Assembly (NCBI GenBank): GCA_002706765.1 | Contig: PAJV01000076.1 | Coordinates: 372,001-436,000, forward strand | Source of the DNA: Gimesia sp. | GTDB taxonomy: Bacteria > Planctomycetota > Planctomycetia > Planctomycetales > Planctomycetaceae | Length of the DNA stretch: 64,000 bases | Direction of reading: 5' to 3' | Notes under the pieces: model-generated | What the model saw: the letters and a program-made list of their open reading frames with translations, nothing else | What the model was told of the DNA's origin: nothing | Database searches by the model: none | Part shown: piece after piece, positions 1 to 64,000 of the stretch | Layout: each line of letters opens with the position of its first letter | How positions within the stretch are numbered: position 1 is the first letter of the stretch | Program-made: the position numbers and the translations under genes

Positions 1-1
1 T

Positions 2-637
2 CGCTACGGCAAAGGATCACGGCGTTCCTGGGGATCTCCGGGTGTGCTGCGTGGCATGAAACTGCATATCTACGAAGGGGGAATCCGAGTGCCCGGGATT
101 ATCCGCTGGCCGGGAAACATCAAAGCAGGGCAGGAAGTTGATACCCCCGTCTGCAGTGTCGACCTGCTGCCGACGTTCTGTGAAATCGCCGGTATCGCAG
201 TGCCCGATCAGCGTCCCCTGGATGGTGCCAGCCTGCTACCTTTGTTTGCCGGGAAGGAGATAGAGCGATCCACGCCTCTGTTCTGGAATTACTATCGCGC
301 TTACAGTACGCCTCGTGTGGCAATGCGTGAGGGGGACTGGAAAGTCGTCGCACACTGGAGTGGTCCGGAAGGTGTCATCCCCCTGGGAGGAAACGTCAAT
401 GCGGTCTCACAGTCGTTTATCAAGAATGCGAAGCTGACGAAGTTTGAACTGTATAACCTCAAAGATGACATCAGCGAGCAGCACAATCTGGCCTGGCAGG
501 AGCAGAAGCGGCTGGACACATTGAAGAAAAAGCTGGTGCAGAAGTATGCGGCTGTTCAGAAAGAAGGACCTCTCTGGGATACCAGCGAATACGACCAGAG
601 CCGGGAAAAACCCTTGATCAAAAAATCAGTGAAATAA
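2..637 (+). CDS. Sulfatase, C-terminal part (cut by left edge)
   Basis: The reading frame is open from the first bases of the window, so the N-terminal catalytic part, including any Cys-x-Pro-x-Arg formylglycine site, lies outside. What remains has the typical sulfatase C-terminal half: a 'YEGGIRVPGIIRWPG' motif (the conserved GGxRVP segment), then 'VDLLPTFCEIAGI' and 'LDGASLLPL', which mark alkaline-phosphatase-fold sulfatases. The tail is rich in Lys and Glu. Sulfatases hydrolyse sulfate esters, in planctomycetes usually from algal polysaccharides, and are normally exported. Another sulfatase lies at 43160-44959. The family call is firm; the substrate is unknown. Confidence 0.88.
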   Translation, partial: RYGKGSRRSWGSPGVLRGMKLHIYEGGIRVPGIIRWPGNIKAGQEVDTPVCSVDLLPTFCEIAGIAVPDQRPLDGASLLPLFAGKEIERSTPLFWNYYRAYSTPRVAMREGDWKVVAHWSGPEGVIPLGGNVNAVSQSFIKNAKLTKFELYNLKDDISEQHNLAWQEQKRLDTLKKKLVQKYAAVQKEGPLWDTSEYDQSREKPLIKKSVK

Positions 638-796
638 ACCGTCCCTCCTTTCCTTGATTTTTCGGAGCCGGTGAATGGGCGGGAAATCGATTTCCTGACT
701 GAATCCCTATTTTCAACAGTCAGGACGACTGTTAAAGTGAAGCCCCGCAGTCATTTTGTCCTACCTGTTTTTCATTGAAACTGATCTGGTACAGCC

Positions 797-3700
797 ATGT
801 CTTATCTACGTCTGTTCTGTCTGCTGTCTGTGTTCTGTCTGCCGATTATTCCTCAGGCTGCTGAAGCGCAAGCCGTTCGCAATGTTGGCTTTGAGCCGAC
901 TGCCTTCGCGCTGACAGGGGCGCGCGTGGTCACTCAGCCGGGAACCGTTCTTGAGAAAGCAACCGTCCTGATTCGCGATGGTCTGATTGAAGATGTCGGC
1001 ACGGATCTGAAAATTCCCCTGGATGCGGATGTGATCGACTGTACGGGGCTGGTGATTTACCCGGGCTTCGTCGATGCCGGTTCGAGCGAGTTGCTCAATA
1101 AAGAGATCAAAGCGCCTCAGCCGAGTGAGCGAAAAGTCGATTTCGGTCGCTATGCCCTGGCGGCGACACGCCCCGACAATCGAAATTATCTCAGCCCGGA
1201 ATTTCTGGCGAATGAAGCGGTGGTTCGCAAAAAGGACAGTTTCGAAAAATACCAGAAAGCCGGTTTCACTACGGTGCATCTGCTCCCGGCAGGAAAGATC
1301 GCCAGCGGCCAGGGAACCCTGCTCTCGACCAGTGAACTGCCTGTCAGGGAAGCAACGCTGGTCAAATCGACGATGAGTGCCTTTCGCCTGTATGCACCGC
1401 ACGGCGATGTCTATCCCACCACGCTGATGGGAGCGCTGGCGCATTTGCGTCAGACTTTTCTGGATACACAGCATTATGAGCAACATTGGGGACTGTACGA
1501 GGAACAAAGTGCCTTCGTGAAACGTCCGCCGAGTGATCCTGCCTATGCCGAGTTGCAGGAAATCCTGCATGGCAAAAAGACGCCCGTGTTTACCGCTGAT
1601 TCGCGCGACGAGATTTTACGGACACTCGATTTCTGTGCTGAGTTCAATCTTAAGCCGGTCATCTATGGCGGCGAAGAAGCCTACCAGTGCCTGGATCGCC
1701 TGAAAAAGGAATCGAGCGGCTTAATCATCCGGCTGAACATTCCTGAAAAGCCGGAAGTAAAAGAAGAGAAGGACGAGAAAAAGCTGACGACCAAATTTGC
1801 TGATCCCGTTCGTGTCCAGCAGGAAAAACTCCACATCTGGAAAGAAAAGATCCAGGGGCTCAGTGACCTGGCAGAAAGCGGCTTACCGGTTGCTGTCTCT
1901 TCGGAGTCGATGAAAAAGCATGTCGAAGACCTTCTGCCACAATTGCGGGTGGCTGTGAAAGAGGGGTTTTCAGCCGATCAGGCGCTGCGTTTTCTGACGG
2001 TGGATGCAGCCAGTCTACTGGGTATGAAGGGGCGTCTGGGAACGATTGAAGCGGGCAAACTGGCGCATCTGACAGTGATGTCCGGCCCCTGGAATGAAGA
2101 GGACACGAAAGTACGGTATCTGCTTGTCGATGGCCTCAAGCTGGATTTCGAAGAGAAAAAGAAAGAGGACAAAGCTGACAAGCCTGAATCGGGGGCTAAA
2201 AAGAAAGCCGATCCTGAGTCCGTTGATTTGGCAGGAGATTGGGGTGTGGAAATCCAGTCTGCCCAGGGGAAAGTGATCGGACAGCTGCAACTGGCGCAGG
2301 ACAAAACCAGTTTGCGGGGGACCTTTTCCAGTGAAAAAGGGGACGGGAAAGTCACTTCCGGTAAAATTGAAAAAGCACAGTTTGAATTCACCGTGGCCAT
2401 TGGTGCCGGCGAGCATTCGATTGAACTGCAGTTTAAAGGCGAACTCGGTAAAGAGCAGAAGCCGGATTCGCTTTCCGGCAAATTGAAGTCGGCTTTCGGG
2501 ACAGAAACCCAGTGGTCAGCAGTTCGAAAAGTGAAAACCGCGGCGCCGGTCGTTGAGAATCCGATCCAGCTCTCACTGGAGGGAATGGACGATGGTGATG
2601 ATCTGCTGACCGAATCGGACAGCAAAATTCTGGTGGCAGAAAAACCGGTTTTGAAAAACGAAAACCGACCGAGTCTGCATCAGTTCAATACGGAACTGAA
2701 GGCAGATCGTATCAGTCAGGCTGCTGAAACAGGGGGAAATCTGCTGCTCAAAAACGGGACGGTGATTACCGTCACCGGAGAGACGATGCCGCTGACATCG
2801 GTTCTGGTTCAAAATGGCAAAATCGTCGCGATTGGCGGCGACCTGAAAGTGCCAGAGAAAACGACAGCTATTGATGTTACCGGTCTGTATGTGATGCCGG
2901 GCATCATTGATACGCACAGCCATATCATGATCACGGACGGAATCAACGAGCATTCGCAGTCGATTGTTCCGGAAGTCCGCGTTCGTGATGTAGTAAATAC
3001 GGCAGATCCATCTGAGTATCGGGCACTGGCGGGGGGAGTGACCGCGGCGCGATTGTTTCATGGCTCGGCAAATGTGATTGGCGGCCAGGATGCGGTCGTC
3101 AAACTTAAACACGGCAAGTCGGCCCGGGAACATATTCTGCACGATGCGCCTCAAGGAGTGAAATTTGCGCTGGGAGAAAACGTCAAATATCGTACATCGC
3201 GGTTTCCCAATACACGCATGGGAGTGGAAGCGACGCTGCAACGTGCGTTCCTGGAAGCCATCGACTACCGTCGACAGTGGCAGGAGTATGAGAAGTTACG
3301 GAAAAACGAACCGGATACAAAAAAGCTGCCGCCTCGCAGGGACCTGCGCCTGGAAGCGCTGGCGGACATTGTGAACCATGAAAAGTTTATCCATTCCCAT
3401 TGCTATCGCGCGGATGAAATCCTGATGCTGTTGCGTGTGGCGTCGAATATGGGAATTCGGGTCTGGTCGCTGCAGCATGTCCTGGAAGGCTATAAGATTG
3501 CCCCCGAGATCCTGGCACATGGCGCCAGTTGCAGTACATTTTCAGACTGGTGGGCTTACAAAATCGAAGCCTTTGATGCGGTCCCTTACAATGCGGCACT
3601 GCTGAATGAAGCAGGCATCAATACGGTGATTAAAAGTGATGACTGGGAACTGATCCGGCATCTGTACCTGGAAGCAGCCAAGACCGTCCGCTATGGAAAC

Positions 3701-5245
3701 ATGTCGTTCAATGAAGCATTACGCACGATCACGATCAATCCGGCGAAGGAACTGGGACTCGATCGGCAGATGGGCTCGATCGAGATCGGGAAAGATGGCG
3801 ATTTCGCTGTTTTCAGCGGCCATCCTCTGAATGCCTTTTCTCGCTGTGAAATGACGATTATTGAAGGCGAAATCTATTTTGATCGCAAGCACCAGCCAAC
3901 CGCGATGACGGAATCGGCAGAGCGACGTTCTGCTGTTCCTCAAGTCTCTATTGCCGCGCGGCCCGATGCGAAACTGGAACTGCCGACAGCGGAATTGACC
4001 GAGTATGCGATCACCGGAGCGACATTACATCCGGTCGATCGGGGAGATATCAGCAAGGGGACAATTATCGTCAAGAATAATAAAATCTCTTATGCCGGTC
4101 CTGCGAAAACGCTGCCTGCAGAGATGACGGTGATTGATGCCGCAGGCTTGCATATCTATCCGGGAATGATTGATTCCGGTTCCACTTTAGGGTTAACGGA
4201 GATCGACAAGGTCCGCGAAACCCGTGACTATGCCGAAAGTGGTGATCTGCAGCCCGACCTGCGAACGGGGGTGGCGATCAATCCTGATTCGGAACTGTTT
4301 CCCGTAGCGCGTGCGGGGGGCATTACCACCGTGTTGGTTTGTCCGCAATCTGGTCTGATCTCCGGTCAAGCTTCCCTGGTGCAGACCGCGGGCTGGACTG
4401 CCCCGGAGATGGTGATGGAACTGGAAGCCGGTCTGCACATCGACTGGAGTACCAAACAGGAACGCCAGGACGAACTCAAAGACTTCTTCAAGCAGGCACG
4501 CCTGTATCAGAAACTCAGGCAGCAGACAAAGGAAAATGGGACGCGGGAGCCGGTGACCGATCCCCGGTATGAAGCGCTGATTCCCTATCTGCAACGGAAC
4601 AAACCGGTTTTCATCGAAGCGAATTCCCGTGAGGCGATTGCCGGTGCCCTGCTCTTTGCAGAAGAGGAAAAGCTGCGTATCGTGATTACCGGTGGTGCGG
4701 ATGCCTGGAAGCTGGCGCAGGAATTAAAGCAGCGGAAAGTCCCGGTGATTATCGGGCCGGTGATGCAGAAACCGCAGAATGATTATGATCCGTTTGATGC
4801 CCCGTATGCGAACCCGGGGAATTTGTACGACGCGGGAGTCACTTTCTGTATTCGTTCTAACAGTGCCTGGAATTCACGAAACACGCCGTTTGAAGCAGCG
4901 ATGGCGGTGGCTTACGGACTGCCTGAGCAGGCTGCTTTAAGGGCGGTCACACTGTCTGCTGCGGAAATTCTGGGGATCGACAATCAGGTCGGTTCGCTGA
5001 CGGAAGGGAAACTGGCTAACCTGATTATTGCCGATGGTTCGCCGCTGCAGCATACTTCCCACATCAAGGCTGTCTGTGTTGGTGGAAAATTAATGCCACC
5101 CGAAAGCAAACAGACGCGGCTGTATGAACGGTATCGCGGTCGTCTACGCAAGATGAACGAATCGCAGGGTGATAAACTGCCAGTGCCGATTCCCCTGGAA
5201 ACCCAAAAAGCGGAACCGGCCAAGAAGCCTGCCAATACCAGGTGA
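797..5245 (+). CDS. Secreted triple-module amidohydrolase-like protein
   Basis: A 1482-residue protein with an N-terminal signal peptide (about residues 1-24). Three amidohydrolase modules follow one another, each opening with the small beta-sandwich and a '...G(L/I)...YPG(F/M)(V/I)D' segment: near residues 35-95, 648-705 and 1069-1125. Only the middle module has the Asp-x-His-x-His metal motif (DTHSH, about residue 705). The first reads 'GFVDAGSSE' and the third 'GMIDSGSTL' at that point, so they look non-catalytic. A Lys/Glu-rich linker and a beta-rich segment (about 480-600) separate modules 1 and 2. The family is imidazolonepropionase/dihydroorotase-like; the substrate cannot be read. It converges on the next gene with a 9-base gap. 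No strong ribosome site precedes the ATG. Confidence 0.85.
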   Translation: MSYLRLFCLLSVFCLPIIPQAAEAQAVRNVGFEPTAFALTGARVVTQPGTVLEKATVLIRDGLIEDVGTDLKIPLDADVIDCTGLVIYPGFVDAGSSELLNKEIKAPQPSERKVDFGRYALAATRPDNRNYLSPEFLANEAVVRKKDSFEKYQKAGFTTVHLLPAGKIASGQGTLLSTSELPVREATLVKSTMSAFRLYAPHGDVYPTTLMGALAHLRQTFLDTQHYEQHWGLYEEQSAFVKRPPSDPAYAELQEILHGKKTPVFTADSRDEILRTLDFCAEFNLKPVIYGGEEAYQCLDRLKKESSGLIIRLNIPEKPEVKEEKDEKKLTTKFADPVRVQQEKLHIWKEKIQGLSDLAESGLPVAVSSESMKKHVEDLLPQLRVAVKEGFSADQALRFLTVDAASLLGMKGRLGTIEAGKLAHLTVMSGPWNEEDTKVRYLLVDGLKLDFEEKKKEDKADKPESGAKKKADPESVDLAGDWGVEIQSAQGKVIGQLQLAQDKTSLRGTFSSEKGDGKVTSGKIEKAQFEFTVAIGAGEHSIELQFKGELGKEQKPDSLSGKLKSAFGTETQWSAVRKVKTAAPVVENPIQLSLEGMDDGDDLLTESDSKILVAEKPVLKNENRPSLHQFNTELKADRISQAAETGGNLLLKNGTVITVTGETMPLTSVLVQNGKIVAIGGDLKVPEKTTAIDVTGLYVMPGIIDTHSHIMITDGINEHSQSIVPEVRVRDVVNTADPSEYRALAGGVTAARLFHGSANVIGGQDAVVKLKHGKSAREHILHDAPQGVKFALGENVKYRTSRFPNTRMGVEATLQRAFLEAIDYRRQWQEYEKLRKNEPDTKKLPPRRDLRLEALADIVNHEKFIHSHCYRADEILMLLRVASNMGIRVWSLQHVLEGYKIAPEILAHGASCSTFSDWWAYKIEAFDAVPYNAALLNEAGINTVIKSDDWELIRHLYLEAAKTVRYGNMSFNEALRTITINPAKELGLDRQMGSIEIGKDGDFAVFSGHPLNAFSRCEMTIIEGEIYFDRKHQPTAMTESAERRSAVPQVSIAARPDAKLELPTAELTEYAITGATLHPVDRGDISKGTIIVKNNKISYAGPAKTLPAEMTVIDAAGLHIYPGMIDSGSTLGLTEIDKVRETRDYAESGDLQPDLRTGVAINPDSELFPVARAGGITTVLVCPQSGLISGQASLVQTAGWTAPEMVMELEAGLHIDWSTKQERQDELKDFFKQARLYQKLRQQTKENGTREPVTDPRYEALIPYLQRNKPVFIEANSREAIAGALLFAEEEKLRIVITGGADAWKLAQELKQRKVPVIIGPVMQKPQNDYDPFDAPYANPGNLYDAGVTFCIRSNSAWNSRNTPFEAAMAVAYGLPEQAALRAVTLSAAEILGIDNQVGSLTEGKLANLIIADGSPLQHTSHIKAVCVGGKLMPPESKQTRLYERYRGRLRKMNESQGDKLPVPIPLETQKAEPAKKPANTR

Positions 5246-5254
5246 CAGATCTGC

Positions 5255-6208
5255 TTAGCGGACCTGTGTGCCCTCAACCTGTTCGATTTTCAAAACGTGC
5301 ATCGTACGACTGAAGCGATCCGGATTCTTTTTGAATTCTTCCCGGGATTCCAGGTCAACGAACAGGTACAGGTTGTGATCGTAGTAGGCACCGTATTTTG
5401 TATCACCGGGAATGGCGCGGTCCTGCTTGTTCAGAATCACAGGGTCGCAACCCAGTAACTGTGGTGCATAACGGCCCGGATCGATCTTGAAGATTTCGAG
5501 CTCCGCGCGACTGGAGAGCAGATAGGTGATACCCTGGTAAGGCCAACTGAATTCCTGTTTGCCTTTTGTCCATTTACGATCCCGGGTCAAGGCAATCGGG
5601 CTATACCCTTCCAGACCGATCCTGGCAGGATCGGATGCGACGTAAGTCTTTTCTTCGACTTCTTCCTGTACTTCAATCTCAACAGAATCTTCTGCAGCAG
5701 TTTCGCTTTCCTGCTGCTTACGCGCCATCAGTTCCTGTTTGCTTTTTTGTGCCAGATAGACCCTGCGGTCATTTTCATACCGGGAAGCACCTCGTCCCAG
5801 AAAACTTAAATAGGTGTTTTTCTGCTGCATGCCATCGGTGCGTGTAATGATGGTCCCCGTGGGAGTCAGCAGAATATCACTGGGAAGCGATCGCACATTA
5901 AACCGGTCGACCAGTTGTGGATACTGATCACTGTCGATTTTGACGCCGATGATACGTTTGCCGAGCACGCTTTTAATGGTTTGTGTGCTGAGCACAGACT
6001 GTTCCATCTTATGACAGGGGCCACACCAGGAAGCATGGAAATGGACCAGCAGTGGCATGTCTTTATCCTGCGCGAGTTTTTGCGCAGCCTGAAAGTCATG
6101 CAGCCATTCACCCGCGCATGTAGAGCTGATCGATATCGCAAGCAGAGTGAACGCAACTGTTACGATTGATACAAATTGATGTTTAACGTTTCCGTTGGTG
6201 AATCGCAT
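5255..6208 (-). CDS. Exported thioredoxin-fold protein with C-terminal YHS-like region
   Basis: The start was set at 6208 because a GGGGAGA ribosome site sits directly upstream and a signal peptide follows (hydrophobic run at about residues 12-30 ending in CAG); an in-frame start 72 bases further upstream lacks this support. The 317-residue product has a thioredoxin-like domain with the active-site pair W-C-G-P-C (Cys62, Cys65) and a 'SLPSDI' cis-Pro region, like DUF255/thioredoxin_7 proteins. After a Glu-rich linker, the C-terminal 110 residues contain 'GYSPIAL' and 'YLLSSRAELEIF', resembling the YHS/metal-binding domain found in planctomycete thioredoxin proteins. It probably works as a periplasmic disulfide reductase or isomerase; the partner is unknown. 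Confidence 0.8.
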   Translation of the reverse strand: MRFTNGNVKHQFVSIVTVAFTLLAISISSTCAGEWLHDFQAAQKLAQDKDMPLLVHFHASWCGPCHKMEQSVLSTQTIKSVLGKRIIGVKIDSDQYPQLVDRFNVRSLPSDILLTPTGTIITRTDGMQQKNTYLSFLGRGASRYENDRRVYLAQKSKQELMARKQQESETAAEDSVEIEVQEEVEEKTYVASDPARIGLEGYSPIALTRDRKWTKGKQEFSWPYQGITYLLSSRAELEIFKIDPGRYAPQLLGCDPVILNKQDRAIPGDTKYGAYYDHNLYLFVDLESREEFKKNPDRFSRTMHVLKIEQVEGTQVR

Positions 6209-6450
6209 GAAATCTCCCCGCAAATCTTCTGAATACATGAACGGGCTCGCGTTCAGTAATAGCGACAGCAGAGTCATCAATACTCTGATATCTTCGTTGT
6301 TATCGGTTGGCTGAGGGGAGGTTGTTGTGAAGTATTACACTGGATTCGAAACGTGCTGCGAGGAAATGAAAAAAAGACAGGGTCGTAACGGATTCCGCTG
6401 GAAGTCAAAAAGCAAACTTAAACCAGCTTAACTAACCGGCACGGGAAAAC

Positions 6451-7053
6451 TCAGTGGAGGGTATCTTGAGTTTGCAGAGTCGCTTCTGGAATGAACGTGA
6501 GAAACTGTTCCAGCAACTGCAGGCCACATTTGGTGAGAATGGATTCCGGATGAAACTGTACACCGAATAAGGGGGCGCTTCGATGCTCGATCGCCATCGG
6601 GATGCCCTCCTGGGTGCGTGCCGTAATCTCCAGTTCGGCCGGCAGGGTTGCTTCATCGATGATCAGTGAATGATAGCGTGTAGCCGGGAACGGATCAGGC
6701 AGACTGGATAACAGGCGCGAATTCTGATGATAAATCAGAGACGTCTGCCCGTGCACGGGTTGTGGTGCCCTGATAATTTTTCCTCCGAGACTGGCAGCGA
6801 TCGACTGATGACCGAGACAGACGCCCAGAATCGGAATCTGCCCGATGAAGTGACGCACCAGTTCCTGGCTCAAGCCTGCTTCCTCGGGAGTACATGGTCC
6901 CGGAGAGAGCACCAGGGCTGCTGGTTTCAATTCGGTTGCCTGGGCGAGGGTGATCTGATCATTGCGGATGACGCGCGTTTCCTGACCAAGCTCTTCAAAA
7001 TAGCGAGCCAGGTTAAACACAAAGCTGTCATAGTTATCAATAATCAAGATCAT
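6451..7053 (-). CDS. pabA: Aminodeoxychorismate/anthranilate synthase glutamine amidotransferase subunit
   Basis: A 200-residue class I glutamine amidotransferase that supplies ammonia to the chorismate-converting subunit. Visible family marks: the N-terminal 'ILIIDNYDSF', the oxyanion/strand segment 'VLSPGPCTPEEAG', the nucleophile Cys79 in 'GVCLGHQ', and the His-x-Glu pair in 'FHPESI' (about residues 167-171). Length is normal for PabA/TrpG. The start codon overlaps the stop of the upstream PabB-type gene in a TGATG junction, so the two are translationally coupled. PabA and TrpG cannot be told apart by this subunit alone; the partner and pterin neighbours favour the p-aminobenzoate role, though a shared amphibolic use is possible. 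Confidence 0.9.
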   Translation of the reverse strand: MILIIDNYDSFVFNLARYFEELGQETRVIRNDQITLAQATELKPAALVLSPGPCTPEEAGLSQELVRHFIGQIPILGVCLGHQSIAASLGGKIIRAPQPVHGQTSLIYHQNSRLLSSLPDPFPATRYHSLIIDEATLPAELEITARTQEGIPMAIEHRSAPLFGVQFHPESILTKCGLQLLEQFLTFIPEATLQTQDTLH

Positions 7054-8561
7054 CAGACGTTTTCTGAAGCAGTTGTATGGTTTTGAAGTGCGGCAATCAT
7101 TCCCGCCGCCTTGTGCAGGGTTTCCTCGTATTCCAGCCGAGGCTGACTCTGGGCGATAATCCCGCCTCCGACCGGGAACTGTATCCAGCCTTTGCGTACG
7201 GTGAAGGTACGAATCAGAATGTTGCTGTCAAATTCTCCATTCAGGCCGGCATAAAACAGGCAGCCGCAGTAGGGGCCGCGCACCGTGGGTTCGAGCTCAG
7301 CAATGATCTCCAACGCCCGCACCTTGGGGGCACCGGTAATGGAACCGCCGGGAAAGGCAGCAGCGAGCAGATCCCAGACCGTCTGATCGGGTTTGAGCTG
7401 TCCACGGACTTCCGATACCAGATGCTGAACAGTTTCGTAGGTTTCGACTGAGCAGAGTTGAGGCACGCGGATGCTGCCGGGCTGACAGACACGCGACAGA
7501 TCATTGCGAAGCAGATCGACGATCATCACATTTTCAGCCTGATCCTTTTCGCTTTCCCGGAGTTCGTCCCGTGTGAGCAGGTCGGCTTCAGGAACATATT
7601 TTCGACGTCGGGTCCCTTTGATGGGGCGGGTTTCGACTTCGTTGTCGGAAACGTTAAGGAATCGCTCGGGCGAAGCACTGAGGACGGCCCAGTCATCCCA
7701 GCCAAAGTATCCGGCAAACGGAGCGGGATTCTTTGCCCGTAAATTCAGATAGAGTTCCACGGGATGTGTGGTCGTGGGGCTGAGCAGTCGATGCGAAAAG
7801 TTCGCCTGAAAAATATCACCCGCGTAAATGTATTCAATTATTTTTGCAACACGTTTCTGGAATTCAACTTTACTGAAATTGCTGAAAATATGAGGATAAC
7901 CTTCCAGCGGAAATGCGGAAGAGAGCGCTTCTCGGGGCAGCGGGGGCTCCAGGTTCTGAAGAGGCCGGTGGTTGATCCTTGTGCTGCGATCAAAGAGAAC
8001 CGCATCAATGCGCGCTTTGACAGACTGGCTGCGCTGCGTTGCCAGTTCGTACTGCTGCGAATTCAGACTGGGTTCAAAGCCCTGCACGATCAGCCAGGCG
8101 CGATGCTGCTGATGATCCCAGGCAATCACCCAGTCGTAAAAGCCGACTGCAAAATCAGGGAGCTGGAATTCATCCTGTGAGGCGCGGGGGAACTCTTCCC
8201 AGCAGCGCCCCAGTTCATAGGAGAGTAGCCCGGCGAATCCGCCCTGAAAGGGAGGCAGTCCCGGAATCGATTCGACCTGGTGCCGTGCCTGTACTTCACG
8301 CATCAGTGCAAAGGGATCGGAACCCAGTTCCGCGGTCTGTATTTGAGTTCGCGTGAGGGGATTACACATCAGGTAGGAATAGTGCCCCTGCAGTGAAGAC
8401 TGGCGGGCACTGTCCAGAACCAGCAGGCTCTCTTCCCCGGCAAACTCAAGCAGCAGCTGCTCAAGATCCGGACAGGGGATCAGTTCTTCCACAAGCGGGA
8501 GCTGATTTGTAATGGGGCTCCCCTGCTCTTGAGACAGATCCTGAGATAAATTTCCAGACAT
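7053..8561 (-). CDS. pabB: Aminodeoxychorismate synthase component I
   Basis: A 502-residue chorismate-binding enzyme that aminates chorismate to aminodeoxychorismate on the way to p-aminobenzoate. The C-terminal chorismate-binding domain shows 'PIKGTRRR' (about residue 315), whose Lys is the mark of PabB rather than TrpE, then 'IVDLLRNDLSRVC' and 'GGSITGAPKVRALEII'. The N-terminal half is the usual structural domain. It overlaps pabA by one base. Downstream lie only pterin-related genes and no trp genes, consistent with folate or methanopterin synthesis. A probable extended -10 promoter lies just upstream at 8626-8631. The closest alternative, anthranilate synthase component I, is less likely because of the PIKGT Lys. 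Confidence 0.88.
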   Translation of the reverse strand: MSGNLSQDLSQEQGSPITNQLPLVEELIPCPDLEQLLLEFAGEESLLVLDSARQSSLQGHYSYLMCNPLTRTQIQTAELGSDPFALMREVQARHQVESIPGLPPFQGGFAGLLSYELGRCWEEFPRASQDEFQLPDFAVGFYDWVIAWDHQQHRAWLIVQGFEPSLNSQQYELATQRSQSVKARIDAVLFDRSTRINHRPLQNLEPPLPREALSSAFPLEGYPHIFSNFSKVEFQKRVAKIIEYIYAGDIFQANFSHRLLSPTTTHPVELYLNLRAKNPAPFAGYFGWDDWAVLSASPERFLNVSDNEVETRPIKGTRRRKYVPEADLLTRDELRESEKDQAENVMIVDLLRNDLSRVCQPGSIRVPQLCSVETYETVQHLVSEVRGQLKPDQTVWDLLAAAFPGGSITGAPKVRALEIIAELEPTVRGPYCGCLFYAGLNGEFDSNILIRTFTVRKGWIQFPVGGGIIAQSQPRLEYEETLHKAAGMIAALQNHTTASENV

Positions 8562-8625
8562 GATGCATCTATATTCAACAAAAACGCACTGCGAACACCC
8601 GACATTGAAAGGCCAGTAAGACCCC

Positions 8626-8631
8626 AGTATA
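8626..8631 (-). promoter_or_regulatory. Probable extended -10 promoter of pabBA
   Basis: On the minus strand the sequence reads TGTTATACT, an extended -10 (TGn then TATACT), about 65 bases before the pabB start and inside the short gap after the dihydropteroate-synthase-like gene. The -35 region (TTCCTT at 17-base spacing) is weak, as is common with an extended -10. The stretch just after it closely matches the region after the glgB promoter at 38126. Confidence 0.4.
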
Positions 8632-8657
8632 ACAGGACCCGGATCGAGAAGGAATCA

Positions 8658-10070
8658 TCAGCGAGGTCCACATAGCGGGTCTTCCCCCTGCTCCCGTCGG
8701 CGGTCCAGCGCGCTGATTTCCGCCTGGGTTAAAAAGCCCCAGTTTAAAGGTTGATCCTGCTGGTACTGTTTGCCCAAGGTTAAAGCCATCATTGCTTTAC
8801 ACATTTCGTAGCCCAGATAAAAGGCATGCGATGCGTCCAGATCTTTGGGATGGGCGGCCTGGAACTGATCAAAGAGTTCAAAGGGATCGGTACCCTTCCA
8901 GTAGCCGTCCCGATTCATCACGTGTAAGGCATTCTCTTCTGCAAAAATACGATAGTTCGGGTCCCGGATCTGGGCAGCCAGGTTTTCCAGCGCTTCGCTC
9001 CCGAGTTCTTTAAGTTTCGGATCGCGTAACATGACCAGTTGATAATCAACGTGTTTAGGCAGACTCTGGTTGTCGATGGCATATTTGACGAGACGCCGGG
9101 CATGATTGAATTCACCGACGGCACTGCGGGCCCAGTTAATCACTTCGGTTGCCAGGACGCTATGGATTTTCAATTCCTGGCAGATGGCAGCCAGGAGCAC
9201 GTTCATGCCGGCGGTGTCGACTTCGGTCAACTCCGTCAGATTGCCGATGCCCATCATGATTTCGACATCCGGAAATTCGTGGCGAGCCCGGAAGTATCGT
9301 TCCAGGGAGGCGGCAAAGCCATACCCGATCGGTTCCAGGATAGGATCGATACGAAAGGGCGTACCCTGTTTTGTGAGTTGTTCCACGATGGCGTGCAGGG
9401 ATGCAAAATCGCTGGGAACATCGGGGATGGCGACGACTTCAACACCCAGTCTGGAAACCCAGTCCAGGTTCGTGTGGTTGCAGCTGAGAATCAGTTCTGC
9501 CCCGTTGGCGACCGCGGCTTCCACTTCGGTTCTCTCAAAGCTGTCGATGGAAATGCGATGGCCTGCCTCGACAAGCAGCTTTACGATTTCTCCCGTGCGG
9601 GCCCAGCTCTCTCCGGGAACGCAGCCGATGTCGATCAGATCCGCACCATTGTTTCGGTAGTGGTCTGCCTGTCGCAGAATTTCCTCGTCTGTCAGAAAGG
9701 GGGCGTGATTGATTTCTGCGAGGATTTCGATGTCATACCGGGAGAGATCTTTAGGGGGACGACCTGCCTGTCCGAAATATTCGGGCAGGTCAAAATGATC
9801 TTTAGGGCCCCGTTTGAAGGGTACGCCGAAATGATCGGTAAGTGGCTGCAGATCTCCCTTGCAGAGACCGGGCAGCATGACCCAGTCGATGTCTGCGGGT
9901 AGTTTGAGTCTGCGCTGAATCAAAGGAACGTGCATCAAAGCGGCGACCTGGACATTCAACACGACGACTTCAAATTCAAAGCCGACCTGGGGAGCAAGCT
10001 TGTCCAATATGCCGCGTAGTGAAAATTCCGCCAGCCTGCCGGTTACGAACAGGATGCGTTCCTGTTTCAT
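8658..10070 (-). CDS. Dihydropteroate synthase-like protein (TIGR00284/DUF6513 type)
   Basis: A 470-residue protein. The N-terminal part (about 1-120), beginning 'ERILFVTGRLAEFSLRGIL', resembles DUF6513, and the central part is a pterin-binding TIM barrel with 'GADLIDIGCVPGESW', 'ISIDSFERTEVEAAVANGAELILS' and 'DPILEPIGYG', which correspond to the dihydropteroate synthase barrel strands. It is much longer than FolP (about 280 residues). Proteins of this build are known from archaea, methylotrophs and planctomycetes that make tetrahydromethanopterin; that role is inference here. The next gene upstream on the same strand is pterin-4a-carbinolamine dehydratase, and pabB/pabA follow downstream, so all four point to pterin cofactor synthesis. 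Confidence 0.82.
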   Translation of the reverse strand: MKQERILFVTGRLAEFSLRGILDKLAPQVGFEFEVVVLNVQVAALMHVPLIQRRLKLPADIDWVMLPGLCKGDLQPLTDHFGVPFKRGPKDHFDLPEYFGQAGRPPKDLSRYDIEILAEINHAPFLTDEEILRQADHYRNNGADLIDIGCVPGESWARTGEIVKLLVEAGHRISIDSFERTEVEAAVANGAELILSCNHTNLDWVSRLGVEVVAIPDVPSDFASLHAIVEQLTKQGTPFRIDPILEPIGYGFAASLERYFRARHEFPDVEIMMGIGNLTELTEVDTAGMNVLLAAICQELKIHSVLATEVINWARSAVGEFNHARRLVKYAIDNQSLPKHVDYQLVMLRDPKLKELGSEALENLAAQIRDPNYRIFAEENALHVMNRDGYWKGTDPFELFDQFQAAHPKDLDASHAFYLGYEMCKAMMALTLGKQYQQDQPLNWGFLTQAEISALDRRREQGEDPLCGPR

Positions 10071-10148
10071 CGTTGGTCTTTCTTCAAAGTTGCATCCTGT
10101 TCTCGATCGTTATCCGGGCTCATGCGGAGTCAGCCGCCCCGAGTTGAA

Positions 10149-10493
10149 TCAGTGGACCCATTTTTTAGGGAAGCCCTCCAGAGCGGAGTCGGCTTCTGGT
10201 TGCCAGAGCACGGTTTCTTCAATCTTTTTTGCAAGACTGATGTCTTTCCCTGTGATGGCATGTACTTTATGTGTCTGAAGTTTCACAGTGACCGCCGCAT
10301 AACCAACGCTCAGATCCGGATGATGGTTACCGGCTTCTGCCAGGTAGCCGATTGTATTGACCAGCATCAAGGTATGCGACCAGCCCGGCGTGCCATATTT
10401 TCTGCGAATCCAGCCGTCTTTCAGTTCCCAGTTGGAGTAAGTGTTCAGGAATTCCTGGATTTCTGCTTCGGATAATGCTTGATCTTCTGTCAT
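10149..10493 (-). CDS. Pterin-4a-carbinolamine dehydratase
   Basis: A 114-residue protein of normal length for the PCD/DCoH family, which dehydrates 4a-hydroxy-tetrahydropterins. The active-site pattern is present: 'NHHPDLSVGYAAVTVKLQTH', matching the family motif [EKDNH]HHPxx..Y..V.(V/I).L.TH, after 'TLMLVNTIGYLAEAG'. The C-terminal 'GLTxxD' part is replaced by 'AITGKDISLAKKIEE'. It is the first gene of the minus-strand pterin cluster. No phenylalanine hydroxylase gene is adjacent, so a role in pterin cofactor synthesis or recycling is more likely than in aromatic amino acid catabolism. Confidence 0.92.
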   Translation of the reverse strand: MTEDQALSEAEIQEFLNTYSNWELKDGWIRRKYGTPGWSHTLMLVNTIGYLAEAGNHHPDLSVGYAAVTVKLQTHKVHAITGKDISLAKKIEETVLWQPEADSALEGFPKKWVH

Positions 10494-10917
10494 GATTTCC
10501 CCTTTTTTTCTGATCCCTCAGGATGACGATTCGGTTAAACCAGTCGGAGATTCAGCCGATACTGTTAATAGTCTGCTTCTCAGGACTGCAGCCTTAAACG
10601 TGCCTCCTGATTACTGGCAAGCTCAATTCGTGCCTGCAGTTATCCCGGGACACAGCTCAGCCGGTAATCCACTGTACTGCATTTCGTCCTGTTTTTAAAT
10701 GGGTTACCAGCCGGGATTTTCACAACAAAGTTAAGAATACGGATGAAATGGAATCGAACTAAACCTAAGCTTCACAAGGTTTAAGTGCGAAAAACAGACT
10801 ACACTTTGCGTTTCTGGCAGAGTAGAATATAGACAGAGGCGATTGTCGGCTCGGAATCAGACAATCGCCTTCCCTCCCAATTTTTCCCACCACGGTTTAA
10901 CTGAGAAAGAGTTGAAA
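10494..10917. other. Divergent intergenic region with an 11-bp inverted repeat
   Basis: This 424-base gap separates the pterin cluster (minus) from the DUF1549/1553 gene (plus) and must hold the promoters of both. I see no convincing gene. Its clearest structure is the perfect inverted repeat at 10837-10870 listed separately. Confidence 0.6.
10837..10870 (+). promoter_or_regulatory. Perfect 11-bp inverted repeat in leader of DUF1549/1553 gene
   Basis: AGGCGATTGTC at 10837-10847 is the exact reverse complement of GACAATCGCCT at 10860-10870, with a 12-base loop. It lies about 48 bases before the chosen start at 10918. A T-rich run (ATTTTT) follows at about 10880. It could be a leader hairpin/attenuator or an operator for a dimeric regulator. 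Confidence 0.5.
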
Positions 10918-13833
10918 ATGAAGCGGCTTTGGATTCTGTTTCATCCATCATCAAAACCCAGCCTGTCATCAGGCATCTGCTGGTTAACCGTTTTTGTTTT
11001 TTCCACGTTTGCAGCGCCTGGTCTGAGCAAGGCTGCCAGTAATGATAAAATTCCGGCAGAGCTGATTGAATTTTTCGAAAAAGAAGTTCGGCCGGTTCTC
11101 GTCAAGCGCTGTCATGCCTGTCACGGCTCGAAAAAACAGGAAGCCAGTCTGAGGCTCGATTCGCATGCCTGGATGATGAAAGGCAGTGATACCGGCGCAG
11201 CCGTGGTACCGGGAGACCCTCTGAAAAGTCGCATCATCCAGGTCATCCAGTATCATGAAGATGACAGCCAGATGCCTCCTGAGAAAAAAATGCCGGACGA
11301 TGAAATCGCGGCATTAACTCGCTGGGTTAAGATGGGAACGCCCTGGCCGTTTTCAGAGAAGGATGCCAAACTGGCTCCGACCAATGGCGCTTACGATTAT
11401 GAAACGCTGGCAGAAAGCCACTGGTCATTTCAGCCTGTGACCAGACCGGAAGTTCCCCAGGTGAAAGATTCGCAGCGAGTCTCATCACCCGTCGATCCTT
11501 TCGTTATCAAACGTCTGGAAGAAAAAGGCCTCAGTCTGTCAGCTGCCGTAGATCGACGGCAGCTGATTCGTCGCGCGAGCGTGGATCTGATCGGCCTGCC
11601 TCCCACCTACCAGGAAGTGGAAGCATTCGTGAATGACAAATCTCCGGATGCTTACGAGAAACTGATTGATCGCCTGCTGGCTTCTCCGCATTATGGAGAA
11701 CGCTGGGGCCGCCACTGGCTGGACGTGGCCCGCTATGCGGATACCAAAGGCTATGTGTTTACCTCGGAACGCCGCTATCCTTATTCCTACACCTATCGCG
11801 ATTATGTCATTCGTGCCTTCAATGAAGATTTACCTTTTGATCAGTTTATTCGAGAGCAACTGGCGGCAGATCAGCTCGACCGCAAAGGGGATGACCGTTC
11901 GCTGGCAGCGCTCGGCTTTCTGACCGTGGGACGACGCTATCGGGGAAATATCCATGATATCACCGACGACCGGATTGACCTGGTTTCGCGCGGGCTGCTG
12001 GGGTTAACCGCCTCGTGTGCCCGCTGTCATGATCACAAGTTTGATCCGGTTCCCACCAAAGATTATTACGGGCTGTATAGCGTGTTCATCAGCAGCTATG
12101 AGCCGGAAGAGAAGGATCTGCCGGTGATCGGCAAACCGAAATCAGAGAAAGCTTACGAAGCGTATCAGACCGAACGTGCCAAACGACAGAAGAACGTCGA
12201 TGATTATATTCATGGCGAAGCAGAGAAATTCAGAGCCGACGCACGGCTCTCAGTGGGGGATGTATTGCAGGCAGTCGCTGAAAAACAGAAGCTGGCAGCA
12301 GGCGATCAGAAACCTCAATTTGAAAGCAAGGAAGCACCTCATCGGCGCTATGTCGATCTCTGGCGGTCTTACCTGGCGCGGAATGCCAAATCGCAGCGAG
12401 CCGTGCTTGCTCCCTGGAATCAGTTTGCTGCGTTAAAAGTAAAACCAGAAGAGTTCGCCGCACGTGCAGCGGAAATTGTTCAGAAACTGTCGCAGCAGGA
12501 AGCGGAAACACAGGCCGACAAACGGGTGAACCTTCTGATTGTGCATGCTTTGAAAAACAATCCGCCTGAAAACATCTACGATGTCTGCCGGGCTTACGGT
12601 TCTGCTTTCAAAGAAGTCGAACAGGCCTGGACCAAAGAACTCGCAGAGGCAGAGAAAGCGAAGAAACCTCGTCCTGAAAAACTGGAAGATCCAGCGGCAG
12701 AGGAATTGCGACAGATTCTTTACGATGCGGATTGCCCTGCTGCCAGTGATGATGAAGTGGCAGCATCGATGTTTAACCGGGCTCAACGGAACAAAATCCG
12801 CCAGTTGGAAAAACAGCTGGAAACATTGGATGTAACATCTCCGGGTGCACCACCGCGGGCAATGGTGATGCTGGATAAAGACAAGCCGATTACGACTCAC
12901 GTCCATTTAAGAGGAAATCCGGGTCGCCGGGGTGATCAGGCACCGAGACAGTTCTTCCGCATCCTGGCTGGTGCAGACCGTAAGCCGTTTGAAAAAGGGA
13001 GTGGCCGCCTGGAGCTGGCAGAGGCCATTGCTTCGCCGGATAATCCTCTGACAGCACGGGTGTTCGTGAACCGGGTCTGGATGCATCATTTTGGTGAAGG
13101 GCTGGTGAAAACTCCCAGTGATTTTGGTGTTCGCAGCGATCCGCCCTCCCATCCGGAATTGCTGGACTATCTGGCTTCCCGTTTCATGGAAGAAGGCTGG
13201 TCGGTAAAATCGCTGCATAAAATTATCATGATGTCTGCGACTTATCAGCAAGGTTCGCAGGAGAGCAAACAGGCGCGCCTGATTGATTCCGATAATCGTC
13301 TGCTCTGGAAACGATCTCCGGCTCGACTGGACTTTGAAGCGATGCGGGATTCCCTGCTGTTTGTATCGGGGCAACTGAGCGAGGAAACCGAAGGCAGAGG
13401 CTTCCAGATTGATGAGATGCCGACGGAGCCCAAACGAACCGTCTACAGTTTTGTGGACCGGAACAATCTGCCGAATGTCTTTCGTACGTTCGACTTTGCA
13501 AATGTGGAATCGAGTACGGCACAGCGACCTTATACCACAGTGCCTCAACAGGCGCTGTTTGCCATGAACAGCCCGCTGTTGATTGAACAGTCACGTTTCC
13601 TGGTTAAGGATCTGGAGCTGGAGAAGGTCGCGAAAGAGCAGAACGTGGATGCAGCCATTACGAAGTTGTATCAGCGGGTGTTATTAAGAAACCCTGCAGC
13701 AGAAGAACTGGAACTGGGTAAGCAATTTCTCGCGCACCACCACGACCAGATCGAAACTCCCATACGCATGACCGGCTGGGAGAAATACGCTCAAGTGCTG
13801 TGTACTTCTAACGAATTCATGTTTGTTGACTAA
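10918..13833 (+). CDS. DUF1549/DUF1553 planctomycete cytochrome-c domain protein
   Basis: The ATG at 10918 was chosen because GAGAAAGAG lies just upstream and a signal peptide follows; a TTG 75 bases earlier is in frame. The 971-residue exported protein begins with a PSCyt1-type domain with a haem-binding C-x-x-C-H ('RCHACHG') and 'LRLDSHAWMMKGSDTGAAVVPGDP'. DUF1549 follows ('ASPHYGERWGRHWLDVARYADTKGY', then 'SCARCHDHKFDPV'), a coiled/charged insert of about 250 residues, and C-terminal DUF1553 ('NPLTARVFVNRVWMHHFGEGLV', 'RRSPARLDFEAMRDS'). These proteins are hallmark planctomycete genes encoded next to DUF1501; their biochemical role is not established, although use in polysaccharide degradation has been suggested. 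Confidence 0.92.
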   Translation: MKRLWILFHPSSKPSLSSGICWLTVFVFSTFAAPGLSKAASNDKIPAELIEFFEKEVRPVLVKRCHACHGSKKQEASLRLDSHAWMMKGSDTGAAVVPGDPLKSRIIQVIQYHEDDSQMPPEKKMPDDEIAALTRWVKMGTPWPFSEKDAKLAPTNGAYDYETLAESHWSFQPVTRPEVPQVKDSQRVSSPVDPFVIKRLEEKGLSLSAAVDRRQLIRRASVDLIGLPPTYQEVEAFVNDKSPDAYEKLIDRLLASPHYGERWGRHWLDVARYADTKGYVFTSERRYPYSYTYRDYVIRAFNEDLPFDQFIREQLAADQLDRKGDDRSLAALGFLTVGRRYRGNIHDITDDRIDLVSRGLLGLTASCARCHDHKFDPVPTKDYYGLYSVFISSYEPEEKDLPVIGKPKSEKAYEAYQTERAKRQKNVDDYIHGEAEKFRADARLSVGDVLQAVAEKQKLAAGDQKPQFESKEAPHRRYVDLWRSYLARNAKSQRAVLAPWNQFAALKVKPEEFAARAAEIVQKLSQQEAETQADKRVNLLIVHALKNNPPENIYDVCRAYGSAFKEVEQAWTKELAEAEKAKKPRPEKLEDPAAEELRQILYDADCPAASDDEVAASMFNRAQRNKIRQLEKQLETLDVTSPGAPPRAMVMLDKDKPITTHVHLRGNPGRRGDQAPRQFFRILAGADRKPFEKGSGRLELAEAIASPDNPLTARVFVNRVWMHHFGEGLVKTPSDFGVRSDPPSHPELLDYLASRFMEEGWSVKSLHKIIMMSATYQQGSQESKQARLIDSDNRLLWKRSPARLDFEAMRDSLLFVSGQLSEETEGRGFQIDEMPTEPKRTVYSFVDRNNLPNVFRTFDFANVESSTAQRPYTTVPQQALFAMNSPLLIEQSRFLVKDLELEKVAKEQNVDAAITKLYQRVLLRNPAAEELELGKQFLAHHHDQIETPIRMTGWEKYAQVLCTSNEFMFVD

Positions 13834-13876
13834 TCATTGAGATACCGAAGTTTTAATACGACAGGAGCCTGTTGAT

Positions 13877-15340
13877 ATGGCTGATCAAACTTCCCATTAT
13901 AATGTTGAACCAATCGTGACCCGCCGGCAGATGCTGCAGCGTTGCGGGACCGGTCTGGGGTCCCTGGGACTGGCTTCCCTGATGGCTTCCGAGGGGATGC
14001 TGAACCAGGCGGCGGGCGCCTCTGCAGGCAGTCCGACTTCGCCGATGGCGCCGAAGATGGCCCATTTTCCCGGTAAAGCCAAGCATGTGATCCATATTTT
14101 CCTGAACGGCGGTGCTTCACAGGTTGATACCTTTGACCCCAAACCGGCACTCGCAAAATATGCCGGCAAAAAGTTACCGATGGAAAACCTGCGGACAGAA
14201 CGCAAGACAGGTGCCTCCCTGCCCTCGCCTTTCAAGTTCAAGAAATATGGTGAAAGTGGTCTGGAAGTCAGTGAGCTGTTTTCCGAGCTGGGTGAATGTG
14301 TGGATGACATTGCCTTCGTGCGGTCCATGTATACCAACGTGCCGAACCACGAACCTTCATTGATGATGATGAACTGTGGAGACCTGATTCAGCCGCGACC
14401 GAGTATGGGAGCCTGGGTGACTTATGGTCTGGGGACGGAGAACCAGAATCTGCCCGGCTTTGTGGTGATGTGTCCCGGCGGATATCCGATTACGGAATCG
14501 GCCAACTGGCGTTCCGCCTTTTTGCCCGGTGCCTATCAGGGAACCCATATTGATACGAAGCATACTGATATCGAAAAGCTGATTTCGAATATCAAAAACA
14601 AGCAGCTGGCTCTGCCTGAGCAGCGTCGCCAACTGGATCTGTTGCAGGCGTTGAACCGTCGCCATCAGGCAGTCCGATCCCAGGAATCGGCTCTGGAATC
14701 GCGGATTCAATCGTTTGAACTGGCTTATCGTATGCAGATGCAGGCCTCGGATGTATTCGACGTGAATAATGAACCGAAACACATTCATGAGATGTATGGA
14801 AAAGGTGTGCATGCCCGCCAGATGATGATTGCCCGCCGACTGGTAGAACGAGGCGTTCGCTACGTGCAACTCTGGCATGGTGCCGGTCAACCCTGGGATA
14901 ATCATGATGAAATTGAAAAGAATCATCGCCGCTTAGCCGGTGATTGTTCTCAGGCCATCGCGGCTCTATTGAAAGATCTCAAGCAGCGCGGTCTGCTGCA
15001 GGACACAATTGTGATGTGTGGTGGCGAATTCGGACGCACTCCCGTGGTAGAATTACCGACACCCGGGGCCAACGCGGGCAAAATGAATGGACGCGATCAT
15101 AATAACCATGGCTTTACAGTCTGGCTGGCAGGCGGCGGAGTCAAAGGAGGCCAGGCTTACGGTGCTACCGATGAATTCGGATTTGCAGCGGTTGAGAACA
15201 AAGTGCATGTGCATGACCTGCATGCGACCGTGCTCAAGTTACTGGGATTCGACCATGAGCAGCTGACTTATCGTTTCTCAGGTCGCGATTTTCGCTTGAC
15301 TGATGTTCACGGCAAGGTGATCCAGGAACTGATTGCGTGA
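13877..15340 (+). CDS. DUF1501 exported protein
   Basis: The ATG is preceded by AGGAG at 13862-13866. The 487-residue product starts with a twin-arginine-like signal ('TRRQMLQRCGTGLGSLGLASL') and then shows the DUF1501 core: 'HVIHIFLNGGASQVDTFDPKP', 'PNHEPSLMMMNCGD', 'GGEFGRTPVVE' and 'GRDHNNHGFTVWLAGGGVKGG'. The fold is alkaline-phosphatase/sulfatase-like, with the last motif supplying likely metal ligands. It lies 43 bases after the DUF1549/1553 gene and is almost certainly co-transcribed, the standard pairing in planctomycetes. A good terminator hairpin follows at 15346. Molecular function is unknown. Confidence 0.93.
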   Translation: MADQTSHYNVEPIVTRRQMLQRCGTGLGSLGLASLMASEGMLNQAAGASAGSPTSPMAPKMAHFPGKAKHVIHIFLNGGASQVDTFDPKPALAKYAGKKLPMENLRTERKTGASLPSPFKFKKYGESGLEVSELFSELGECVDDIAFVRSMYTNVPNHEPSLMMMNCGDLIQPRPSMGAWVTYGLGTENQNLPGFVVMCPGGYPITESANWRSAFLPGAYQGTHIDTKHTDIEKLISNIKNKQLALPEQRRQLDLLQALNRRHQAVRSQESALESRIQSFELAYRMQMQASDVFDVNNEPKHIHEMYGKGVHARQMMIARRLVERGVRYVQLWHGAGQPWDNHDEIEKNHRRLAGDCSQAIAALLKDLKQRGLLQDTIVMCGGEFGRTPVVELPTPGANAGKMNGRDHNNHGFTVWLAGGGVKGGQAYGATDEFGFAAVENKVHVHDLHATVLKLLGFDHEQLTYRFSGRDFRLTDVHGKVIQELIA

Positions 15341-15345
15341 TGCTG

Positions 15346-15371
15346 AAAAGCAGCGCGGCTATGCTGCTTTT
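15346..15371 (+). terminator. Rho-independent terminator after DUF1501 gene
   Basis: AAAAGCAGC (15346-15354) pairs with GCTGCTTTT (15363-15371) across an 8-base loop, starting six bases after the stop codon. The 3' arm ends in TTTT followed by CTC. Confidence 0.7.
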
Positions 15372-15570
15372 CTCTACAATCGCTTCGGTTTGCGTATGAA
15401 CAAATAAATCCCCTGCTTTACATGGTTTATGTTGAATAGATCCTTGACCTGCACACCAAAATAGGGAAGGATTGTTCATGTGATTCAGATCGGGGTGTTC
15501 AAGGTGTTATCTCGCATTGCGATATTCTGAGTCAACAGCATCTTGATGGGGCAGCTTGTGGGGGAAATTT

Positions 15571-16311
15571 GTGGCTGGAGATAATGAACGTATTAAACGC
15601 ACGCTGGATTTACTCGGGATCGGGCTCTATCCCATCATTGAAGAGGAAATGAAGGCCGTTTACAAAGATGAATGGATTGACCGGGCCAAAGAGAGCTTTC
15701 GTAACTCTCCCCTGACCTCCCAGCCGGAGGGGGATGCCATTCGCTGGGACGCTCATTCCACCCTGCTGATTTTGTGGGACCACTGGAACAGTGTCTTCCG
15801 CAACCGTCTGTCTCCACTGGAGCGAAGTTTTGTCGGCGAATTGCGCGAGTATCGCAATCGCTGGGCGCACCAGAGTCTGATCAGTACCGATGATACCTTG
15901 CGGATTCTGGATACCGCGGCCCGTCTGTTACAGGCGACCGGAGCGACCCAGGAAGCGCGACAATTACAGCGCGAACGGGATCAACTGTTACATCAGATAC
16001 TGCAGTATCAGGAGCAGGTCGTCGTTGATTCCGAAGACCATCGTCGTGAACGGATGCGTGATGCCATTATTTTTCTGATCTGTGGAATTTCCATCGATCT
16101 GGGAATTTTCTTTTCTTATGGAACTGGCGGCCTGGCGATTCTGTTTGCTGTCTTCGTCGCAGCGGTCTTTGCATTCCTGGCTTATCAGCGGTGGGTGACC
16201 CCCGACCGCCCCGCTTATGGAGCCCACGAATGTACGAATTGCGGCAAGATCATTTACGGTGAGAACTGCCCGTACTGCAACGAAGTTCCCCAACAGACGC
16301 AGGCCGTCTGA
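15571..16311 (+). CDS. HEPN (Swt1-like) membrane protein with C-terminal zinc ribbon
   Basis: A GTG start at 15571 is preferred because GGGGGAA lies five bases upstream; a TTG at 15556 is also in frame. The first 130 residues match the Swt1-type HEPN fold: 'RIKRTLDLLGIGLYPIIEEEM', then 'HSTLLILWDHWNSVF' and the HEPN R-x4-6-H signature as 'ELREYRNRWAHQ', which in active members is an RNase site. A coiled segment (130-165), two membrane helices (about 170-205) and a zinc ribbon (CTNCGKIIYGENCPYC) complete the 246 residues. I infer a membrane-anchored protein with the HEPN and ribbon in the cytoplasm; RNase activity is possible but not shown. Confidence 0.72.
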   Translation: MAGDNERIKRTLDLLGIGLYPIIEEEMKAVYKDEWIDRAKESFRNSPLTSQPEGDAIRWDAHSTLLILWDHWNSVFRNRLSPLERSFVGELREYRNRWAHQSLISTDDTLRILDTAARLLQATGATQEARQLQRERDQLLHQILQYQEQVVVDSEDHRRERMRDAIIFLICGISIDLGIFFSYGTGGLAILFAVFVAAVFAFLAYQRWVTPDRPAYGAHECTNCGKIIYGENCPYCNEVPQQTQAV

Positions 16312-16364
16312 GCGGAAGCACAGTTCATCAGGTTCAGGTCATCTGCAGTCTGCCGTGGGCGGAT

Positions 16365-16727
16365 TCAGTCAACCCATTCATCTGCCGGATCGAATTTAGG
16401 GAAGACGATATTGATGATCTTCATTGAGCCGAGAGCACGGTGCCGCACACCGGGGGGAATCACAATGGCCATTCCGGCCTGGACGGGGATGATTTCATCA
16501 TCCAGCTGCATCTGCGCATCACTGCCACATTCGAGAAAGTAGTAGGTTTCCGTCAGTTTCTTGTGGTAATGCAGTTCTGCGTCTTCTGAAATTTCGGTGA
16601 CGTGGAGTGTACCGGGAAATTCGGAGACATCGGCAAAAGCCCGCCGCGCTGTACCACAGGGACAGGCTGTGCCCGGGATCTCCGCGAAATTAGCAAGATG
16701 ATATTTTTTCCGGGTTGATTCTGTCAT
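16365..16727 (-). CDS. Cupin domain protein
   Basis: A 120-residue single-domain cupin. Motif 1 can be read in 'AELHYHKKLTETYYFLECG' (His, His and Glu metal ligands) and motif 2 in 'VIPPGVRHRAL' (the final metal His). A possible -10 box TATAAT lies on the minus strand at 16795-16800. Small cupins bind a metal and act as isomerases, dioxygenases or sugar-binding regulators; nothing here fixes the substrate. It sits 99 bases after the TIGR00300 gene on the same strand, so the two could share transcripts. Confidence 0.85.
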   Translation of the reverse strand: MTESTRKKYHLANFAEIPGTACPCGTARRAFADVSEFPGTLHVTEISEDAELHYHKKLTETYYFLECGSDAQMQLDDEIIPVQAGMAIVIPPGVRHRALGSMKIINIVFPKFDPADEWVD

Positions 16728-16794
16728 TTCATTTTCCCGTCGAGATTATCGTTTCACTGACTGAATTCAATTGTGTAAGCCGCAACTTAGCCTG

Positions 16795-16800
16795 ATTATA
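16795..16800 (-). promoter_or_regulatory. Possible -10 box for cupin gene
   Basis: TATAAT on the minus strand about 68 bases before the cupin start, in the gap following the TIGR00300 gene. No good -35 hexamer is visible at 16-18 bases, so this is a weak call. Confidence 0.3.
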
Positions 16801-16826
16801 GCGGACCAGCAGGCAAAGCAAAACGC

Positions 16827-18101
16827 TCATGCTGTTTTATTGATTTCATGCAGCAGAACGCGTAAGAAGGGTTCGACATCGGTCACGAGGCCGACCGTCT
16901 GAAACGTGCCTCGATCGGCCAGTTTGGTGACAGTCGCCGGGTTGATATCCACACACACGACTTTCACACTGGCCGGGAGCAGATTGCCGACCGCGATGGA
17001 ATGCAGTGTGGTAGCGATCATCAGACAGAATGAGACCCCCTGCACAAGTTCGCGCATCTGACGCTGTGCTTCGACTGTGTCAGTGATGACATCCGGCAGC
17101 GGTCCATCATCGCGGATACTGCCAGCCAGCAGAAAGGGGACCTCATTTTTGACACATTCATACATAATGCCGGAATTCAGGACCTGCTGATCGACGGCGT
17201 TCTGAATACTTCCCACTCGGCGGATGCGGTTAATGGAACGCAGATGATGTTCATGCCCTTCTTCACTGGAGCCGCCATGTTCCATGGAAATCCCCAGGCT
17301 CGTGCCATAAAACGATTCCTCGATATCATGGGTGGCCAGCGCATTGCCGGCGAACAGCAGATTCACATAACCTTCGCGAATCAACTGGCTGAAGTAATCT
17401 CTGCTTCCCGTGTGCACGACAGCGGGACCGGCTACCACCAGAATTTTACCTGAACCATTTCGCGCCCGCCGCATTTCTGAAGCAATCTCTCTGACGGTCA
17501 CTCCCTTGGGTTTTTCGCTGGAGACCGTACTGTTCATGAAGGAGAAGCCTGAGACCCCGGGTGCACTGCGTGCGAGCGGGATAACGCGTGTCCCCCGATT
17601 TCCGATCACCACAAGTTCCCCCTGCCTGACATCAGCCATGGGGAGGCAATGAGCCGATTTTCTGTCCGGACTGACGACGACTCCACAATCCATTTCCTGT
17701 AAATCAACGGGGATCCACTCTTCCGCGATTCGGATTTCCGTTTTCTGATTGGTGCTGCAGTAAAATCCTTCGGGGAAGGCACCGTCCATGTCAGCAGGTT
17801 CCAGAATACAGTCGTGCTGTTCAATCGGAACGGCGCCATGCTGAGCGATTTGAGTCAGAATTTTCTGTAAAGTGGCTTCATCGGGAGCAGAGACTTTTAT
17901 CTGGGCCCGGCTGCTGTCGGTTCGCAGTTGACCGATCGAAATTTCATCGATGGCAAAATCTCCGCCCAGGACCGTGATTTCATCCAGAATCTTCGGCAGC
18001 AGCAGACTGTCGATAATGTGCCCCTGTAATTCAATTTCTTCACTGAATCGGGCTGATTCCTCGGGCTGTTCATTTGAAGAATGGGGAGATCGATTGTCCA
18101 T
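16827..18101 (-). CDS. TIGR00300/LOR-SDH family protein, probable nickel-pincer ornithine cyclodeaminase
   Basis: A 424-residue protein with an N-terminal LOR/SDH-type domain ('ARFSEEIELQGHIIDSLLLPKILDEI', 'GGDFAIDEISIGQLRTD') and a large C-terminal Rossmann-like domain ('ILVVAGPAVVHTGSRDYFSQLIREGYVNLLFAGNALATHDIE', 'GSIRDDGPLPDV', 'VKVVCVDINPATVTKLADRG'). This is the TIGR00300 family; an archaeal member has been described as an ornithine cyclodeaminase and related modules form the C-terminus of cyanobacterial AgrE/ArgZ. The family call is firm, the reaction is inferred. A copy of the dispersed 98-bp repeat lies just upstream at 18181-18278. Confidence 0.82.
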   Translation of the reverse strand: MDNRSPHSSNEQPEESARFSEEIELQGHIIDSLLLPKILDEITVLGGDFAIDEISIGQLRTDSSRAQIKVSAPDEATLQKILTQIAQHGAVPIEQHDCILEPADMDGAFPEGFYCSTNQKTEIRIAEEWIPVDLQEMDCGVVVSPDRKSAHCLPMADVRQGELVVIGNRGTRVIPLARSAPGVSGFSFMNSTVSSEKPKGVTVREIASEMRRARNGSGKILVVAGPAVVHTGSRDYFSQLIREGYVNLLFAGNALATHDIEESFYGTSLGISMEHGGSSEEGHEHHLRSINRIRRVGSIQNAVDQQVLNSGIMYECVKNEVPFLLAGSIRDDGPLPDVITDTVEAQRQMRELVQGVSFCLMIATTLHSIAVGNLLPASVKVVCVDINPATVTKLADRGTFQTVGLVTDVEPFLRVLLHEINKTA

Positions 18102-18180
18102 CAGTACTCATCCCTGCCTGGTGCTTCAAGAAAAATAAGATGTTATGTGATGCGATTACGTCGGAAATCTTCGCTGACTC

Positions 18181-18278
18181 TCTTCTAAAGCGAATCGCAG
18201 TTTACCAGAGCGTCTCTCAATCTGTGAGACTCGGCTCAAATGGCATTGGAAACGCTACAGTATAACGGGACACAGTCT
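18181..18278 (-). repeat. Dispersed 98-bp repeat, copy A
   Basis: Read on the minus strand it begins AGACTGTGTCCCGTT and ends CGCTTTAGAA. It aligns without gaps to copies B, C and D. Shared blocks are ACTGTGTCC, a CGT-x-TCC block, CCGAGT, AGATTGA and GACGCT. It lies 80 bases upstream of the TIGR00300 gene in that gene's sense orientation. Confidence 0.75.
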
Positions 18279-18713
18279 ATCTTACGTTTTCCGGATTAAA
18301 AACATACACTCAAAACAGGGTTTTGACTCCGTACGCTCACATTAATCGCTGATTTTTTACTATTTTGCAGACTGGTCAGATCTTAATCCGTGAAAATCGT
18401 ACAGGAGCAGAAGCTCGCACATTGTGTTTCGAGCTGGCAGGAAAGAAAAAAGTGATTGCTGTCGACAGCGTAGCGGTATTACACTCGATTTAGTCCGGGA
18501 TTTCTGCTGGAAGCGACTTCAAGCTTCGCCAGTGGCGAAGTCTCATGTCTTCTGCAGAGGATAGGCTTGATTCGGGAGCCAAAATAAGAATATGATGTCT
18601 GGATTGGTTTTGTTTCTTTTAGGGAGTTCATTTCAGACTGAGATGGTCATATTCTTGAACTCACTGAATGTTTGTTTTTACCACCTGTTCCCAGATTCAG
18701 TAATGTTCCCGAT
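18279..18713. other. Intergenic region with a short hairpin
   Basis: This 435-base gap lies between the minus-strand TIGR00300 gene and the plus-strand oxidoreductase. No gene is supported. CTTCGCC (18524-18530) and GGCGAAG (18534-18540) form a perfect 7-bp, 3-base-loop hairpin of unknown role. Promoters for the downstream gene are expected but none stands out. Confidence 0.5.
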
Positions 18714-19703
18714 ATGGTCAGAATTGGAATTATAGGGCTCGGCCCATACTGGGAACAGCGCTATGAACCTGCGCTGCGACTGATGGATCAGCGTATTCAG
18801 ATCAAAGCCGTCTACGATCCGGTTCGCAGTCGTGCAGAACAGGTTGCTACCCAGTGGGATGCGGCTGTTGTCTCGGGTATCGGCTGTCTGGCTACTCGCT
18901 ATCCTGTTGATGCCTTTTTGCTGCTGCACTCAGACTGGATGAATCATTACCCGTTAACCATTCTCAGCCAGCAGCACCGCCCGGTCTATATTGCCGGCAG
19001 CCTGGGGGAAGACCTGGAACTGCTGGAGATGATTCATGCCCGCGCGACCGAACAACTGGTGACACTGATGCCCGAGTTCAGCCGTCGCTTCTGTCAGGCC
19101 ACCAGTCGCCTGTTTGAACTGGTCGTGACGCAGCTGGGGAATCCGGTTGCGATTCAGATTGAAACCTGCTGCCCTGCCGCTGATCAGCCGGTGGAAGTTC
19201 CCGGTCAGAAAAATGAGACGGATTTTCTGGTCGGTCTGCTGGACTGGTGCTGTTATGTGATGCGCACCAGGCCGGTCCGTGTCGAGACGACATTGCATTC
19301 GGATTCGAGTGATCGATCAGAGGATTATCGGGAGATTAAAGTTGAGTTTCTGCCCGATCCGGTGACAGCCGTCGATCGGTTTGCTGCGATCAGAATCAAA
19401 ACTCAACCGCGGGACAGCGAACCTCTGTTTCCACGACACCATATCCAGTGTCGCAAAGGCAAGGCGGAGTTTCATTCGCCGGACGAAATTCACTGGGAGA
19501 ATGCTGCAAATACTGTCACGGAATCTCTCAAGAGTGATCGCCGTGAACTGGAAGTGATGCTGGATCATTTTTGTCGTCGGGCTGTCGGCGGGATTATTCC
19601 TGTTGCCAACATCAAAGATGTCTGCCAGGCAATTAAGCTGGTCCGACTGTCGCGTGCCAGCCTGGAGGCGGGGAAACCGCTTGATTTTAAAGCTGCGAAA
19701 TAA
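18714..19703 (+). CDS. Gfo/Idh/MocA family oxidoreductase
   Basis: A 329-residue protein when started at the ATG at 18714, which puts the Rossmann motif at the N-terminus ('VRIGIIGLGPYWEQRYEPAL', a GxGxxx variant reading GLGPYW). It follows the NAD(P)-binding fold with 'IKAVYDPVRSRAEQVA' and 'PVDAFLLLHSD'. The usual E-K-P motif is not obvious ('YIAGSLGEDLELLE' occupies that position), so catalytic Lys may be missing. The C-terminal part is the expected alpha/beta domain. Substrate unknown; sugar or inositol derivatives are typical for the family, but the missing motif leaves room for a non-enzymatic role. Confidence 0.75.
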   Translation: MVRIGIIGLGPYWEQRYEPALRLMDQRIQIKAVYDPVRSRAEQVATQWDAAVVSGIGCLATRYPVDAFLLLHSDWMNHYPLTILSQQHRPVYIAGSLGEDLELLEMIHARATEQLVTLMPEFSRRFCQATSRLFELVVTQLGNPVAIQIETCCPAADQPVEVPGQKNETDFLVGLLDWCCYVMRTRPVRVETTLHSDSSDRSEDYREIKVEFLPDPVTAVDRFAAIRIKTQPRDSEPLFPRHHIQCRKGKAEFHSPDEIHWENAANTVTESLKSDRRELEVMLDHFCRRAVGGIIPVANIKDVCQAIKLVRLSRASLEAGKPLDFKAAK

Positions 19704-19735
19704 ATCGCTTTCGATTTCAGACAGATCAATCCGAC

Positions 19736-20677
19736 TTATTTTTTCGGTCGTCTGGCATGGGGATGGGCTTTTTCGTAGGTTTCCAGCAGACGTTTCGTGC
19801 TGACGTGGGTATAGATCTGAGTGGTCGTCAGGCTCTTGTGTCCCAATAGTTCCTGGACGCTGCGCAGGTCCGCTCCGCCATCCAGCAGATGTGTGGCAAA
19901 ACTGTGTCTCAACGTGTGAGGGCTGGTTTTTTTGTCCAGACCGGTCTGCAGAAGATACTTTTCCAGCATGCGTCCCACACTTCGCGAGGTGAGCCTGGTT
20001 TTCAGCCGATTCAGAAATAAGGCATCGGCGTCAGGATGCGCGCCGGGTTTGGCTTCACGTTCTTCCAGCCACTGAGTTAACGCTTTGGCGGCGAAACTTC
20101 CAATCGGGGCAATGCGTTCTTTTCGTCCTTTACCGAGGACGCGAATGATGTTGGCATCCTGATCCCAGTCACTCACGTTCAACGCCACCAGTTCGGAAAC
20201 ACGCAGTCCGGCAGAATAGAGTGTTTCCAGAATCGCCCTGTCACGCAAACCCATTTTCTGGTTTGCCGGCGGCGCTTCGAGTAATGTTCCAATCTGATCG
20301 GTGGTTAAAAAATGGGGTAATTTTCTGCCTGTCCGTGGCGTACGCAGTGGCTTGGCGGGATTGGTTTTCGAATAGCTTTCCCGGCAACAATAGCGGAAAA
20401 AACTCCGCAGGCAGGCCAGGCGCCTGGCGATTGTGGTTTTTTCATACTGGCATTCATGCAGATACGCGACGAATCGCCTGAGTTCGCTGATGCCGATCTG
20501 GTCGGGGGGGAGTAGCGAACCCTCGTACTCAGACAGATATTCCACCAGGCTTTCCAGATCTTCCGCGTAAGACTTCAAAGTCAGGTCTGAAGAATTTCTT
20601 TCGATTTGCAGATATCGCAGAAAGTTATCAATCGCAGCATGAAGGTCAATCGACCTGACTGTTTGCGAAGAGATCAT
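19736..20677 (-). CDS. XerC/XerD-type tyrosine recombinase
   Basis: A 313-residue recombinase of usual Xer length. The N-terminal SAM-like DNA-binding domain (about 10-100) precedes the catalytic domain with all expected residues: Arg in 'SAGLRVSEL', Lys in 'LGKGRKER', His-x-x-Arg in '[18 protein letters not shown]', His in 'LLGHKSL' and Tyr in 'IYTHVS'. Xer recombinases resolve chromosome dimers at dif. No dif-like site, integron or prophage was seen nearby, so it is probably the housekeeping enzyme; XerC and XerD cannot be separated by eye. Confidence 0.9.
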
Positions 20678-20746
20678 GGGGCATTCAGAATCGTCTGGTG
20701 GTGATAGTGGAGCGAATTCAGACGTATTGACTTCGCTGAAGTCGCA

Positions 20747-20965
20747 TCAGGCAGTTTTACGCAGGCGACCTGACTGCTCTTCAAGTTCTGCTTCCCGTCT
20801 GAGCTTACGAACTTTCTGGCTCATGACCGCTGCGTCATACCAGGTAAAACTCAGGTCTTTGTCTGCCGCGTATTGTCCGAGTGTCTGCAGCATTTGTGAA
20901 GAACTGGCATCATCGTAGAGAAACACATAACGTTCTGAATCTTTGACTAACGCGACGACATTCAT
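20747..20965 (-). CDS. Small conserved-looking hypothetical protein
   Basis: Starting at the ATG at 20965 gives 72 residues, beginning 'MNVVALVKDSERYVFLYDD' and continuing 'LGQYAADKDLSFTWYDAAVMSQKVRKL'. An in-frame ATG at 21043 would add 26 poorly structured residues, so I prefer the shorter form. The composition (beta strands then an amphipathic charged helix) is that of a real small protein. I do not recognise a named family. It lies between the Xer recombinase and a lipoprotein gene on the same strand. Confidence 0.55.
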   Translation of the reverse strand: MNVVALVKDSERYVFLYDDASSSQMLQTLGQYAADKDLSFTWYDAAVMSQKVRKLRREAELEEQSGRLRKTA

Positions 20966-21082
20966 TTGTTGTTTCACTGTAGCAGTCCTTTGTTTTTCGT
21001 CAGAGCACTGGAATCTAAGACTGGATAGGTTGGGAGTGCTCATAAAACCGCAATAGTAAATATCGGCTTCTGAGCGGTGGGA

Positions 21083-22294
21083 TTATCGATATTTTCTTAC
21101 TTTGAAGATCATCTGGTGCTTAGCTTGTCCGCCATGCAGTGTTAGCATCTCTAGAATCATTAAATGTGATGTAAACCGTATAAAGTCCTCACTCCGGTGC
21201 AGATAGGCTTCCCAGCCACCACTGCGGCGATCTCCACTGACTTCGAGATAGTCGCGTAAGTGTGCTACCAGGGCTGCATCGGAGCCATCGAAGAGACGCG
21301 TGTACGACATGAAAGGCTGGCGGGGGTCAAAAGTTCCGACCTGAGTGGGAGGACAGTAATCTTCAACTTGCTTCGCAACCGAAGTATTATTTTGTGGCGG
21401 GACAAAAGAATTAGCGTGAGCTGGTTTCGGAGCAGTCAGAGTCTGCTGTTCTGCCCCGGCTTTTGGCCCTGCCCCGACTTTAGTTTGTGAATCGGTTGGC
21501 AAGGGAGCGTGCAATGGTGCGGTAAGGGTTTGGGTGCCCTGGTTGGCTTGTGCTGCCGCCTGGATGATACCGGACTGGTTCTGTGTGTAAGGCCAGGAAT
21601 CAAGTGTCTCTGTGGATTGACCGCGAAACACCGTATTCTCAGTGACAGGCGGCTCAGTGATCTCGACGGGGCAGCCTTCAGGACAATCTGTCATGCCGGC
21701 TTTGCGGAATGCTTTTTCAGTTTTCCGGGTCTCTTTTTTCTCAATATGAGCAGCGTGCCGGACCTCTTTATTCAAGTGATGCTCTTCGTGTCTCATTTCT
21801 CGGGCGGCGACTCGATCCGTTTTGAACAGTTTGTTCAACATCGATTTTTCGGCGTGTCGCTCTTCTACCATCAACGGCATTCCCGGGATGAATTCCTGCG
21901 AATGCGGAGAATACCAGGAAACCTGCATGCCAATACGGGGCGGATAATAGGGTGAGTAATCGGTAATTGCACCGATCACAACGGCATCGACATTCAGAAT
22001 TTGTGCCAGTTTCAGCACATCATCCGGGTTGTTCATCTGCAGCTGATTTTCCACCATGGCGACCTCAGCCACACCCACTGGCAGGACCTGAAATCCCGGT
22101 ACTTTCTGGAGTTCTGAGAAATAAGCGAGGGCAAAGCGGCGACCGTCGACATCGGGTTCCTGGCTCAGATTGAAAAAGGGAATCACAGCCACGGTCTTGA
22201 GTCTCGGATTGGGATTGGTGACAGAGGTATGCATAATTACACACCCGGACAGGCTGCCAAAGCAGATCAGCATTAATAATATGCGAGTCAGCAC
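21083..22294 (-). CDS. Lipoprotein, CsgG/GNA1162-like N-terminal region
   Basis: A 403-residue lipoprotein: signal peptide with lipobox L-S-G-C (Cys at about residue 18). The N-terminal 110 residues ('LKTVAVIPFFNLSQEPDVDGRRFALAYFSELQKVPGFQVLP', then 'LKLAQILNVDAVVIGAITDYSPY') resemble the CsgG/FlgT/LpoB-type anticodon-binding-like fold of outer-membrane lipoproteins. The middle is low-complexity, rich in Glu, His, Thr and Gln, and the C-terminal 75 residues ('QPFMSYTRLFDGSDAALVAHLRDYL') look folded. Function unknown; an envelope assembly or scaffold role is an inference. Confidence 0.65.
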   Translation of the reverse strand: MLTRILLMLICFGSLSGCVIMHTSVTNPNPRLKTVAVIPFFNLSQEPDVDGRRFALAYFSELQKVPGFQVLPVGVAEVAMVENQLQMNNPDDVLKLAQILNVDAVVIGAITDYSPYYPPRIGMQVSWYSPHSQEFIPGMPLMVEERHAEKSMLNKLFKTDRVAAREMRHEEHHLNKEVRHAAHIEKKETRKTEKAFRKAGMTDCPEGCPVEITEPPVTENTVFRGQSTETLDSWPYTQNQSGIIQAAAQANQGTQTLTAPLHAPLPTDSQTKVGAGPKAGAEQQTLTAPKPAHANSFVPPQNNTSVAKQVEDYCPPTQVGTFDPRQPFMSYTRLFDGSDAALVAHLRDYLEVSGDRRSGGWEAYLHRSEDFIRFTSHLMILEMLTLHGGQAKHQMIFKVRKYR

Positions 22295-22526
22295 CAGAGA
22301 ATTCCCATGAGATGAAATCAGTATGGATCGATATCAACGTTATCGGCATAACCGTCAGGGTAACTTCAATAAGAAATGTCTCGGCAGACCCCCTATTTTC
22401 TCTTTTGCAGCAAATTCTCTGTTTTCAGGTAGTTTGAACCTGTGAGATTCTCGAGAGGGGGCATTTTCAGAACCTGGAGCGACTGATAAAATGCGGTGAG
22501 TCACTGATTTGCCCCCTGTTAAACCA

Positions 22527-23624
22527 ATGAATGAATCGATGAAACCAGTCTGTCCGCCGAAACCCGATGTTCGCCCACCCATTCGTTACGGCGCGCTGCA
22601 ACTGGAATCACGCTATCTGCTCTCCCCTTTAGCCGGGTATACGAATTTACCGTTTCGTCGAATCGTACGTGAACTGGGAGGTGTCGGCCTGGCGACGACT
22701 GACCTCGTCAATGCGCGGGGGCTGCTGGAAGGGAGCGAGAAGACACTCCAGCTCACCCAGACCTGCCCGGAAGATTCCCCCTTTGCCGTTCAGATTTTCG
22801 GTAGTGAACCACAGCAGATGAAAGAGGCGGCACAGTTACTGGAGTCGCGCGGCGTCCATTCAATTGATATCAACATGGGTTGCCCGGTGAATCGGATTGT
22901 CAAAGGTGGTGCCGGCGCCAGTATGATGTGTCGGCCCAGTGATACGGTTTCGCTGGTGCAAACAGTGGTTGAAGCGGTCCGGATTCCTGTCTCCGTGAAG
23001 ATGCGACTGGGCTGGGATGACAGTGAGCTGTCTGCTCCCTTCTTCTCGCGGGAATTTGAAAAAGTGGGGGTGGTCGCGGTTGCCATACATGGACGCACAC
23101 GGGAACAGGGATTTCGAGGCGTCGTGAATCACGATGGTATCCGGCGTGTGGTAGAAGCCGTCGAGTCGATCCCGGTGATCGGTAACGGCGACGTGACGAA
23201 CGTGGCAGAAGCGGATTTCATGTTGAAATCGACCGGATGCGCGGGAGTTTCGATCGGCCGGGGCGCGCTGGCGAATCCCTGGATTTTTCGGCAGCTGGTC
23301 CAGTGGGAACAGTCCGGCGCTTATGGTCCGCCGGGAAATTTTGATGATCGCCTGGAACTGCTGTTACGTCAGTTTCGCTATCTGCTGGAAATGACAACCG
23401 AGAGGCGGGCGATTTCCATGTTCCGGAAAATGGGGCACTGGTATCTGAAGTCGATGCGCGTGAAACCCGCGTTGCGGCACGAATTTCAACTGGCCTCAAA
23501 TCTGGATGACTTTGGCCAGGCCGTGCGACAAATCGCAGCCGAGGGACCTGCCGTCGGTTCCCGCAGTGGAGTTCTGCCAGATATGCATATTCCCGTACCC
23601 GGCGGACCGGTGGAACGCTGGTGA
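22527..23624 (+). CDS. dusB: tRNA-dihydrouridine synthase
   Basis: About 365 residues using the ATG at 22527 (a TTG at 22509 and another ATG at 22539 are alternatives). The FMN-dependent TIM-barrel enzyme reduces uridine in tRNA. Seen motifs: 'LLSPLAGYTNLPFRRIVRELGG', 'FAVQIFGSEPQQM', the catalytic Cys in 'IDINMGCPVNRIVKGGAGASMM', 'PVSVKMRLGW', 'AIHGRTREQGF', 'IPVIGNGDV' and 'GCAGVSIGRGALANPWIF'. Convergent with the CNNM/CorC gene, 18 bases apart. Family certain; DusB is the most likely subgroup from its motif set. Confidence 0.92.
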   Translation: MNESMKPVCPPKPDVRPPIRYGALQLESRYLLSPLAGYTNLPFRRIVRELGGVGLATTDLVNARGLLEGSEKTLQLTQTCPEDSPFAVQIFGSEPQQMKEAAQLLESRGVHSIDINMGCPVNRIVKGGAGASMMCRPSDTVSLVQTVVEAVRIPVSVKMRLGWDDSELSAPFFSREFEKVGVVAVAIHGRTREQGFRGVVNHDGIRRVVEAVESIPVIGNGDVTNVAEADFMLKSTGCAGVSIGRGALANPWIFRQLVQWEQSGAYGPPGNFDDRLELLLRQFRYLLEMTTERRAISMFRKMGHWYLKSMRVKPALRHEFQLASNLDDFGQAVRQIAAEGPAVGSRSGVLPDMHIPVPGGPVERW

Positions 23625-23642
23625 GCCGGGAACCGGCCTGTG

Positions 23643-24953
23643 TCAGTTATCGGTGTCGAACTCTTCCACCAGTGAGGAATCCAGTTCAATGCGAAGCTTA
23701 TTGATCCTGCGTTCGTCGGATTCCAGGACTTCGATTCTGAGCTGCTGCCAGATCAGCGTTTCACCAGGTTGAGGTACTTTTCCGATCTGGGTGATCACAA
23801 ATCCGCCGATGGTGTCGAAGTCCTTGCCTTCGGGCAGATCGTAGTGGTATTGTTCATTCAGATCATCAATGTGAACCCGGGCATCGACTTCGAGCGTGTT
23901 CTCCCCGGTTTCAAAAATCATCTGCTCTTCTTCTTCATCGAATTCATCGACGATGTCCCCGACGATTTCTTCCAGGACGTCTTCCATCGTGACCAGTCCG
24001 GCGACGCCACCATATTCATCGATGACAATTGCCATGTGGACATGCTCTTTCTGCATGGTCTCCAGCAGGGAGTCGATACCCGTCGTTTCGGGAATGTAAA
24101 AAGGAGAGAACATCAGTTTCTGGATGGTTAACTCTTCGGGAGAATCCGAGTTCTGATTCTCTTTTGAGAAATGTTTGAGCAGTTCCCGGGCATAAAGAAT
24201 TCCCACAATATCATCTGTCGATTCTCCAATCACGGGGATACGGGAATGTCCGACGTCAATGAACTTCAGCAGGGCTTCGTCCAGCGTGGCATTCACGGAG
24301 ATGTATTCCATATCCATCCGCTGGGTCATGATGGCTCCGACATCTTCATCCTGCAGTTCCATCACGCGCTGGATCATCTTTCCTGCTTCCGATTCCAGGA
24401 TGCCTCCCCGGGCGCCTTCTTCCACGACCGAGAGAATTTCTTCGCTGATGTTGGTTTCCCGACCGTTTTTGTTTTCTTCCTTGCCTGCCAGTCGATGAGA
24501 GAATCCGTCAATTTTCCAGCAGAGCCAGGTTACCGGGCTCAGGAAGACCGGCAGGAACTTGATTACAGGCCAGGAGATCTGCAGGAAACGCTCGCCGGCA
24601 ATCCGGGAGATCGTCCAGGGAATTGCCAGTAACAGCAGGATGCCGGAGAGGATGATCAACAGGATCTGAAGGACAAACTGGATGGTGACCGCGGGGGTAC
24701 TGAAGTCCTGCGGTACGACGATGTATTGATGGGTGAAAATGATTGAGATCAGGATCACGCCCGCCAGCCAGGCAATGTCGGCGGCCAGCAGCACGGTGGG
24801 GTGGGAGCGTAGGATTTCGCTGAATCGATCCGGGACTTCAGCTTCGTTACAGAGTGTTTCCAGGCGACTTCGTGAGAAATCGCGCAACGAAAAACCCGAC
24901 AGGGCTGATAAGAGAGTCAGGAATAACAGAACAGAAAAAATCAGCGGAATCAT
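23643..24953 (-). CDS. CNNM/CorC-family membrane protein with CBS pair
   Basis: A 436-residue hemolysin-C-like transporter component. The N-terminal DUF21 (CNNM) membrane domain has four hydrophobic stretches (about 1-20, 55-75, 85-115, 130-150). Two CBS motifs follow ('IMTQRMDMEYISVNATLDEALLKFIDVGHSRIPV' and 'LMFSPFYIPETTGIDSLLETMQKEHVHMAIVIDEYGGVAGLVTMEDVLEEIVGDI'), then the CorC_HlyC domain ending near residue 430. The family is linked to Mg2+/Co2+ transport. It is the last gene of the phoH, 7TM-HD, ybeY run, an arrangement common in bacteria. Confidence 0.9.
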   Translation of the reverse strand: MIPLIFSVLLFLTLLSALSGFSLRDFSRSRLETLCNEAEVPDRFSEILRSHPTVLLAADIAWLAGVILISIIFTHQYIVVPQDFSTPAVTIQFVLQILLIILSGILLLLAIPWTISRIAGERFLQISWPVIKFLPVFLSPVTWLCWKIDGFSHRLAGKEENKNGRETNISEEILSVVEEGARGGILESEAGKMIQRVMELQDEDVGAIMTQRMDMEYISVNATLDEALLKFIDVGHSRIPVIGESTDDIVGILYARELLKHFSKENQNSDSPEELTIQKLMFSPFYIPETTGIDSLLETMQKEHVHMAIVIDEYGGVAGLVTMEDVLEEIVGDIVDEFDEEEEQMIFETGENTLEVDARVHIDDLNEQYHYDLPEGKDFDTIGGFVITQIGKVPQPGETLIWQQLRIEVLESDERRINKLRIELDSSLVEEFDTDN

Positions 24954-25066
24954 ATGTCTTGTAAACGTTCGGATAAAAAGTTTCGAAACAGATTCTGGTC
25001 CCCGGACAGAATCGCGTCAATATGATACTGGTAATTGATGGGGGAGGCATTCGCAGTCATTAATAC

Positions 25067-25564
25067 TTACTCTTCCCGCCTGGGGATTGTGATCTGCCAG
25101 TGATCGAAGATCTGTTGTTCACGTTGTCGCATGATACGCAGCTCTTCTTCCGTGAGATCATCATAACCACATAAATGCAGCAAGCCATGGATCACGTACA
25201 GCAGGAGTTCCTGTTCCGCGGACCAGTTGTATTCTGCGGACATCGCCACTGCCATTTCCGCGGAGACGATGACTTCACCTTCAATCTGCTTGCCGGCTCC
25301 CCGAAATTCCGTTTTAGCGGAATCCAGTGCGGTATCGCAGTCGAGCAGGAAGCTCAGGACGTCGGTGTCGTAATCGTGCGCCAGGTATTGCTGATTCAAC
25401 TGGCGGATCGTGGAGTTATCGACGATGGCCAGACTGATCTCAGCCCGGGTGACCTGTTCGGACTGCAACAGAAAGCTGATGGCAGTTTCCAGCTGTGATT
25501 GATCAATCGCAAGCTGCGTTTGTGAGTTCTGGATCTCGATCTGGAACTGGTCTATTGTATTCAT
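25067..25564 (-). CDS. ybeY: YbeY endoribonuclease (rRNA maturation factor)
   Basis: A 165-residue YbeY protein: 'ISLAIVDNSTIRQLNQQYLAHDYDTDVLSFLLD' (family motif with the D-T-DVLSF core) and the zinc region 'HGLLHLCGYDD'. YbeY acts in 16S rRNA 3'-end maturation and ribosome quality control. The usual third zinc ligand (His in HGxxHLxGYDH) reads Asp here. It lies 18 bases after the 7TM-HD gene and about 110 bases before the CNNM gene, the standard order. The family call is firm despite the ligand change. Confidence 0.93.
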   Translation of the reverse strand: MNTIDQFQIEIQNSQTQLAIDQSQLETAISFLLQSEQVTRAEISLAIVDNSTIRQLNQQYLAHDYDTDVLSFLLDCDTALDSAKTEFRGAGKQIEGEVIVSAEMAVAMSAEYNWSAEQELLLYVIHGLLHLCGYDDLTEEELRIMRQREQQIFDHWQITIPRREE

Positions 25565-25582
25565 TCCATTTTCAATCGGGGA

Positions 25583-27907
<2,325 letters not shown>

Positions 27908-27960
27908 GAATTTAACCTGAGATGATCTGAGTGAAAAACGAGAGAATGCGGATGAGATTT

Positions 27961-28050
27961 AGACTGTGTCCAGTTTTACTGTCACGTCTCCAGGAATATT
28001 GGGACCGAGTTTAACAGATTGAGAGACGATATGGTTAAATGTGATGCATG
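27961..28050 (+). repeat. Dispersed 98-bp repeat, copy B
   Basis: Begins AGACTGTGTCCAGTTTTACTG and runs through 'GATTGAGAGACG' to about 28050, abutting the phoH stop. It lies in the gap between phoH and the 7TM-HD gene, oriented against them. Compared with copies A, C and D the last ten bases are the least similar. Confidence 0.75.
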
Positions 28051-29016
28051 CTAATGTACGAGAGTGTCTTCGTTCTGGTAAGCCTTGACGATTTCTCCAA
28101 CCAGTCTGTGTCTCACAATGTCTTCGTTTTTTAACTGAGTAACTCCCACACCTTTAATGTTTCGCAGGCGGTTGATGGCGTCAGTCATGCCGCAGGAAAC
28201 GTCTGGAGGTAAGTCAATCTGCGAAATATCTCCGGTGACCACAATCTTTGAGCCCATGCCCATCCGGGTCAGGAACATTTTCATCTGGGTGACCGTCGAG
28301 TTCTGTGCTTCATCCATGATAATAAATGTATTGTCCAGGGTCCGTCCGCGCATGAACGCCAGGGGGACGACCTCGACGATGTCATTTTCCATGTACCGCG
28401 TCACCTGGTCATAGTCGAGCAGGCTGCCGAGCGCGTCCAGCAGAGGACGTAAAAACGGGTTCACCTTTGCCAGCATGTCTCCGGGCAGAAAGCCCAGTTT
28501 TTCACCCGCTTCGACGGCAGGACGCACAAGCACGATCTTACGAACCTGTTCGGTCCGCAGGGCATTGATTGCCATGGCGACCGCCAGAAAGGTTTTACCA
28601 CAGCCGGCGGGACCTGTACAAAACACGAGATCGTGTTCGGCAATGGTCTTGATGTAGTCGGACTGGCCTGGTGTCCTGGGGTGTACCTTTTTGGTTTTCT
28701 CGAAGAGGTCAATCGAGGAAGGCGTGGCGATGGGGACCTGCTTGGACTGTTTTCCGGTGGAATTGCCGTTGGAGAGCGCGGTTTGCACCTGCTCGCTTTT
28801 CAGCTGCTTCGTGCTTTCCACGATCGCTCTTAATTCAGAGAAAATGCGGAGTGACTTCTGGATCTGGGAATCATCGCCGATAATTCGCAGTTCATCACCT
28901 CGATGGACCACGTCCACGCCCAGAGCATCCTGAATGAGTCGTATATGACAGTCGTGCGTCCCCAGTAATATGGGAATCTGATCGGGATCAGAAAAGGAAA
29001 GAGTGGCTTCTGACAT
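28051..29016 (-). CDS. PhoH-like ATPase
   Basis: A 321-residue PhoH family P-loop protein. The N-terminal 110 residues carry a KH-like region ('DALGVDVVHRGDELRIIGDDSQI'). The ATPase domain has Walker A 'GPAGCGKTFLAVAMAINAL', 'RPAVEAGEKLGFLPGDMLAKVNPFLRPLLDAL', Walker B 'FIIMDEAQN', and 'VVTGDISQIDLP'. PhoH proteins are linked to RNA metabolism and are regularly encoded with ybeY, as here. First gene of the minus-strand run; its promoter must lie in the 29017-29642 gap. Confidence in family is high, biochemical role inferred. Confidence 0.93.
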   Translation of the reverse strand: MSEATLSFSDPDQIPILLGTHDCHIRLIQDALGVDVVHRGDELRIIGDDSQIQKSLRIFSELRAIVESTKQLKSEQVQTALSNGNSTGKQSKQVPIATPSSIDLFEKTKKVHPRTPGQSDYIKTIAEHDLVFCTGPAGCGKTFLAVAMAINALRTEQVRKIVLVRPAVEAGEKLGFLPGDMLAKVNPFLRPLLDALGSLLDYDQVTRYMENDIVEVVPLAFMRGRTLDNTFIIMDEAQNSTVTQMKMFLTRMGMGSKIVVTGDISQIDLPPDVSCGMTDAINRLRNIKGVGVTQLKNEDIVRHRLVGEIVKAYQNEDTLVH

Positions 29017-29642
29017 CAGAATTTCTACGTGCGCCTCCTGAGACCTAAGGAATACATTTCAGAGCTTGAAAATAATGACAGGAAAAATGGTATTTCGCTA
29101 CACTGAAATCAATGAAAAATCCAATAAAACCAAGACCCGGACCAGCAGGCAGAACCAGCCTGCTTTCGCTGAGATATAAAGTCTACTCCAGCAATCCGCT
29201 CAGAGAAAGGAGAGAGTTGGTTCTAAAGCGATGGATTTTCGTAAATAAAGAAAAATAAAAGAGTTGTGTGATATGGAATTTCTGAGGATCCGGCCGTTTT
29301 TTTCCTGAAATGCATTGCCCCTGAGAAAGGGGAGTCTGAATTGCAAGTGGTTTTTCGAGCAGGTTACCCAAATTAAATAACCGGTAATGTTTTGCGTTCT
29401 GAGAGGCGCGCGGATGTCAAGATCTATGGTTTGGGTAATGCGCCTGAGGGACCCTGATCAGATACTGTCGATTGTATTGGTAATACTCAAGAAGAGACCA
29501 TAACCTGTTCGATGAATTGTTCATACAGAACGCGATCGATCATGATGAGAGATGCGCTGCACGTTCTGTCCCTCCGTTCAGAATTAAAACATCCAGTCTC
29601 CCGCGGGAGCTGATGCCATTATACGCGAAAAGGTTATTGGAA
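29017..29642. other. Divergent intergenic region between phoH and ExeA-like gene
   Basis: A 626-base gap holding both divergent promoters. It is A/T-rich around 29050-29110 and 29240-29300. No ORF with a convincing start and composition was found, and I could not assign promoter boxes with confidence. Confidence 0.5.
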
Positions 29643-31586
29643 ATGTACGAAACAAACTTTGGGTTCACGGATCGACCCTTCACCGTTTCACCTTCACCCG
29701 CCTGTTTTTTCGAGGCAGCAGAACATCGGCACGTTCTCGAAGAATTACAGGTGACAATTTCAAGTCTGAATGGGATTACGATTTTGACCGGAGACGCCGG
29801 TACGGGAAAGACGGCAGTCTGTCGACAGCTGATTGCACGCCTGGAAGACCAGTTTCAGGTTCAGTTTGTAGAACACTGTAATTTTCCTACGGTCCGGGCG
29901 CTGCTGCAGACCCTGCTCTATCATCTGACCGACTGTTATGAAAAAGTCAGCGAGCAGGAATTAAGGCTGGCTTTGACAGCGGAAGTCCGTTCCTCATTTT
30001 TAAATCACGGACAGCCGCTGCTGGTGCTCGTCGATGAAGCACATCTGTTGAGCGTACCGTTTCTGGAAGAGTTGCGGGTCCTGTCCGATATTGCCTTTGA
30101 CGGCAAGCCGGCACTGCAGTTATTGCTCTGCGGTCAGACCTCGCTGGAAGAAACGCTGATTCAACCGAGCCTGTCTTCTCTCAATCAGCGGATCGGCTGC
30201 CAGGTTTACCTGGACCGGATGACACGCCAGGAATCCGAGTCATACATTCAGTATCGCATTCAGCGGGTTTCCACCGAACAGCGATCCTGTTTCACAGAGG
30301 AAGCGGTCAAATTCATTACCCATGTCAGTGATGGTCTGCCACGATGCCTGAACCAGATCTGCGATCACAGTCTGATGCTGGCGTATTTACAGGATTCTCC
30401 TGTTGTCAATGAACCCATTGCCCGGGAAGCCTTCACCGATCTGCAGCAGCTGCCGTTACACTGGAACGATCCACTGCCCGCTTCCAGTCCCCTCGATGAG
30501 TTACGTAAAGGCAAGTCCGACACCCATGCGGATCAGCTGGCCGAAGACTCTTCCCTGGTGGAATATGAAACCGAATATGAGATTGATTCCGTGCTGGAAG
30601 ATCAGCTGAATCAACTGGTGGGCACTCCGGAAGAGGATGCAGAGTCCGTTTCCGAAGACTCCAGCTGGGATTCGACTGATTTATTCTCCCTCGGCGAGGG
30701 AATCGAAGCGATCGAAATCGGCAGCGATTCCGACGTGAAACCGGAGCCGGAAGTGGTGAATGCAGCACAAAATCAGCAGGAAGTACCCGTTCCTCAGCAA
30801 AAACAGCCTGCAGAACCCGAGCAGACCAGAGCGGCAGTACTCCCGGTGAAAAGCCGTGAAACAGTCACATCACCGGAACTGAATGTCGGCTTCACTGAGA
30901 TCATCGATCGTTATGCCGCCATCGATGCCGGGATTGACCCTGCTACCCTGCCCTCTGAAACTCGAAAAGAGATCAGGCACTCCCTGACCCTGCGACCGCC
31001 TCAGTTCCAGTCCGTGTCAACACCGCAGACTGTCAGCCGCGAAGAAACCAGAATCACAGCAGAACCGGCCGTTTCGGAATCACCGGATATTGCAGAATGT
31101 GTTGATCTGGATGCAGCGGAACTCCCTGATGTGCCAGCGATTGATTTCGAAAATGCAGAACTGAAGCACCTGAGTTCGGACGTGCTGGAAGAACTCTCAC
31201 GGGAAATCTCCGGCGGAGATGGTTCGTTTGAAGATCTGCTGGCAGCTCAGGTCTACGAGGTGTGTGCCGAGACCCGCAAAGGACTGTTCGATGCCCTGAA
31301 TGATATTCGTAGTTATTCAGAAACGACATCAGTCGAAGTGTCTGAAGAAGAGCTTGAGATTTATGATGTCGTTCAGCCTGAGTATGAAGAGCCGGAACGT
31401 TCTGGATATGAGATCCCGGTTTTCTCCCGTGAGCAGTTCGATCTGCCTTCCGGAAACTCCGTTCGCATCGATTCCCAGACCAATACCCGCAGTCGGCAGT
31501 CTGCAACCGCGCATCTGAAAGGGCCGGCATTGGGACGATATAAGAATCTGTTCACCCGCCTGCGACGTAAACAGGAGTTGAGTTGA
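29643..31586 (+). CDS. ExeA-like AAA+ ATPase with long acidic C-terminal tail
   Basis: Start set at the ATG at 29643, where the family's opening 'MYETNFGFTDRPFTVSPSP' begins; an upstream TTG adds 42 unlikely residues. The 647-residue protein has Walker A 'GDAGTGKT' (about 50), Walker B 'LVLVDEAHLL' (about 127), the sensor region 'LLLCGQTSLEE' and 'GLPRCLNQICDHSLML', as in ExeA/GspA and MshM ATPases. From about residue 310 to the end it is acidic, Pro/Gln-rich and probably disordered, with no obvious membrane helix. ExeA proteins help secretin assembly through peptidoglycan; the next plus-strand gene encodes a membrane LysM protein, which fits that theme. Confidence 0.85.
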   Translation: MYETNFGFTDRPFTVSPSPACFFEAAEHRHVLEELQVTISSLNGITILTGDAGTGKTAVCRQLIARLEDQFQVQFVEHCNFPTVRALLQTLLYHLTDCYEKVSEQELRLALTAEVRSSFLNHGQPLLVLVDEAHLLSVPFLEELRVLSDIAFDGKPALQLLLCGQTSLEETLIQPSLSSLNQRIGCQVYLDRMTRQESESYIQYRIQRVSTEQRSCFTEEAVKFITHVSDGLPRCLNQICDHSLMLAYLQDSPVVNEPIAREAFTDLQQLPLHWNDPLPASSPLDELRKGKSDTHADQLAEDSSLVEYETEYEIDSVLEDQLNQLVGTPEEDAESVSEDSSWDSTDLFSLGEGIEAIEIGSDSDVKPEPEVVNAAQNQQEVPVPQQKQPAEPEQTRAAVLPVKSRETVTSPELNVGFTEIIDRYAAIDAGIDPATLPSETRKEIRHSLTLRPPQFQSVSTPQTVSREETRITAEPAVSESPDIAECVDLDAAELPDVPAIDFENAELKHLSSDVLEELSREISGGDGSFEDLLAAQVYEVCAETRKGLFDALNDIRSYSETTSVEVSEEELEIYDVVQPEYEEPERSGYEIPVFSREQFDLPSGNSVRIDSQTNTRSRQSATAHLKGPALGRYKNLFTRLRRKQELS

Positions 31587-31653
31587 TGCACGCAAACGGG
31601 GTTTACCGCCTGTTGCAGGATCTGCCACCCGGAATGTGATAACAGTTGCCGGT

Positions 31654-31694
31654 TCACCAGTTGATATAACTGCTACAGGCCCATCAACTGGTGA
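31654..31694 (+). repeat. Perfect 12-bp inverted repeat
   Basis: TCACCAGTTGAT (31654-31665) and ATCAACTGGTGA (31683-31694) are exact reverse complements with a 17-base loop, 68 bases after the stop of the ExeA-like gene. No real T-run follows, so it is either a weak terminator or processing hairpin, or a protein-binding palindrome. Confidence 0.55.
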
Positions 31695-31858
31695 GTCTGT
31701 TTCGACCGTTCGCCATATTTTCTGCATGATCGACTCAAGTGTGATCCTGTTAAGGTGATCTTTCTGCGCTGAGCCCATCTTGAGAAAATCTGTTTTTCCT
31801 GGAAAGAATTTCGCCCGATACGCTAATTACACAGCGTAACTTTCGAGGCGAGGTTCAA

Positions 31859-33220
31859 ATGCATCAAGACAAAAAAGTAGGTTTAGCACTGGCGTTGCTG
31901 GTGATCGGTTTTATAGCGGCATTCTGTCTGAGGCAGGATCGCAATACCACGGTTCAAATCCCCGAGCTGGACGATCCGCATTACCTCAACGAGCAGATCG
32001 CCGATAAGGATCGCACTCCCTATCTGGATACGCAGTCGAAAGAAGCAATTGAAACACAGCTGGGAAGTGAGCAGACCTTTACCGGATTGACTGACAAATC
32101 AGTGCCCGCGGGAAGTTCAAAGGTTGCCGTTCCGAATATATCGCATACAAGCCCTGTCGGTCAGAACGGCAAAGCTTCCAAAGCGGAACGCTGGGGGCCC
32201 ATTCCTGATTTCCTGAAGGAAGTCGATCTGCCTCAAGAACAGTTTTCCAGTCCGGAACCAGCCGATTCGGTTTTCGAACCCAATCCTCCTCAGCCGGAAG
32301 CAAAACCGATCTCGCAAAACAGCGGGCCAAAGCCGATTACCGGTATTGAGAATATCAAGCCGGAACATAATAACGCGTGGGAAGTCAATCCGTCACAACA
32401 GAGACAGGAGCCAGCCCGTCCTGCCCAGCCTCCAGCTCCCCAGATCCGGATACATACGGTCAAGGCAGGAGAAACGCTCTCCGAAATTTCGATTCGCTAC
32501 CTGGGGACCAGTCACAAATACCGCGAAATTTTCAATCTGAACCGCGATCAGCTCCGCAGCCCGAATGACATTCGGGAAGGTATGAAACTGAGGATTCCCG
32601 TTCCCCGCGCTCCGCAAGCTGCGCCTCAGTCTGCCAATCGTCAGACGAATGTGGAATCTCCGGTCATGACCGGGAAACGCACCATGGGACAGATGGTTTC
32701 CCAGCCGACTTTGAAATCAGATCCCCCTTCCTCGACCGTTCAGTTTGAAGGGCTAATTGAGTCACTTTCGGATGCTCCTTCGCAGAAATCAATGGGTCAA
32801 CTGGATCAGAAACAGATGATGCAGGAGCTGAAAGAATCGATTCCCAATGAGAAGCTTCCTGCAGGAGTCAAAGGGATTCCGGAAAACTATCGAAAATTCA
32901 TTCCCGTACCCCGTTCTCCCTTTACACATAATAATAGTTCGCAAACCACGCAAGCCAACGGACCAGGGCGATCACTGTCGCAGGTTCAACCGGAGAATGT
33001 TGAGCAGATTGTTGATGATCTGTTCGGCGAGAAGACCGAGTCAACCAGCCCGACGACCAAGCCGAAAACCTATACGATTCAACAGGGAGATACACTGGAA
33101 TCCATCGCAGTACGGATTTATGGAAAACGCTCTGCTGCATTCGAGATTTATCAGCACAACCGGGATCTACTCAAAAATGCCAACTACATCCGTCCGGGTA
33201 TGAAACTGAATCTGCCCTGA
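31859..33220 (+). CDS. Membrane-anchored protein with two LysM domains
   Basis: A 453-residue protein with an N-terminal membrane helix (about residues 7-24, short cytoplasmic KK stretch first). Two LysM peptidoglycan-binding motifs are clear: 'IHTVKAGETLSEISIRYLG' at about 197-247 and 'TYTIQQGDTLESIAVRIYG' at about 404-453, both closing with 'GMKL(R/N)(I/L)P'. The linkers are Pro/Gln/Ser-rich and probably extended. It should sit in the periplasm bound to peptidoglycan. It follows the ExeA-like ATPase by 272 bases. Role otherwise unknown. Confidence 0.85.
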   Translation: MHQDKKVGLALALLVIGFIAAFCLRQDRNTTVQIPELDDPHYLNEQIADKDRTPYLDTQSKEAIETQLGSEQTFTGLTDKSVPAGSSKVAVPNISHTSPVGQNGKASKAERWGPIPDFLKEVDLPQEQFSSPEPADSVFEPNPPQPEAKPISQNSGPKPITGIENIKPEHNNAWEVNPSQQRQEPARPAQPPAPQIRIHTVKAGETLSEISIRYLGTSHKYREIFNLNRDQLRSPNDIREGMKLRIPVPRAPQAAPQSANRQTNVESPVMTGKRTMGQMVSQPTLKSDPPSSTVQFEGLIESLSDAPSQKSMGQLDQKQMMQELKESIPNEKLPAGVKGIPENYRKFIPVPRSPFTHNNSSQTTQANGPGRSLSQVQPENVEQIVDDLFGEKTESTSPTTKPKTYTIQQGDTLESIAVRIYGKRSAAFEIYQHNRDLLKNANYIRPGMKLNLP

Positions 33221-33236
33221 TCTGACTGGCCTCAGT

Positions 33237-34064
33237 CTAATGTGCTGCAGACAGTCCCTTGAGAGGTAACGACAGTCCGTCAAATGCCAGCTCGACATGA
33301 TCGGGTAAGTTCGCGTTGGTCTCTTCGTGTTCCAGCGAGTGAGAGATATGGGTGAAGTAAGCCCGTTTGGGTTGAACCCGTTCCACCACTGCCAGGCTCT
33401 GTTCCAGGCAAAAATGCGTGGGATGCGGCTTGATCCGCAGGGCATCCAGAATCAGGTAATCCAGTCCCTCCAGGTATTGCCAGCTCTCTTCGGGAATCTC
33501 GCTGACATCGGTACAAAAAGCGATGTCATTGATTCGATATCCCAGGATCGGCAGTGTGCCATGCATCAATCGAATCGGCTGGATGCGGAGCCCCAGCAGT
33601 TCGAATGGTTCCAGTGAGACCGTTTTAAAATCAAGGTGGGGACGTGACATGTGATGTCGGTTATGTGTCGGTTCGTCGAATGCATAGTTAAAGGACCCCC
33701 GGATCTGTTCTTCGACGGCTTCTTCGCAATATAATTCGATCGACTTTTCCAGCCGGTATCCACTGATGCGCACATCGTCGAGGCCGAAAATATGGTCGGC
33801 GTGGCTGTGGGTATATAATACGGCGTGCACCCAGGGAATGTGTTCGCGCAGTAACTGCAGTCTGAGTTCCGGCGGAGTATCGATCAGAAAGCCGCCCTCC
33901 GGCGCACCGATATAAACGGAGGTCCGGCCTCGCTGGTTTTTGGGATCGGGTGACTGGCAGACTTCACAATCGCAGCCCACGATCGGAATTCCCACACTGG
34001 TTCCCGTGCCCAGAGTGATGAACTCTCCCTGCCGCTGGGAAAATAAATTCGATTCCTGTTGCAT
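33237..34064 (-). CDS. MBL-fold metallohydrolase (PhnP-like)
   Basis: A 275-residue metallo-beta-lactamase-fold protein. Opening 'FITLGTGTSVGIPIVGCDCEVCQSPDPKNQRGRTSVYI' and the metal motif 'THSHADH' match the PhnP/YcbJ-like group, whose Cys pair (CDCEVC) binds a structural zinc in PhnP. Further His/Asp ligands appear in 'MHGTLPILGYRINDIAFCTDVSE' and 'THISHSLEHEE'. Such enzymes cleave cyclic phosphodiesters; no phn genes are nearby, so the substrate is open. It is convergent with the LysM gene. Confidence 0.85.
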   Translation of the reverse strand: MQQESNLFSQRQGEFITLGTGTSVGIPIVGCDCEVCQSPDPKNQRGRTSVYIGAPEGGFLIDTPPELRLQLLREHIPWVHAVLYTHSHADHIFGLDDVRISGYRLEKSIELYCEEAVEEQIRGSFNYAFDEPTHNRHHMSRPHLDFKTVSLEPFELLGLRIQPIRLMHGTLPILGYRINDIAFCTDVSEIPEESWQYLEGLDYLILDALRIKPHPTHFCLEQSLAVVERVQPKRAYFTHISHSLEHEETNANLPDHVELAFDGLSLPLKGLSAAH

Positions 34065-34190
34065 TATTCTTTAATCGCTCTTGCGCGGGGTTCACAGATT
34101 TCTGGTCAAGCTCGGACCAAGTTTAATTTATTGCTGGCGGTAATGGTACCGTTGTCTGGCTGGGGAATCGTGTTTACAGCGGAAACGGGT

Positions 34191-35498
34191 TCAGCTCACA
34201 CCGCAATATTCGCTGACACCATCTGCAGTGACCACCAGTAAGTGATCGGTGAGTGGATGGTCCATATTCAGATAGTCACAGGCGATGTTATGCTGGATTT
34301 TTTCGATCACCTGCGATTCACTCAGGCTGAGCGCCAGCAAAAAGTCACGGTTGGGAACACCTGCCAGGAATTCGCTGCCCAGAAACTTACGGGCCTGCTG
34401 GTAAAAAGACGGACTGAGGACCTGGCTGGCGTTATAGGCGTCTGCCTTGCTCTGGATGATCATGTTGGGCCCCTCTTCCCGCGACATGCAGATTAATTCA
34501 ATTTCATTCTGCATGAAATAGTGGTCCAGGTTTGCCAGTGCGATTTCGTGTAATACTTCCTGGCTGATCTGCCACTTTTGCAACAGTTTTTCGTGGATAT
34601 ACCAGTAAGCACGCGACTCATCCACCACGTAGAGAATCGCCAGGTTGGCGATCCAGTTCTCGCCGACAAAGTTCGGAAAATGAGATTTCCACGATTCCTG
34701 CGAGATCAGGATCGGCATGATCCGGTCCTGAATATCGATCAGTTCCGGTTCGGTCTGCTCATCGCCCCATTCATTAATTTGCAGCACCGTCGCCAGTGCC
34801 GAGACGATGTTCTGTTCATAGTTTTCCGGGTCGCTCAGATAAGAGCGGTAAAAATTGGTCAGATTCAGTTCCGATTCACCAAATTTGATGCGAAAACCGG
34901 GAATGATCTGCGAGGAAATCAAGGGGAACTTTTTCCGGGCCAACTGCAGCACATCATCGGCAAACAACTCGGGTGGATTGGCTGGATTGAGATTCAGTTC
35001 AATGGAATGCAGGATCAACTGCACGGTCTCCAGCAGTTCTTCACGATCCTCGGGTTCGTAAAACAGCGTGACGACCATTTGAATGGATCGTTCCCTGATC
35101 AGCCACAGACTCCAGTGGTGCCAGTTTTTTTGAAATAAGGCAGATTGCGCCAGCAATGATTTCCACCAGGACGAATTCCGCTTAATGATCGCTTCACCCG
35201 AATAAGCGACTGATTCATGCTCAATTGCCAGTGGCGCCCGTTTTTGAATATTCCGATGTCTGACAAAGAGCTGATCGAAATCAACTTCCAGTCCTGTCTC
35301 GGTCGCCGTATGCGGCAGCGCCGATTTCCAGTGGCAGCTGATGGTTAATGTTGCGTTCCCACCCGGAGGACAGAGCTGAAGTACTCCGTCCTGATCATCC
35401 CTGGTCCAGTCGGAAGGAAATGCGAGAGAATACCAGTTTGCAGGTCCGGTGTAATGCGCCCATTGATCGAGATGAAAGTCCGACAAAAAAATCACCAT
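34191..35498 (-). CDS. DUF1444-like protein with N-terminal extension
   Basis: About 435 residues from the ATG at 35498; starts further upstream in frame are possible and no ribosome site decides. The N-terminal part ('AHYTGPANWYSLAFPSDWTRDDQDGVLQLCPPGG') looks like a lipoprotein-free beta-rich PsbP/DUF3805-type domain. The C-terminal half ('YRSYLSDPENYEQNIVSALATVL', 'IQDRIMPILIS', 'LAILYVVDESRAYWYIHEKLLQKWQIS', 'LHEIALANLDHY') follows the DUF1444 pattern. No catalytic motif is evident. Function unknown. Confidence 0.65.
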   Translation of the reverse strand: MVIFLSDFHLDQWAHYTGPANWYSLAFPSDWTRDDQDGVLQLCPPGGNATLTISCHWKSALPHTATETGLEVDFDQLFVRHRNIQKRAPLAIEHESVAYSGEAIIKRNSSWWKSLLAQSALFQKNWHHWSLWLIRERSIQMVVTLFYEPEDREELLETVQLILHSIELNLNPANPPELFADDVLQLARKKFPLISSQIIPGFRIKFGESELNLTNFYRSYLSDPENYEQNIVSALATVLQINEWGDEQTEPELIDIQDRIMPILISQESWKSHFPNFVGENWIANLAILYVVDESRAYWYIHEKLLQKWQISQEVLHEIALANLDHYFMQNEIELICMSREEGPNMIIQSKADAYNASQVLSPSFYQQARKFLGSEFLAGVPNRDFLLALSLSESQVIEKIQHNIACDYLNMDHPLTDHLLVVTADGVSEYCGVS

Positions 35499-35669
35499 CA
35501 GCACAAGAAGAGTTTCTGATTCCAGAATAACCGGCGACAAAGAATATGGCGCCCTGTGGTTAATTCAACGGTGTCTCACTGTGACTTCTATCCTAGACGA
35601 TTTTAGCCAGGCTGCCTATCGGAAAATCAGGCTGATTCTTTTTGCGATGCTGCTGTTAATCTAAGCAGC

Positions 35670-35694
35670 AAAATGCCCTTCTGGAGGGCATTTT
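35670..35694. terminator. Hairpin, possible bidirectional terminator
   Basis: AAAATGCCC (35670-35678) pairs with GGGCATTTT (35686-35694) over a 7-base loop. It lies between the DUF1444-like gene and the predicted RNA, about 60 bases before its TATAAT box. There is no T-run beyond the stem on either strand, so strength is uncertain. Confidence 0.45.
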
Positions 35695-35753
35695 CAAAGA
35701 AAATGAAACGTTGTAGATCTTCTCAGATTTTAATTTAATGCCGTAAGTGTATT

Positions 35754-35759
35754 TATAAT
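35754..35759 (+). promoter_or_regulatory. TATAAT -10 box for candidate RNA
   Basis: A perfect TATAAT that would place transcription start near 35766. No good -35 hexamer is visible at 17 bases (TTTTAA-like sequence at about 35728). Confidence 0.45.
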
Positions 35760-35765
35760 GGACGC

Positions 35766-35962
35766 TTACGGAAATGTTTCTGAGATGGATTGTTTGCTGG
35801 TACGACGTTTGCTTTAGAGAGAATTACAGACAGGGAAAAGAGCAACTTCCACTGTCTGACTTGAACTTCACCAAAGGATACGCTGCTGGGGAGTATAGCC
35901 GAACTTTCCCTTGTCGGGACTGTTTGGGCGAGCGCCTATACACTCAGCGGCGTCCTTTTTTT
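35766..35962 (+). ncRNA. Candidate free-standing structured RNA, about 197 nt
   Basis: Predicted from a TATAAT box upstream, secondary structure, and a terminal hairpin ending in a T-run (35956-35962). Hairpin 1: CAGACAG (35827-35833) with CTGTCTG (35852-35858). Hairpin 2, long and branched: AAAGGA (35873-35878), CGCTG (35881-35885) and GTATAG (35893-35898) pair with CTATAC (35936-35941), CAGCG (35945-35949) and TCCTTT (35953-35958), with an inner CCGAAC/GTTTGG and TCCC/GGGA stem. An ORF of 69 codons spans it but has no ribosome site and a composition unlike its neighbours. The size resembles 6S RNA, but I could not identify a known family. No gene lies downstream on this strand. Confidence 0.5.
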
Positions 35963-36061
35963 AGTCGTATCAAAAACGACTGAAATCTATCATAGAGAGG
36001 TTCTCACGCTTTTACCAGCCTTCTCTGGTGAGATTTTCTTCCTCTGCGAACCAGATTCCCG

Positions 36062-38056
36062 CTATTTCTTCACTGTTTTTTGCGGCGCGGAGACCGGTTT
36101 CATGATGAGCAGCCCCAGGGGTGGCAGATTGAGTGTGATGCTGTGATTCATGCCGTGGCTGCTGATTTTCTCACTATAGACTCCGCCGGCATTTCCCATA
36201 TTGGAACCACCATAAATCTTGGCATCGCTGTTAATGATTTCGTGGTAAAAGCCAGGTTTGGGGACACCGATGCGATAGCCATCGCGGGGAACCGGAGTAA
36301 AGTTCGCAACCACAATCACATGCTCTTCGGTATCGGTGGCAGTGCGCTGGAAGGCAAATACGCTGTTCTTGGAATCATCACACTGGATCCAGGCAAAGCC
36401 TTCCTGAGAAAAATCGGTTTCGTACAGCGCTTTTTCTGAACGATAGAGATGGTTCAAGTCTCCGATCAGGCGACGGATCCCATCATGTTTTTCATGACCG
36501 ATCAGTTTCCAGTCCAGTTCCTGATCGTGGTTCCATTCCACCCACTGGGCCAGTTCGCCTCCCATAAACAGCAGTTTCTTGCCCGGCATCGTGTATTGAT
36601 AACCGTACAACAGCCGCAGATTGGCAAACTGCTGCCACAGATCGCCGGGCATTTGCGAGATTAAGGCGCGTTTGCCGTGCACGACTTCATCATGCGAGAG
36701 CGGCAGCACGAAGTTTTCCGTGAAGGCATAGATCATGCGGAAAGAGAGTTCGCCCTGGTGGTGTGAGCGGTAGATCGGGTCGAAATGCATATAGCGCAGG
36801 GTATCGTTCATCCAGCCCATATCCCATTTCATGTTGAAACCCAGGCCGCCATTATACACGGGGTGAGACACACCGCCCCAGGAAGTCGATTCCTCAGCAA
36901 TCGTCAGAATGCCCGGATATTCTCCATGCAGACTGATATTCGCGTCTTTCAGGAACTGGATGGCTTCCAGGTTCTCGCGCCCCCCGCTCGGGTTGGGCAA
37001 CCATTCCCCTTCCTTGCGTGAATAATCCAGGTAGAGCATCGAAGCGACGGCATCCACACGCAGCCCGTCAAAGTGATATTTGTCGATCCAGAAATGGGCA
37101 CTGGACAGCAGGAAGTCCCGAACTTCATTGCGTCCATAATTGAAGATATAGGTACCCCAGTCCGGGTGAAAACCCTTGCGGGGGTCGGCGTGTTCGTACA
37201 GGCAGGTTCCGTCAAAACGCCCCAGTGAATGACCGTCTGTCGGAAAATGACCGGGTACCCAGTCAAATAAGACACCAATGCCTGCCTGATGGCAGTAATC
37301 GACAAAGTACATCAGATCATGGGGGCTGCCGAAGCGGCTGGTCGGGGCAAAATAGCCGGTCGTCTGATATCCCCATGAACCGTCAAAGGGGTGTTCCGTG
37401 ATCGGCATTAACTGGATGTGGGTGTAACCCATTTCCTGGACATAGTCGACCAGTTGCTTGGCCAGCTCGCGGTAAGTAAAAAACTGCCGACCATCTTTTG
37501 GGCGTTTCCACGAGCCGAGATGCACTTCATAAATCGTAATCGGCTGATCATGCCAGTCGGTTGCTGCCCGTTTCTGGATCCATTGCTCATCCTGCCAGGG
37601 AAAATTATCCAGGTCGTAAACAATCGAGGCCGTCTTGGGACGCAGTTCAGAGTAGAACGCATACGGATCACATTTTTCGAAGAACTCACCGTTCTGGCCT
37701 CGCAGGCTGAACTTATAGGCGTCTCCGCTGGAGACACCCGGCATAAAACCGGACCAGACCCCTTCATTGCTGGAGTTCAGATAGAATTCACCATGTTTCC
37801 AGTGATTCTTATCGCAAACAATGCAGACTTCCTGTGCATTAGGTGCCCAGACGGCGAAACGTGTTCCTGAGATTCCGTCAACTTCGTCCGGGTGTGCCCC
37901 CATAGATTGATACATGGTACAGTGCATTCCTGTTTTTAGTGCATGAAGTTCAGCAGTGGTAAATAAAGGTCGTCTGGTCTGAGACTGCTGGCTCTGCGAC
38001 CGCCACGGTGTCGTGGAGCGGTTCGAATTCGATTCAAAATGAGAAGGTTGACTCAT
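36062..38056 (-). CDS. glgB: 1,4-alpha-glucan branching enzyme
   Basis: A 664-residue GlgB (GH13, usual length about 630-730). The N-terminal CBM48 ('[21 protein letters not shown]') is followed by the catalytic barrel with '[22 protein letters not shown]', nucleophile Asp in '[13 protein letters not shown]' (about residue 331), the acid Glu in 'TIAEESTSW' (about 388) and '[12 protein letters not shown]'. It makes alpha-1,6 branches in glycogen. No other glg genes are in the window. An extended -10 promoter lies at 38126-38131. Confidence 0.95.
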
Positions 38057-38465
38057 CAGAGTGGAAATTTCATCAGCAGTATTGTTGAAGACGCGAGCCT
38101 CGAAACCATCATAATCAGTAAGGCCAGTATAACAAGATTTCGACCAGATTGTTACTCTGCCTTAATGTGCTTTTCGCGTTAAATGGCGTTCAGCACTTCT
38201 CTTTTGCGTCAAGCTGTCCTCAGGAGATGCGTCAGTCTGTCAACCTGCTGCCGATTGTGATGTCTGGGTAATTTACGTCGATCAAGTCGTATAATGCAGA
38301 CGCGGTATCGGTCACCTGCGACTATTTGCAGATTCCCGCAGTCTTTGCTCAAGTGATACGATCTGCAGCAAACTATAATTAAGCGTTCATCGATTTAATG
38401 TGAATCGCTTTTTGAAGAACCGGTCCTCGTGAATTTTACCGGACCAGTCTGATTGTGAGTATCGC
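38057..38465. other. Divergent intergenic region before glgB
   Basis: A 409-base gap with the glgB promoter on the minus strand. No gene is supported. The stretch at 38160-38400 has no structure I could defend. Confidence 0.5.
38126..38131 (-). promoter_or_regulatory. Extended -10 promoter of glgB
   Basis: Minus strand reads TTGTTATACTGG, an extended -10 (TGn then TATACT), 70 bases before the glgB start. The downstream sequence CTTACTG is also found after the pabB promoter at 8626. Confidence 0.4.
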
Positions 38466-39434
38466 TTGTCTGTGCATCGTCATGCATTACTGATCGCAGG
38501 ACCATTTGTCCTGATGGCGGGCTTTTATTTTCTGATCTTCTCGGGAGCTCAGGAAGGAAGAGCCTCTGCGAATGCGGTACGCCTCAGCCCTCCCGAGCCT
38601 TTCAAGGCGGCACCGGAAATCAAATCGCGCGCCCAGAAACCTGCGCTGCAGACCGCCTGCGAAACCAAAGCGGCCTGGCTGAGAACCCGTATTTCCATTC
38701 CCGTCAATGTGCTGATTCAAACCCCGTATGTCATCGTCGGCGATTTTGAAATCTCCACGCTGGAAGCCCTCTATCACAAAGCGATCTCTCCGACGGAATA
38801 CGCGTTGAATGTTTCCTATTTCGATACGCCACCCGATCGACCGATTACGATTGTCGCGCTCTCCTCTGACGAGCGTTATCAGCAGGTGGCTTTAGATCTC
38901 GACCAGAGAAAAACCGGCTCTTACTATGGTTATTTCCAGTCGAACGAAATGCGGATTGTGCTGAATCTCTCGACAGGCAGCGGAACCCTCGGACACGAAC
39001 TGACTCACGCGCTCGCGGAAATTGACTATCCTGCCATGCCGGAATGGTTCGATGAAGGCCTGGCTTCGCTGCATGAGCAATGTGAATTCTCTGACGAGCA
39101 GACGCAGCTCATCGGAACCTCCAACTGGAGAGGACAACTCCTGCTTTCCGCCCTGAATCGCGACCAGCTGCCTCCCCTGTCAAATCTGGTAGAACAGGTC
39201 AGGATCGATACCCGCCGCGAAGCGTTAACCTATGCATATGCCCGTTACTTCTGCATCTACCTGCAGCAGAAACGACTGCTCTCTCCCTTCTATCGCAAAT
39301 TGAGAACCAGCCAGGAATTCGATGCCACCGGCGGGCAGACCTTAAAACAGCTCCTCAATATCAATGACCTGGCAGACATTGACGCCGACTTTCGCCTGTG
39401 GCTCAACGGATTTCGTCACACGAAAACTCCCTGA
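38466..39434 (+). CDS. Exported gluzincin-like (DUF1570-type) metallopeptidase
   Basis: About 322 residues starting at a TTG (38466; a GTG at 38472 is an alternative). An N-terminal hydrophobic stretch (about 5-25) is a signal peptide or anchor. The core holds 'HELTHALAEI' (His-Glu-x-x-His at about 177-181) followed by 'MPEWFDEGLASLHE', whose Glu in EGLA is the expected third zinc ligand of gluzincin/peptidase MA-like proteins. Planctomycetes encode many such DUF1570-like proteins. Peptidase activity is predicted, not shown; substrate unknown. Confidence 0.7.
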   Translation: MSVHRHALLIAGPFVLMAGFYFLIFSGAQEGRASANAVRLSPPEPFKAAPEIKSRAQKPALQTACETKAAWLRTRISIPVNVLIQTPYVIVGDFEISTLEALYHKAISPTEYALNVSYFDTPPDRPITIVALSSDERYQQVALDLDQRKTGSYYGYFQSNEMRIVLNLSTGSGTLGHELTHALAEIDYPAMPEWFDEGLASLHEQCEFSDEQTQLIGTSNWRGQLLLSALNRDQLPPLSNLVEQVRIDTRREALTYAYARYFCIYLQQKRLLSPFYRKLRTSQEFDATGGQTLKQLLNINDLADIDADFRLWLNGFRHTKTP

Positions 39435-39567
39435 TTGCAGAGTTTCCTGTCGCGAAAACCGGGTTCTGGGGAAGAATGCAACACGAGGCTATTTGATGTG
39501 CTACTCAGGCGGTCTATAATTGTGTTGTTGAATCAAAGATCCACTAGTTCCAACTGAAGCATCTGCC

Positions 39568-40398
39568 ATGAATACCTCCGCTCTGAACGTCTGCAGTTTC
39601 GAAAGTCGCAAAAGCGACGCCATGACTTCCCTGATCGAACGCAACCAGGGGAATCCCACGCTCGTACATTCCATGGATGAAATTCCGCTGGAAGACAACG
39701 CACAGGTGAAGTCATTCTGCGAGAAACTGTTTCGAGGCGAGATTGACGTGATCGTCTTCATGACCGGCGTGGGGGCGACTGCTTTGCTCAACGCGGCAGA
39801 GCTTTATTTCCCGCGCGATCAGGTTCTGGAGGCCTTCCGTAAGATTATCGTGGTGGTGCGGGGCCCGAAGCCGACCGTGGTGCTGCGTAACTGGGAAGTT
39901 CCCATTAACTACTCGGCTCCGGAACCGAATACCTGGCATGAGATCATTTCTGTCTTGGACGAAAAAAAGTTTTCCGTGACAGGCAAGCACATCGCCGTTC
40001 AGGAATACGGGAAGCCGGTCGAAGGATTCTACGAAGCCCTGCGGAACCGTGGGGCCCAGGTCCTGCCGATCGCCGTCTATCGCTGGGCATTGCCCGATGA
40101 TACCAGTGGGCTCCGCAACGCCGTCCATGCGACCATTCGCGGAGAGTATAACGTGCTGATGTTTACCAGCGCGCAGCAGATCACACACGTCCTGCAGATC
40201 GCCGAAGAAGAACAGGTGAAAGAGGACTGGCTGCTGGCCGCCTCCAAAACCATGATCGCCTCGGTCGGTCCCGCCTGTACGGAAGCGCTGCAGGAAGCAG
40301 GCCTGCCCGTCGATTTTGAATCGAGCCCTCCCAAAATGGGACCGCTGGTGAAAGATGCCCTGCAGGCGGCGCCTGCCATTCTCTCCCAAAAAGGCTGA
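39568..40398 (+). CDS. hemD: Uroporphyrinogen-III synthase
   Basis: A 276-residue HemD-fold protein: 'LNVCSFESRKSDAMTSLIERNQG', 'DVIVFMTGVGATALLNAAEL', 'IVVVRGPKPTVVLRNWEVPINYSAPEPNTWHEII', 'YNVLMFTSAQQITHVLQIAEE' and 'MIASVGPACTEALQEAGLPVDFES'. The enzyme cyclises hydroxymethylbilane with ring D inversion. HemD sequences are very diverged, but the next genes are hemE and hemG, which supports the call. The ribosome site is weak. Confidence 0.85.
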   Translation: MNTSALNVCSFESRKSDAMTSLIERNQGNPTLVHSMDEIPLEDNAQVKSFCEKLFRGEIDVIVFMTGVGATALLNAAELYFPRDQVLEAFRKIIVVVRGPKPTVVLRNWEVPINYSAPEPNTWHEIISVLDEKKFSVTGKHIAVQEYGKPVEGFYEALRNRGAQVLPIAVYRWALPDDTSGLRNAVHATIRGEYNVLMFTSAQQITHVLQIAEEEQVKEDWLLAASKTMIASVGPACTEALQEAGLPVDFESSPPKMGPLVKDALQAAPAILSQKG

Positions 40399-40471
40399 TT
40401 GAATCGCCTGGCTTCCCATTGTTTCCGGGAAACTCGACTGCGCTGAATTTCAGTTCGTGGAGATTCCTGCT

Positions 40472-40567
40472 AAACTGTGTCCAGTTTTACTGTAACGTTT
40501 CCAGGTCCAATGAGACCGAGTATCAAAGATTAAGAGACGCTACGGTTCAATGTGATGTGTTTGAGAA
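40472..40567 (+). repeat. Dispersed 98-bp repeat, copy C
   Basis: Begins AAACTGTGTCCAGTTTTACTG and contains 'AGGTCC...GACCGAGT' and 'GAGACGCTACGG'. It lies between hemD and hemE, ending about 50 bases before the hemE start and in the same direction, so it is likely transcribed in the hem message. Confidence 0.75.
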
Positions 40568-40615
40568 CCATTTCACATCGCTGAATACCAGTATTTGAAA
40601 CCGAAAGAATTGAAC

Positions 40616-41674
40616 ATGGATGCCCCCATGGCTGAGACCGCCCTCTATCAGAACAGTCGTTTCATGAAAGCGGTCCGCCGCGAACCCGTCGATACGACGC
40701 CAGTCTGGATTATGCGTCAGGCGGGGCGCTATCTGCCCGAATACATGGAAGTCCGCAACAAAGTGACTTTCATTGAACTCTGTAAAACACCCGAACTGGC
40801 AGCGGAAGTCACACTCACCGCACAACGTGTGCTCGGCGTTGATGCGGCTATCCTGTTCGCCGACCTGCTTCCCATTCTGGAACCGATGGGCCTGGACCTG
40901 GAATACCTCAAAGGGGAAGGCCCGGTCATTCACAATCCGATTCAGGATTCTTCCCAGGTCGACCGGCTGACCGACATCGCCGACATGGACTGCCTCGACT
41001 TCGTCTTCCAGGCAGTCAAATTGATTCGCGCCGATCTGCCCGCTGATATTCCCCTGCTCGGTTTTGCCGGCTGTCCTTTTACTCTGGCCAGTTATGCGAT
41101 TGAAGGCGGCAGTTCCAAAAATTACCGCCGCACCAAACAGATGATGTATAACGACCCCGGTGCCTGGGACGCGTTGATGAACCGCTTCGTTGATAATCTG
41201 GTCGTCTACCTGCAGCGTCAGATCGCCGCCGGCTGTCAGGCCGTGCAGATCTTCGACAGTTGGGCCGGCTGTCTGTCACCGGAAGACTATCAGCAGTACG
41301 TGCAACCCTACACCGCAAAACTCGTTGCTGGAGTACAGGACCAGGCTCCCGTGATCAACTTCCTGACGGGCAATCCTGCGCTGCTCGGTTTACAACGTCA
41401 GGCCGGCGGTCAGGTCTTTGGCGTGGACTGGCGGATCAACCTGGCGGATGCCTGGGAGATCTTTGGTCCCGACGTCGCCATCCAGGGGAATATGGATCCG
41501 ATCGCCCTCTACGCCGACTTACCGGTTCTCCGACAGAAAGCGAAAGCCGTTCTGGATGCCGCCGCGGGTCGCAAGGGACACATCTTCAATCTGGGACATG
41601 GCGTGATGCCCGACATGAACCCAGATCATGTCAAAGCCCTCGTGGAAATGGTACACGAAATGGGAACCCGCTAA
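40616..41674 (+). CDS. hemE: Uroporphyrinogen decarboxylase
   Basis: Start set at the ATG at 40616 (an upstream TTG at 40595 is in frame). The 352-residue enzyme decarboxylates uroporphyrinogen III to coproporphyrinogen III. Motifs: 'DTTPVWIMRQAGRYLPEYMEVR' (the conserved RQAGRYLPEY), 'DAAILFADLLPILEPMGLDLEY', 'GFAGCPFTLASYAIEGGSSKNY', 'IFDSWAGCLSPEDY' and 'HIFNLGHGVMPDMNPDHV'. Length normal. It sits between hemD and hemG, separated from hemD by a copy of the dispersed repeat. Confidence 0.97.
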   Translation: MDAPMAETALYQNSRFMKAVRREPVDTTPVWIMRQAGRYLPEYMEVRNKVTFIELCKTPELAAEVTLTAQRVLGVDAAILFADLLPILEPMGLDLEYLKGEGPVIHNPIQDSSQVDRLTDIADMDCLDFVFQAVKLIRADLPADIPLLGFAGCPFTLASYAIEGGSSKNYRRTKQMMYNDPGAWDALMNRFVDNLVVYLQRQIAAGCQAVQIFDSWAGCLSPEDYQQYVQPYTAKLVAGVQDQAPVINFLTGNPALLGLQRQAGGQVFGVDWRINLADAWEIFGPDVAIQGNMDPIALYADLPVLRQKAKAVLDAAAGRKGHIFNLGHGVMPDMNPDHVKALVEMVHEMGTR

Positions 41675-41715
41675 CCCGCCTCCTGCGATCTCCGCTTATT
41701 CAGATCGAGTCCGTT

Positions 41716-43176
41716 ATGAACCAGTCTTCATCCGCAATCCGAATCGCCGTAGTGGGCGGTGGCATTACCGGACTCTCCGCTGCCTTTCATCTGCAGGAAC
41801 TGGCGCAGGAAAAAAAACAGTCTGTTGAAATCACGCTGTTCGAATCACAGGCGGAAGCAGGCGGCTGGATTGGCACCATCAATCAGGATGGCTACCGGAT
41901 CGACACCGGCGCGGACATGTTTATTACCAACAAGCCGGCGGCCATTGAACTCTGTCAGCGACTGGGTCTCGAAGATCAGTTGATCTCGACCAATCAGCAG
42001 TATCGCGGCGCGCTGATTCTCAAAGATGGCACTCCGGTTCCCGTACCACTCGGCTTTGAACTGATGACGCCCTCGCGGATTCTTCCCATGTTGAAGACTC
42101 CTCTGCTCAGCCCGTTCGGAAAACTGAGGATGGGGCTTGAATACTTTCTTCCCCGTCGATCTGCTGAGACCGGTTTAGACGAAGATGACGAAAGCCTCGC
42201 GCAGTTCGTGACTCGACGCTTCGGCAGGGAAGCATTAACGCGACTGATCCAGCCCCTGGTGGCCGGAATTTACACCTCCGATCCCGAGAAGCTGAGCCTG
42301 CGGGCGACGCTGCCCCGCTTTCTCGATATGGAACGCGATCACCGCAGCCTGATCAAAGCCATCCGCAAGCAGAAAAAACAGTCCAAATCCGCCGATGCGA
42401 CCGGCGCACGTTATGGCCTGTTCGCGGCGTTCAAAGAAGGCATGCAGACGTTGATTCGCACACTGGCAGAGCGGGTTTCTTCTACAGGGACAATACTCTA
42501 CGATCATCGCGTGACGCATGTTGCAGCCGCAGATTCGGGTTATGATCTGACGATTGAATCCGCCGGTGAAACACAGATACAGCATTTTGACGCTGTCCTG
42601 CTAACGACAGCGGCACCACAGGCGGGCAACCTGCTTGCGGAAACTGCACCAGGGCTGTCAGGACTGCTCAAACAGATTGAATATGCGTCGACGGCAATCC
42701 AGGTCAGCGTGCATCGTCTCGAGAACATTCAGCATCCGCTGAACGCGTTCGGGCTGGTGATCCCCTCTGCCGAGCAGCGGAAGATTTTCGCGGTTGCGTT
42801 TGCCAGTCGCAAATTTCCCGGACGGGCACCGGAAGGCTGTGTGCAACTGCGAACGTTTGTGGGCGGTGCGATGCAGCCCGAACTGCTGGAGCACTCGGAT
42901 GAGGAATTGAATACGATTGTGAATCGCGAGCTGGCCGATATTCTGGGGGTTTCTGGCGAACCGGTTTACTCGAAGCTGCTCCGGCACAACCAGTCGATGC
43001 CGCAATATCACCTGGGACATCTGCAACTGGTCGAACAGATCGAACAGACAGCCGCAAGCTTACCGGGACTGGAACTGGCGGGCAATGCGTATCGCGGCGT
43101 CGGCATTCCCGACTGCATTCACAGTGCGGAACAGGCTGCGGACCGCTTGATGGCGGAACTTACTGCACGCGTTTAA
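41716..43176 (+). CDS. hemG: Protoporphyrinogen/coproporphyrinogen oxidase
   Basis: A 486-residue FAD enzyme; the ATG at 41716 places the dinucleotide-binding motif at the N-terminus ('IAVVGGGITGLSAAFHL'). An open frame runs further upstream over hemE but only as an antisense-free overlap in another frame. Further marks: 'IDTGADMFITNKPAA', 'LTRLIQPLVAGIYTSDPEKLSLRATLPRF', 'FAAFKEGMQTLIRTLAERV' and the C-terminal 'GLELAGNAYRGVGIPDCIHSAEQAADRL'. This is the HemY/HgoX type; which porphyrinogen it oxidises is not decided by sequence. Its 3' end overlaps the opposite-strand sulfatase by 17 bases. Confidence 0.92.
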   Translation: MNQSSSAIRIAVVGGGITGLSAAFHLQELAQEKKQSVEITLFESQAEAGGWIGTINQDGYRIDTGADMFITNKPAAIELCQRLGLEDQLISTNQQYRGALILKDGTPVPVPLGFELMTPSRILPMLKTPLLSPFGKLRMGLEYFLPRRSAETGLDEDDESLAQFVTRRFGREALTRLIQPLVAGIYTSDPEKLSLRATLPRFLDMERDHRSLIKAIRKQKKQSKSADATGARYGLFAAFKEGMQTLIRTLAERVSSTGTILYDHRVTHVAAADSGYDLTIESAGETQIQHFDAVLLTTAAPQAGNLLAETAPGLSGLLKQIEYASTAIQVSVHRLENIQHPLNAFGLVIPSAEQRKIFAVAFASRKFPGRAPEGCVQLRTFVGGAMQPELLEHSDEELNTIVNRELADILGVSGEPVYSKLLRHNQSMPQYHLGHLQLVEQIEQTAASLPGLELAGNAYRGVGIPDCIHSAEQAADRLMAELTARV

Positions 43177-44959
43177 GCTCGAAGCCCTTCACGTCCAGCA
43201 GTTCGGAGCCGGTCTTTTTGACGCCTGTCAGAGTGAGTTCGCAGGTTCCCTGTTTTAGCGTCACCGAACCCAGCTTGATTTTAGCCCAGTCTTTGCTCAT
43301 GTAGTTGTCTGACTGTTCGACGCGGTCCTGATTTCCTATTTTCGGCGGGTCGTGTGGCTCTGATATCGTCGCGTTCAATGTCTGGCCATTGATTTGCGCC
43401 TGCACTTCACAACCGATGTCCTCGGCCCGGCACGTGTATTTGAGCGTGACTTCATAAGTGCCCGGCTGCAGCACATCCAGATGCCAGACAGCTGACGCTT
43501 GGGGATCGGTCCAGTCTTCAATCCAGCTGTTGGCGTAACCATTGTGTCCCTTGCCGCTGTAATTGATCCCCTGCCCTGCTTCGGGAGAGAGAAACGATTC
43601 ATTCGCCGGCAGCGATGTGAATTTTTCTCGTGGGTGGCCTACGGGAATGGGGATTGGTTCGAAGCCTGCCTGCGAGACATCCTGGAACCAGTCTTTGTAA
43701 GCGGCACTCAGTTCATTCATTACCGCGGGATGCGCTTTTGCCACGTTCTGTTTCTGCGATGGGTCGACCTGCATGTCATACAGACTCCATTTACCCCGCT
43801 CGTAAGCGGCCCGCCAGCGATCAGTGCGCACCGAACCGTGGGGCAGTTCGGCGTCCGGAATGGAATTGCGAAACAGTCGGTCCGAGAACAGAGTCCGTTG
43901 TGGCCAGTCTTTGTGCGACTTGTTTGTCAGCAGCGGAACCAGGCTTGTCCCATCCAGCGGTTGATCGGATGTGTTTTCAACGCTGCACAATTCCAGCAGG
44001 GTCGGCAGAATATCAATGTGCGCGGCGATTGGTTTGACGACGGTTCCCGCTTCGATCTTACCCGGATAGCGGACAAACAGGGGAACGCGGATCCCGCCTT
44101 CATGGATTGACCCTTTGCGACCGCGCATGTTGCCGTTATAGCGGTCGCTGTTGGGGCCGTTGTCAGTCAGAAACAGGACAATCGTGTTGTCGGTCAGTTT
44201 CAGATCATCCAGTGTCTGCATCAGTCGCCCCAGATTCTCATCCACGCAATCCACCATCGCATACGCACAGCGGGCTTTATCGTCCAGTCCTTTATCCGCG
44301 TACTTGTCCCAGTATTTTTCGGGAACGATCCAGGGAGAATGCGGTGCGTTATAAGGGACGTAGCAGAAGAAAGGCTGGTCTTTGTTCTGTCTGATGAAAT
44401 CAATCGCCCGGTCTGTCAGTACATCGGTGATGTAGCCTTCAGTCTCCACCGGTTGTTTATTGTGTTCCAGGTTCGTATCGAAATAGCGGTTCCAGTGACC
44501 GCCACAGAAACCGAAGAATTCGTCAAAGCCCTGCCCGTTGGGATGCATGGGATAGTGACGCCCGTTATGCCATTTTCCGAAGGCTCCTGTTTTGTAACCG
44601 GCGGCCTTCAGCAGTTCGGCGATCGTGGTTTCTTCGGCCCGCATGTTTTCAAAACCACGCGTCACGCCATGCACGCCGGTCCGCAGACTGTAGCGCCCCG
44701 TCAACAGCGAAGCACGCGTCGGTGCGCAGACGGGAGAGACATAGAACCGTTCAAACCGTGCGCCCTGCGACGCCAGCAGATCCTGCTGAGGCGTTTCTAT
44801 CAGTGGATTGTCATGCGAGCGGACATCGCCCCAGCCCTGATCGTCGGTCATGATCAACAACACGTTCGGTCGTTCCGCAGCATGAAGAACGGAACCAGTG
44901 CCCAGGCTCAGAGTCAGTACAAATAACAGAAGTAAATTCAGAAGCAGCGCGCGTCTCAT
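43160..44959 (-). CDS. Exported arylsulfatase with C-terminal carbohydrate-binding-like domain
   Basis: A 599-residue sulfatase with a signal peptide (about 1-27). Catalytic motifs: metal-binding 'PNVLLIMTDDQGWGDV', the formylglycine site Cys78-x-Pro-x-Arg ('CAPTRASLLTGRYSLRTG') and 'TDNGPNS' with 'EGGIRVPLFVRYPG'. From about residue 480 a beta-rich region ('GTYEVTLKYTCRAEDIGCEVQ', 'TLKQGTCELTLTG') resembles a CBM6-type binding module. The Cys needs an activating enzyme encoded elsewhere. Presumably degrades a sulfated polysaccharide; substrate unknown. Confidence 0.92.
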   Translation of the reverse strand: MRRALLLNLLLLFVLTLSLGTGSVLHAAERPNVLLIMTDDQGWGDVRSHDNPLIETPQQDLLASQGARFERFYVSPVCAPTRASLLTGRYSLRTGVHGVTRGFENMRAEETTIAELLKAAGYKTGAFGKWHNGRHYPMHPNGQGFDEFFGFCGGHWNRYFDTNLEHNKQPVETEGYITDVLTDRAIDFIRQNKDQPFFCYVPYNAPHSPWIVPEKYWDKYADKGLDDKARCAYAMVDCVDENLGRLMQTLDDLKLTDNTIVLFLTDNGPNSDRYNGNMRGRKGSIHEGGIRVPLFVRYPGKIEAGTVVKPIAAHIDILPTLLELCSVENTSDQPLDGTSLVPLLTNKSHKDWPQRTLFSDRLFRNSIPDAELPHGSVRTDRWRAAYERGKWSLYDMQVDPSQKQNVAKAHPAVMNELSAAYKDWFQDVSQAGFEPIPIPVGHPREKFTSLPANESFLSPEAGQGINYSGKGHNGYANSWIEDWTDPQASAVWHLDVLQPGTYEVTLKYTCRAEDIGCEVQAQINGQTLNATISEPHDPPKIGNQDRVEQSDNYMSKDWAKIKLGSVTLKQGTCELTLTGVKKTGSELLDVKGFELKRVQ

Positions 44960-45085
44960 GATGAATTCAATATCCTCAATGGTCAGATAAAATGCGTTGT
45001 ATTACAACTTCAGTGTGAAGTAATATCAGCGTGAGTGAAGGTCAGCATGTGCCACAGTCAGCGTGTGCTACCGTTGGCGCGTGCC

Positions 45086-45108
45086 ACTGTCGGCTTGCCC
45101 GACAGTGT
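45086..45108. repeat. REP-like palindrome
   Basis: CACTGTCGG (45086-45094) and CCGACAGTG (45100-45108) are exact reverse complements around a CTTGC loop. Shorter related GTGCCAC/GTGTGCTAC units precede it at 45046-45085. A decayed relative is at 58792 and a similar CTTGA-loop hairpin at 58665-58681. Confidence 0.6.
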
Positions 45109-45178
45109 GAATACAGAGCCATGATCCGAATCAGTATTCCCTGGACTCATTCCAGTAAAACGTATCCCCCTACCCCAG

Positions 45179-46609
45179 TCAATCCCACCACCAGCGTGCG
45201 GGCTGTTGCGGATCCCGTTTGATGACGGCAGACTGCTTTTCTTCCAGCGACGTATCACGGCTCACCTGGAACCCGGTCTGATTTAAGACCGTCCGGGCAT
45301 TGATGGTCACACCCCCGCCGACCAGACAGATCATCAGCCGCCCTGCCTGTTTATAATTCATTGCCGTGGGCACCTGTTTCGGAATATTTCCCTCAGGCAC
45401 CAGGTAGTCGGAAGCGGTGGAAAACAGGGAGTGCCGCCAGTCGATCTGTTCGTCCAGTCGTTCCCGTCGAATCAGCGCCGCCAGCACGGTCAGGTCGGTA
45501 ATTGACTGCAGTTCGGCAAACGTGGGATGCAGATCGGCCAGCTTCGCAAAGTGTTTTGTAAACTGCTGAGCATATTTAGTTGTCGAAACCCGTGTCTGCG
45601 CGGCGTCGGTACGTTGACCGGCGGAATTCACGAATTCTTCCTGCGACATCATCTGCAGCCGCTGTCCGGCGAACTGAAATGCATCCCGGTCGGCTGTCGT
45701 CGTGAAAGCATCGTACAGAGGCGTGAACCACCAGCGCTGCGTACTGTTGCCACCGCCACGGAGCGTCGCCAGATGACTTTTGATTTCGCGGAGCCCCGAA
45801 GGCTCCAGGCCGATGGAAATCCGTTTGAGCATGTAGTCGGCTTCGACGAGGATGCGGGCGTAATGCGAACCGGCGGGCACCCCGGTCACAGAGACATCCT
45901 GCATGCCCAATATCTGAGCCATGGTTTTGAAGCGGTCTGCTGCGGTGGCTGCGGAAGAAGCATTATTGGTGCGTCGGATATATTCATTCATCTTCGCCAG
46001 GTTTTCCGGCTTCGCATCGAAGGAACAGCCAGTGACCAGCCCGCGGTCCTGAGATTGAAACGCGACCACCAGATCATCCAGGCGAATCGGAGGCCGCCCG
46101 GATTCGATGCCCACCACCCGGTTCTGTGCGTTGGCCGCAAAACCTTCTGCCGGCCCGGCGATGATCAGGTCATTGTGCTCACGATCGACGAACAGATAAT
46201 CGATGCGCGTTAAACCGGCCAGGTACAATACCTCGGGAGGCAGCGGTTCGTTCTTCGATTGATATGCCTGGCAGATCTTTTCCAGTTCGACCAGCGAGAT
46301 CTTACGGAACTCCGATTTACGATTCACGTCGGCGGGCAGTGCTTCGGCAGCGAGTGCCTGCAGGCGCCGCTGGTTCAACTGGCTGCTGTTCTGCGTCACC
46401 CGAAACGGCGCCGCGATCACGCCGTCGGCATCAATGGTAATGCCGCCCGCGTTCTGGTTGTTGCCGTTCTGATTATTGCCGCCGTTATTGTTCCCGCCAT
46501 TGTTGTTCGCCTGTGCGAAACCAGCCGTGCACAGCGACAGCAGCAGACTCAGGCTTAATAAGGTGCGAATAATCATTCGGTGAACCGGGATGAGAGAGAG
46601 GCCTTTCAT
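45179..46609 (-). CDS. DUF1598 exported protein
   Basis: A 476-residue planctomycete-type protein with a signal peptide (the ATG at 46576 would also give one) followed by an Asn/Gly/Gln repeat (NNNGGNNNGGN...). The DUF1598 body includes 'VELEKICQAYQSKNEPLPPEVLYLAGLTRIDYLFVDREHNDLIIAGPAEGF', 'GRPPIRLDDLVVAFQS' and 'CSFDAKPENLAKMNEYIRR'. No catalytic residues are apparent. Restricted to planctomycetes as far as I know; function unknown. Confidence 0.75.
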   Translation of the reverse strand: MKGLSLIPVHRMIIRTLLSLSLLLSLCTAGFAQANNNGGNNNGGNNQNGNNQNAGGITIDADGVIAAPFRVTQNSSQLNQRRLQALAAEALPADVNRKSEFRKISLVELEKICQAYQSKNEPLPPEVLYLAGLTRIDYLFVDREHNDLIIAGPAEGFAANAQNRVVGIESGRPPIRLDDLVVAFQSQDRGLVTGCSFDAKPENLAKMNEYIRRTNNASSAATAADRFKTMAQILGMQDVSVTGVPAGSHYARILVEADYMLKRISIGLEPSGLREIKSHLATLRGGGNSTQRWWFTPLYDAFTTTADRDAFQFAGQRLQMMSQEEFVNSAGQRTDAAQTRVSTTKYAQQFTKHFAKLADLHPTFAELQSITDLTVLAALIRRERLDEQIDWRHSLFSTASDYLVPEGNIPKQVPTAMNYKQAGRLMICLVGGGVTINARTVLNQTGFQVSRDTSLEEKQSAVIKRDPQQPARWWWD

Positions 46610-46842
46610 CAGTCAACGCTTTCCGCCCCGAGAGGCTATCAGAAAAATGCGGCCCGCAGATTAAAGATGACACCTGTCATTCTAACAGGCAGCGATAGCA
46701 GCGGTCAGAGTTTTTCTTGTATTCCGAAGCAGATTCGGACAGATTCCTGTGGTTCCTGTGACTCGCTTTCTTTAGAAATGCAGTTTAATGTAATAGCGTC
46801 TACCGTGTTTTATATGCTGATTGAATCTCACTGAGAAATTAC

Positions 46843-47565
46843 ATGGCATCGATTACTGAAATCAGACTCTGTCATCAGAAGTATGCGGCTGCCCGGGAGG
46901 ATGCCGCTCTGTTGTCTGAACTGGTGAATCAGTCATTAAATGAATGCCGCCGGGCACTGGAGATGCTGGAAGTTCGCCTGGCAGAACTCGGCTATCCGGT
47001 GCCATTATTGATCCTGAAGCCTGAGGCAGATCAGGAATCGCGGATTTCTCAAGTCGAAGGGGTGACGCAGCGCACAATTCCGATTGTCCTCAAACAATTG
47101 TGGCGGACTCTGGGTGGGATCTCCTTTGTTGACCTGGTGAATTACTCGCATTCTGAATTCTGGGATCGGCTGGGAATCGAAGGAGCGCAGGGGTTTTGTG
47201 ATGGCGTCCACGTCGATGCCTGTAGTCCGGAATGGCTGGAATACACTTTGGGTGATTTCGAAGCGCATCAGATGGACAATGCTGTTTCTGAGTTCGTTTA
47301 TAGTTTTTCACCTGATGGCTATCACAAAGATGATATTTCTGGTGGTCCGCCCTACGGATTGCGGGGTGAAGGCTGGCTGGCAGATATGGTTGATTTTCGC
47401 TGGGCCGGTTATCAGGATCCTGACAGCGCCCCTGCCTTTCCACTGGATTTTCTGGGCTATCTGCGGACATCCATTCTGGAGTGTGGCGGGTTTCCGGGAT
47501 TATTGGGACATCCGAAATTTGAATCCATTCGCGAAAAACTGGTAGCGGGGCTGCCTCTCTTCTGA
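46843..47565 (+). CDS. Hypothetical protein, SMI1/KNR4-like
   Basis: A 240-residue soluble protein. The first 60 residues form a charged helix; the remainder ('IPIVLKQLWRTLGGISFVDL', then 'GDFEAHQMDNAVSEFVYSFSPDGYHKDDISGGPPYGL') is reminiscent of SMI1/KNR4-type folds seen in immunity-like proteins, but the match is only by pattern. A real coding look is supported by composition, a clean ATG and lack of competing ORFs. No neighbour clarifies it. Confidence 0.55.
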   Translation: MASITEIRLCHQKYAAAREDAALLSELVNQSLNECRRALEMLEVRLAELGYPVPLLILKPEADQESRISQVEGVTQRTIPIVLKQLWRTLGGISFVDLVNYSHSEFWDRLGIEGAQGFCDGVHVDACSPEWLEYTLGDFEAHQMDNAVSEFVYSFSPDGYHKDDISGGPPYGLRGEGWLADMVDFRWAGYQDPDSAPAFPLDFLGYLRTSILECGGFPGLLGHPKFESIREKLVAGLPLF

Positions 47566-47658
47566 TTAAATGGTGAATGACGCCGATTAAGCATTGGCCT
47601 CAACTCAACGGGTGGATATATCTCAAGTACGAACTCAAATTAGAAATCGAGCAATACA

Positions 47659-48732
47659 ATGACACGTTTTTCTCTGCTGCCTGCTGGTTTTCGTCTGCTT
47701 GTGTTGTTTGCCGTGATGGCGGTTTCCAGTCCGGGTTGGGCCGAGGAAAAGCCTGAAGTGGATGAGCGGCTGCAGAAGCTGTTGAAGCGTTTTCCCGATG
47801 CTGACAAAAACAAGGACGGAAAACTGACGCGGGAAGAGGCACTGGAATATCGCCGGCAGCGACAAAAAGCACAGGCCAATGTCGCTGAGCCAACATACGC
47901 CGATGTGAAATATGGCAAACACGAACGGAACGTGCTCGACTTCTACCAGGCCGAATCGGATACGCCGACCCCGCTGGTGATCTACATTCACGGCGGCGGC
48001 TTTGTGGGCGGAAGTAAAAAAATGAATCCCGGTCTGATCCAGAATTTTCACAATGCAGGAATGAGTGTCGCTGCGATCCACTATCGCTTTATTGATGGAG
48101 AAGACATTCTGCTGCCCGAGCCGCAGCGCGACGGTGCCCGGGCCGTGCAGTTCCTGCGGAGTAAAGCGAAGGACTGGAATATCGACAAGAAACGGGTTGC
48201 CTGTTTTGGCGGTTCTGCCGGCGCGGGCATTTCGATGTGGATCGGCTTTCACGACGACCTGGCGGACCCGGACAGTTCCGATCCGATCGAACGCGAGTCG
48301 ACCCGCATCCAGGCCATCGGCACCATGGGCGGACAGGGTACCTACGATCCGATCAAAATTAAAGCGCTGGTCGGCGGCCGGGCCTGGGAGCATCCTTCCA
48401 TCTTCAAAGCCTACGGCGTAACAACCGCCGAAGAGGCGCTGCACCCCACACCGGAACAGCAGAAACGCTATGACGAGTCGTCCGCGATCACGCATCTGAC
48501 CAAAGACGATCCGGCACTCTATATGATTTACAGCGAAGCCGACGGCCCCCTGCCCGCCAATGCCCGCCCCGGCCAGGGCATTCACCACCCCAACTTCGGC
48601 CGCGACCTGGTTAAGAAGATGAACGAACTGGGTATCGAAAATGTATTCGTCTACACCGGCGACAACAAAAACGGCGCCTCCCCCCAGGCAATGCTGGAGT
48701 TCTTTCAGAAACAGTTCGCGAAGGTGAAATAG
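47659..48732 (+). CDS. Secreted alpha/beta hydrolase with EF-hand
   Basis: A 357-residue protein with a signal peptide (about 1-23), then an EF-hand-type Ca2+ loop 'DADKNKDGKLTREEA' (about 48-62). The alpha/beta hydrolase domain has the oxyanion motif 'HGGGFVGGS' (about 111), the nucleophile Ser in 'GGSAGAG' (about 185) and a late 'GIHHPNFG' His candidate. It is like planctomycete esterases/carboxylesterases that act on polysaccharide decorations; substrate unknown. Convergent with the following gene, two bases apart. Confidence 0.85.
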   Translation: MTRFSLLPAGFRLLVLFAVMAVSSPGWAEEKPEVDERLQKLLKRFPDADKNKDGKLTREEALEYRRQRQKAQANVAEPTYADVKYGKHERNVLDFYQAESDTPTPLVIYIHGGGFVGGSKKMNPGLIQNFHNAGMSVAAIHYRFIDGEDILLPEPQRDGARAVQFLRSKAKDWNIDKKRVACFGGSAGAGISMWIGFHDDLADPDSSDPIERESTRIQAIGTMGGQGTYDPIKIKALVGGRAWEHPSIFKAYGVTTAEEALHPTPEQQKRYDESSAITHLTKDDPALYMIYSEADGPLPANARPGQGIHHPNFGRDLVKKMNELGIENVFVYTGDNKNGASPQAMLEFFQKQFAKVK

Positions 48733-48734
48733 GG

Positions 48735-49226
48735 TTATTTTCTTTGCGAACGTGCCCAGTGCACGCGGTTGTGATGGTCGATCAGCAGGGCTTCACCCGA
48801 TTCGTAAACGAATATGGAATCGTGTGACTGGCCAAAGAAAGTGATTTCGTTAAGTCGTCCGCAGATGGTGTTTGTTGAACAGGCAAATGGAGGGCATTCC
48901 TCAATAGACCATCCAGTACGTCCCAAGGCGTCGGGAACCACGACGGCGCGACCATTGGGATTCAGGCTGGTATGGGTGAGTAATCGCTTGTAAATCTCGG
49001 TTGCATTCCCTTCCAGTCCTCCCTGTTCGGACAGGCCATTGTCAGGATCATCTGGATTACGAAAAGGATCACAGGAATAATCAGCGGCATATTCAACTGT
49101 TTGCATCGCACCGAGAAAGGCGTCCCAGTCCAGGCCCACTTCATCTGTAATACAACTTTTTGATTCAGGGAAGAATTTGCGAATCAGTCGGGCTGCCTCC
49201 AGAAACTCGGGGTCAGTGCCTTTCAT
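48735..49226 (-). CDS. Hypothetical protein of an overlapping pair
   Basis: A 163-residue soluble protein without a motif I recognise. Acidic N-terminus and a 'SIFVYESGEALLIDHHNRVHWARS' C-terminus. Its ATG overlaps the stop of the preceding gene by four bases (ATGA), so the two are translationally coupled. SMI1-type or immunity-like proteins are a possibility only by size and pairing. Codon use looks like its neighbours'. Confidence 0.6.
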   Translation of the reverse strand: MKGTDPEFLEAARLIRKFFPESKSCITDEVGLDWDAFLGAMQTVEYAADYSCDPFRNPDDPDNGLSEQGGLEGNATEIYKRLLTHTSLNPNGRAVVVPDALGRTGWSIEECPPFACSTNTICGRLNEITFFGQSHDSIFVYESGEALLIDHHNRVHWARSQRK

Positions 49227-49711
49227 GATTTACGTTGCTTTCTGGAACGTTGGGAGATTCGTTCATTCAGATCATCTAATGCAGTTGAGAAATATTTAGA
49301 CTCAGTGACACATCTTAACGCTGTTTCACGCATTTTAGGTGAGCATCGTTTTGGTTGAAAACCGGGCCAGTTCGGAGCATATTTTATTGTTTCGTTCCAA
49401 ATCTTCTCCAGTTCAGAACGCGGTGTTCCAAGAATCAGCGACTGACTGTATCCCCACAATGAACGTAAGAGGCCGATGCAAGGTAACAGAAGAGACTCTG
49501 GTGGATTCTCATCATTTATTAGATGCTTTGGGAATTCATCTGCAAACTTGAAGGCTCCAGACATGCCATCGAAAGTGGGGCTGGCTTGAGGGTCTGTGTT
49601 CAGTTGATCCAGTTCACTGAAGATTATCTGAAACTCTGATTTATTAAACTCCAGGTCATTAGCGTTAACATTCATTGCCAGCAGGATCCTTTTGGGGAAG
49701 ATGTCAGACAA
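49223..49711 (-). CDS. Hypothetical protein of an overlapping pair
   Basis: A 162-residue protein, first of the coupled pair. No signal peptide; a helix-rich appearance, with 'FPKHLINDENPPESLLLPCIGLLRSLWGYSQSLILG' in the centre and a basic tail (ISQRSRKQRKS). I do not recognise a family. It is separated by 55 bases from the MBL gene on the same strand. Confidence 0.6.
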   Translation of the reverse strand: MSDIFPKRILLAMNVNANDLEFNKSEFQIIFSELDQLNTDPQASPTFDGMSGAFKFADEFPKHLINDENPPESLLLPCIGLLRSLWGYSQSLILGTPRSELEKIWNETIKYAPNWPGFQPKRCSPKMRETALRCVTESKYFSTALDDLNERISQRSRKQRKS

Positions 49712-49766
49712 AGTCGATACTTTCTTACTCGTACTTTTAGTGGTGTAAAAATCCGCTTGTGCTCTC

Positions 49767-50501
49767 TCACCCGAAAACAGTTTTCATCGCGGTCGACAGA
49801 TCCCGGAAGGCCTGTTCTCCATTGCCTGTGAAACTGGAGCCGTGCATGATGGCCAGCGTTTTGGGTTTCAGGTCTGCCAGGCGGTTGAGAATCCGGTCTG
49901 TCTGATTTGTGTAGGGCATGTAGTCGGCCAGCGGTCCCGCCTGCATCTGCTGCATCGCCGTCAGTACCTGTTCTGACAGATCGCTTTCGGTGAGGGCGTC
50001 GGGGTTGCCTCCCTGGTGAAACAGATCGGAGCAGAACAGCGTCCCCTGCGTCTGTTCATACAACAGCCCCGCATCCCAACCGTGAGGCAGTTGCGCGATC
50101 GAGCAGAAGCGGTATTGGTATTTTCCCGTGTTGAGCTGATCGCCGTCGACCATCCCTTTGGGCGGCCGGATCGCGAAATCGTTAATATTGATCATCGCCG
50201 AAACCAGGCTGCAGACCGGCTCGGCTTCGGGGGCCACTTCCAGCCACTGGTTGAGCGCCCCGCATTCATCCGACTCAAAATGACTGAAGGCGATATACCG
50301 CAGGTCCGCCGCATCCATCACCTGCGCGACCGCTTTGTGGACCAGCGGAAAGCTGGACTTAAACCCGGTCGTAAACAGCAGCGGCGCATCATCGCGGACC
50401 AGAAAATAATTAAACTGCAGATCCAGCCCCTGAGCATAACAGCCAATCCGAAACACATCCGGAGTGATTTCGTTTATCGTGGGCGTGGCGAAATCGAACA
50501 T
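49767..50501 (-). CDS. MBL-fold di-iron (ODP/flavodiiron-like) protein
   Basis: A 244-residue stand-alone metallo-beta-lactamase domain of the oxygen-binding di-iron group: ligand motif His-x-Glu-x-Asp in 'FSHFESDECGALNQW', a third His in 'LPHGWDAG', Asp in 'FCSDLFHQGG' and a terminal His in 'IMHGSSFTGNG'. It lacks the flavodoxin domain of full flavodiiron proteins. Such proteins reduce O2 or NO or act as sensors; the reaction here is inferred. Confidence 0.8.
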   Translation of the reverse strand: MFDFATPTINEITPDVFRIGCYAQGLDLQFNYFLVRDDAPLLFTTGFKSSFPLVHKAVAQVMDAADLRYIAFSHFESDECGALNQWLEVAPEAEPVCSLVSAMININDFAIRPPKGMVDGDQLNTGKYQYRFCSIAQLPHGWDAGLLYEQTQGTLFCSDLFHQGGNPDALTESDLSEQVLTAMQQMQAGPLADYMPYTNQTDRILNRLADLKPKTLAIMHGSSFTGNGEQAFRDLSTAMKTVFG

Positions 50502-50572
50502 TGGGCTGGTTTCTGGTAATTGAGAAGGATGGAAATCAACGATGGCCCATGAGAATAGTTATACAACTGCTT

Positions 50573-51943
50573 TCAGTCAGTTTTTGATGCTAATTCTGCT
50601 GGTTCACGATGGTAGGGTTTTTCTTCCAGATAGAGCTTCAATCGAGTCTCGAATTCCTTCTTTTTAGACTCCTTCTCAACTCGTTGTAAAACAATTTTCT
50701 GGTATTTGATTGCTTGTTCGAAATTACCTGTTTCCGCATAAGCAGCCGCGAGTGTGTCAAGATATTCCGGGTCCCTCCATCTGGTTAGTTCACATGCTTT
50801 TTCCCCATATTTTAAGGCCTCTTTTCCATCACGATATTCAGGATCGGAACAGGTAGATCGAATCCAGGAGACACCGTTGTGTCCTTGAGGCCACGCGGGG
50901 CGTTGACGAATGACTTTCTGGTAATCCTCAAGCGCTCTGTCGAACTTTCCATGAGATTCATGAAAGTAGCCACGGGTAAGAAGGAGCGTTTCATCAATCG
51001 GGTCCTTCTCGATCAGGGCGTCAATTTCTTTGATCGCCTTGTCATAGTCCCCGTTCGCACTGAAGGCGTAAGCGCGACTATTGTATGTAGGCCAGAATTC
51101 AGGGGCTAAACGGATTGCAGTATTAAAATCCGAAATTGCCTTGGCAGGTTTCTCTTGTTGATGCCAGGTGAGACCTCGTTTGTAGTAAGCCAGATGAGAT
51201 TTGGGTGAAAGTCCGATCATGGTGTTGTAGTCTTTGAGTGCCTGATCATACTTCTCTAATGCAAACCAGGTGTCTGCTCGCTTCATGAAAGCATCTGCGA
51301 ATTTGGGGTCTAGCTCGATAGCCTTGTTTAAGTCTGTTAATGCATTCTGATAGGCTGGGGCATACTTGCTTCCTCTCTCATACTCGGCCGCACCACGATA
51401 GTAATATGATTTACTGTTGTGAGGGTAATATTTGATGGCATCATCGAGATAATTACCTGCTGTGTCATATTCTGTTCGGGAAAACCAGGTAACGGCCTTG
51501 TAGTGATATGCCAAGGCATTTCGTGAATTAAAACGAATTGCCCATGTAAAGTCGTCTAATGCTTTACTGGATTCATTTTGAGCAAACCAGGTAATGCCTC
51601 GGTTTGTGTATGCCCACGAGCTGAAAGGGTTTTTGGTTTTAATGTAATCGGTATAGTAGGCAACCGCTTCATCCAGAGGTAGCACATGAGATTTCTCAAC
51701 CCAACCCCCATCCACTTCTAAGAATTCACCTTCGGTTTTGTTGACCTTCAATGGGAATTGAATACTCTCGGCTGGAACTTCTTCTTTGGCTTTACTGGTT
51801 TTGAAATACTTTATTTGGGCGTTAGGCATGAATTGCCTGTCGATCCAGTCTTCTGCGTAGAGCGATGATGGGAATATGAAAAAAATGGTGACTAAACCAA
51901 AAAAAAGTGTACGCGATAGTTTGGGTATATTGCAAAAATACAT
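50573..51943 (-). CDS. Exported tetratricopeptide repeat protein
   Basis: Start moved to the ATG at 51943, which begins a signal peptide (hydrophobic at about 11-26, ending near SLYAEDW); an ATG 60 bases upstream is in frame. The 456-residue product contains at least eight 34-residue TPR motifs from about residue 110 on (e.g. 'AYHYKAVTWFSRTEYDTAGNYLDDAIKYYP', 'AYYKRGLTWHQQEKPAKAISDFNTAIRLAP'). The first 80 residues form a separate small domain. A periplasmic scaffold role is likely; partner unknown. Confidence 0.85.
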   Translation of the reverse strand: MYFCNIPKLSRTLFFGLVTIFFIFPSSLYAEDWIDRQFMPNAQIKYFKTSKAKEEVPAESIQFPLKVNKTEGEFLEVDGGWVEKSHVLPLDEAVAYYTDYIKTKNPFSSWAYTNRGITWFAQNESSKALDDFTWAIRFNSRNALAYHYKAVTWFSRTEYDTAGNYLDDAIKYYPHNSKSYYYRGAAEYERGSKYAPAYQNALTDLNKAIELDPKFADAFMKRADTWFALEKYDQALKDYNTMIGLSPKSHLAYYKRGLTWHQQEKPAKAISDFNTAIRLAPEFWPTYNSRAYAFSANGDYDKAIKEIDALIEKDPIDETLLLTRGYFHESHGKFDRALEDYQKVIRQRPAWPQGHNGVSWIRSTCSDPEYRDGKEALKYGEKACELTRWRDPEYLDTLAAAYAETGNFEQAIKYQKIVLQRVEKESKKKEFETRLKLYLEEKPYHREPAELASKTD

Positions 51944-52108
51944 GATTTCAATCACGGGTTGGAGATTATCGATGATCGACCAGTCAGTCTTATTAGTATA
52001 CACTGATCATACTGCGGATTACTATTATTAATTCAGTTGGTTCAGAGTTATGTAAGTCAAGGATTACTCATTCTTCCTATATCTGCCAGATAAAAAAAGA
52101 AAAATCCC

Positions 52109-52597
52109 ATGAAACAACGCAAATCTGCTCGGGCGATATTGTTGAATGAGTGGGATCAGGTGCTGCTGGTGCGGCATGAAGATGCACTGCCCGTTGATCG
52201 GTCGCGGCCGGAGGTGCTCGGTTACTGGGCGACTCCCGGTGGTGGGATTGAAGGTGGGGAATCGGCAGTCGAGGCACTGCGGCGGGAGTTGCGGGAGGAA
52301 CTGGGGCTGACGGAGGTGATGATCGGGCGGCGGATTGGTTTGCGTGAAGTGCAGCTGGACCTGCCGGGGATCGGGGCTGTGCTCAGTCATGAGACGTACT
52401 ATGTGTGCCGGGGGAGAGAGACGCCTGTGTTGAATCGCGAAGGTTTATCGGAATGGGAGCGGCGGGTGTGTAAAGCGATTCGCTGGTGGTCGCGGGAAGA
52501 ACTCGCAGGTACCTCTGAGATTCTGCGGCCTGCGGCGTTGGTGGAACTGTTCGAAAGTGTGTTTCGTAATGATTCTGAACCGCTGCTGCTGGAATGA
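52109..52597 (+). CDS. Nudix hydrolase
   Basis: A 162-residue Nudix protein with the Nudix box G-x5-E-x7-R-E-x2-E-E-x-G visible as 'GGGIEGGESAVEALRRELREELGLTE' (about 50-75). Family members hydrolyse nucleoside diphosphates linked to other groups. The last 20 codons of its 3' part share 59 identical bases with a gene fragment at 57326-57384. It is convergent with the NtrC-like gene at 52697. Substrate unknown. Confidence 0.88.
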   Translation: MKQRKSARAILLNEWDQVLLVRHEDALPVDRSRPEVLGYWATPGGGIEGGESAVEALRRELREELGLTEVMIGRRIGLREVQLDLPGIGAVLSHETYYVCRGRETPVLNREGLSEWERRVCKAIRWWSREELAGTSEILRPAALVELFESVFRNDSEPLLLE

Positions 52598-52696
52598 GGT
52601 TTTGCTTCTCATTGAAGTCGCGGGCCAAATTTTCTTTTCACTTGTACGAAAATAGCCATCCGCGAGATGAAAATGGTGCCTTGCAATAACTCTTGA

Positions 52697-54103
52697 CTAT
52701 TGTGAGGTGGGAGCCGTAAGTCTGGCAGTCTCGTTATTCGGTAGATTGTGATCCAGGATTCGGTATAAGGTTCTGCGGTGCATTCCCAGAGTTCTGGCTG
52801 CTTCTGCCTTATTTCCACCACAACGTTTTACGACTTCGCTCACCATATACTGCTCCATGGATTTCAGATCACCATTCAGAGGGACCGAGATCGAATTTCT
52901 GCTCGCGATTGTTCCTGGTGGGTTTAAATTTTTGAGTTGTTCAACGACAAACGAACTGTCAGCAAGAATCACAATTTTGGACAATACCGTGATCAGTTCC
53001 TGTATATTGCCGGGCCAGTCGTAGTTGGTGAGTGCTTCCCACGAGTTGTGATCGATCATGTGTCGCAAGTTTTGACTTTTGTCATTTCCCGTAAGACTTA
53101 ACTGCTCGAGGATATGTATGCAGAGTGGTTTGATATCCTCACGTCTTTCACGGAGTGGTGGGACGTTAAGGGGTAGCAGGTTCAGCCAGTCGTACAGACT
53201 TCTGTGGAAAGTGCCCCTGGAGACTGCTTCTTTGAGGTCCGCTGTCGTTGATGCAATCAGTCTTAGAGAACAGGATTCGGAGCTGATGCGGGAAGGTGTT
53301 CGTAACAAGCCATGTTCTCGCATGCCAAGAAGCTGTTTTTGTTCATACATCGGCAGCTGATCAATGTCCTCAAGAAAGATAGTCCCTCTGTTGCAGTTCA
53401 AGTTGAAATGGCTTGGTTCCTGATTTTTCAGAACAAAAAATTGTGACTGGTGAACCTGTTCGCTGCTGCCGATGGATGCACAGTTTATCTGGGTGAATGG
53501 TTCGTTTACTTTTTGACTGAATTGATGAATCATTTTCGCCAGCGTTTTTTTTCCGACACTGACTTCTCCCCGCAGCAGGACGGGAAACTCCAGACGTGAA
53601 ATCCGTTTGATTGACAGAAGAATTTTCTGCATGGAAGCACTGATACTGACGAAGTGACTTCGGTCCGGAATGCTGACAGACGTGTGTTGTGTCTCCTGAG
53701 GTATCGTATTTTGCTTTGTTTTTTTACTGGCTCGATTGATTCGAATCGCATGATGCAGAGATTTGATGATCTGCTGTCGATCAAAAGGCTTGGTAATGTA
53801 ATCACAGACGCCCAGGCGAATCCCTGCAATGGCGGTTTCCAGTGACCCCCAGCCGGTCATGATAATTGAAGCGATGTGGGGATGAATCTGCAGCGCCTTT
53901 CGAATCAGACTGAGTCCATCTTCATCGGGGAGATGTAAATCGGCAATTAATACATCAATGGAATGCTCATCTAAATAATTGACGCCTTCTTTTGTATTCG
54001 TAGCTAAAAAGACCTGCATGCCTTCGTTTTGAATGAATTTCCGGACGAGATTCCCGACGCCTGTATCATCTTCGACTACCAATATTGTTTCCAGATTTGC
54101 CAT
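52697..54103 (-). CDS. NtrC-like regulator with degenerate AAA+ domain (paralogue 1)
   Basis: A 468-residue protein: receiver domain (about 1-120) with normal acidic pocket E11-D12-D13, phospho-acceptor Asp55 in 'IADLHLPDEDG' and Lys in 'CDYITKPF'; AAA+ domain (about 150-380) with Walker A 'GEVSVGKKTL' but Walker B 'FLEDID' instead of 'FLDEI'; and a Fis-type HTH at about 415-455 ('EVVKRCGGNKAEAARTLGMHRRTLYRIL'). The GAFTGA loop that contacts sigma-54 is missing, and both usual arginine-finger sites (FRED, YRLN) read FHRS and DWLN. So it probably does not remodel sigma-54 holoenzyme in the usual way and may be a plain DNA-binding regulator. Paralogue at 55248. Confidence 0.8.
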   Translation of the reverse strand: MANLETILVVEDDTGVGNLVRKFIQNEGMQVFLATNTKEGVNYLDEHSIDVLIADLHLPDEDGLSLIRKALQIHPHIASIIMTGWGSLETAIAGIRLGVCDYITKPFDRQQIIKSLHHAIRINRASKKTKQNTIPQETQHTSVSIPDRSHFVSISASMQKILLSIKRISRLEFPVLLRGEVSVGKKTLAKMIHQFSQKVNEPFTQINCASIGSSEQVHQSQFFVLKNQEPSHFNLNCNRGTIFLEDIDQLPMYEQKQLLGMREHGLLRTPSRISSESCSLRLIASTTADLKEAVSRGTFHRSLYDWLNLLPLNVPPLRERREDIKPLCIHILEQLSLTGNDKSQNLRHMIDHNSWEALTNYDWPGNIQELITVLSKIVILADSSFVVEQLKNLNPPGTIASRNSISVPLNGDLKSMEQYMVSEVVKRCGGNKAEAARTLGMHRRTLYRILDHNLPNNETARLTAPTSQ

Positions 54104-54795
54104 GATGTGTTCTCACTATCAAGAGTATGAAAATATTGGAGATGTAATGAGTTTATTGTAATGCTATTGCGAGCTGACTCTTTCTCTGAGATGCCGGGGG
54201 AAATGGTTTAAGACTGTTTGAGAACGATGTCATATTAGACTGTGTCCCGTTTTATTGTAGCGTCTCCCGGTCCATTTGGACCGAGTATCTTAGATTGAAT
54301 GACGCTACGCTTATATGTCACGCGCTTTAGAAATGTGGTTAGCGATGAAACAAAATTATACTACGTACATGTTCATTTTGTAAATATCAATTTATGTGTG
54401 AAGCGGCCAGTAACAGGGTGTGACAGATTGTCATGACGCGGTAATGGTCCTTTCGCGTCTGTACCGGGATGCATCAGGAGTCCATCGTTTTCATCTCGTT
54501 TGAATGGAAAAAGTGTCTGCCTGATGGAATGCAGATGTGGCTTCGAATGTGGTTGGAAATTTACTGTGGCAGGCACTGTCACGTTGGGGGCGCTCACAGG
54601 TGCCGTCTGTGTCAGCAGGTCACAGTCATGCTGCGCACCCGAGACGCACTGTCACGAAAAAGTGGTTCTTTTTGCATTTTGTTATGTAACTGTGTTAGCA
54701 CGACGATATGTTTTGCGTTAGTTAGCTGAAATGAAAGTTTAAGAGTTGTGGTCAATTTCTCGTTCATGACTCAGGCAGTGCCGGAAGGAATGAAT
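54104..54795. other. Intergenic region between the two regulators
   Basis: The 692 bases between paralogue 1 (minus) and the small plus-strand gene hold dispersed repeat copy D (54237-54334). Short ORFs at 54373-54729 have no supporting start or composition. No promoter could be assigned with confidence. Confidence 0.45.
54237..54334 (+). repeat. Dispersed 98-bp repeat, copy D
   Basis: Begins AGACTGTGTCCCGTTTTATTG and ends CGCGCTTTAGAA. It has the clearest secondary structure of the four: GTAGCGTC and GACGCTAC pair, and CGGTCC-ATTT-GGACCG forms an inner 6-bp hairpin. It lies 134 bases upstream of paralogue 1 in the opposite direction. Confidence 0.75.
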
Positions 54796-55008
54796 ATGAA
54801 TTATCAAACTGTCATGTTTCGAAATCTACCGGAAATGGCTATTAAAACAGAGTCAAATCACAGATACGGATTCGATCTGGCACTGCAGGTGTCAAAGCGA
54901 AATGCGACGAATCAGGCGACACGCGACAAGTCTGAAAATGCGAGAGTCATACCTGAAAGTGCCTTTTTAAAATTATTGCGAACGGAATTCAAGAAGTCTC
55001 TTAATTGA
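54796..55008 (+). CDS. Small hypothetical protein between regulators
   Basis: GGAAGGA at 54783-54789 precedes an ATG at 54796 by six bases (another ATG at 54790). The 70-residue product ('MNYQTVMFRNLPEMAIKTE' start) is basic and mostly hydrophilic with no motif I recognise. A real small gene is likely from the ribosome site, but coding bias cannot be tested at this length. It lies 239 bases before regulator paralogue 2. Confidence 0.4.
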   Translation: MNYQTVMFRNLPEMAIKTESNHRYGFDLALQVSKRNATNQATRDKSENARVIPESAFLKLLRTEFKKSLN

Positions 55009-55247
55009 ACGGAACGTATCAGGAGAATGCGCCCCGCCTCCTGATTCAAAAAAAACAAATCTCAATTGTCATCAACAGTATGTTATTTCAGTGGTACTGA
55101 TTTCAATAAAAGTCACCAGTCTGAAAGTGAATCTGAATTTCATTTCATGAAAAAATGACAGGGCTTACGGTTTAAGTTGCATTCTAAAGATAACACGATT
55201 TCGATTAGTTGCTCTCAGGGAAGTCATATCTGCAGAAAGGATCGAGA

Positions 55248-56633
55248 ATGAAATGCCAGGAAACTGTCCTGATTATTGAGGCTGAAGCCAGTGTCGGGCG
55301 ATTTATCAAAGATGCTTTAGAGACTGAAGGAAAGAAAGTACTGCTCGCCTCCACGGCACAGCAGGGTCTGCAATATCTGCAGAGTCTGCGTATCGATATC
55401 ATATTTACAGAGCTTAAACTTCCGGACGGAGACGGACTCACAGTCATTCGCACAGCCCAGCAGGTCCACCCGAACATCGCTTCGGTGGTTATAACGGGAT
55501 TCGGCACTCTTGAATCCGCCATCGAAGCGATGCGCCTGGGAGTCTGCGACTATATCACAAAACCTTTCAGCCGACCGCAGGTTACTAAAGCACTTCACAG
55601 TGCCATCAATCTCACAAAGCTGAGTACTTTTCCAAAGTGGGAAAACGTTTCCTTACCTGACTCCGGGAAATCAATCAACAGAACACTTGTCGCGAAAAGC
55701 AGCACCATGCGGGAAGTGATTGCTCAGGGGAAAAAATTCTCCCAAATGGATATCCCCGTGCTGATTCAAGGCGAAAATGGGGTCGGGAAAAAGACGCTGG
55801 CAAGACTGATTCACAGGCACAGTCCCTTTTCAGATGGTCCGTATATTCACATCAACTGCGCAATTATAGAGAGTACAGAACGCTTTAATAAACAAGGTGT
55901 TGGGATTCTCAATCGTCTGCTGCAGACCGATTCGGTTGAAAATGCTCAGAAGACGACACTCTTCCTGGAAGACATTGATCAGTTACCTAGGTTAGAGCAA
56001 CGGCAACTGCTGATGATGCTCAAAGAGGGGTTGGTCAGGGCTCCCTGGGCGCCCCTTTCGAAAGTCAATGCCATTCGACTCATTACTTCCACAGCCATTG
56101 ATCTGAAGTCTGCCGTGCTTCAGGATGAATTTCATCGCAGTTTATACGATAATTTGAACATACTGCCGATTCTCGTTCCCCCGCTGCGTGAGAGAAGAGA
56201 AGACATCATTCCCCTGACAATTCAAATCCTGGAGCAACTCTGTCAGGTCTGGAATTGTAATTTTGCGGAATGTCGAGGCCGGATCAGTAAGGAAATGTGG
56301 GAAATGCTATATGAATACTCCTGGCCGGGCAATGTTCATGAACTGACCAGTGTGCTCTCCCGCGTACTCCTGACAGGCGACAGCGCGGAGGCGGCTAAAC
56401 TGCTCAAGCAGGCTAATCCAATGATTCAGAATGAAGAAATGATTTCAGTCCCCTTTATTGGCGACCTGAAACAGATGGAACGACATATGGTGAGCGAAGT
56501 CGTAAAACGCTGTGGCGGAAACAAGGCGGCTGCTGCCAGAACGCTGGGAATGCATCGCAGAACATTGTACCGTATGCTGTATAATGAAAGAGAGAACCTG
56601 GAATCGCGGCAGTCCATCGGTCTGGAGCAGTGA
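55248..56633 (+). CDS. NtrC-like regulator with degenerate receiver and AAA+ domain (paralogue 2)
   Basis: Start at the ATG at 55248 after AAAGGA. The 461-residue protein is co-linear with paralogue 1. Receiver: acidic pocket E11-A12-E13 (two Asp lost) and Glu55 ('FTELKLPDGDG') where Asp should be phosphorylated, with the Lys of 'CDYITKPF' kept. AAA+: Walker A 'GENGVGKKTLA', Walker B 'FLEDID' (Asp-Glu swapped), no GAFTGA, and arginine-finger segment reading 'FHRSLYDNLN'. HTH: 'EVVKRCGGNKAAAARTLGMHRRTLYRML'. It therefore looks phosphorylation-independent and probably sigma-54-independent. Confidence 0.8.
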   Translation: MKCQETVLIIEAEASVGRFIKDALETEGKKVLLASTAQQGLQYLQSLRIDIIFTELKLPDGDGLTVIRTAQQVHPNIASVVITGFGTLESAIEAMRLGVCDYITKPFSRPQVTKALHSAINLTKLSTFPKWENVSLPDSGKSINRTLVAKSSTMREVIAQGKKFSQMDIPVLIQGENGVGKKTLARLIHRHSPFSDGPYIHINCAIIESTERFNKQGVGILNRLLQTDSVENAQKTTLFLEDIDQLPRLEQRQLLMMLKEGLVRAPWAPLSKVNAIRLITSTAIDLKSAVLQDEFHRSLYDNLNILPILVPPLRERREDIIPLTIQILEQLCQVWNCNFAECRGRISKEMWEMLYEYSWPGNVHELTSVLSRVLLTGDSAEAAKLLKQANPMIQNEEMISVPFIGDLKQMERHMVSEVVKRCGGNKAAAARTLGMHRRTLYRMLYNERENLESRQSIGLEQ

Positions 56634-56641
56634 ATCGATTC

Positions 56642-57076
56642 TTATAATCGGAGTCGGCCCTTCTGGCTCTGGAGCAGACAATAACGCAACATCGAGACCA
56701 GTTCCGCATCCGTGGAATGGGTTATCTTTTCAATCTCGTTTCGATCCGAGTGAAATGTGGCTGATCGGTCTTCTTTTTCCAGGCGTTCTAATTCTGCTTT
56801 CAATAGGATTGCAGAATCCTTCCCTTTGGATATTCTCTTCACATCATGTTCTACACGTGATTCCGTGGCCATCTGCTGTGCCTTTAACTTCGACATTTGA
56901 ACCATTTTCAAGCCAATCATCGAAACCAGTCCAAACAGTCCGATGTTGGCCCAGAGATGTCTGATAGTCATATCAAACTCTGCCCCCCATCCAGCCGCAA
57001 TCAGGCATAAACTGAGCCATCCGATCAGATTGGTAAGCGAATTCCGCCCCGCATCATATATGGGAATGCAAGTCAT
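56642..57076 (-). CDS. Hypothetical membrane protein with coiled-coil tail
   Basis: A 144-residue protein with AAAGGAAAAAG as ribosome site. Two membrane helices (about 15-30 and 42-60) are followed by a charged, probably coiled-coil stretch (about 60-120). The end of the gene comes within eight bases of the regulator paralogue 2 stop (convergent). No family recognised; a small inner-membrane protein of unknown role. Confidence 0.55.
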   Translation of the reverse strand: MTCIPIYDAGRNSLTNLIGWLSLCLIAAGWGAEFDMTIRHLWANIGLFGLVSMIGLKMVQMSKLKAQQMATESRVEHDVKRISKGKDSAILLKAELERLEKEDRSATFHSDRNEIEKITHSTDAELVSMLRYCLLQSQKGRLRL

Positions 57077-57321
57077 TTCTTTTTCCTTTCAGTATTGCGT
57101 GGTGTCAACTGTATTGTTCCTGTGACCAAAACCTGTTCTTAAAAAGTATAAGTTCAGTTGTGAACGAGGACTGATATTTCGCGAGAATCTCCAGTGAAAA
57201 GTAGATTATGAGACAATCGCGCACTGGATTGAGACCACAGGTCACACTATTTATTGAGACTGAGTATATTGTTCCAATAAAGAAGGTGAATTAATCGGTT
57301 CCCCTGCCGAGACAGACATTG

Positions 57322-57444
57322 ATGTGCTGGTGGTCGCGGGAAGAACTCGCAGGTACCTCTGAGATTCTGCGGCCTGCGGCGTTGCCGGAACTGGTGGAGC
57401 GGACTTTTCTGGTTCATGCCGAACCTGTGTTGATGCGGGACTGA
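57322..57444 (+). pseudogene. Fragment of a Nudix-like gene (C-terminal end)
   Basis: A 40-codon frame with the reading 'CWWSREELAGTSEILRPAALPELVE' ends at a stop at 57442. Bases 57326-57384 are identical (59 of 59) to 52482-52540 inside the Nudix gene, after which the two diverge yet stay homologous in protein (VERTF.../FESVF..., EPVLM/EPLLL). The Nudix box is absent, so this is a gene remnant. Confidence 0.75.
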
Positions 57445-57462
57445 AACCGGAAGGCTCCCCGG

Positions 57463-57924
57463 TCAGCCCACCAGGTACCGCCAGAATGAGTTGATGCCGC
57501 GGGTGATCTGGCTCAGATTGAGTTGCGAGGAACCGGTAGCCTGGTGATCTGACCAGAACCAGCGGCCGGCGACTTTGCCTGATTGATCAACGGCGACTGT
57601 GGCGTGCCCCTCACCGCGATTCCAGGTGCGGATGGTGTAGAGTTGTGGACCGCCGTACTGTGCAGCCAGCGAGTTGTCCGCGGACAACATGATCGTGGAA
57701 TTCATGAGTGTGCCCCGTGTTCGAGAAACGGCATCGGGGGGCGTACCCATCAAGGCGTCTGCTTCTGCCGCGGAGATGCCCAGGGGAATCCTGGAGGTGA
57801 CGGTTTCCAGTTCGGTGACCGGATGGCGGGGGGTGTGTCTGGTAAAAATGCCGACCGTCATTAACAAAATGCAGCCGAGTGATGCGAGGATCATGGCCAG
57901 GTATGGTTTCACTTTGGCATGCAT
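57463..57924 (-). CDS. Hypothetical membrane-anchored protein, 153 residues
   Basis: The ATG at 57924 is preferred: AGGAG lies about 13 bases upstream and a single hydrophobic helix follows (about 7-28). The remainder is a predicted periplasmic domain ('GISAAEADALMGTPPDAVSRTRGTLMNSTIMLSADNSLAAQYGGPQLYTIRTWNRGEGHATVAVDQ'), whose 'G(I/M)S..EAD.LMG.P' stretch recalls small SmpA/OmlA-like (BamE-like) domains. No other match; call is tentative. Confidence 0.55.
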   Translation of the reverse strand: MHAKVKPYLAMILASLGCILLMTVGIFTRHTPRHPVTELETVTSRIPLGISAAEADALMGTPPDAVSRTRGTLMNSTIMLSADNSLAAQYGGPQLYTIRTWNRGEGHATVAVDQSGKVAGRWFWSDHQATGSSQLNLSQITRGINSFWRYLVG

Positions 57925-58664
57925 TGGATCGGAAACTCCTGTCTGAAGGACTGGTCTGTTCGGCTGATTGTGTTCAACTCTTTTTATTGTAAACCAGCGG
58001 TACTGGTTTGTCATGCAGAATCTGAAGTTTGCTGCGGGATGTTGAAATGAGAGGAGTCGGGAGAGATCGGGTAGAAACTGTTTCGCTCGGTCCGGCTCGA
58101 CCTTCTTTCATAGTTTCACCCCTTTTTCTTATGGCTGGTTTTGGGTTTTCGCGGTGGAAATTTTGGATGGGGGTGTTTGATTATGTTGCCATTGGGCGTG
58201 ATGTCGGGTTGATACTCGCCAGGCGGGTCGACACATGGGACGACCCCTACGACTAACAGGTGGGATGTGGGGTTCTGGATTGTGCGCTTGCCCTGACTTT
58301 TTTCTGTTGTCTGCGACAACCACGGATTGCATTCGGGGCTACCCATTTTTCACCTTTCGTTCTTTCTTTCAGATTAGCCGAACGGCATGAGCCGCGGTTT
58401 TTGTGAGCCGGGAAAAAACGAGGTTAATCTGGGGTGATCTATGATGAATATCGATGACACCTTTTTGACCCTTCTCTTGATCTTCCAGTGATTCGGGATT
58501 TTCATCTGCGGGGGGTGGGGCACTTCTTTTATAATGCTTTGTGAACCAGGTAAGAGGACGTTAGCACAAGCACTGTCCGGTCTAAATAGCAAGCCGATCA
58601 GTGGCACGCGCTCGTCTGATTTTGCAGGAGACATTGCAATAAAAGAGAGGTTATCGGGTGCCAT

Positions 58665-58681
58665 GGCCGGCTTGACCGGCC
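58665..58681. repeat. REP-like hairpin
   Basis: GGCCGG (58665-58670) and CCGGCC (58676-58681) are exact reverse complements around CTTGA, with three further pairs (one wobble) beyond. The CTTG-type loop matches the palindrome at 45086-45108. Confidence 0.5.
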
Positions 58682-58791
58682 GTGTCGAGTGGGTGTAGAA
58701 AGCCTGGCTCCGGATAGGACGTGGCGGCTGTGACTTCCTTCTCGTTGCATTCGGGCGATCCTGTTTTGTTGGTGGGGGCTGGTTGTTCGCG

Positions 58792-58822
58792 CACTGTCGG
58801 GCAAGTTAACTGTGGCACACGC
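58792..58822. repeat. Decayed REP-like unit
   Basis: Begins CACTGTCGGGCAAG, like the minus-strand reading of the palindrome at 45086-45108, then TTAACTGTGGCACACGCC in place of the perfect second arm. Confidence 0.45.
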
Positions 58823-59151
58823 CAGGGTAAGAGGACATTGAAATTTTGTTTTTGTTATGGAGTTCATTGTGGTGTTTGAGCTGATCTCTGAATTCGGTTT
58901 TCAAATTTATTGTGGATTATTTTGTGGAAGGGCGTGGGTGCGTCAAGCGGAGAAGGACAAAAAGAGTGCGCGATACGTGCTGATATGTTTTGATAGAAAG
59001 GCGAACCGGGGGCGAGACCTGCGCCATGGTGTGGTGATGTGCGTCGACCCACAGAGTTTTGTTGAGCAGGTGTTTTGTCAGATCAGGTTGAGGTCAGCGA
59101 GTTTTGTAATGCGGTTATGTTTCCGTAATCGTGATTTTCACCTGAACCAGT

Positions 59152-59171
59152 AGTGGATCGCGCGCGACCCA
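59152..59171. repeat. GC-rich near-perfect palindrome
   Basis: GTGGATCGC followed by GCGCGACCCAC: a 20-base sequence that equals its reverse complement except for one A/G position pair. Purpose unknown; a protein-binding palindrome or a REP-like remnant. Confidence 0.45.
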
Positions 59172-59257
59172 CTTATAAGCTTTGATCATGCCGCGCGGCG
59201 AGTGCCTGTCAAGACGAATTTATTCAGTAGAAAGTGAACAGGATGCAATCACTTGAA

Positions 59258-62200
59258 TCAGTTTTGAATGCGGTCCCAGGCCTGCAGCAGAAAGCTGCCT
59301 CGTTTGACTTTGGTGGCTGGCGACGATTGCTCTTCGGCCTGCTGCACCTGCTTCGCCAGTTGCCGCGGGTTGAGAGTCCCCTGCTCCAGTTGCTGCAGAC
59401 CCTGTTCCCAGGTGGTCTGCACAGATTGAGTCAGTGGTTCGTTGAGTCGGGCGTTGTAGTCGTTGAAAAAGCCTTTTGTCGCGAAATAGAGGGCAGCCGG
59501 TATTGCTGGGTCGGAATCGGTGATTTTGATGTCGTTAAAGAAGCTGACCAGCTGACGATAACGCACGAGAGTGTGCAGCAGCAGTTCAGGGTCGAGGTCG
59601 GCAGGAGTCGTCGAGTGCTGTTTCGCGAGTGCGGCGGCATAGCCGGCGGCTTCACCGGTCTGCAGGAAGACGGGTTCCAGACGGATGGCACCCCAGGCAA
59701 TATGAGACGCAGAGAGACAGACGGGGACCAGCAGGTTGTCGACGCCTTTGGGAAGAAGTGCGCGATAGGGGATCTGCGACGGACGGGATTCTTCGGTGAG
59801 AATCAGTTTGCCGTCGTATTTGAAACCGGGCCGACTGTCGGTGGTGCAGGAATGCGAATCCATATACCAGTCGGTGACGGCGATGCTGTCCGCGTGGATG
59901 GGAGTCCGCTGGTAATCTTCGGTCAGCATGCCATCATGTTCATTGAAGACATGGCGACCCACAATCCGGCGGGCTTCGCGGACGTACATTTCATAAGGGA
60001 CGTGATTGTGGTCGGCGTATTCATCTTCAGGCAGACCCCATTCGAGGAACTTCTTACGCTGCGCTTCCGGGATCGATTCATCGTGCTGCAGAAACCACAT
60101 CAGTCCCAGGCCGAAATCGAGATGCTGCTGAATGATCTGTTCGCGGATGGACCAGTCGGCTTCAGGATATTCGTGATTCTGTCCCGGCATGATCGGGCTG
60201 TTGACGTGCGACTTGTGGTTTGGTCCATTATGCGAAGCGATGTAACGGCGATGAAAGTTGAGATAATCCTCACGATTGTAGCTGTCTGGTTTGGGAATGG
60301 TCAGACGATTTGCGGGATCGGAGGTGACGCAGAAACGATAGTTATAAGCCTGGACCGCGCCGTCTGCAGTGAACGGGCTGGTGGGATCGACGCTCCCCTG
60401 CCTTGCTCCGTAGACGCGAATGTTGAGGCCTTCTTTGATAACGCTCTCGGGACGATGTCCGTCAATATTGACGAATACTTTCCCGGCGTGCGGTTCGTTG
60501 AATTCCTCGCGTGCTTCTCTACCGACGCGATACGGGACATCCGCCAGTGCGAACAGATCACCTTCATAGGTCGCATCGACAAAGGTGGAGCCGTTGACCT
60601 GGATCGTTTCGGGAGTGCCAAAGCGACAGAGGGTGACGCTTTGGATCATCGGTCCCTGGCGATCGACGTTCGTCGGGTAATGATTCAACAGGAGTGTGAT
60701 GTTGTTTTCCTGAGCGACGAGCCGATTATATTCGCGTTCAGCGACATGCGGTTCGGCCCAGCCGATGGGGTATTTTTCGTGGGTAAAGCGGATGATCTGG
60801 TGATCGCGGGAGTCGCGACCGAAAATGTCGATGTAATAGTTCTCGATGTTCTCGAGCAGTTCGCTGAAGAGGGGCGAACGGGGACCGCCGTAGAGGGCGT
60901 CCCATTGCATCAGGCCGTTGGTCATCATGCCGCCGAGGTGCCCGTTATGCTGCACGAGCAGGACGGAACAGCCTTCCCGGGCCGCACGCACGGCACAGGC
61001 GACACCGCCGCCCGTTCCGCCAACAACAACGACATCGTATGTTTTGCCGTTTACTTTCACTGCGGGAGTCTCTTTCGCGAGGGTGACGGGTTCGTCCGAA
61101 TGTCGGGTACTTTCACCGGGTGTGCGGGGTTCGGTTTTTGCAGCGAGGGGGGAGACAGCGACGCGGGCAGCCTGTGGATTGGGGAGCGGCTTCGCGACCG
61201 GTTTTTCCGCCATGCTGATTTCGGGGAAACCGGAGGCTGTAGTGCCGGCGCGTTCTGCAGCAGCGATTTCTACCGACAGCAGCTGCAGGCCATCGACGAC
61301 GACGTAGCCATCGGCACCGGTATTGGAAATCGTGATATGCGCCGGCTGCCCTGCTGCAAAATGGAATTCACCCAGAGAAACGGGAATGCGATCGATGAGA
61401 GCCGGTTGTCGCTGATTGATGGTGACGGTTTTTTCTCCGTCTGCGCTCTGGATGGTGACGGGTACTCTGGTGGAACGGTTTTCATGCCAGGTATAGAGCA
61501 GTCGGACTTCGTAGTCGCCTGTGTGTTTGATTTTCGGCGAGAAGCGGGCGGTTTTCTTACCGCGTTCTTTGTTATTGTCGTGGGTATAGGTGGGGCCGAT
61601 GGGCGAAGGTTGACGATTGCTTTCGCTCCAGCCTCCAGTGAATTCAGCTGCGGAATCATCGAGTACGATTCCCGGCAGTGTTTCCGCCGATGTGATGACG
61701 CGTGGCTGTGTTTGTCCACGTTTGATGGGCGAAGGCCAGTCGAGCAGTTGGCCGTCGGCAAGCAGCTGGGTACGGAGCCGCTGGTAGTTGATTTTCTGGA
61801 TCGGGCAGTCGGCATCGATGGCCTGGCAGGCGGCGGTGGCAGCGGACTGGCTGAGGATCATGAGCACGGGTTCCATGCGGGTGGAACCAAAGGCGACGTG
61901 ACTGGCGGAGATCGCAAAGGTGACGAGCAGGTTATTGCATTCGGACGCTTTGGGGACGATGGCTTCAAAACCGATGGGGTAAGGGCCGCGGGTGCCGGTA
62001 TGCCCGAGCAGTTTGCCTTCGCGGATCATCATGCCGTCATGAGCGATGCGACGGATTTCGTGGATGTCGACTCCATAGGAAGCCAGACCAACGGATTTAG
62101 GAGCGACTTCCGTGTGGCGACAATGATGTTCTGTCATGACCAGGTCGGAGATCATCCGCCGTGACTCGCGAATATAAAGCTGATGCGGCCAGCCTCCGTT

Positions 62201-63370
62201 GTCGAGAAATTCATCTTTGCAGAGACCGTACTGACTGATCTGCTGCCGGACTTTTTCGGGGACGCGCGGATCGGTCTTCAGGAAATGATACAGGCCGCGA
62301 GCGTAGTTTTCGTGTTCTTTGATGATTTTCTGACGCTCGGCGTGGCTGGCTTCGGTGTAGCCTTTATTCCCGCCGACGTAGTTCAAACCGAAGTAGGCGG
62401 TGTTGAAATCGAATTTGCCGTTGGGAAGTGCATCGTGTTTGGTGAACCAGCGGAGGTCCATGTCATCGCCGGCCTGCTGACAGGCTTTGATATAACGGGC
62501 GACGATTTCATACCGGGCAGGATCGTAGTTGGCGGGAGGCTGAATGGGGATGCGGTTGGCGGGTTGGTCGGTAACGCAGAGTCGAAAACAGTAGGCCTGC
62601 ACACCGGGAGCGGCTTCACCGGGGGTGCCGAGCTCACCTTCTTCAATCAGAGGCAACAGGCCGCTGTCCGGTTTTCCGGGGATGCGATAAGGGTCGAGGG
62701 GAATGGAACGGTCCCATAAGCCGCGACGATCTTTGCGGCGACCGATGGCATCGACTTTGCCGAACTTAACCTGGGGGATTTCGTGGTACTGAATGCCATT
62801 CAGGGTTTCGTTGTATTGCGAATTGGCTTCGCGGGTCAGCGAGTAAGAGACACCAGCGGCCGCCAGGAGATCGCCTTCGTAGGTGGTGTCGATAAACATC
62901 TTCGCGTCGATGCGGGTTCCGTTTTCGGTGATTAAAGTCTGGATGCGGGGGCCCTGTTTGATGACTTCTTTCAGTGGTTCTCCTTTAAGAACAGTCACGC
63001 CGGCTTGCTTGATCATCTCGTCGAACACCTGTTCGGCGACATGGGGTTCGAGCTGTGTTTCCAGGGTTTTATTGTATTTCTCGCCGATACGCTGATAGAA
63101 CTCGCGCGCCATGCCGGCGACGGTTGCCGCTTTCCCCATGTCGGAAAAGCTGAGTCCGCCGGAACTCATGCCCCCCAGATGCTGTCCGGGTTCGATGAGT
63201 ATCGCCTGTTTTCCGAGTCGGGCTGCTTTGACGGCAGCGACAACGCCTCCGGATGTTCCGCCGTAGATGCAGATGTCGACGCTGTGATCGGGCTTGTCAG
63301 CAGAGACTGGTTGCAGAAAAAACAGAGAGCAGCAGATAAGAGTGACAGCAATAACGAAGTTGCGAGGCAT
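59258..63370 (-). CDS. Tandem FAD-dependent oxidoreductase with central carbohydrate-binding-like module
   Basis: A 1370-residue exported protein. Signal peptide (about 1-24). Two FAD_oxidored modules, each opening with a dinucleotide-binding motif ('DICIYGGTSGGVVAAVKAARLGKQ' near 32, and 'YDVVVVGGTGGGVACAVRAAREG' near 775) and each with 'VDATYEGDL'-type and 'IRESRRM'/'VREARRI' motifs. Between them (about 560-700) lies a golvesin/CBM-like beta domain ('TGDYEVRLLYTWHENRSTRVPVTIQ'). Planctomycete-type enzymes that oxidise sugars or polyols are implied. Adjacent to a sialidase-like gene (66 bases). Substrate unknown. Confidence 0.88.
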   Translation of the reverse strand: MPRNFVIAVTLICCSLFFLQPVSADKPDHSVDICIYGGTSGGVVAAVKAARLGKQAILIEPGQHLGGMSSGGLSFSDMGKAATVAGMAREFYQRIGEKYNKTLETQLEPHVAEQVFDEMIKQAGVTVLKGEPLKEVIKQGPRIQTLITENGTRIDAKMFIDTTYEGDLLAAAGVSYSLTREANSQYNETLNGIQYHEIPQVKFGKVDAIGRRKDRRGLWDRSIPLDPYRIPGKPDSGLLPLIEEGELGTPGEAAPGVQAYCFRLCVTDQPANRIPIQPPANYDPARYEIVARYIKACQQAGDDMDLRWFTKHDALPNGKFDFNTAYFGLNYVGGNKGYTEASHAERQKIIKEHENYARGLYHFLKTDPRVPEKVRQQISQYGLCKDEFLDNGGWPHQLYIRESRRMISDLVMTEHHCRHTEVAPKSVGLASYGVDIHEIRRIAHDGMMIREGKLLGHTGTRGPYPIGFEAIVPKASECNNLLVTFAISASHVAFGSTRMEPVLMILSQSAATAACQAIDADCPIQKINYQRLRTQLLADGQLLDWPSPIKRGQTQPRVITSAETLPGIVLDDSAAEFTGGWSESNRQPSPIGPTYTHDNNKERGKKTARFSPKIKHTGDYEVRLLYTWHENRSTRVPVTIQSADGEKTVTINQRQPALIDRIPVSLGEFHFAAGQPAHITISNTGADGYVVVDGLQLLSVEIAAAERAGTTASGFPEISMAEKPVAKPLPNPQAARVAVSPLAAKTEPRTPGESTRHSDEPVTLAKETPAVKVNGKTYDVVVVGGTGGGVACAVRAAREGCSVLLVQHNGHLGGMMTNGLMQWDALYGGPRSPLFSELLENIENYYIDIFGRDSRDHQIIRFTHEKYPIGWAEPHVAEREYNRLVAQENNITLLLNHYPTNVDRQGPMIQSVTLCRFGTPETIQVNGSTFVDATYEGDLFALADVPYRVGREAREEFNEPHAGKVFVNIDGHRPESVIKEGLNIRVYGARQGSVDPTSPFTADGAVQAYNYRFCVTSDPANRLTIPKPDSYNREDYLNFHRRYIASHNGPNHKSHVNSPIMPGQNHEYPEADWSIREQIIQQHLDFGLGLMWFLQHDESIPEAQRKKFLEWGLPEDEYADHNHVPYEMYVREARRIVGRHVFNEHDGMLTEDYQRTPIHADSIAVTDWYMDSHSCTTDSRPGFKYDGKLILTEESRPSQIPYRALLPKGVDNLLVPVCLSASHIAWGAIRLEPVFLQTGEAAGYAAALAKQHSTTPADLDPELLLHTLVRYRQLVSFFNDIKITDSDPAIPAALYFATKGFFNDYNARLNEPLTQSVQTTWEQGLQQLEQGTLNPRQLAKQVQQAEEQSSPATKVKRGSFLLQAWDRIQN

Positions 63371-63436
63371 GGCAGGAACTCAATCTTTCTCGGGGAGCGA
63401 TACCGGGGTTCAGAGTTAATGACGTCCGTGTGCGGG

Positions 63437-64000
63437 TCAGTCCTGTGAGATCCATTTCAATGGAAAACGGGCGATTGTCAGGGCGGTTGTGTCATAGCCA
63501 TTATTTTTGAAGCCGCCATCTTCGTAGAAGCAGTAGATCGAGCCATCGGGCAGCGCTGCCAGATCGCTGTAGCCGCTGATACCCGGTTCGAGAACCCGTT
63601 TGCTGGACCAGGTCTGACAGTCGTCGAAGCTGACCTGCAGCGTCAGGTTTTTACGATCGCGATTGGGCGTTCTACGACCGGTTTTGTTTTCCAGGTTATC
63701 CGGGTTCGCAAACACAATCGCATTCTCTGGCTGTGATTTACTGGCGGGAACACGCAGGATGCTGGCCATGCAGACCGGTTCCCGGAGTTGGTCGTCAAAA
63801 CGTTTTCCGGTCCAGTTCGTGGCGCCGTTATCGCTCACGGCGACGAGACGCCGATGCGGATCAGATTCGGTACGGATGTTAACAAGAACCTGATTGTTAA
63901 ACAGCTGGACGGCGACGGTTTCGCTGGGATTCACAACGGTTTCCCCGGCGACAGTATCCCCCTGTTTTACGATGATGTCACCGCACTGCCAGGTTTTGCC
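63437..64000 (-). CDS. Sialidase-like BNR-repeat protein, C-terminal part (cut by right edge)
   Basis: The frame stays open to the window edge, so the N-terminal portion is missing. The 188 visible residues show BNR/Asp-box-type segments: 'GKTWQCGDI' at the edge, 'VSDNGATNWTGK', and 'SFDDCQTWSSKRVLEPGISGYSDLAALPDGSIYCFYEDGG', ending 'TIARFPLKWISQD'. This is the six-bladed sialidase fold (exo-alpha-sialidase-like). The catalytic Arg triad cannot all be seen. It is transcribed before the FAD oxidoreductase, likely one operon for sugar breakdown. Confidence 0.85.
   Translation of the reverse strand, partial: GKTWQCGDIIVKQGDTVAGETVVNPSETVAVQLFNNQVLVNIRTESDPHRRLVAVSDNGATNWTGKRFDDQLREPVCMASILRVPASKSQPENAIVFANPDNLENKTGRRTPNRDRKNLTLQVSFDDCQTWSSKRVLEPGISGYSDLAALPDGSIYCFYEDGGFKNNGYDTTALTIARFPLKWISQD

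Follow-up and report, generated by a model that had tools for sequence, protein, structure and literature searches.

NtrC-like regulators without a functional GAFTGA motif have been described before. According to the excerpted text of PMC10274813, the NtrC proteins of R. capsulatus and Caulobacter are devoid of GAFTGA and work at sigma-70 promoters; the R. capsulatus protein needs ATP binding rather than hydrolysis, the Walker A and Walker B residues of the Caulobacter protein are required for its function, and VpsR (written VspR there) is reported to be ATP independent. A defective GAFTGA is also found in TyrR, DhaR, HupR, YplP, and about 110 homologues, as stated in the part of PMC3162934 available to us. 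The change from a sigma-54 motor activator to an ordinary regulator is known from separate examples. In the Gimesia window (the whole stretch of 64,000 nucleotides that was analyzed), we examined two paralogues, P1 and P2, which, judging from their sequences, are probably pseudo-ATPase, sigma-54-independent regulators of the NtrC type, binding ATP without hydrolyzing it and carried on a mobile islet. The features of the locus are as follows.

52109 to 52597, forward strand: NUDIX gene, the target of the islet
52482 to 52549, forward strand: left direct repeat, 68 bp, within the NUDIX gene
52550 to 57325, no strand: putative islet, 4,776 bp between the direct repeats
52697 to 54103, reverse strand: P1, 468 aa, with a receiver (Asp55 kept), a predicted pseudo-AAA+ domain (no GAFTGA, Glu245-Asp246, His300), and a Fis HTH
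54355 to 54384, reverse strand: candidate sigma-70-like promoter upstream of P1, TTTACA-18-TATAAT (11/12), weak evidence
54796 to 55008, forward strand: gene for a small protein of 70 aa, upstream of P2
55248 to 56633, forward strand: P2, 461 aa, with a predicted pseudo-receiver (Glu55, E11-A12-E13), a predicted pseudo-AAA+ domain, and a Fis HTH
56642 to 57076, reverse strand: gene for a putative membrane protein of 144 aa, convergent with P2
57326 to 57393, forward strand: right direct repeat
57325 to 57444, forward strand: stranded resident 3' end of the NUDIX gene, reading WWSREELAGTSEILRPAALPELVERTFLVHAEPVLMRD and then a stop

P1 and P2 are 48% identical. The probable start of P2 is the ATG at 55248, which is preceded by AGAAAGGATCGAGA and for which the TTG at 55209, proposed by a mechanical open reading frame call, was set aside. 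In both proteins, Pfam recognized Response_reg, Sigma54_activat, AAA_lid_14, and HTH_8, in agreement with the receiver, AAA+, and Fis HTH architecture, and with the persistence of the HTH, that a first-pass annotation of this DNA had described. The scores of P1 and P2 were 91.2 and 94 bits for PF00158 and 41.2 and 42.7 bits for HTH_8, all above the cutoffs; 17 of the 26 other PF00158 matches of the same genome score 189 to 249 bits. The AlphaFold model of P2 (mean pLDDT of 79.2, pTM of 0.52, blocks of pLDDT 52 to 59 in the low-confidence old loop) served for fold matching only, its whole-chain superpositions being poor, with an rmsd mostly near 20; the best Foldseek matches were NtrX and NtrC1.

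The alignments confirmed the loss of the sigma-54 and ATPase motifs that the same annotation had pointed out. GAFTGA is absent from P1, P2, and all the members of the family to which they belong (8/8), and the distance between Asn-Cys and Walker B is 40 residues in seven of the eight members and 41, counted by eye, in G013c, compared to 45 residues in the eight canonical relatives with a clean match. The Walker B Asp-Glu is reversed to Glu-Asp in all eight (LEDI versus the canonical LDE). Both of the usual arginine-finger residues are lost: the position of PspF R162 is occupied by His300 in P1, and by His in every member, while that of R168 is Trp306 in P1 and Asn in P2. Together with the Ser that both proteins have in place of D164, this gives HxSxxxW in P1 and HxSxxxN in P2 instead of RxDxxxR; G013a still has an Arg at the R168 position. 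Neither a GAFTGA nor an arginine finger was restored elsewhere in the alignments. Beyond the losses previously listed, the sensor-II Arg is replaced with Gln or His in 8/8 members; the sensor-I residue is changed as well (Thr, Ala, or Ser), yet it also varies among the intact paralogues of the same genome. Walker A does remain, largely intact, with its Lys kept in all eight members and one Gly replaced with Ser in P1, and the Asn corresponding to PspF N64 is present throughout (8/8). Since the same changes are common to eight proteins that are 42 to 83% identical, they represent more than chance. An Arg directly follows the arginine-finger position in all the members (His-Arg, 8/8), out of register.

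For PspF, the portion of PMC3419264 at hand gives Vmax values per min of 0.08 for R162H, 0.23 for D107A, and 0.15 for E108A versus 39.5 for the wild type, and it reports that substitutions of R162, D164, or R168 lead to constitutive hexamers; E108D lowers the ATPase activity (PMC4132715, in excerpt). Within the PspF literature covered by these excerpts, we found no published test of the exact double Walker B change from D-E to E-D.

The genome itself has a single sigma-54 gene, and of the 19 other own-genome proteins examined, 16 carry a GAFTGA-like motif (G[AS]F[TS][GSD]A), the exceptions being L035, L048, and L049. It follows that the family was uncoupled while the sigma-54 system stayed. 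In such a genome, P1 and P2 could also be anti-activators of the sigma-54 network, occupying enhancer sites or poisoning the hexamers of intact paralogues, since many intact activators are present, the AAA+ core and the HTH are conserved within the family, and subunits without GAFTGA but with an intact fold could coassemble. However, the identity of P1 to the matched paralogues of its own genome is only 27 to 30% across the receiver and AAA+ domains and does not exceed 34% across AAA+ and HTH, which makes mixed rings unlikely, and the HTHs of P1 and P2 are unlike those of the paralogues. We therefore regard the anti-activator role as unlikely.

The first-pass annotation had suggested aligning planctomycete NtrC-like proteins to see whether these changes define a clade. 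The eight proteins do form a single clade (100/100), though one confined, among the genomes searched, to part of one genus, with members in 5 of 17 Gimesia genomes. The tree input comprised 87 rows after L068 (wrong frame) and L206 (12 stops) were left out; removal of L212 and L076 (bad extractions), L227 (a near copy), and the own-genome rows L040 to L047, 11 in all, gave a first tree of 76 rows, and a careful tree was built from 32 chosen rows. Support for the family together with G359 was 100/100 in the 32-row tree; in the 76-row tree, it was 100 for the family and 99 with G359. The stem branch of the family is long (1.32 to 1.54). A half-decayed relative from outside the genus joins the family, with GAFAES, a Walker B Asp-Asp, one arginine finger left, and sensor II kept. 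A hybrid kinase gene adjoins the gene of this relative. The scan of genome contigs, by a pattern method that favors close relatives, kept 80 of 137 confirmed relatives, and in the genome searches only a restricted set of candidates was scored for each genome (e.g., 27, or 4). A DNA pattern for the LED[IV][DE]QL stretch was dropped as noise, with matches in 94 of 397 genomes, and no relative of P2 turned up when viral contigs were scanned by the pattern method.

The long stem branch and the lost catalytic motifs would suit decaying pseudogenes, but this explanation is extremely improbable: complete members have open frames, the motif changes are identical in all eight, and dN/dS is well below 1 in both of the pairs in which it could be used, P1/P2 and P1/G013b being saturated. 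In particular, it was 0.06 for G012/G010 (with a dS of 1.5, close to saturation) and 0.28 for G013a/b. The HTH is the tightest, most conserved domain (0.012 and 0.147, respectively), whereas the former sigma-54 loop (209 to 238) shows the highest values among the regions estimated (0.32 and 0.72); the lid of G013a/b gave 0.445. Thus, despite the loss of the L1 loop motif, the AAA+ core and the HTH are kept under selection in the two measurable pairs, and this purifying selection indicates that the proteins are repurposed, not decaying. The proposed family of repurposed, sigma-54-independent regulators is borne out in its clade, shared losses, and selection; its independence from sigma-54 is what we infer from these.

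The receivers of the two paralogues differ. P1 has the full set of phosphorylation residues (E11-D12-D13, D55, T83, and K105). The absence of the phospho-acceptor Asp from P2 was verified (Glu55), and so was E11-A12-E13, in which one acid of the pair is replaced with Ala and the other is an Asp-to-Glu change; the statement that most of the acidic pocket is lost was nevertheless slightly strong, as Thr83 and Lys105 remain. The Glu at the acceptor position is private to P2, the other seven members keeping Asp; the acid pair is not readable in the G007 member, which lacks its first approximately 50 residues. That P2 is permanently phosphomimetic, as had been supposed, is only a possibility: as far as the excerpt of PMC12632262 goes, Glu can be a partial mimic of phosphorylation in many response regulators but has been disproved as such in some pseudo-receivers.

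P1 and P2 are borne on a stretch that was apparently inserted into the chromosome at the 3' end of the NUDIX gene. The first-pass annotation had overlooked this islet, together with its flanking repeats, the 70-aa gene, and the gene of the putative membrane protein. Its G+C content is 45.5%, compared to 52.5% in the 10 kb to its left and 55.4% to its right. The flanking repeats are identical at 66 of 68 positions, the first 59 exactly, and the islet supplies the last 16 codons of the NUDIX gene past the repeat (stop included) with the frame kept, so that the product has 162 aa versus 163 in G014. Among the four relatives examined at the locus, the NUDIX gene lies there only in G014, which has an empty site; the other three are without the gene and show no clean empty site. 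The locus thus combines gene-end direct repeats at both borders, a restored gene end, and one empty site, as in integrative elements, and we infer entry by site-specific rather than homologous recombination. Besides P1 and P2, the islet contains only two frames with homologues in the loci compared, those of 70 and 144 aa, and neither matches a recombinase.

For the 70-aa protein, the G013 homologue (44%) is encoded immediately upstream of the G013c regulator, and the G007 homologue (57%) lies where a contig ends. The 144-aa protein, with N-terminal segments judged hydrophobic by eye, has homologues in 3 of the 17 genus genomes (G000, G007, and G013), the one in G013 being longer and carrying a C-terminal PilZ domain. 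Searches of both proteins against Pfam, PHROGs, and NCBIfam gave nothing convincing, and plasmids searched by tblastn with the 144-aa protein contained no match. The P2-type branch and the two companion genes share the same distribution (G000, G007, and G013). The two remaining genomes with family members, G010 and G012, whose loci have upstream neighbors in common and different downstream ones, are without both companion genes, which are therefore not required by the whole family.

It is possible to hypothesize that P1 and P2 control the islet itself, acting on the divergent promoters between them and on excision or transfer of the element, with recombinases assisting in trans. The two genes diverge around a 1.1-kb region with the 70-aa gene inside, att-like repeats lie at the borders, and tyrosine recombinase genes lie beside the G013 homologues. 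However, the family members show no conserved operator, and the 20 kb examined around the G010 and G012 copies yielded nothing homologous to the G013 recombinase, so we deem this role improbable. TGTCAC or its complement, considered as an autoregulatory operator and rejected, occurs four times between P1 and the 70-aa gene, but only a single time upstream of the small gene of G007, a single time upstream of G013b, and in none of the other seven upstream stretches scanned. Repeats and shared k-mers revealed no consistent binding-site motif in the family upstream regions. The number of sigma-70-like promoter matches in the region (three versus a mean of 2.7 in shuffles) is within chance, and no sigma-54 promoter was recognized upstream of the family genes, the best window with GG and GC in place scoring 7/11 (G007, opposite strand).

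A response to c-di-GMP, as in VpsR or FleQ, with the inactive ATP site serving as a pocket for the second messenger, appears improbable to about the same degree. Two family members of G013 are found in related blocks that also encode GAF-GGDEF, PAS/GAF-GGDEF-EAL, and PilZ proteins (Pfam was applied to one of the blocks, to which the second is 85 to 95% identical at these three genes), the putative membrane protein of the window shows homology to the PilZ proteins in their N-terminal part, and the Foldseek matches include VpsR (7v2b) and FleQ. On the other hand, VpsR is not a top match, no c-di-GMP gene was recognized on the islet of the window, and a close GAF-GGDEF relative was found in G013 only (1 of 17 genomes at an E value of 1e-60). 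Furthermore, the FleQ-type pocket is not conserved: with residue numbers from the accessible part of PMC10723142 and ungapped spacing after the arginine finger assumed, Gln or Glu occupies the R334 position in 8/8 members, E330 is likewise lost (His, Gln, or Tyr), and Arg or Lys persists at the R185 position alone (8/8).

We thus favor sigma-54-independent pseudo-ATPase regulators. In P1 and P2, the Fis-type HTH would mediate DNA binding, and Walker A, which is largely intact, probably binds a nucleotide. Both proteins should be unable to engage sigma-54 because the contact loop is gone, and they would hardly hydrolyze ATP because Walker B, the arginine finger, and sensor II are changed, so that the AAA+ domain may be retained as a platform for assembly and allostery. 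Phosphorylation of Asp55 would be the switch of P1, whereas P2, presumably not normally phosphorylatable, could be a fixed-state partner or counter-regulator. Sigma-70-type promoters are the most likely targets of direct activation or repression, and the pair would travel with the 70-aa and putative membrane proteins on the 4.8-kb islet. The loss of GAFTGA is not absolute proof, because DNA-binding mutants of Caulobacter NtrC activate some sigma-54 genes without it (PMC12421884, in excerpt). A broader proposal, rather doubtful at present, is that a family of Gimesia mobile elements has its own class of master regulator, an NtrC-derived pseudo-ATPase using neither sigma-54 nor ATP hydrolysis; in the window, it would consist of one paralogue that can be phosphorylated and one that cannot, accompanied by a dedicated small protein and a membrane protein, and in G013, it would be wired to enzymes of c-di-GMP.

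Compared to the systems known from the excerpts cited above, P1 and P2 resemble the NtrC proteins of R. capsulatus and Caulobacter in being NtrC kin with the GAFTGA-bearing L1 loop deleted, and P1 could likewise use its phosphorylation site; unlike those proteins, P1 and P2 have additional changes in Walker B, the arginine finger, and sensor II, and they are encoded on an islet. VpsR of Vibrio cholerae is also NtrC-like, with a defective GAFTGA and activity at sigma-70 promoters, but it binds c-di-GMP, and the FleQ-type pocket, the site compared, is not conserved in the P1/P2 family. TyrR, DhaR, HupR, and YplP are enhancer-binding-protein relatives that have similarly lost the sigma-54 contact; they are separate cases with minor deviations, whereas the P1/P2 family is one clade with coordinated losses within the ATPase site and a half-way relative. 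The closest nondegenerate relatives in the trees are planctomycete NtrC-like regulators with GAFTGA, nearly all of which have, in the motif table, a GAFTGA-like motif, DE, both finger Arg residues, and the sensor-II Arg. These intact relatives, the half-decayed relative, and the fully converted clade under selection constitute a graded series, in which the order of loss therefore becomes testable, and they raise the question of what role the AAA+ fold retains after the loss of catalysis and sigma-54 contact; as the islet suggests, such regulators may spread as cargo.

The two NtrC-like paralogues, P1 and P2, are divergently transcribed, share 48% identity over 464 columns and lie, together with two small genes, on an islet within the 3' end of a NUDIX gene:

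52550-57325, islet of 4,776 extra bases between copies of a 68-bp direct repeat
52697-54103, minus strand, P1, 468 aa
54796-55008, plus strand, 70-aa frame inside the 1.1-kb gap between P1 and P2
55248-56633, plus strand, P2, 461 aa
56642-57076, convergent with P2, 144-aa gene, with hydrophobic N-terminal segments by eye

Pfam recognized the same set of domains in both regulators, namely a receiver, an AAA+ domain of the sigma-54 type plus lid, and a Fis-type HTH. Scored with the Pfam model for sigma-54 interaction, the AAA+ domains reach 91 to 94 bits; the model has 26 other matches in the 7.9-Mb genome (17 at 189 to 249 bits and nine at 91 bits or less), and the genome carries one sigma-54 gene. 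GAFTGA is also missing from three other own-genome proteins matching Sigma54_activat, L048 (G000:C76:135930-136412), L049 (G000:C37:69063-69971) and L035 (G000:C77:237552-238868); in L048, Walker B reads DQ and the Walker A Lys is absent as well, and in L049 Walker B reads NE. All three fall outside the P1/P2 family in the tree, L048 and L049 on very long branches.

The alignment of P1 and P2 with six relatives confirmed the losses of sigma-54 and ATPase motifs that the first-pass annotation had described in the two paralogues (no GAFTGA, Walker B changed to Glu-Asp, arginine fingers gone). In all eight proteins, GAFTGA is missing, the Walker B Asp-Glu is replaced by Glu-Asp, and the positions of the arginine-finger residue R162 and of D164 of PspF are occupied by His and by Ser, Asn or Gly, respectively; the position of PspF R168 holds Arg in one member (G013a) and another residue in the other seven. 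Sensor II is Gln or His throughout, a loss that can be added to those already described. All eight keep the Walker A Lys as well as the Asn that corresponds to N64 of PspF.

A P1 search of 59 genomes found the family in Gimesia only, in 5 of 17 genus genomes (two copies in the own genome, G000, three in G013, and one each in G007, G010 and G012). The other eight matches at E <=1e-60 share 30 to 32% identity with P1, and GAFTGA or GAFTDA is present in all seven that were read for motifs, the eighth, L068, being left out of this reading. When 397 genomes of the class were searched with a profile, the same eight members came out on top (747 to 801 bits), followed at 379 bits by a protein of G359, from another genus of the same family, and then by others at 299 bits or less. 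The G359 regulator is half decayed: it shows GAFAES, Walker B LDDV and the arginine region FRRDLFDLL, with the first Arg retained and the second gone, and it keeps the sensor-II Arg. Its gene is directly followed by one for a GAF-PAS-HisKA-HATPase-receiver hybrid histidine kinase (L209:8762-12303).

Whether the changes define a clade among NtrC-like proteins, a question left by the first-pass annotation, is answered by maximum-likelihood trees, in which the eight members form one branch. Its support is 100/100 with 32 rows, both for the eight and for the eight with G359, and 100 and 99, respectively, with 76 rows; G359 is the sister of the eight when the root is placed among intact proteins. 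Inside the clade, P2 clusters with G007 and the G013c copy (96/87) and P1, more weakly, with G013a/b and G010/G012 (88/89).

As for selection, two pairs were usable for dN/dS by the Nei-Gojobori method, G012/G010 (0.06, at a dS of 1.5, near saturation) and G013a/b (0.28); P1/P2 and P1/G013b are saturated, and for P2/G007 the ratio is 0.19 at a dS of 1.6. By region, with ratios that are rough where regions are short, the HTH is lowest (0.012 for G012/G010 and 0.147 for G013a/b), the former sigma-54 loop is the highest estimable (0.32 and 0.72), and the remaining AAA+ regions lie between (0.036 to 0.445, the latter in the lid of G013a/b). Within the family, pairwise identity averages 73% for the HTH, 60% for the receiver and 53 to 55% for the AAA+ core, with 21% for the old loop and 14% for the linker. 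This regional pattern of dN/dS and identity matches what repurposing would predict; together with the single clade and the uniform losses, it bears out the earlier proposal of a family of repurposed regulators.

The P1 phosphorylation site is complete in the alignment. The P2 receiver has Glu55 and Ala12, as first read, and retains Thr83 and Lys105; since the other seven members keep the phospho-acceptor Asp, the loss is private to P2. According to the accessible text of a review (PMC12632262), Glu at this site partially mimics phosphorylation in many regulators, an idea disproved in some, and the permanent phosphomimetic state suggested for P2 is unproven.

The islet is missing in all four genus relatives aligned at the same chromosomal place (G014, G008, G010 and G013). 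G014, with 92% identity in the neighbouring oxidoreductase, has the NUDIX gene directly followed by a 183-aa gene, which in the window stands beyond the 144-aa gene; G008, G010 and G013 lack the NUDIX gene there and therefore offer no clean empty site. The flanking repeat copies are identical at 66 of 68 positions (the first 59 exactly) and represent the sole exact repeat of at least 24 bp at a spacing above 800 bp within window positions 40001-64000. The right-hand copy runs on into the resident NUDIX C terminus, similar to that of G014, and the left-hand NUDIX gene has a different yet similar tail in the same frame (162 aa versus 163 in G014). Elements that insert at a gene's 3' end and restore the gene leave this layout. 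The G+C content of the islet is 45.5%, versus 52.5% and 55.4% alongside, but among windows of its size the lowest G+C is found at starts of 50401-51401, which lie to the left of the islet while the windows overlap it, and composition therefore does not mark its border. No recombinase gene was found on the islet. Just to its left, the TPR and NUDIX genes at 50573-52597 are missing at the matching place in three of the four relatives, and this stretch is therefore itself variable. Farther right, the 1370-aa product of 59258-63370 combines two FAD_oxidored stretches with a Golvesin_C domain and is matched in 14 of 17 Gimesia genomes at E 1e-200.

The G013 homologues lie at 6.78 to 6.83 Mb, versus 3.09 Mb for the place matching the islet locus, at a distance of about 3 to 11 kb from either of two intact tyrosine recombinases of 543 aa that share 92% identity; three recombinase fragments are also close by, and the G013b block is flanked by a 149-bp repeat of recombinase sequence (134/149 identical). 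Given these surroundings and the islet layout, the regulators were likely moved as cargo, by site-specific or homologous recombination.

Homologues of the 70-aa frame occur in 3 of 17 genus genomes in all (57% identity in G007 and 44% in G013), none being found in the remaining 14, and the 144-aa gene has the same distribution; neither was found in G010 and G012, whose family members are the more distant ones. The 70-aa homologue stands directly upstream of a P2-type regulator in G013 and at a contig end in G007, whose regulator starts another contig. A longer G013 homologue of the 144-aa protein has PilZ as its C-terminal domain (28.2 bits; Pfam run on this one of two copies, 91% identical), and GAF-GGDEF and PAS/GAF-GGDEF-EAL genes adjoin the G013 regulators in a pair of related blocks, one of which was scanned with Pfam. 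Close relatives of the GAF-GGDEF gene occur in G013 only, 1 of 17 genus genomes at E 1e-60, and the aligned family regulators do not conserve a c-di-GMP pocket of the FleQ kind (FleQ numbering from the accessible text of PMC10723142). The G013 loci L153 (G013:C1:6775000-6794999), L172 and L154 (G013:C1:6820000-6839999) hold related blocks in which NtrC-like genes stand alongside GGDEF, GGDEF-EAL, PilZ and zinc-ribbon genes. A 206- to 215-aa protein is encoded upstream of both the G012 and the G010 member (L155:9412-10059 and L156:9475-10095; 64% identity), the G012 copy of which has no Pfam match.

For PspF, the accessible parts of the sources give a Vmax of 0.08 for R162H, 0.23 for D107A and 0.15 for E108A versus 39.5 per minute for the wild type, constitutive hexamers upon changes at R162, D164 or R168 (PMC3419264) and lowered ATPase activity in E108D (PMC4132715); no published test of the exact double Walker B change in PspF was found in the literature searched. 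By this comparison, a working ATPase is unlikely in a family with all these positions changed together, and nucleotide binding appears plausible from the sequences. The best-supported reading is that P1 and P2 would be DNA-binding regulators acting at sigma-70-type promoters, with the AAA+ domain retained as a non-hydrolysing platform, P1 being phospho-switched and P2 fixed.

No paper on this Gimesia family was found in the open-licence literature. In the portions of the sources available, precedents for the proposed action are NtrC of R. capsulatus, NtrC of Caulobacter and VpsR (PMC10274813, PMC12421884). However, Caulobacter NtrC requires its own Walker B residue (PMC10274813), and sigma-54 genes are activated by some mutants of this protein even though it has no GAFTGA (PMC12421884), both of which count against a simple view of the family. 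A further precedent is a published list of about 110 homologues in which GAFTGA is defective (PMC3162934, accessible text); new here are the graded evolutionary series, the uniformity with which catalytic residues were lost under selection and the carriage on a probable mobile islet.
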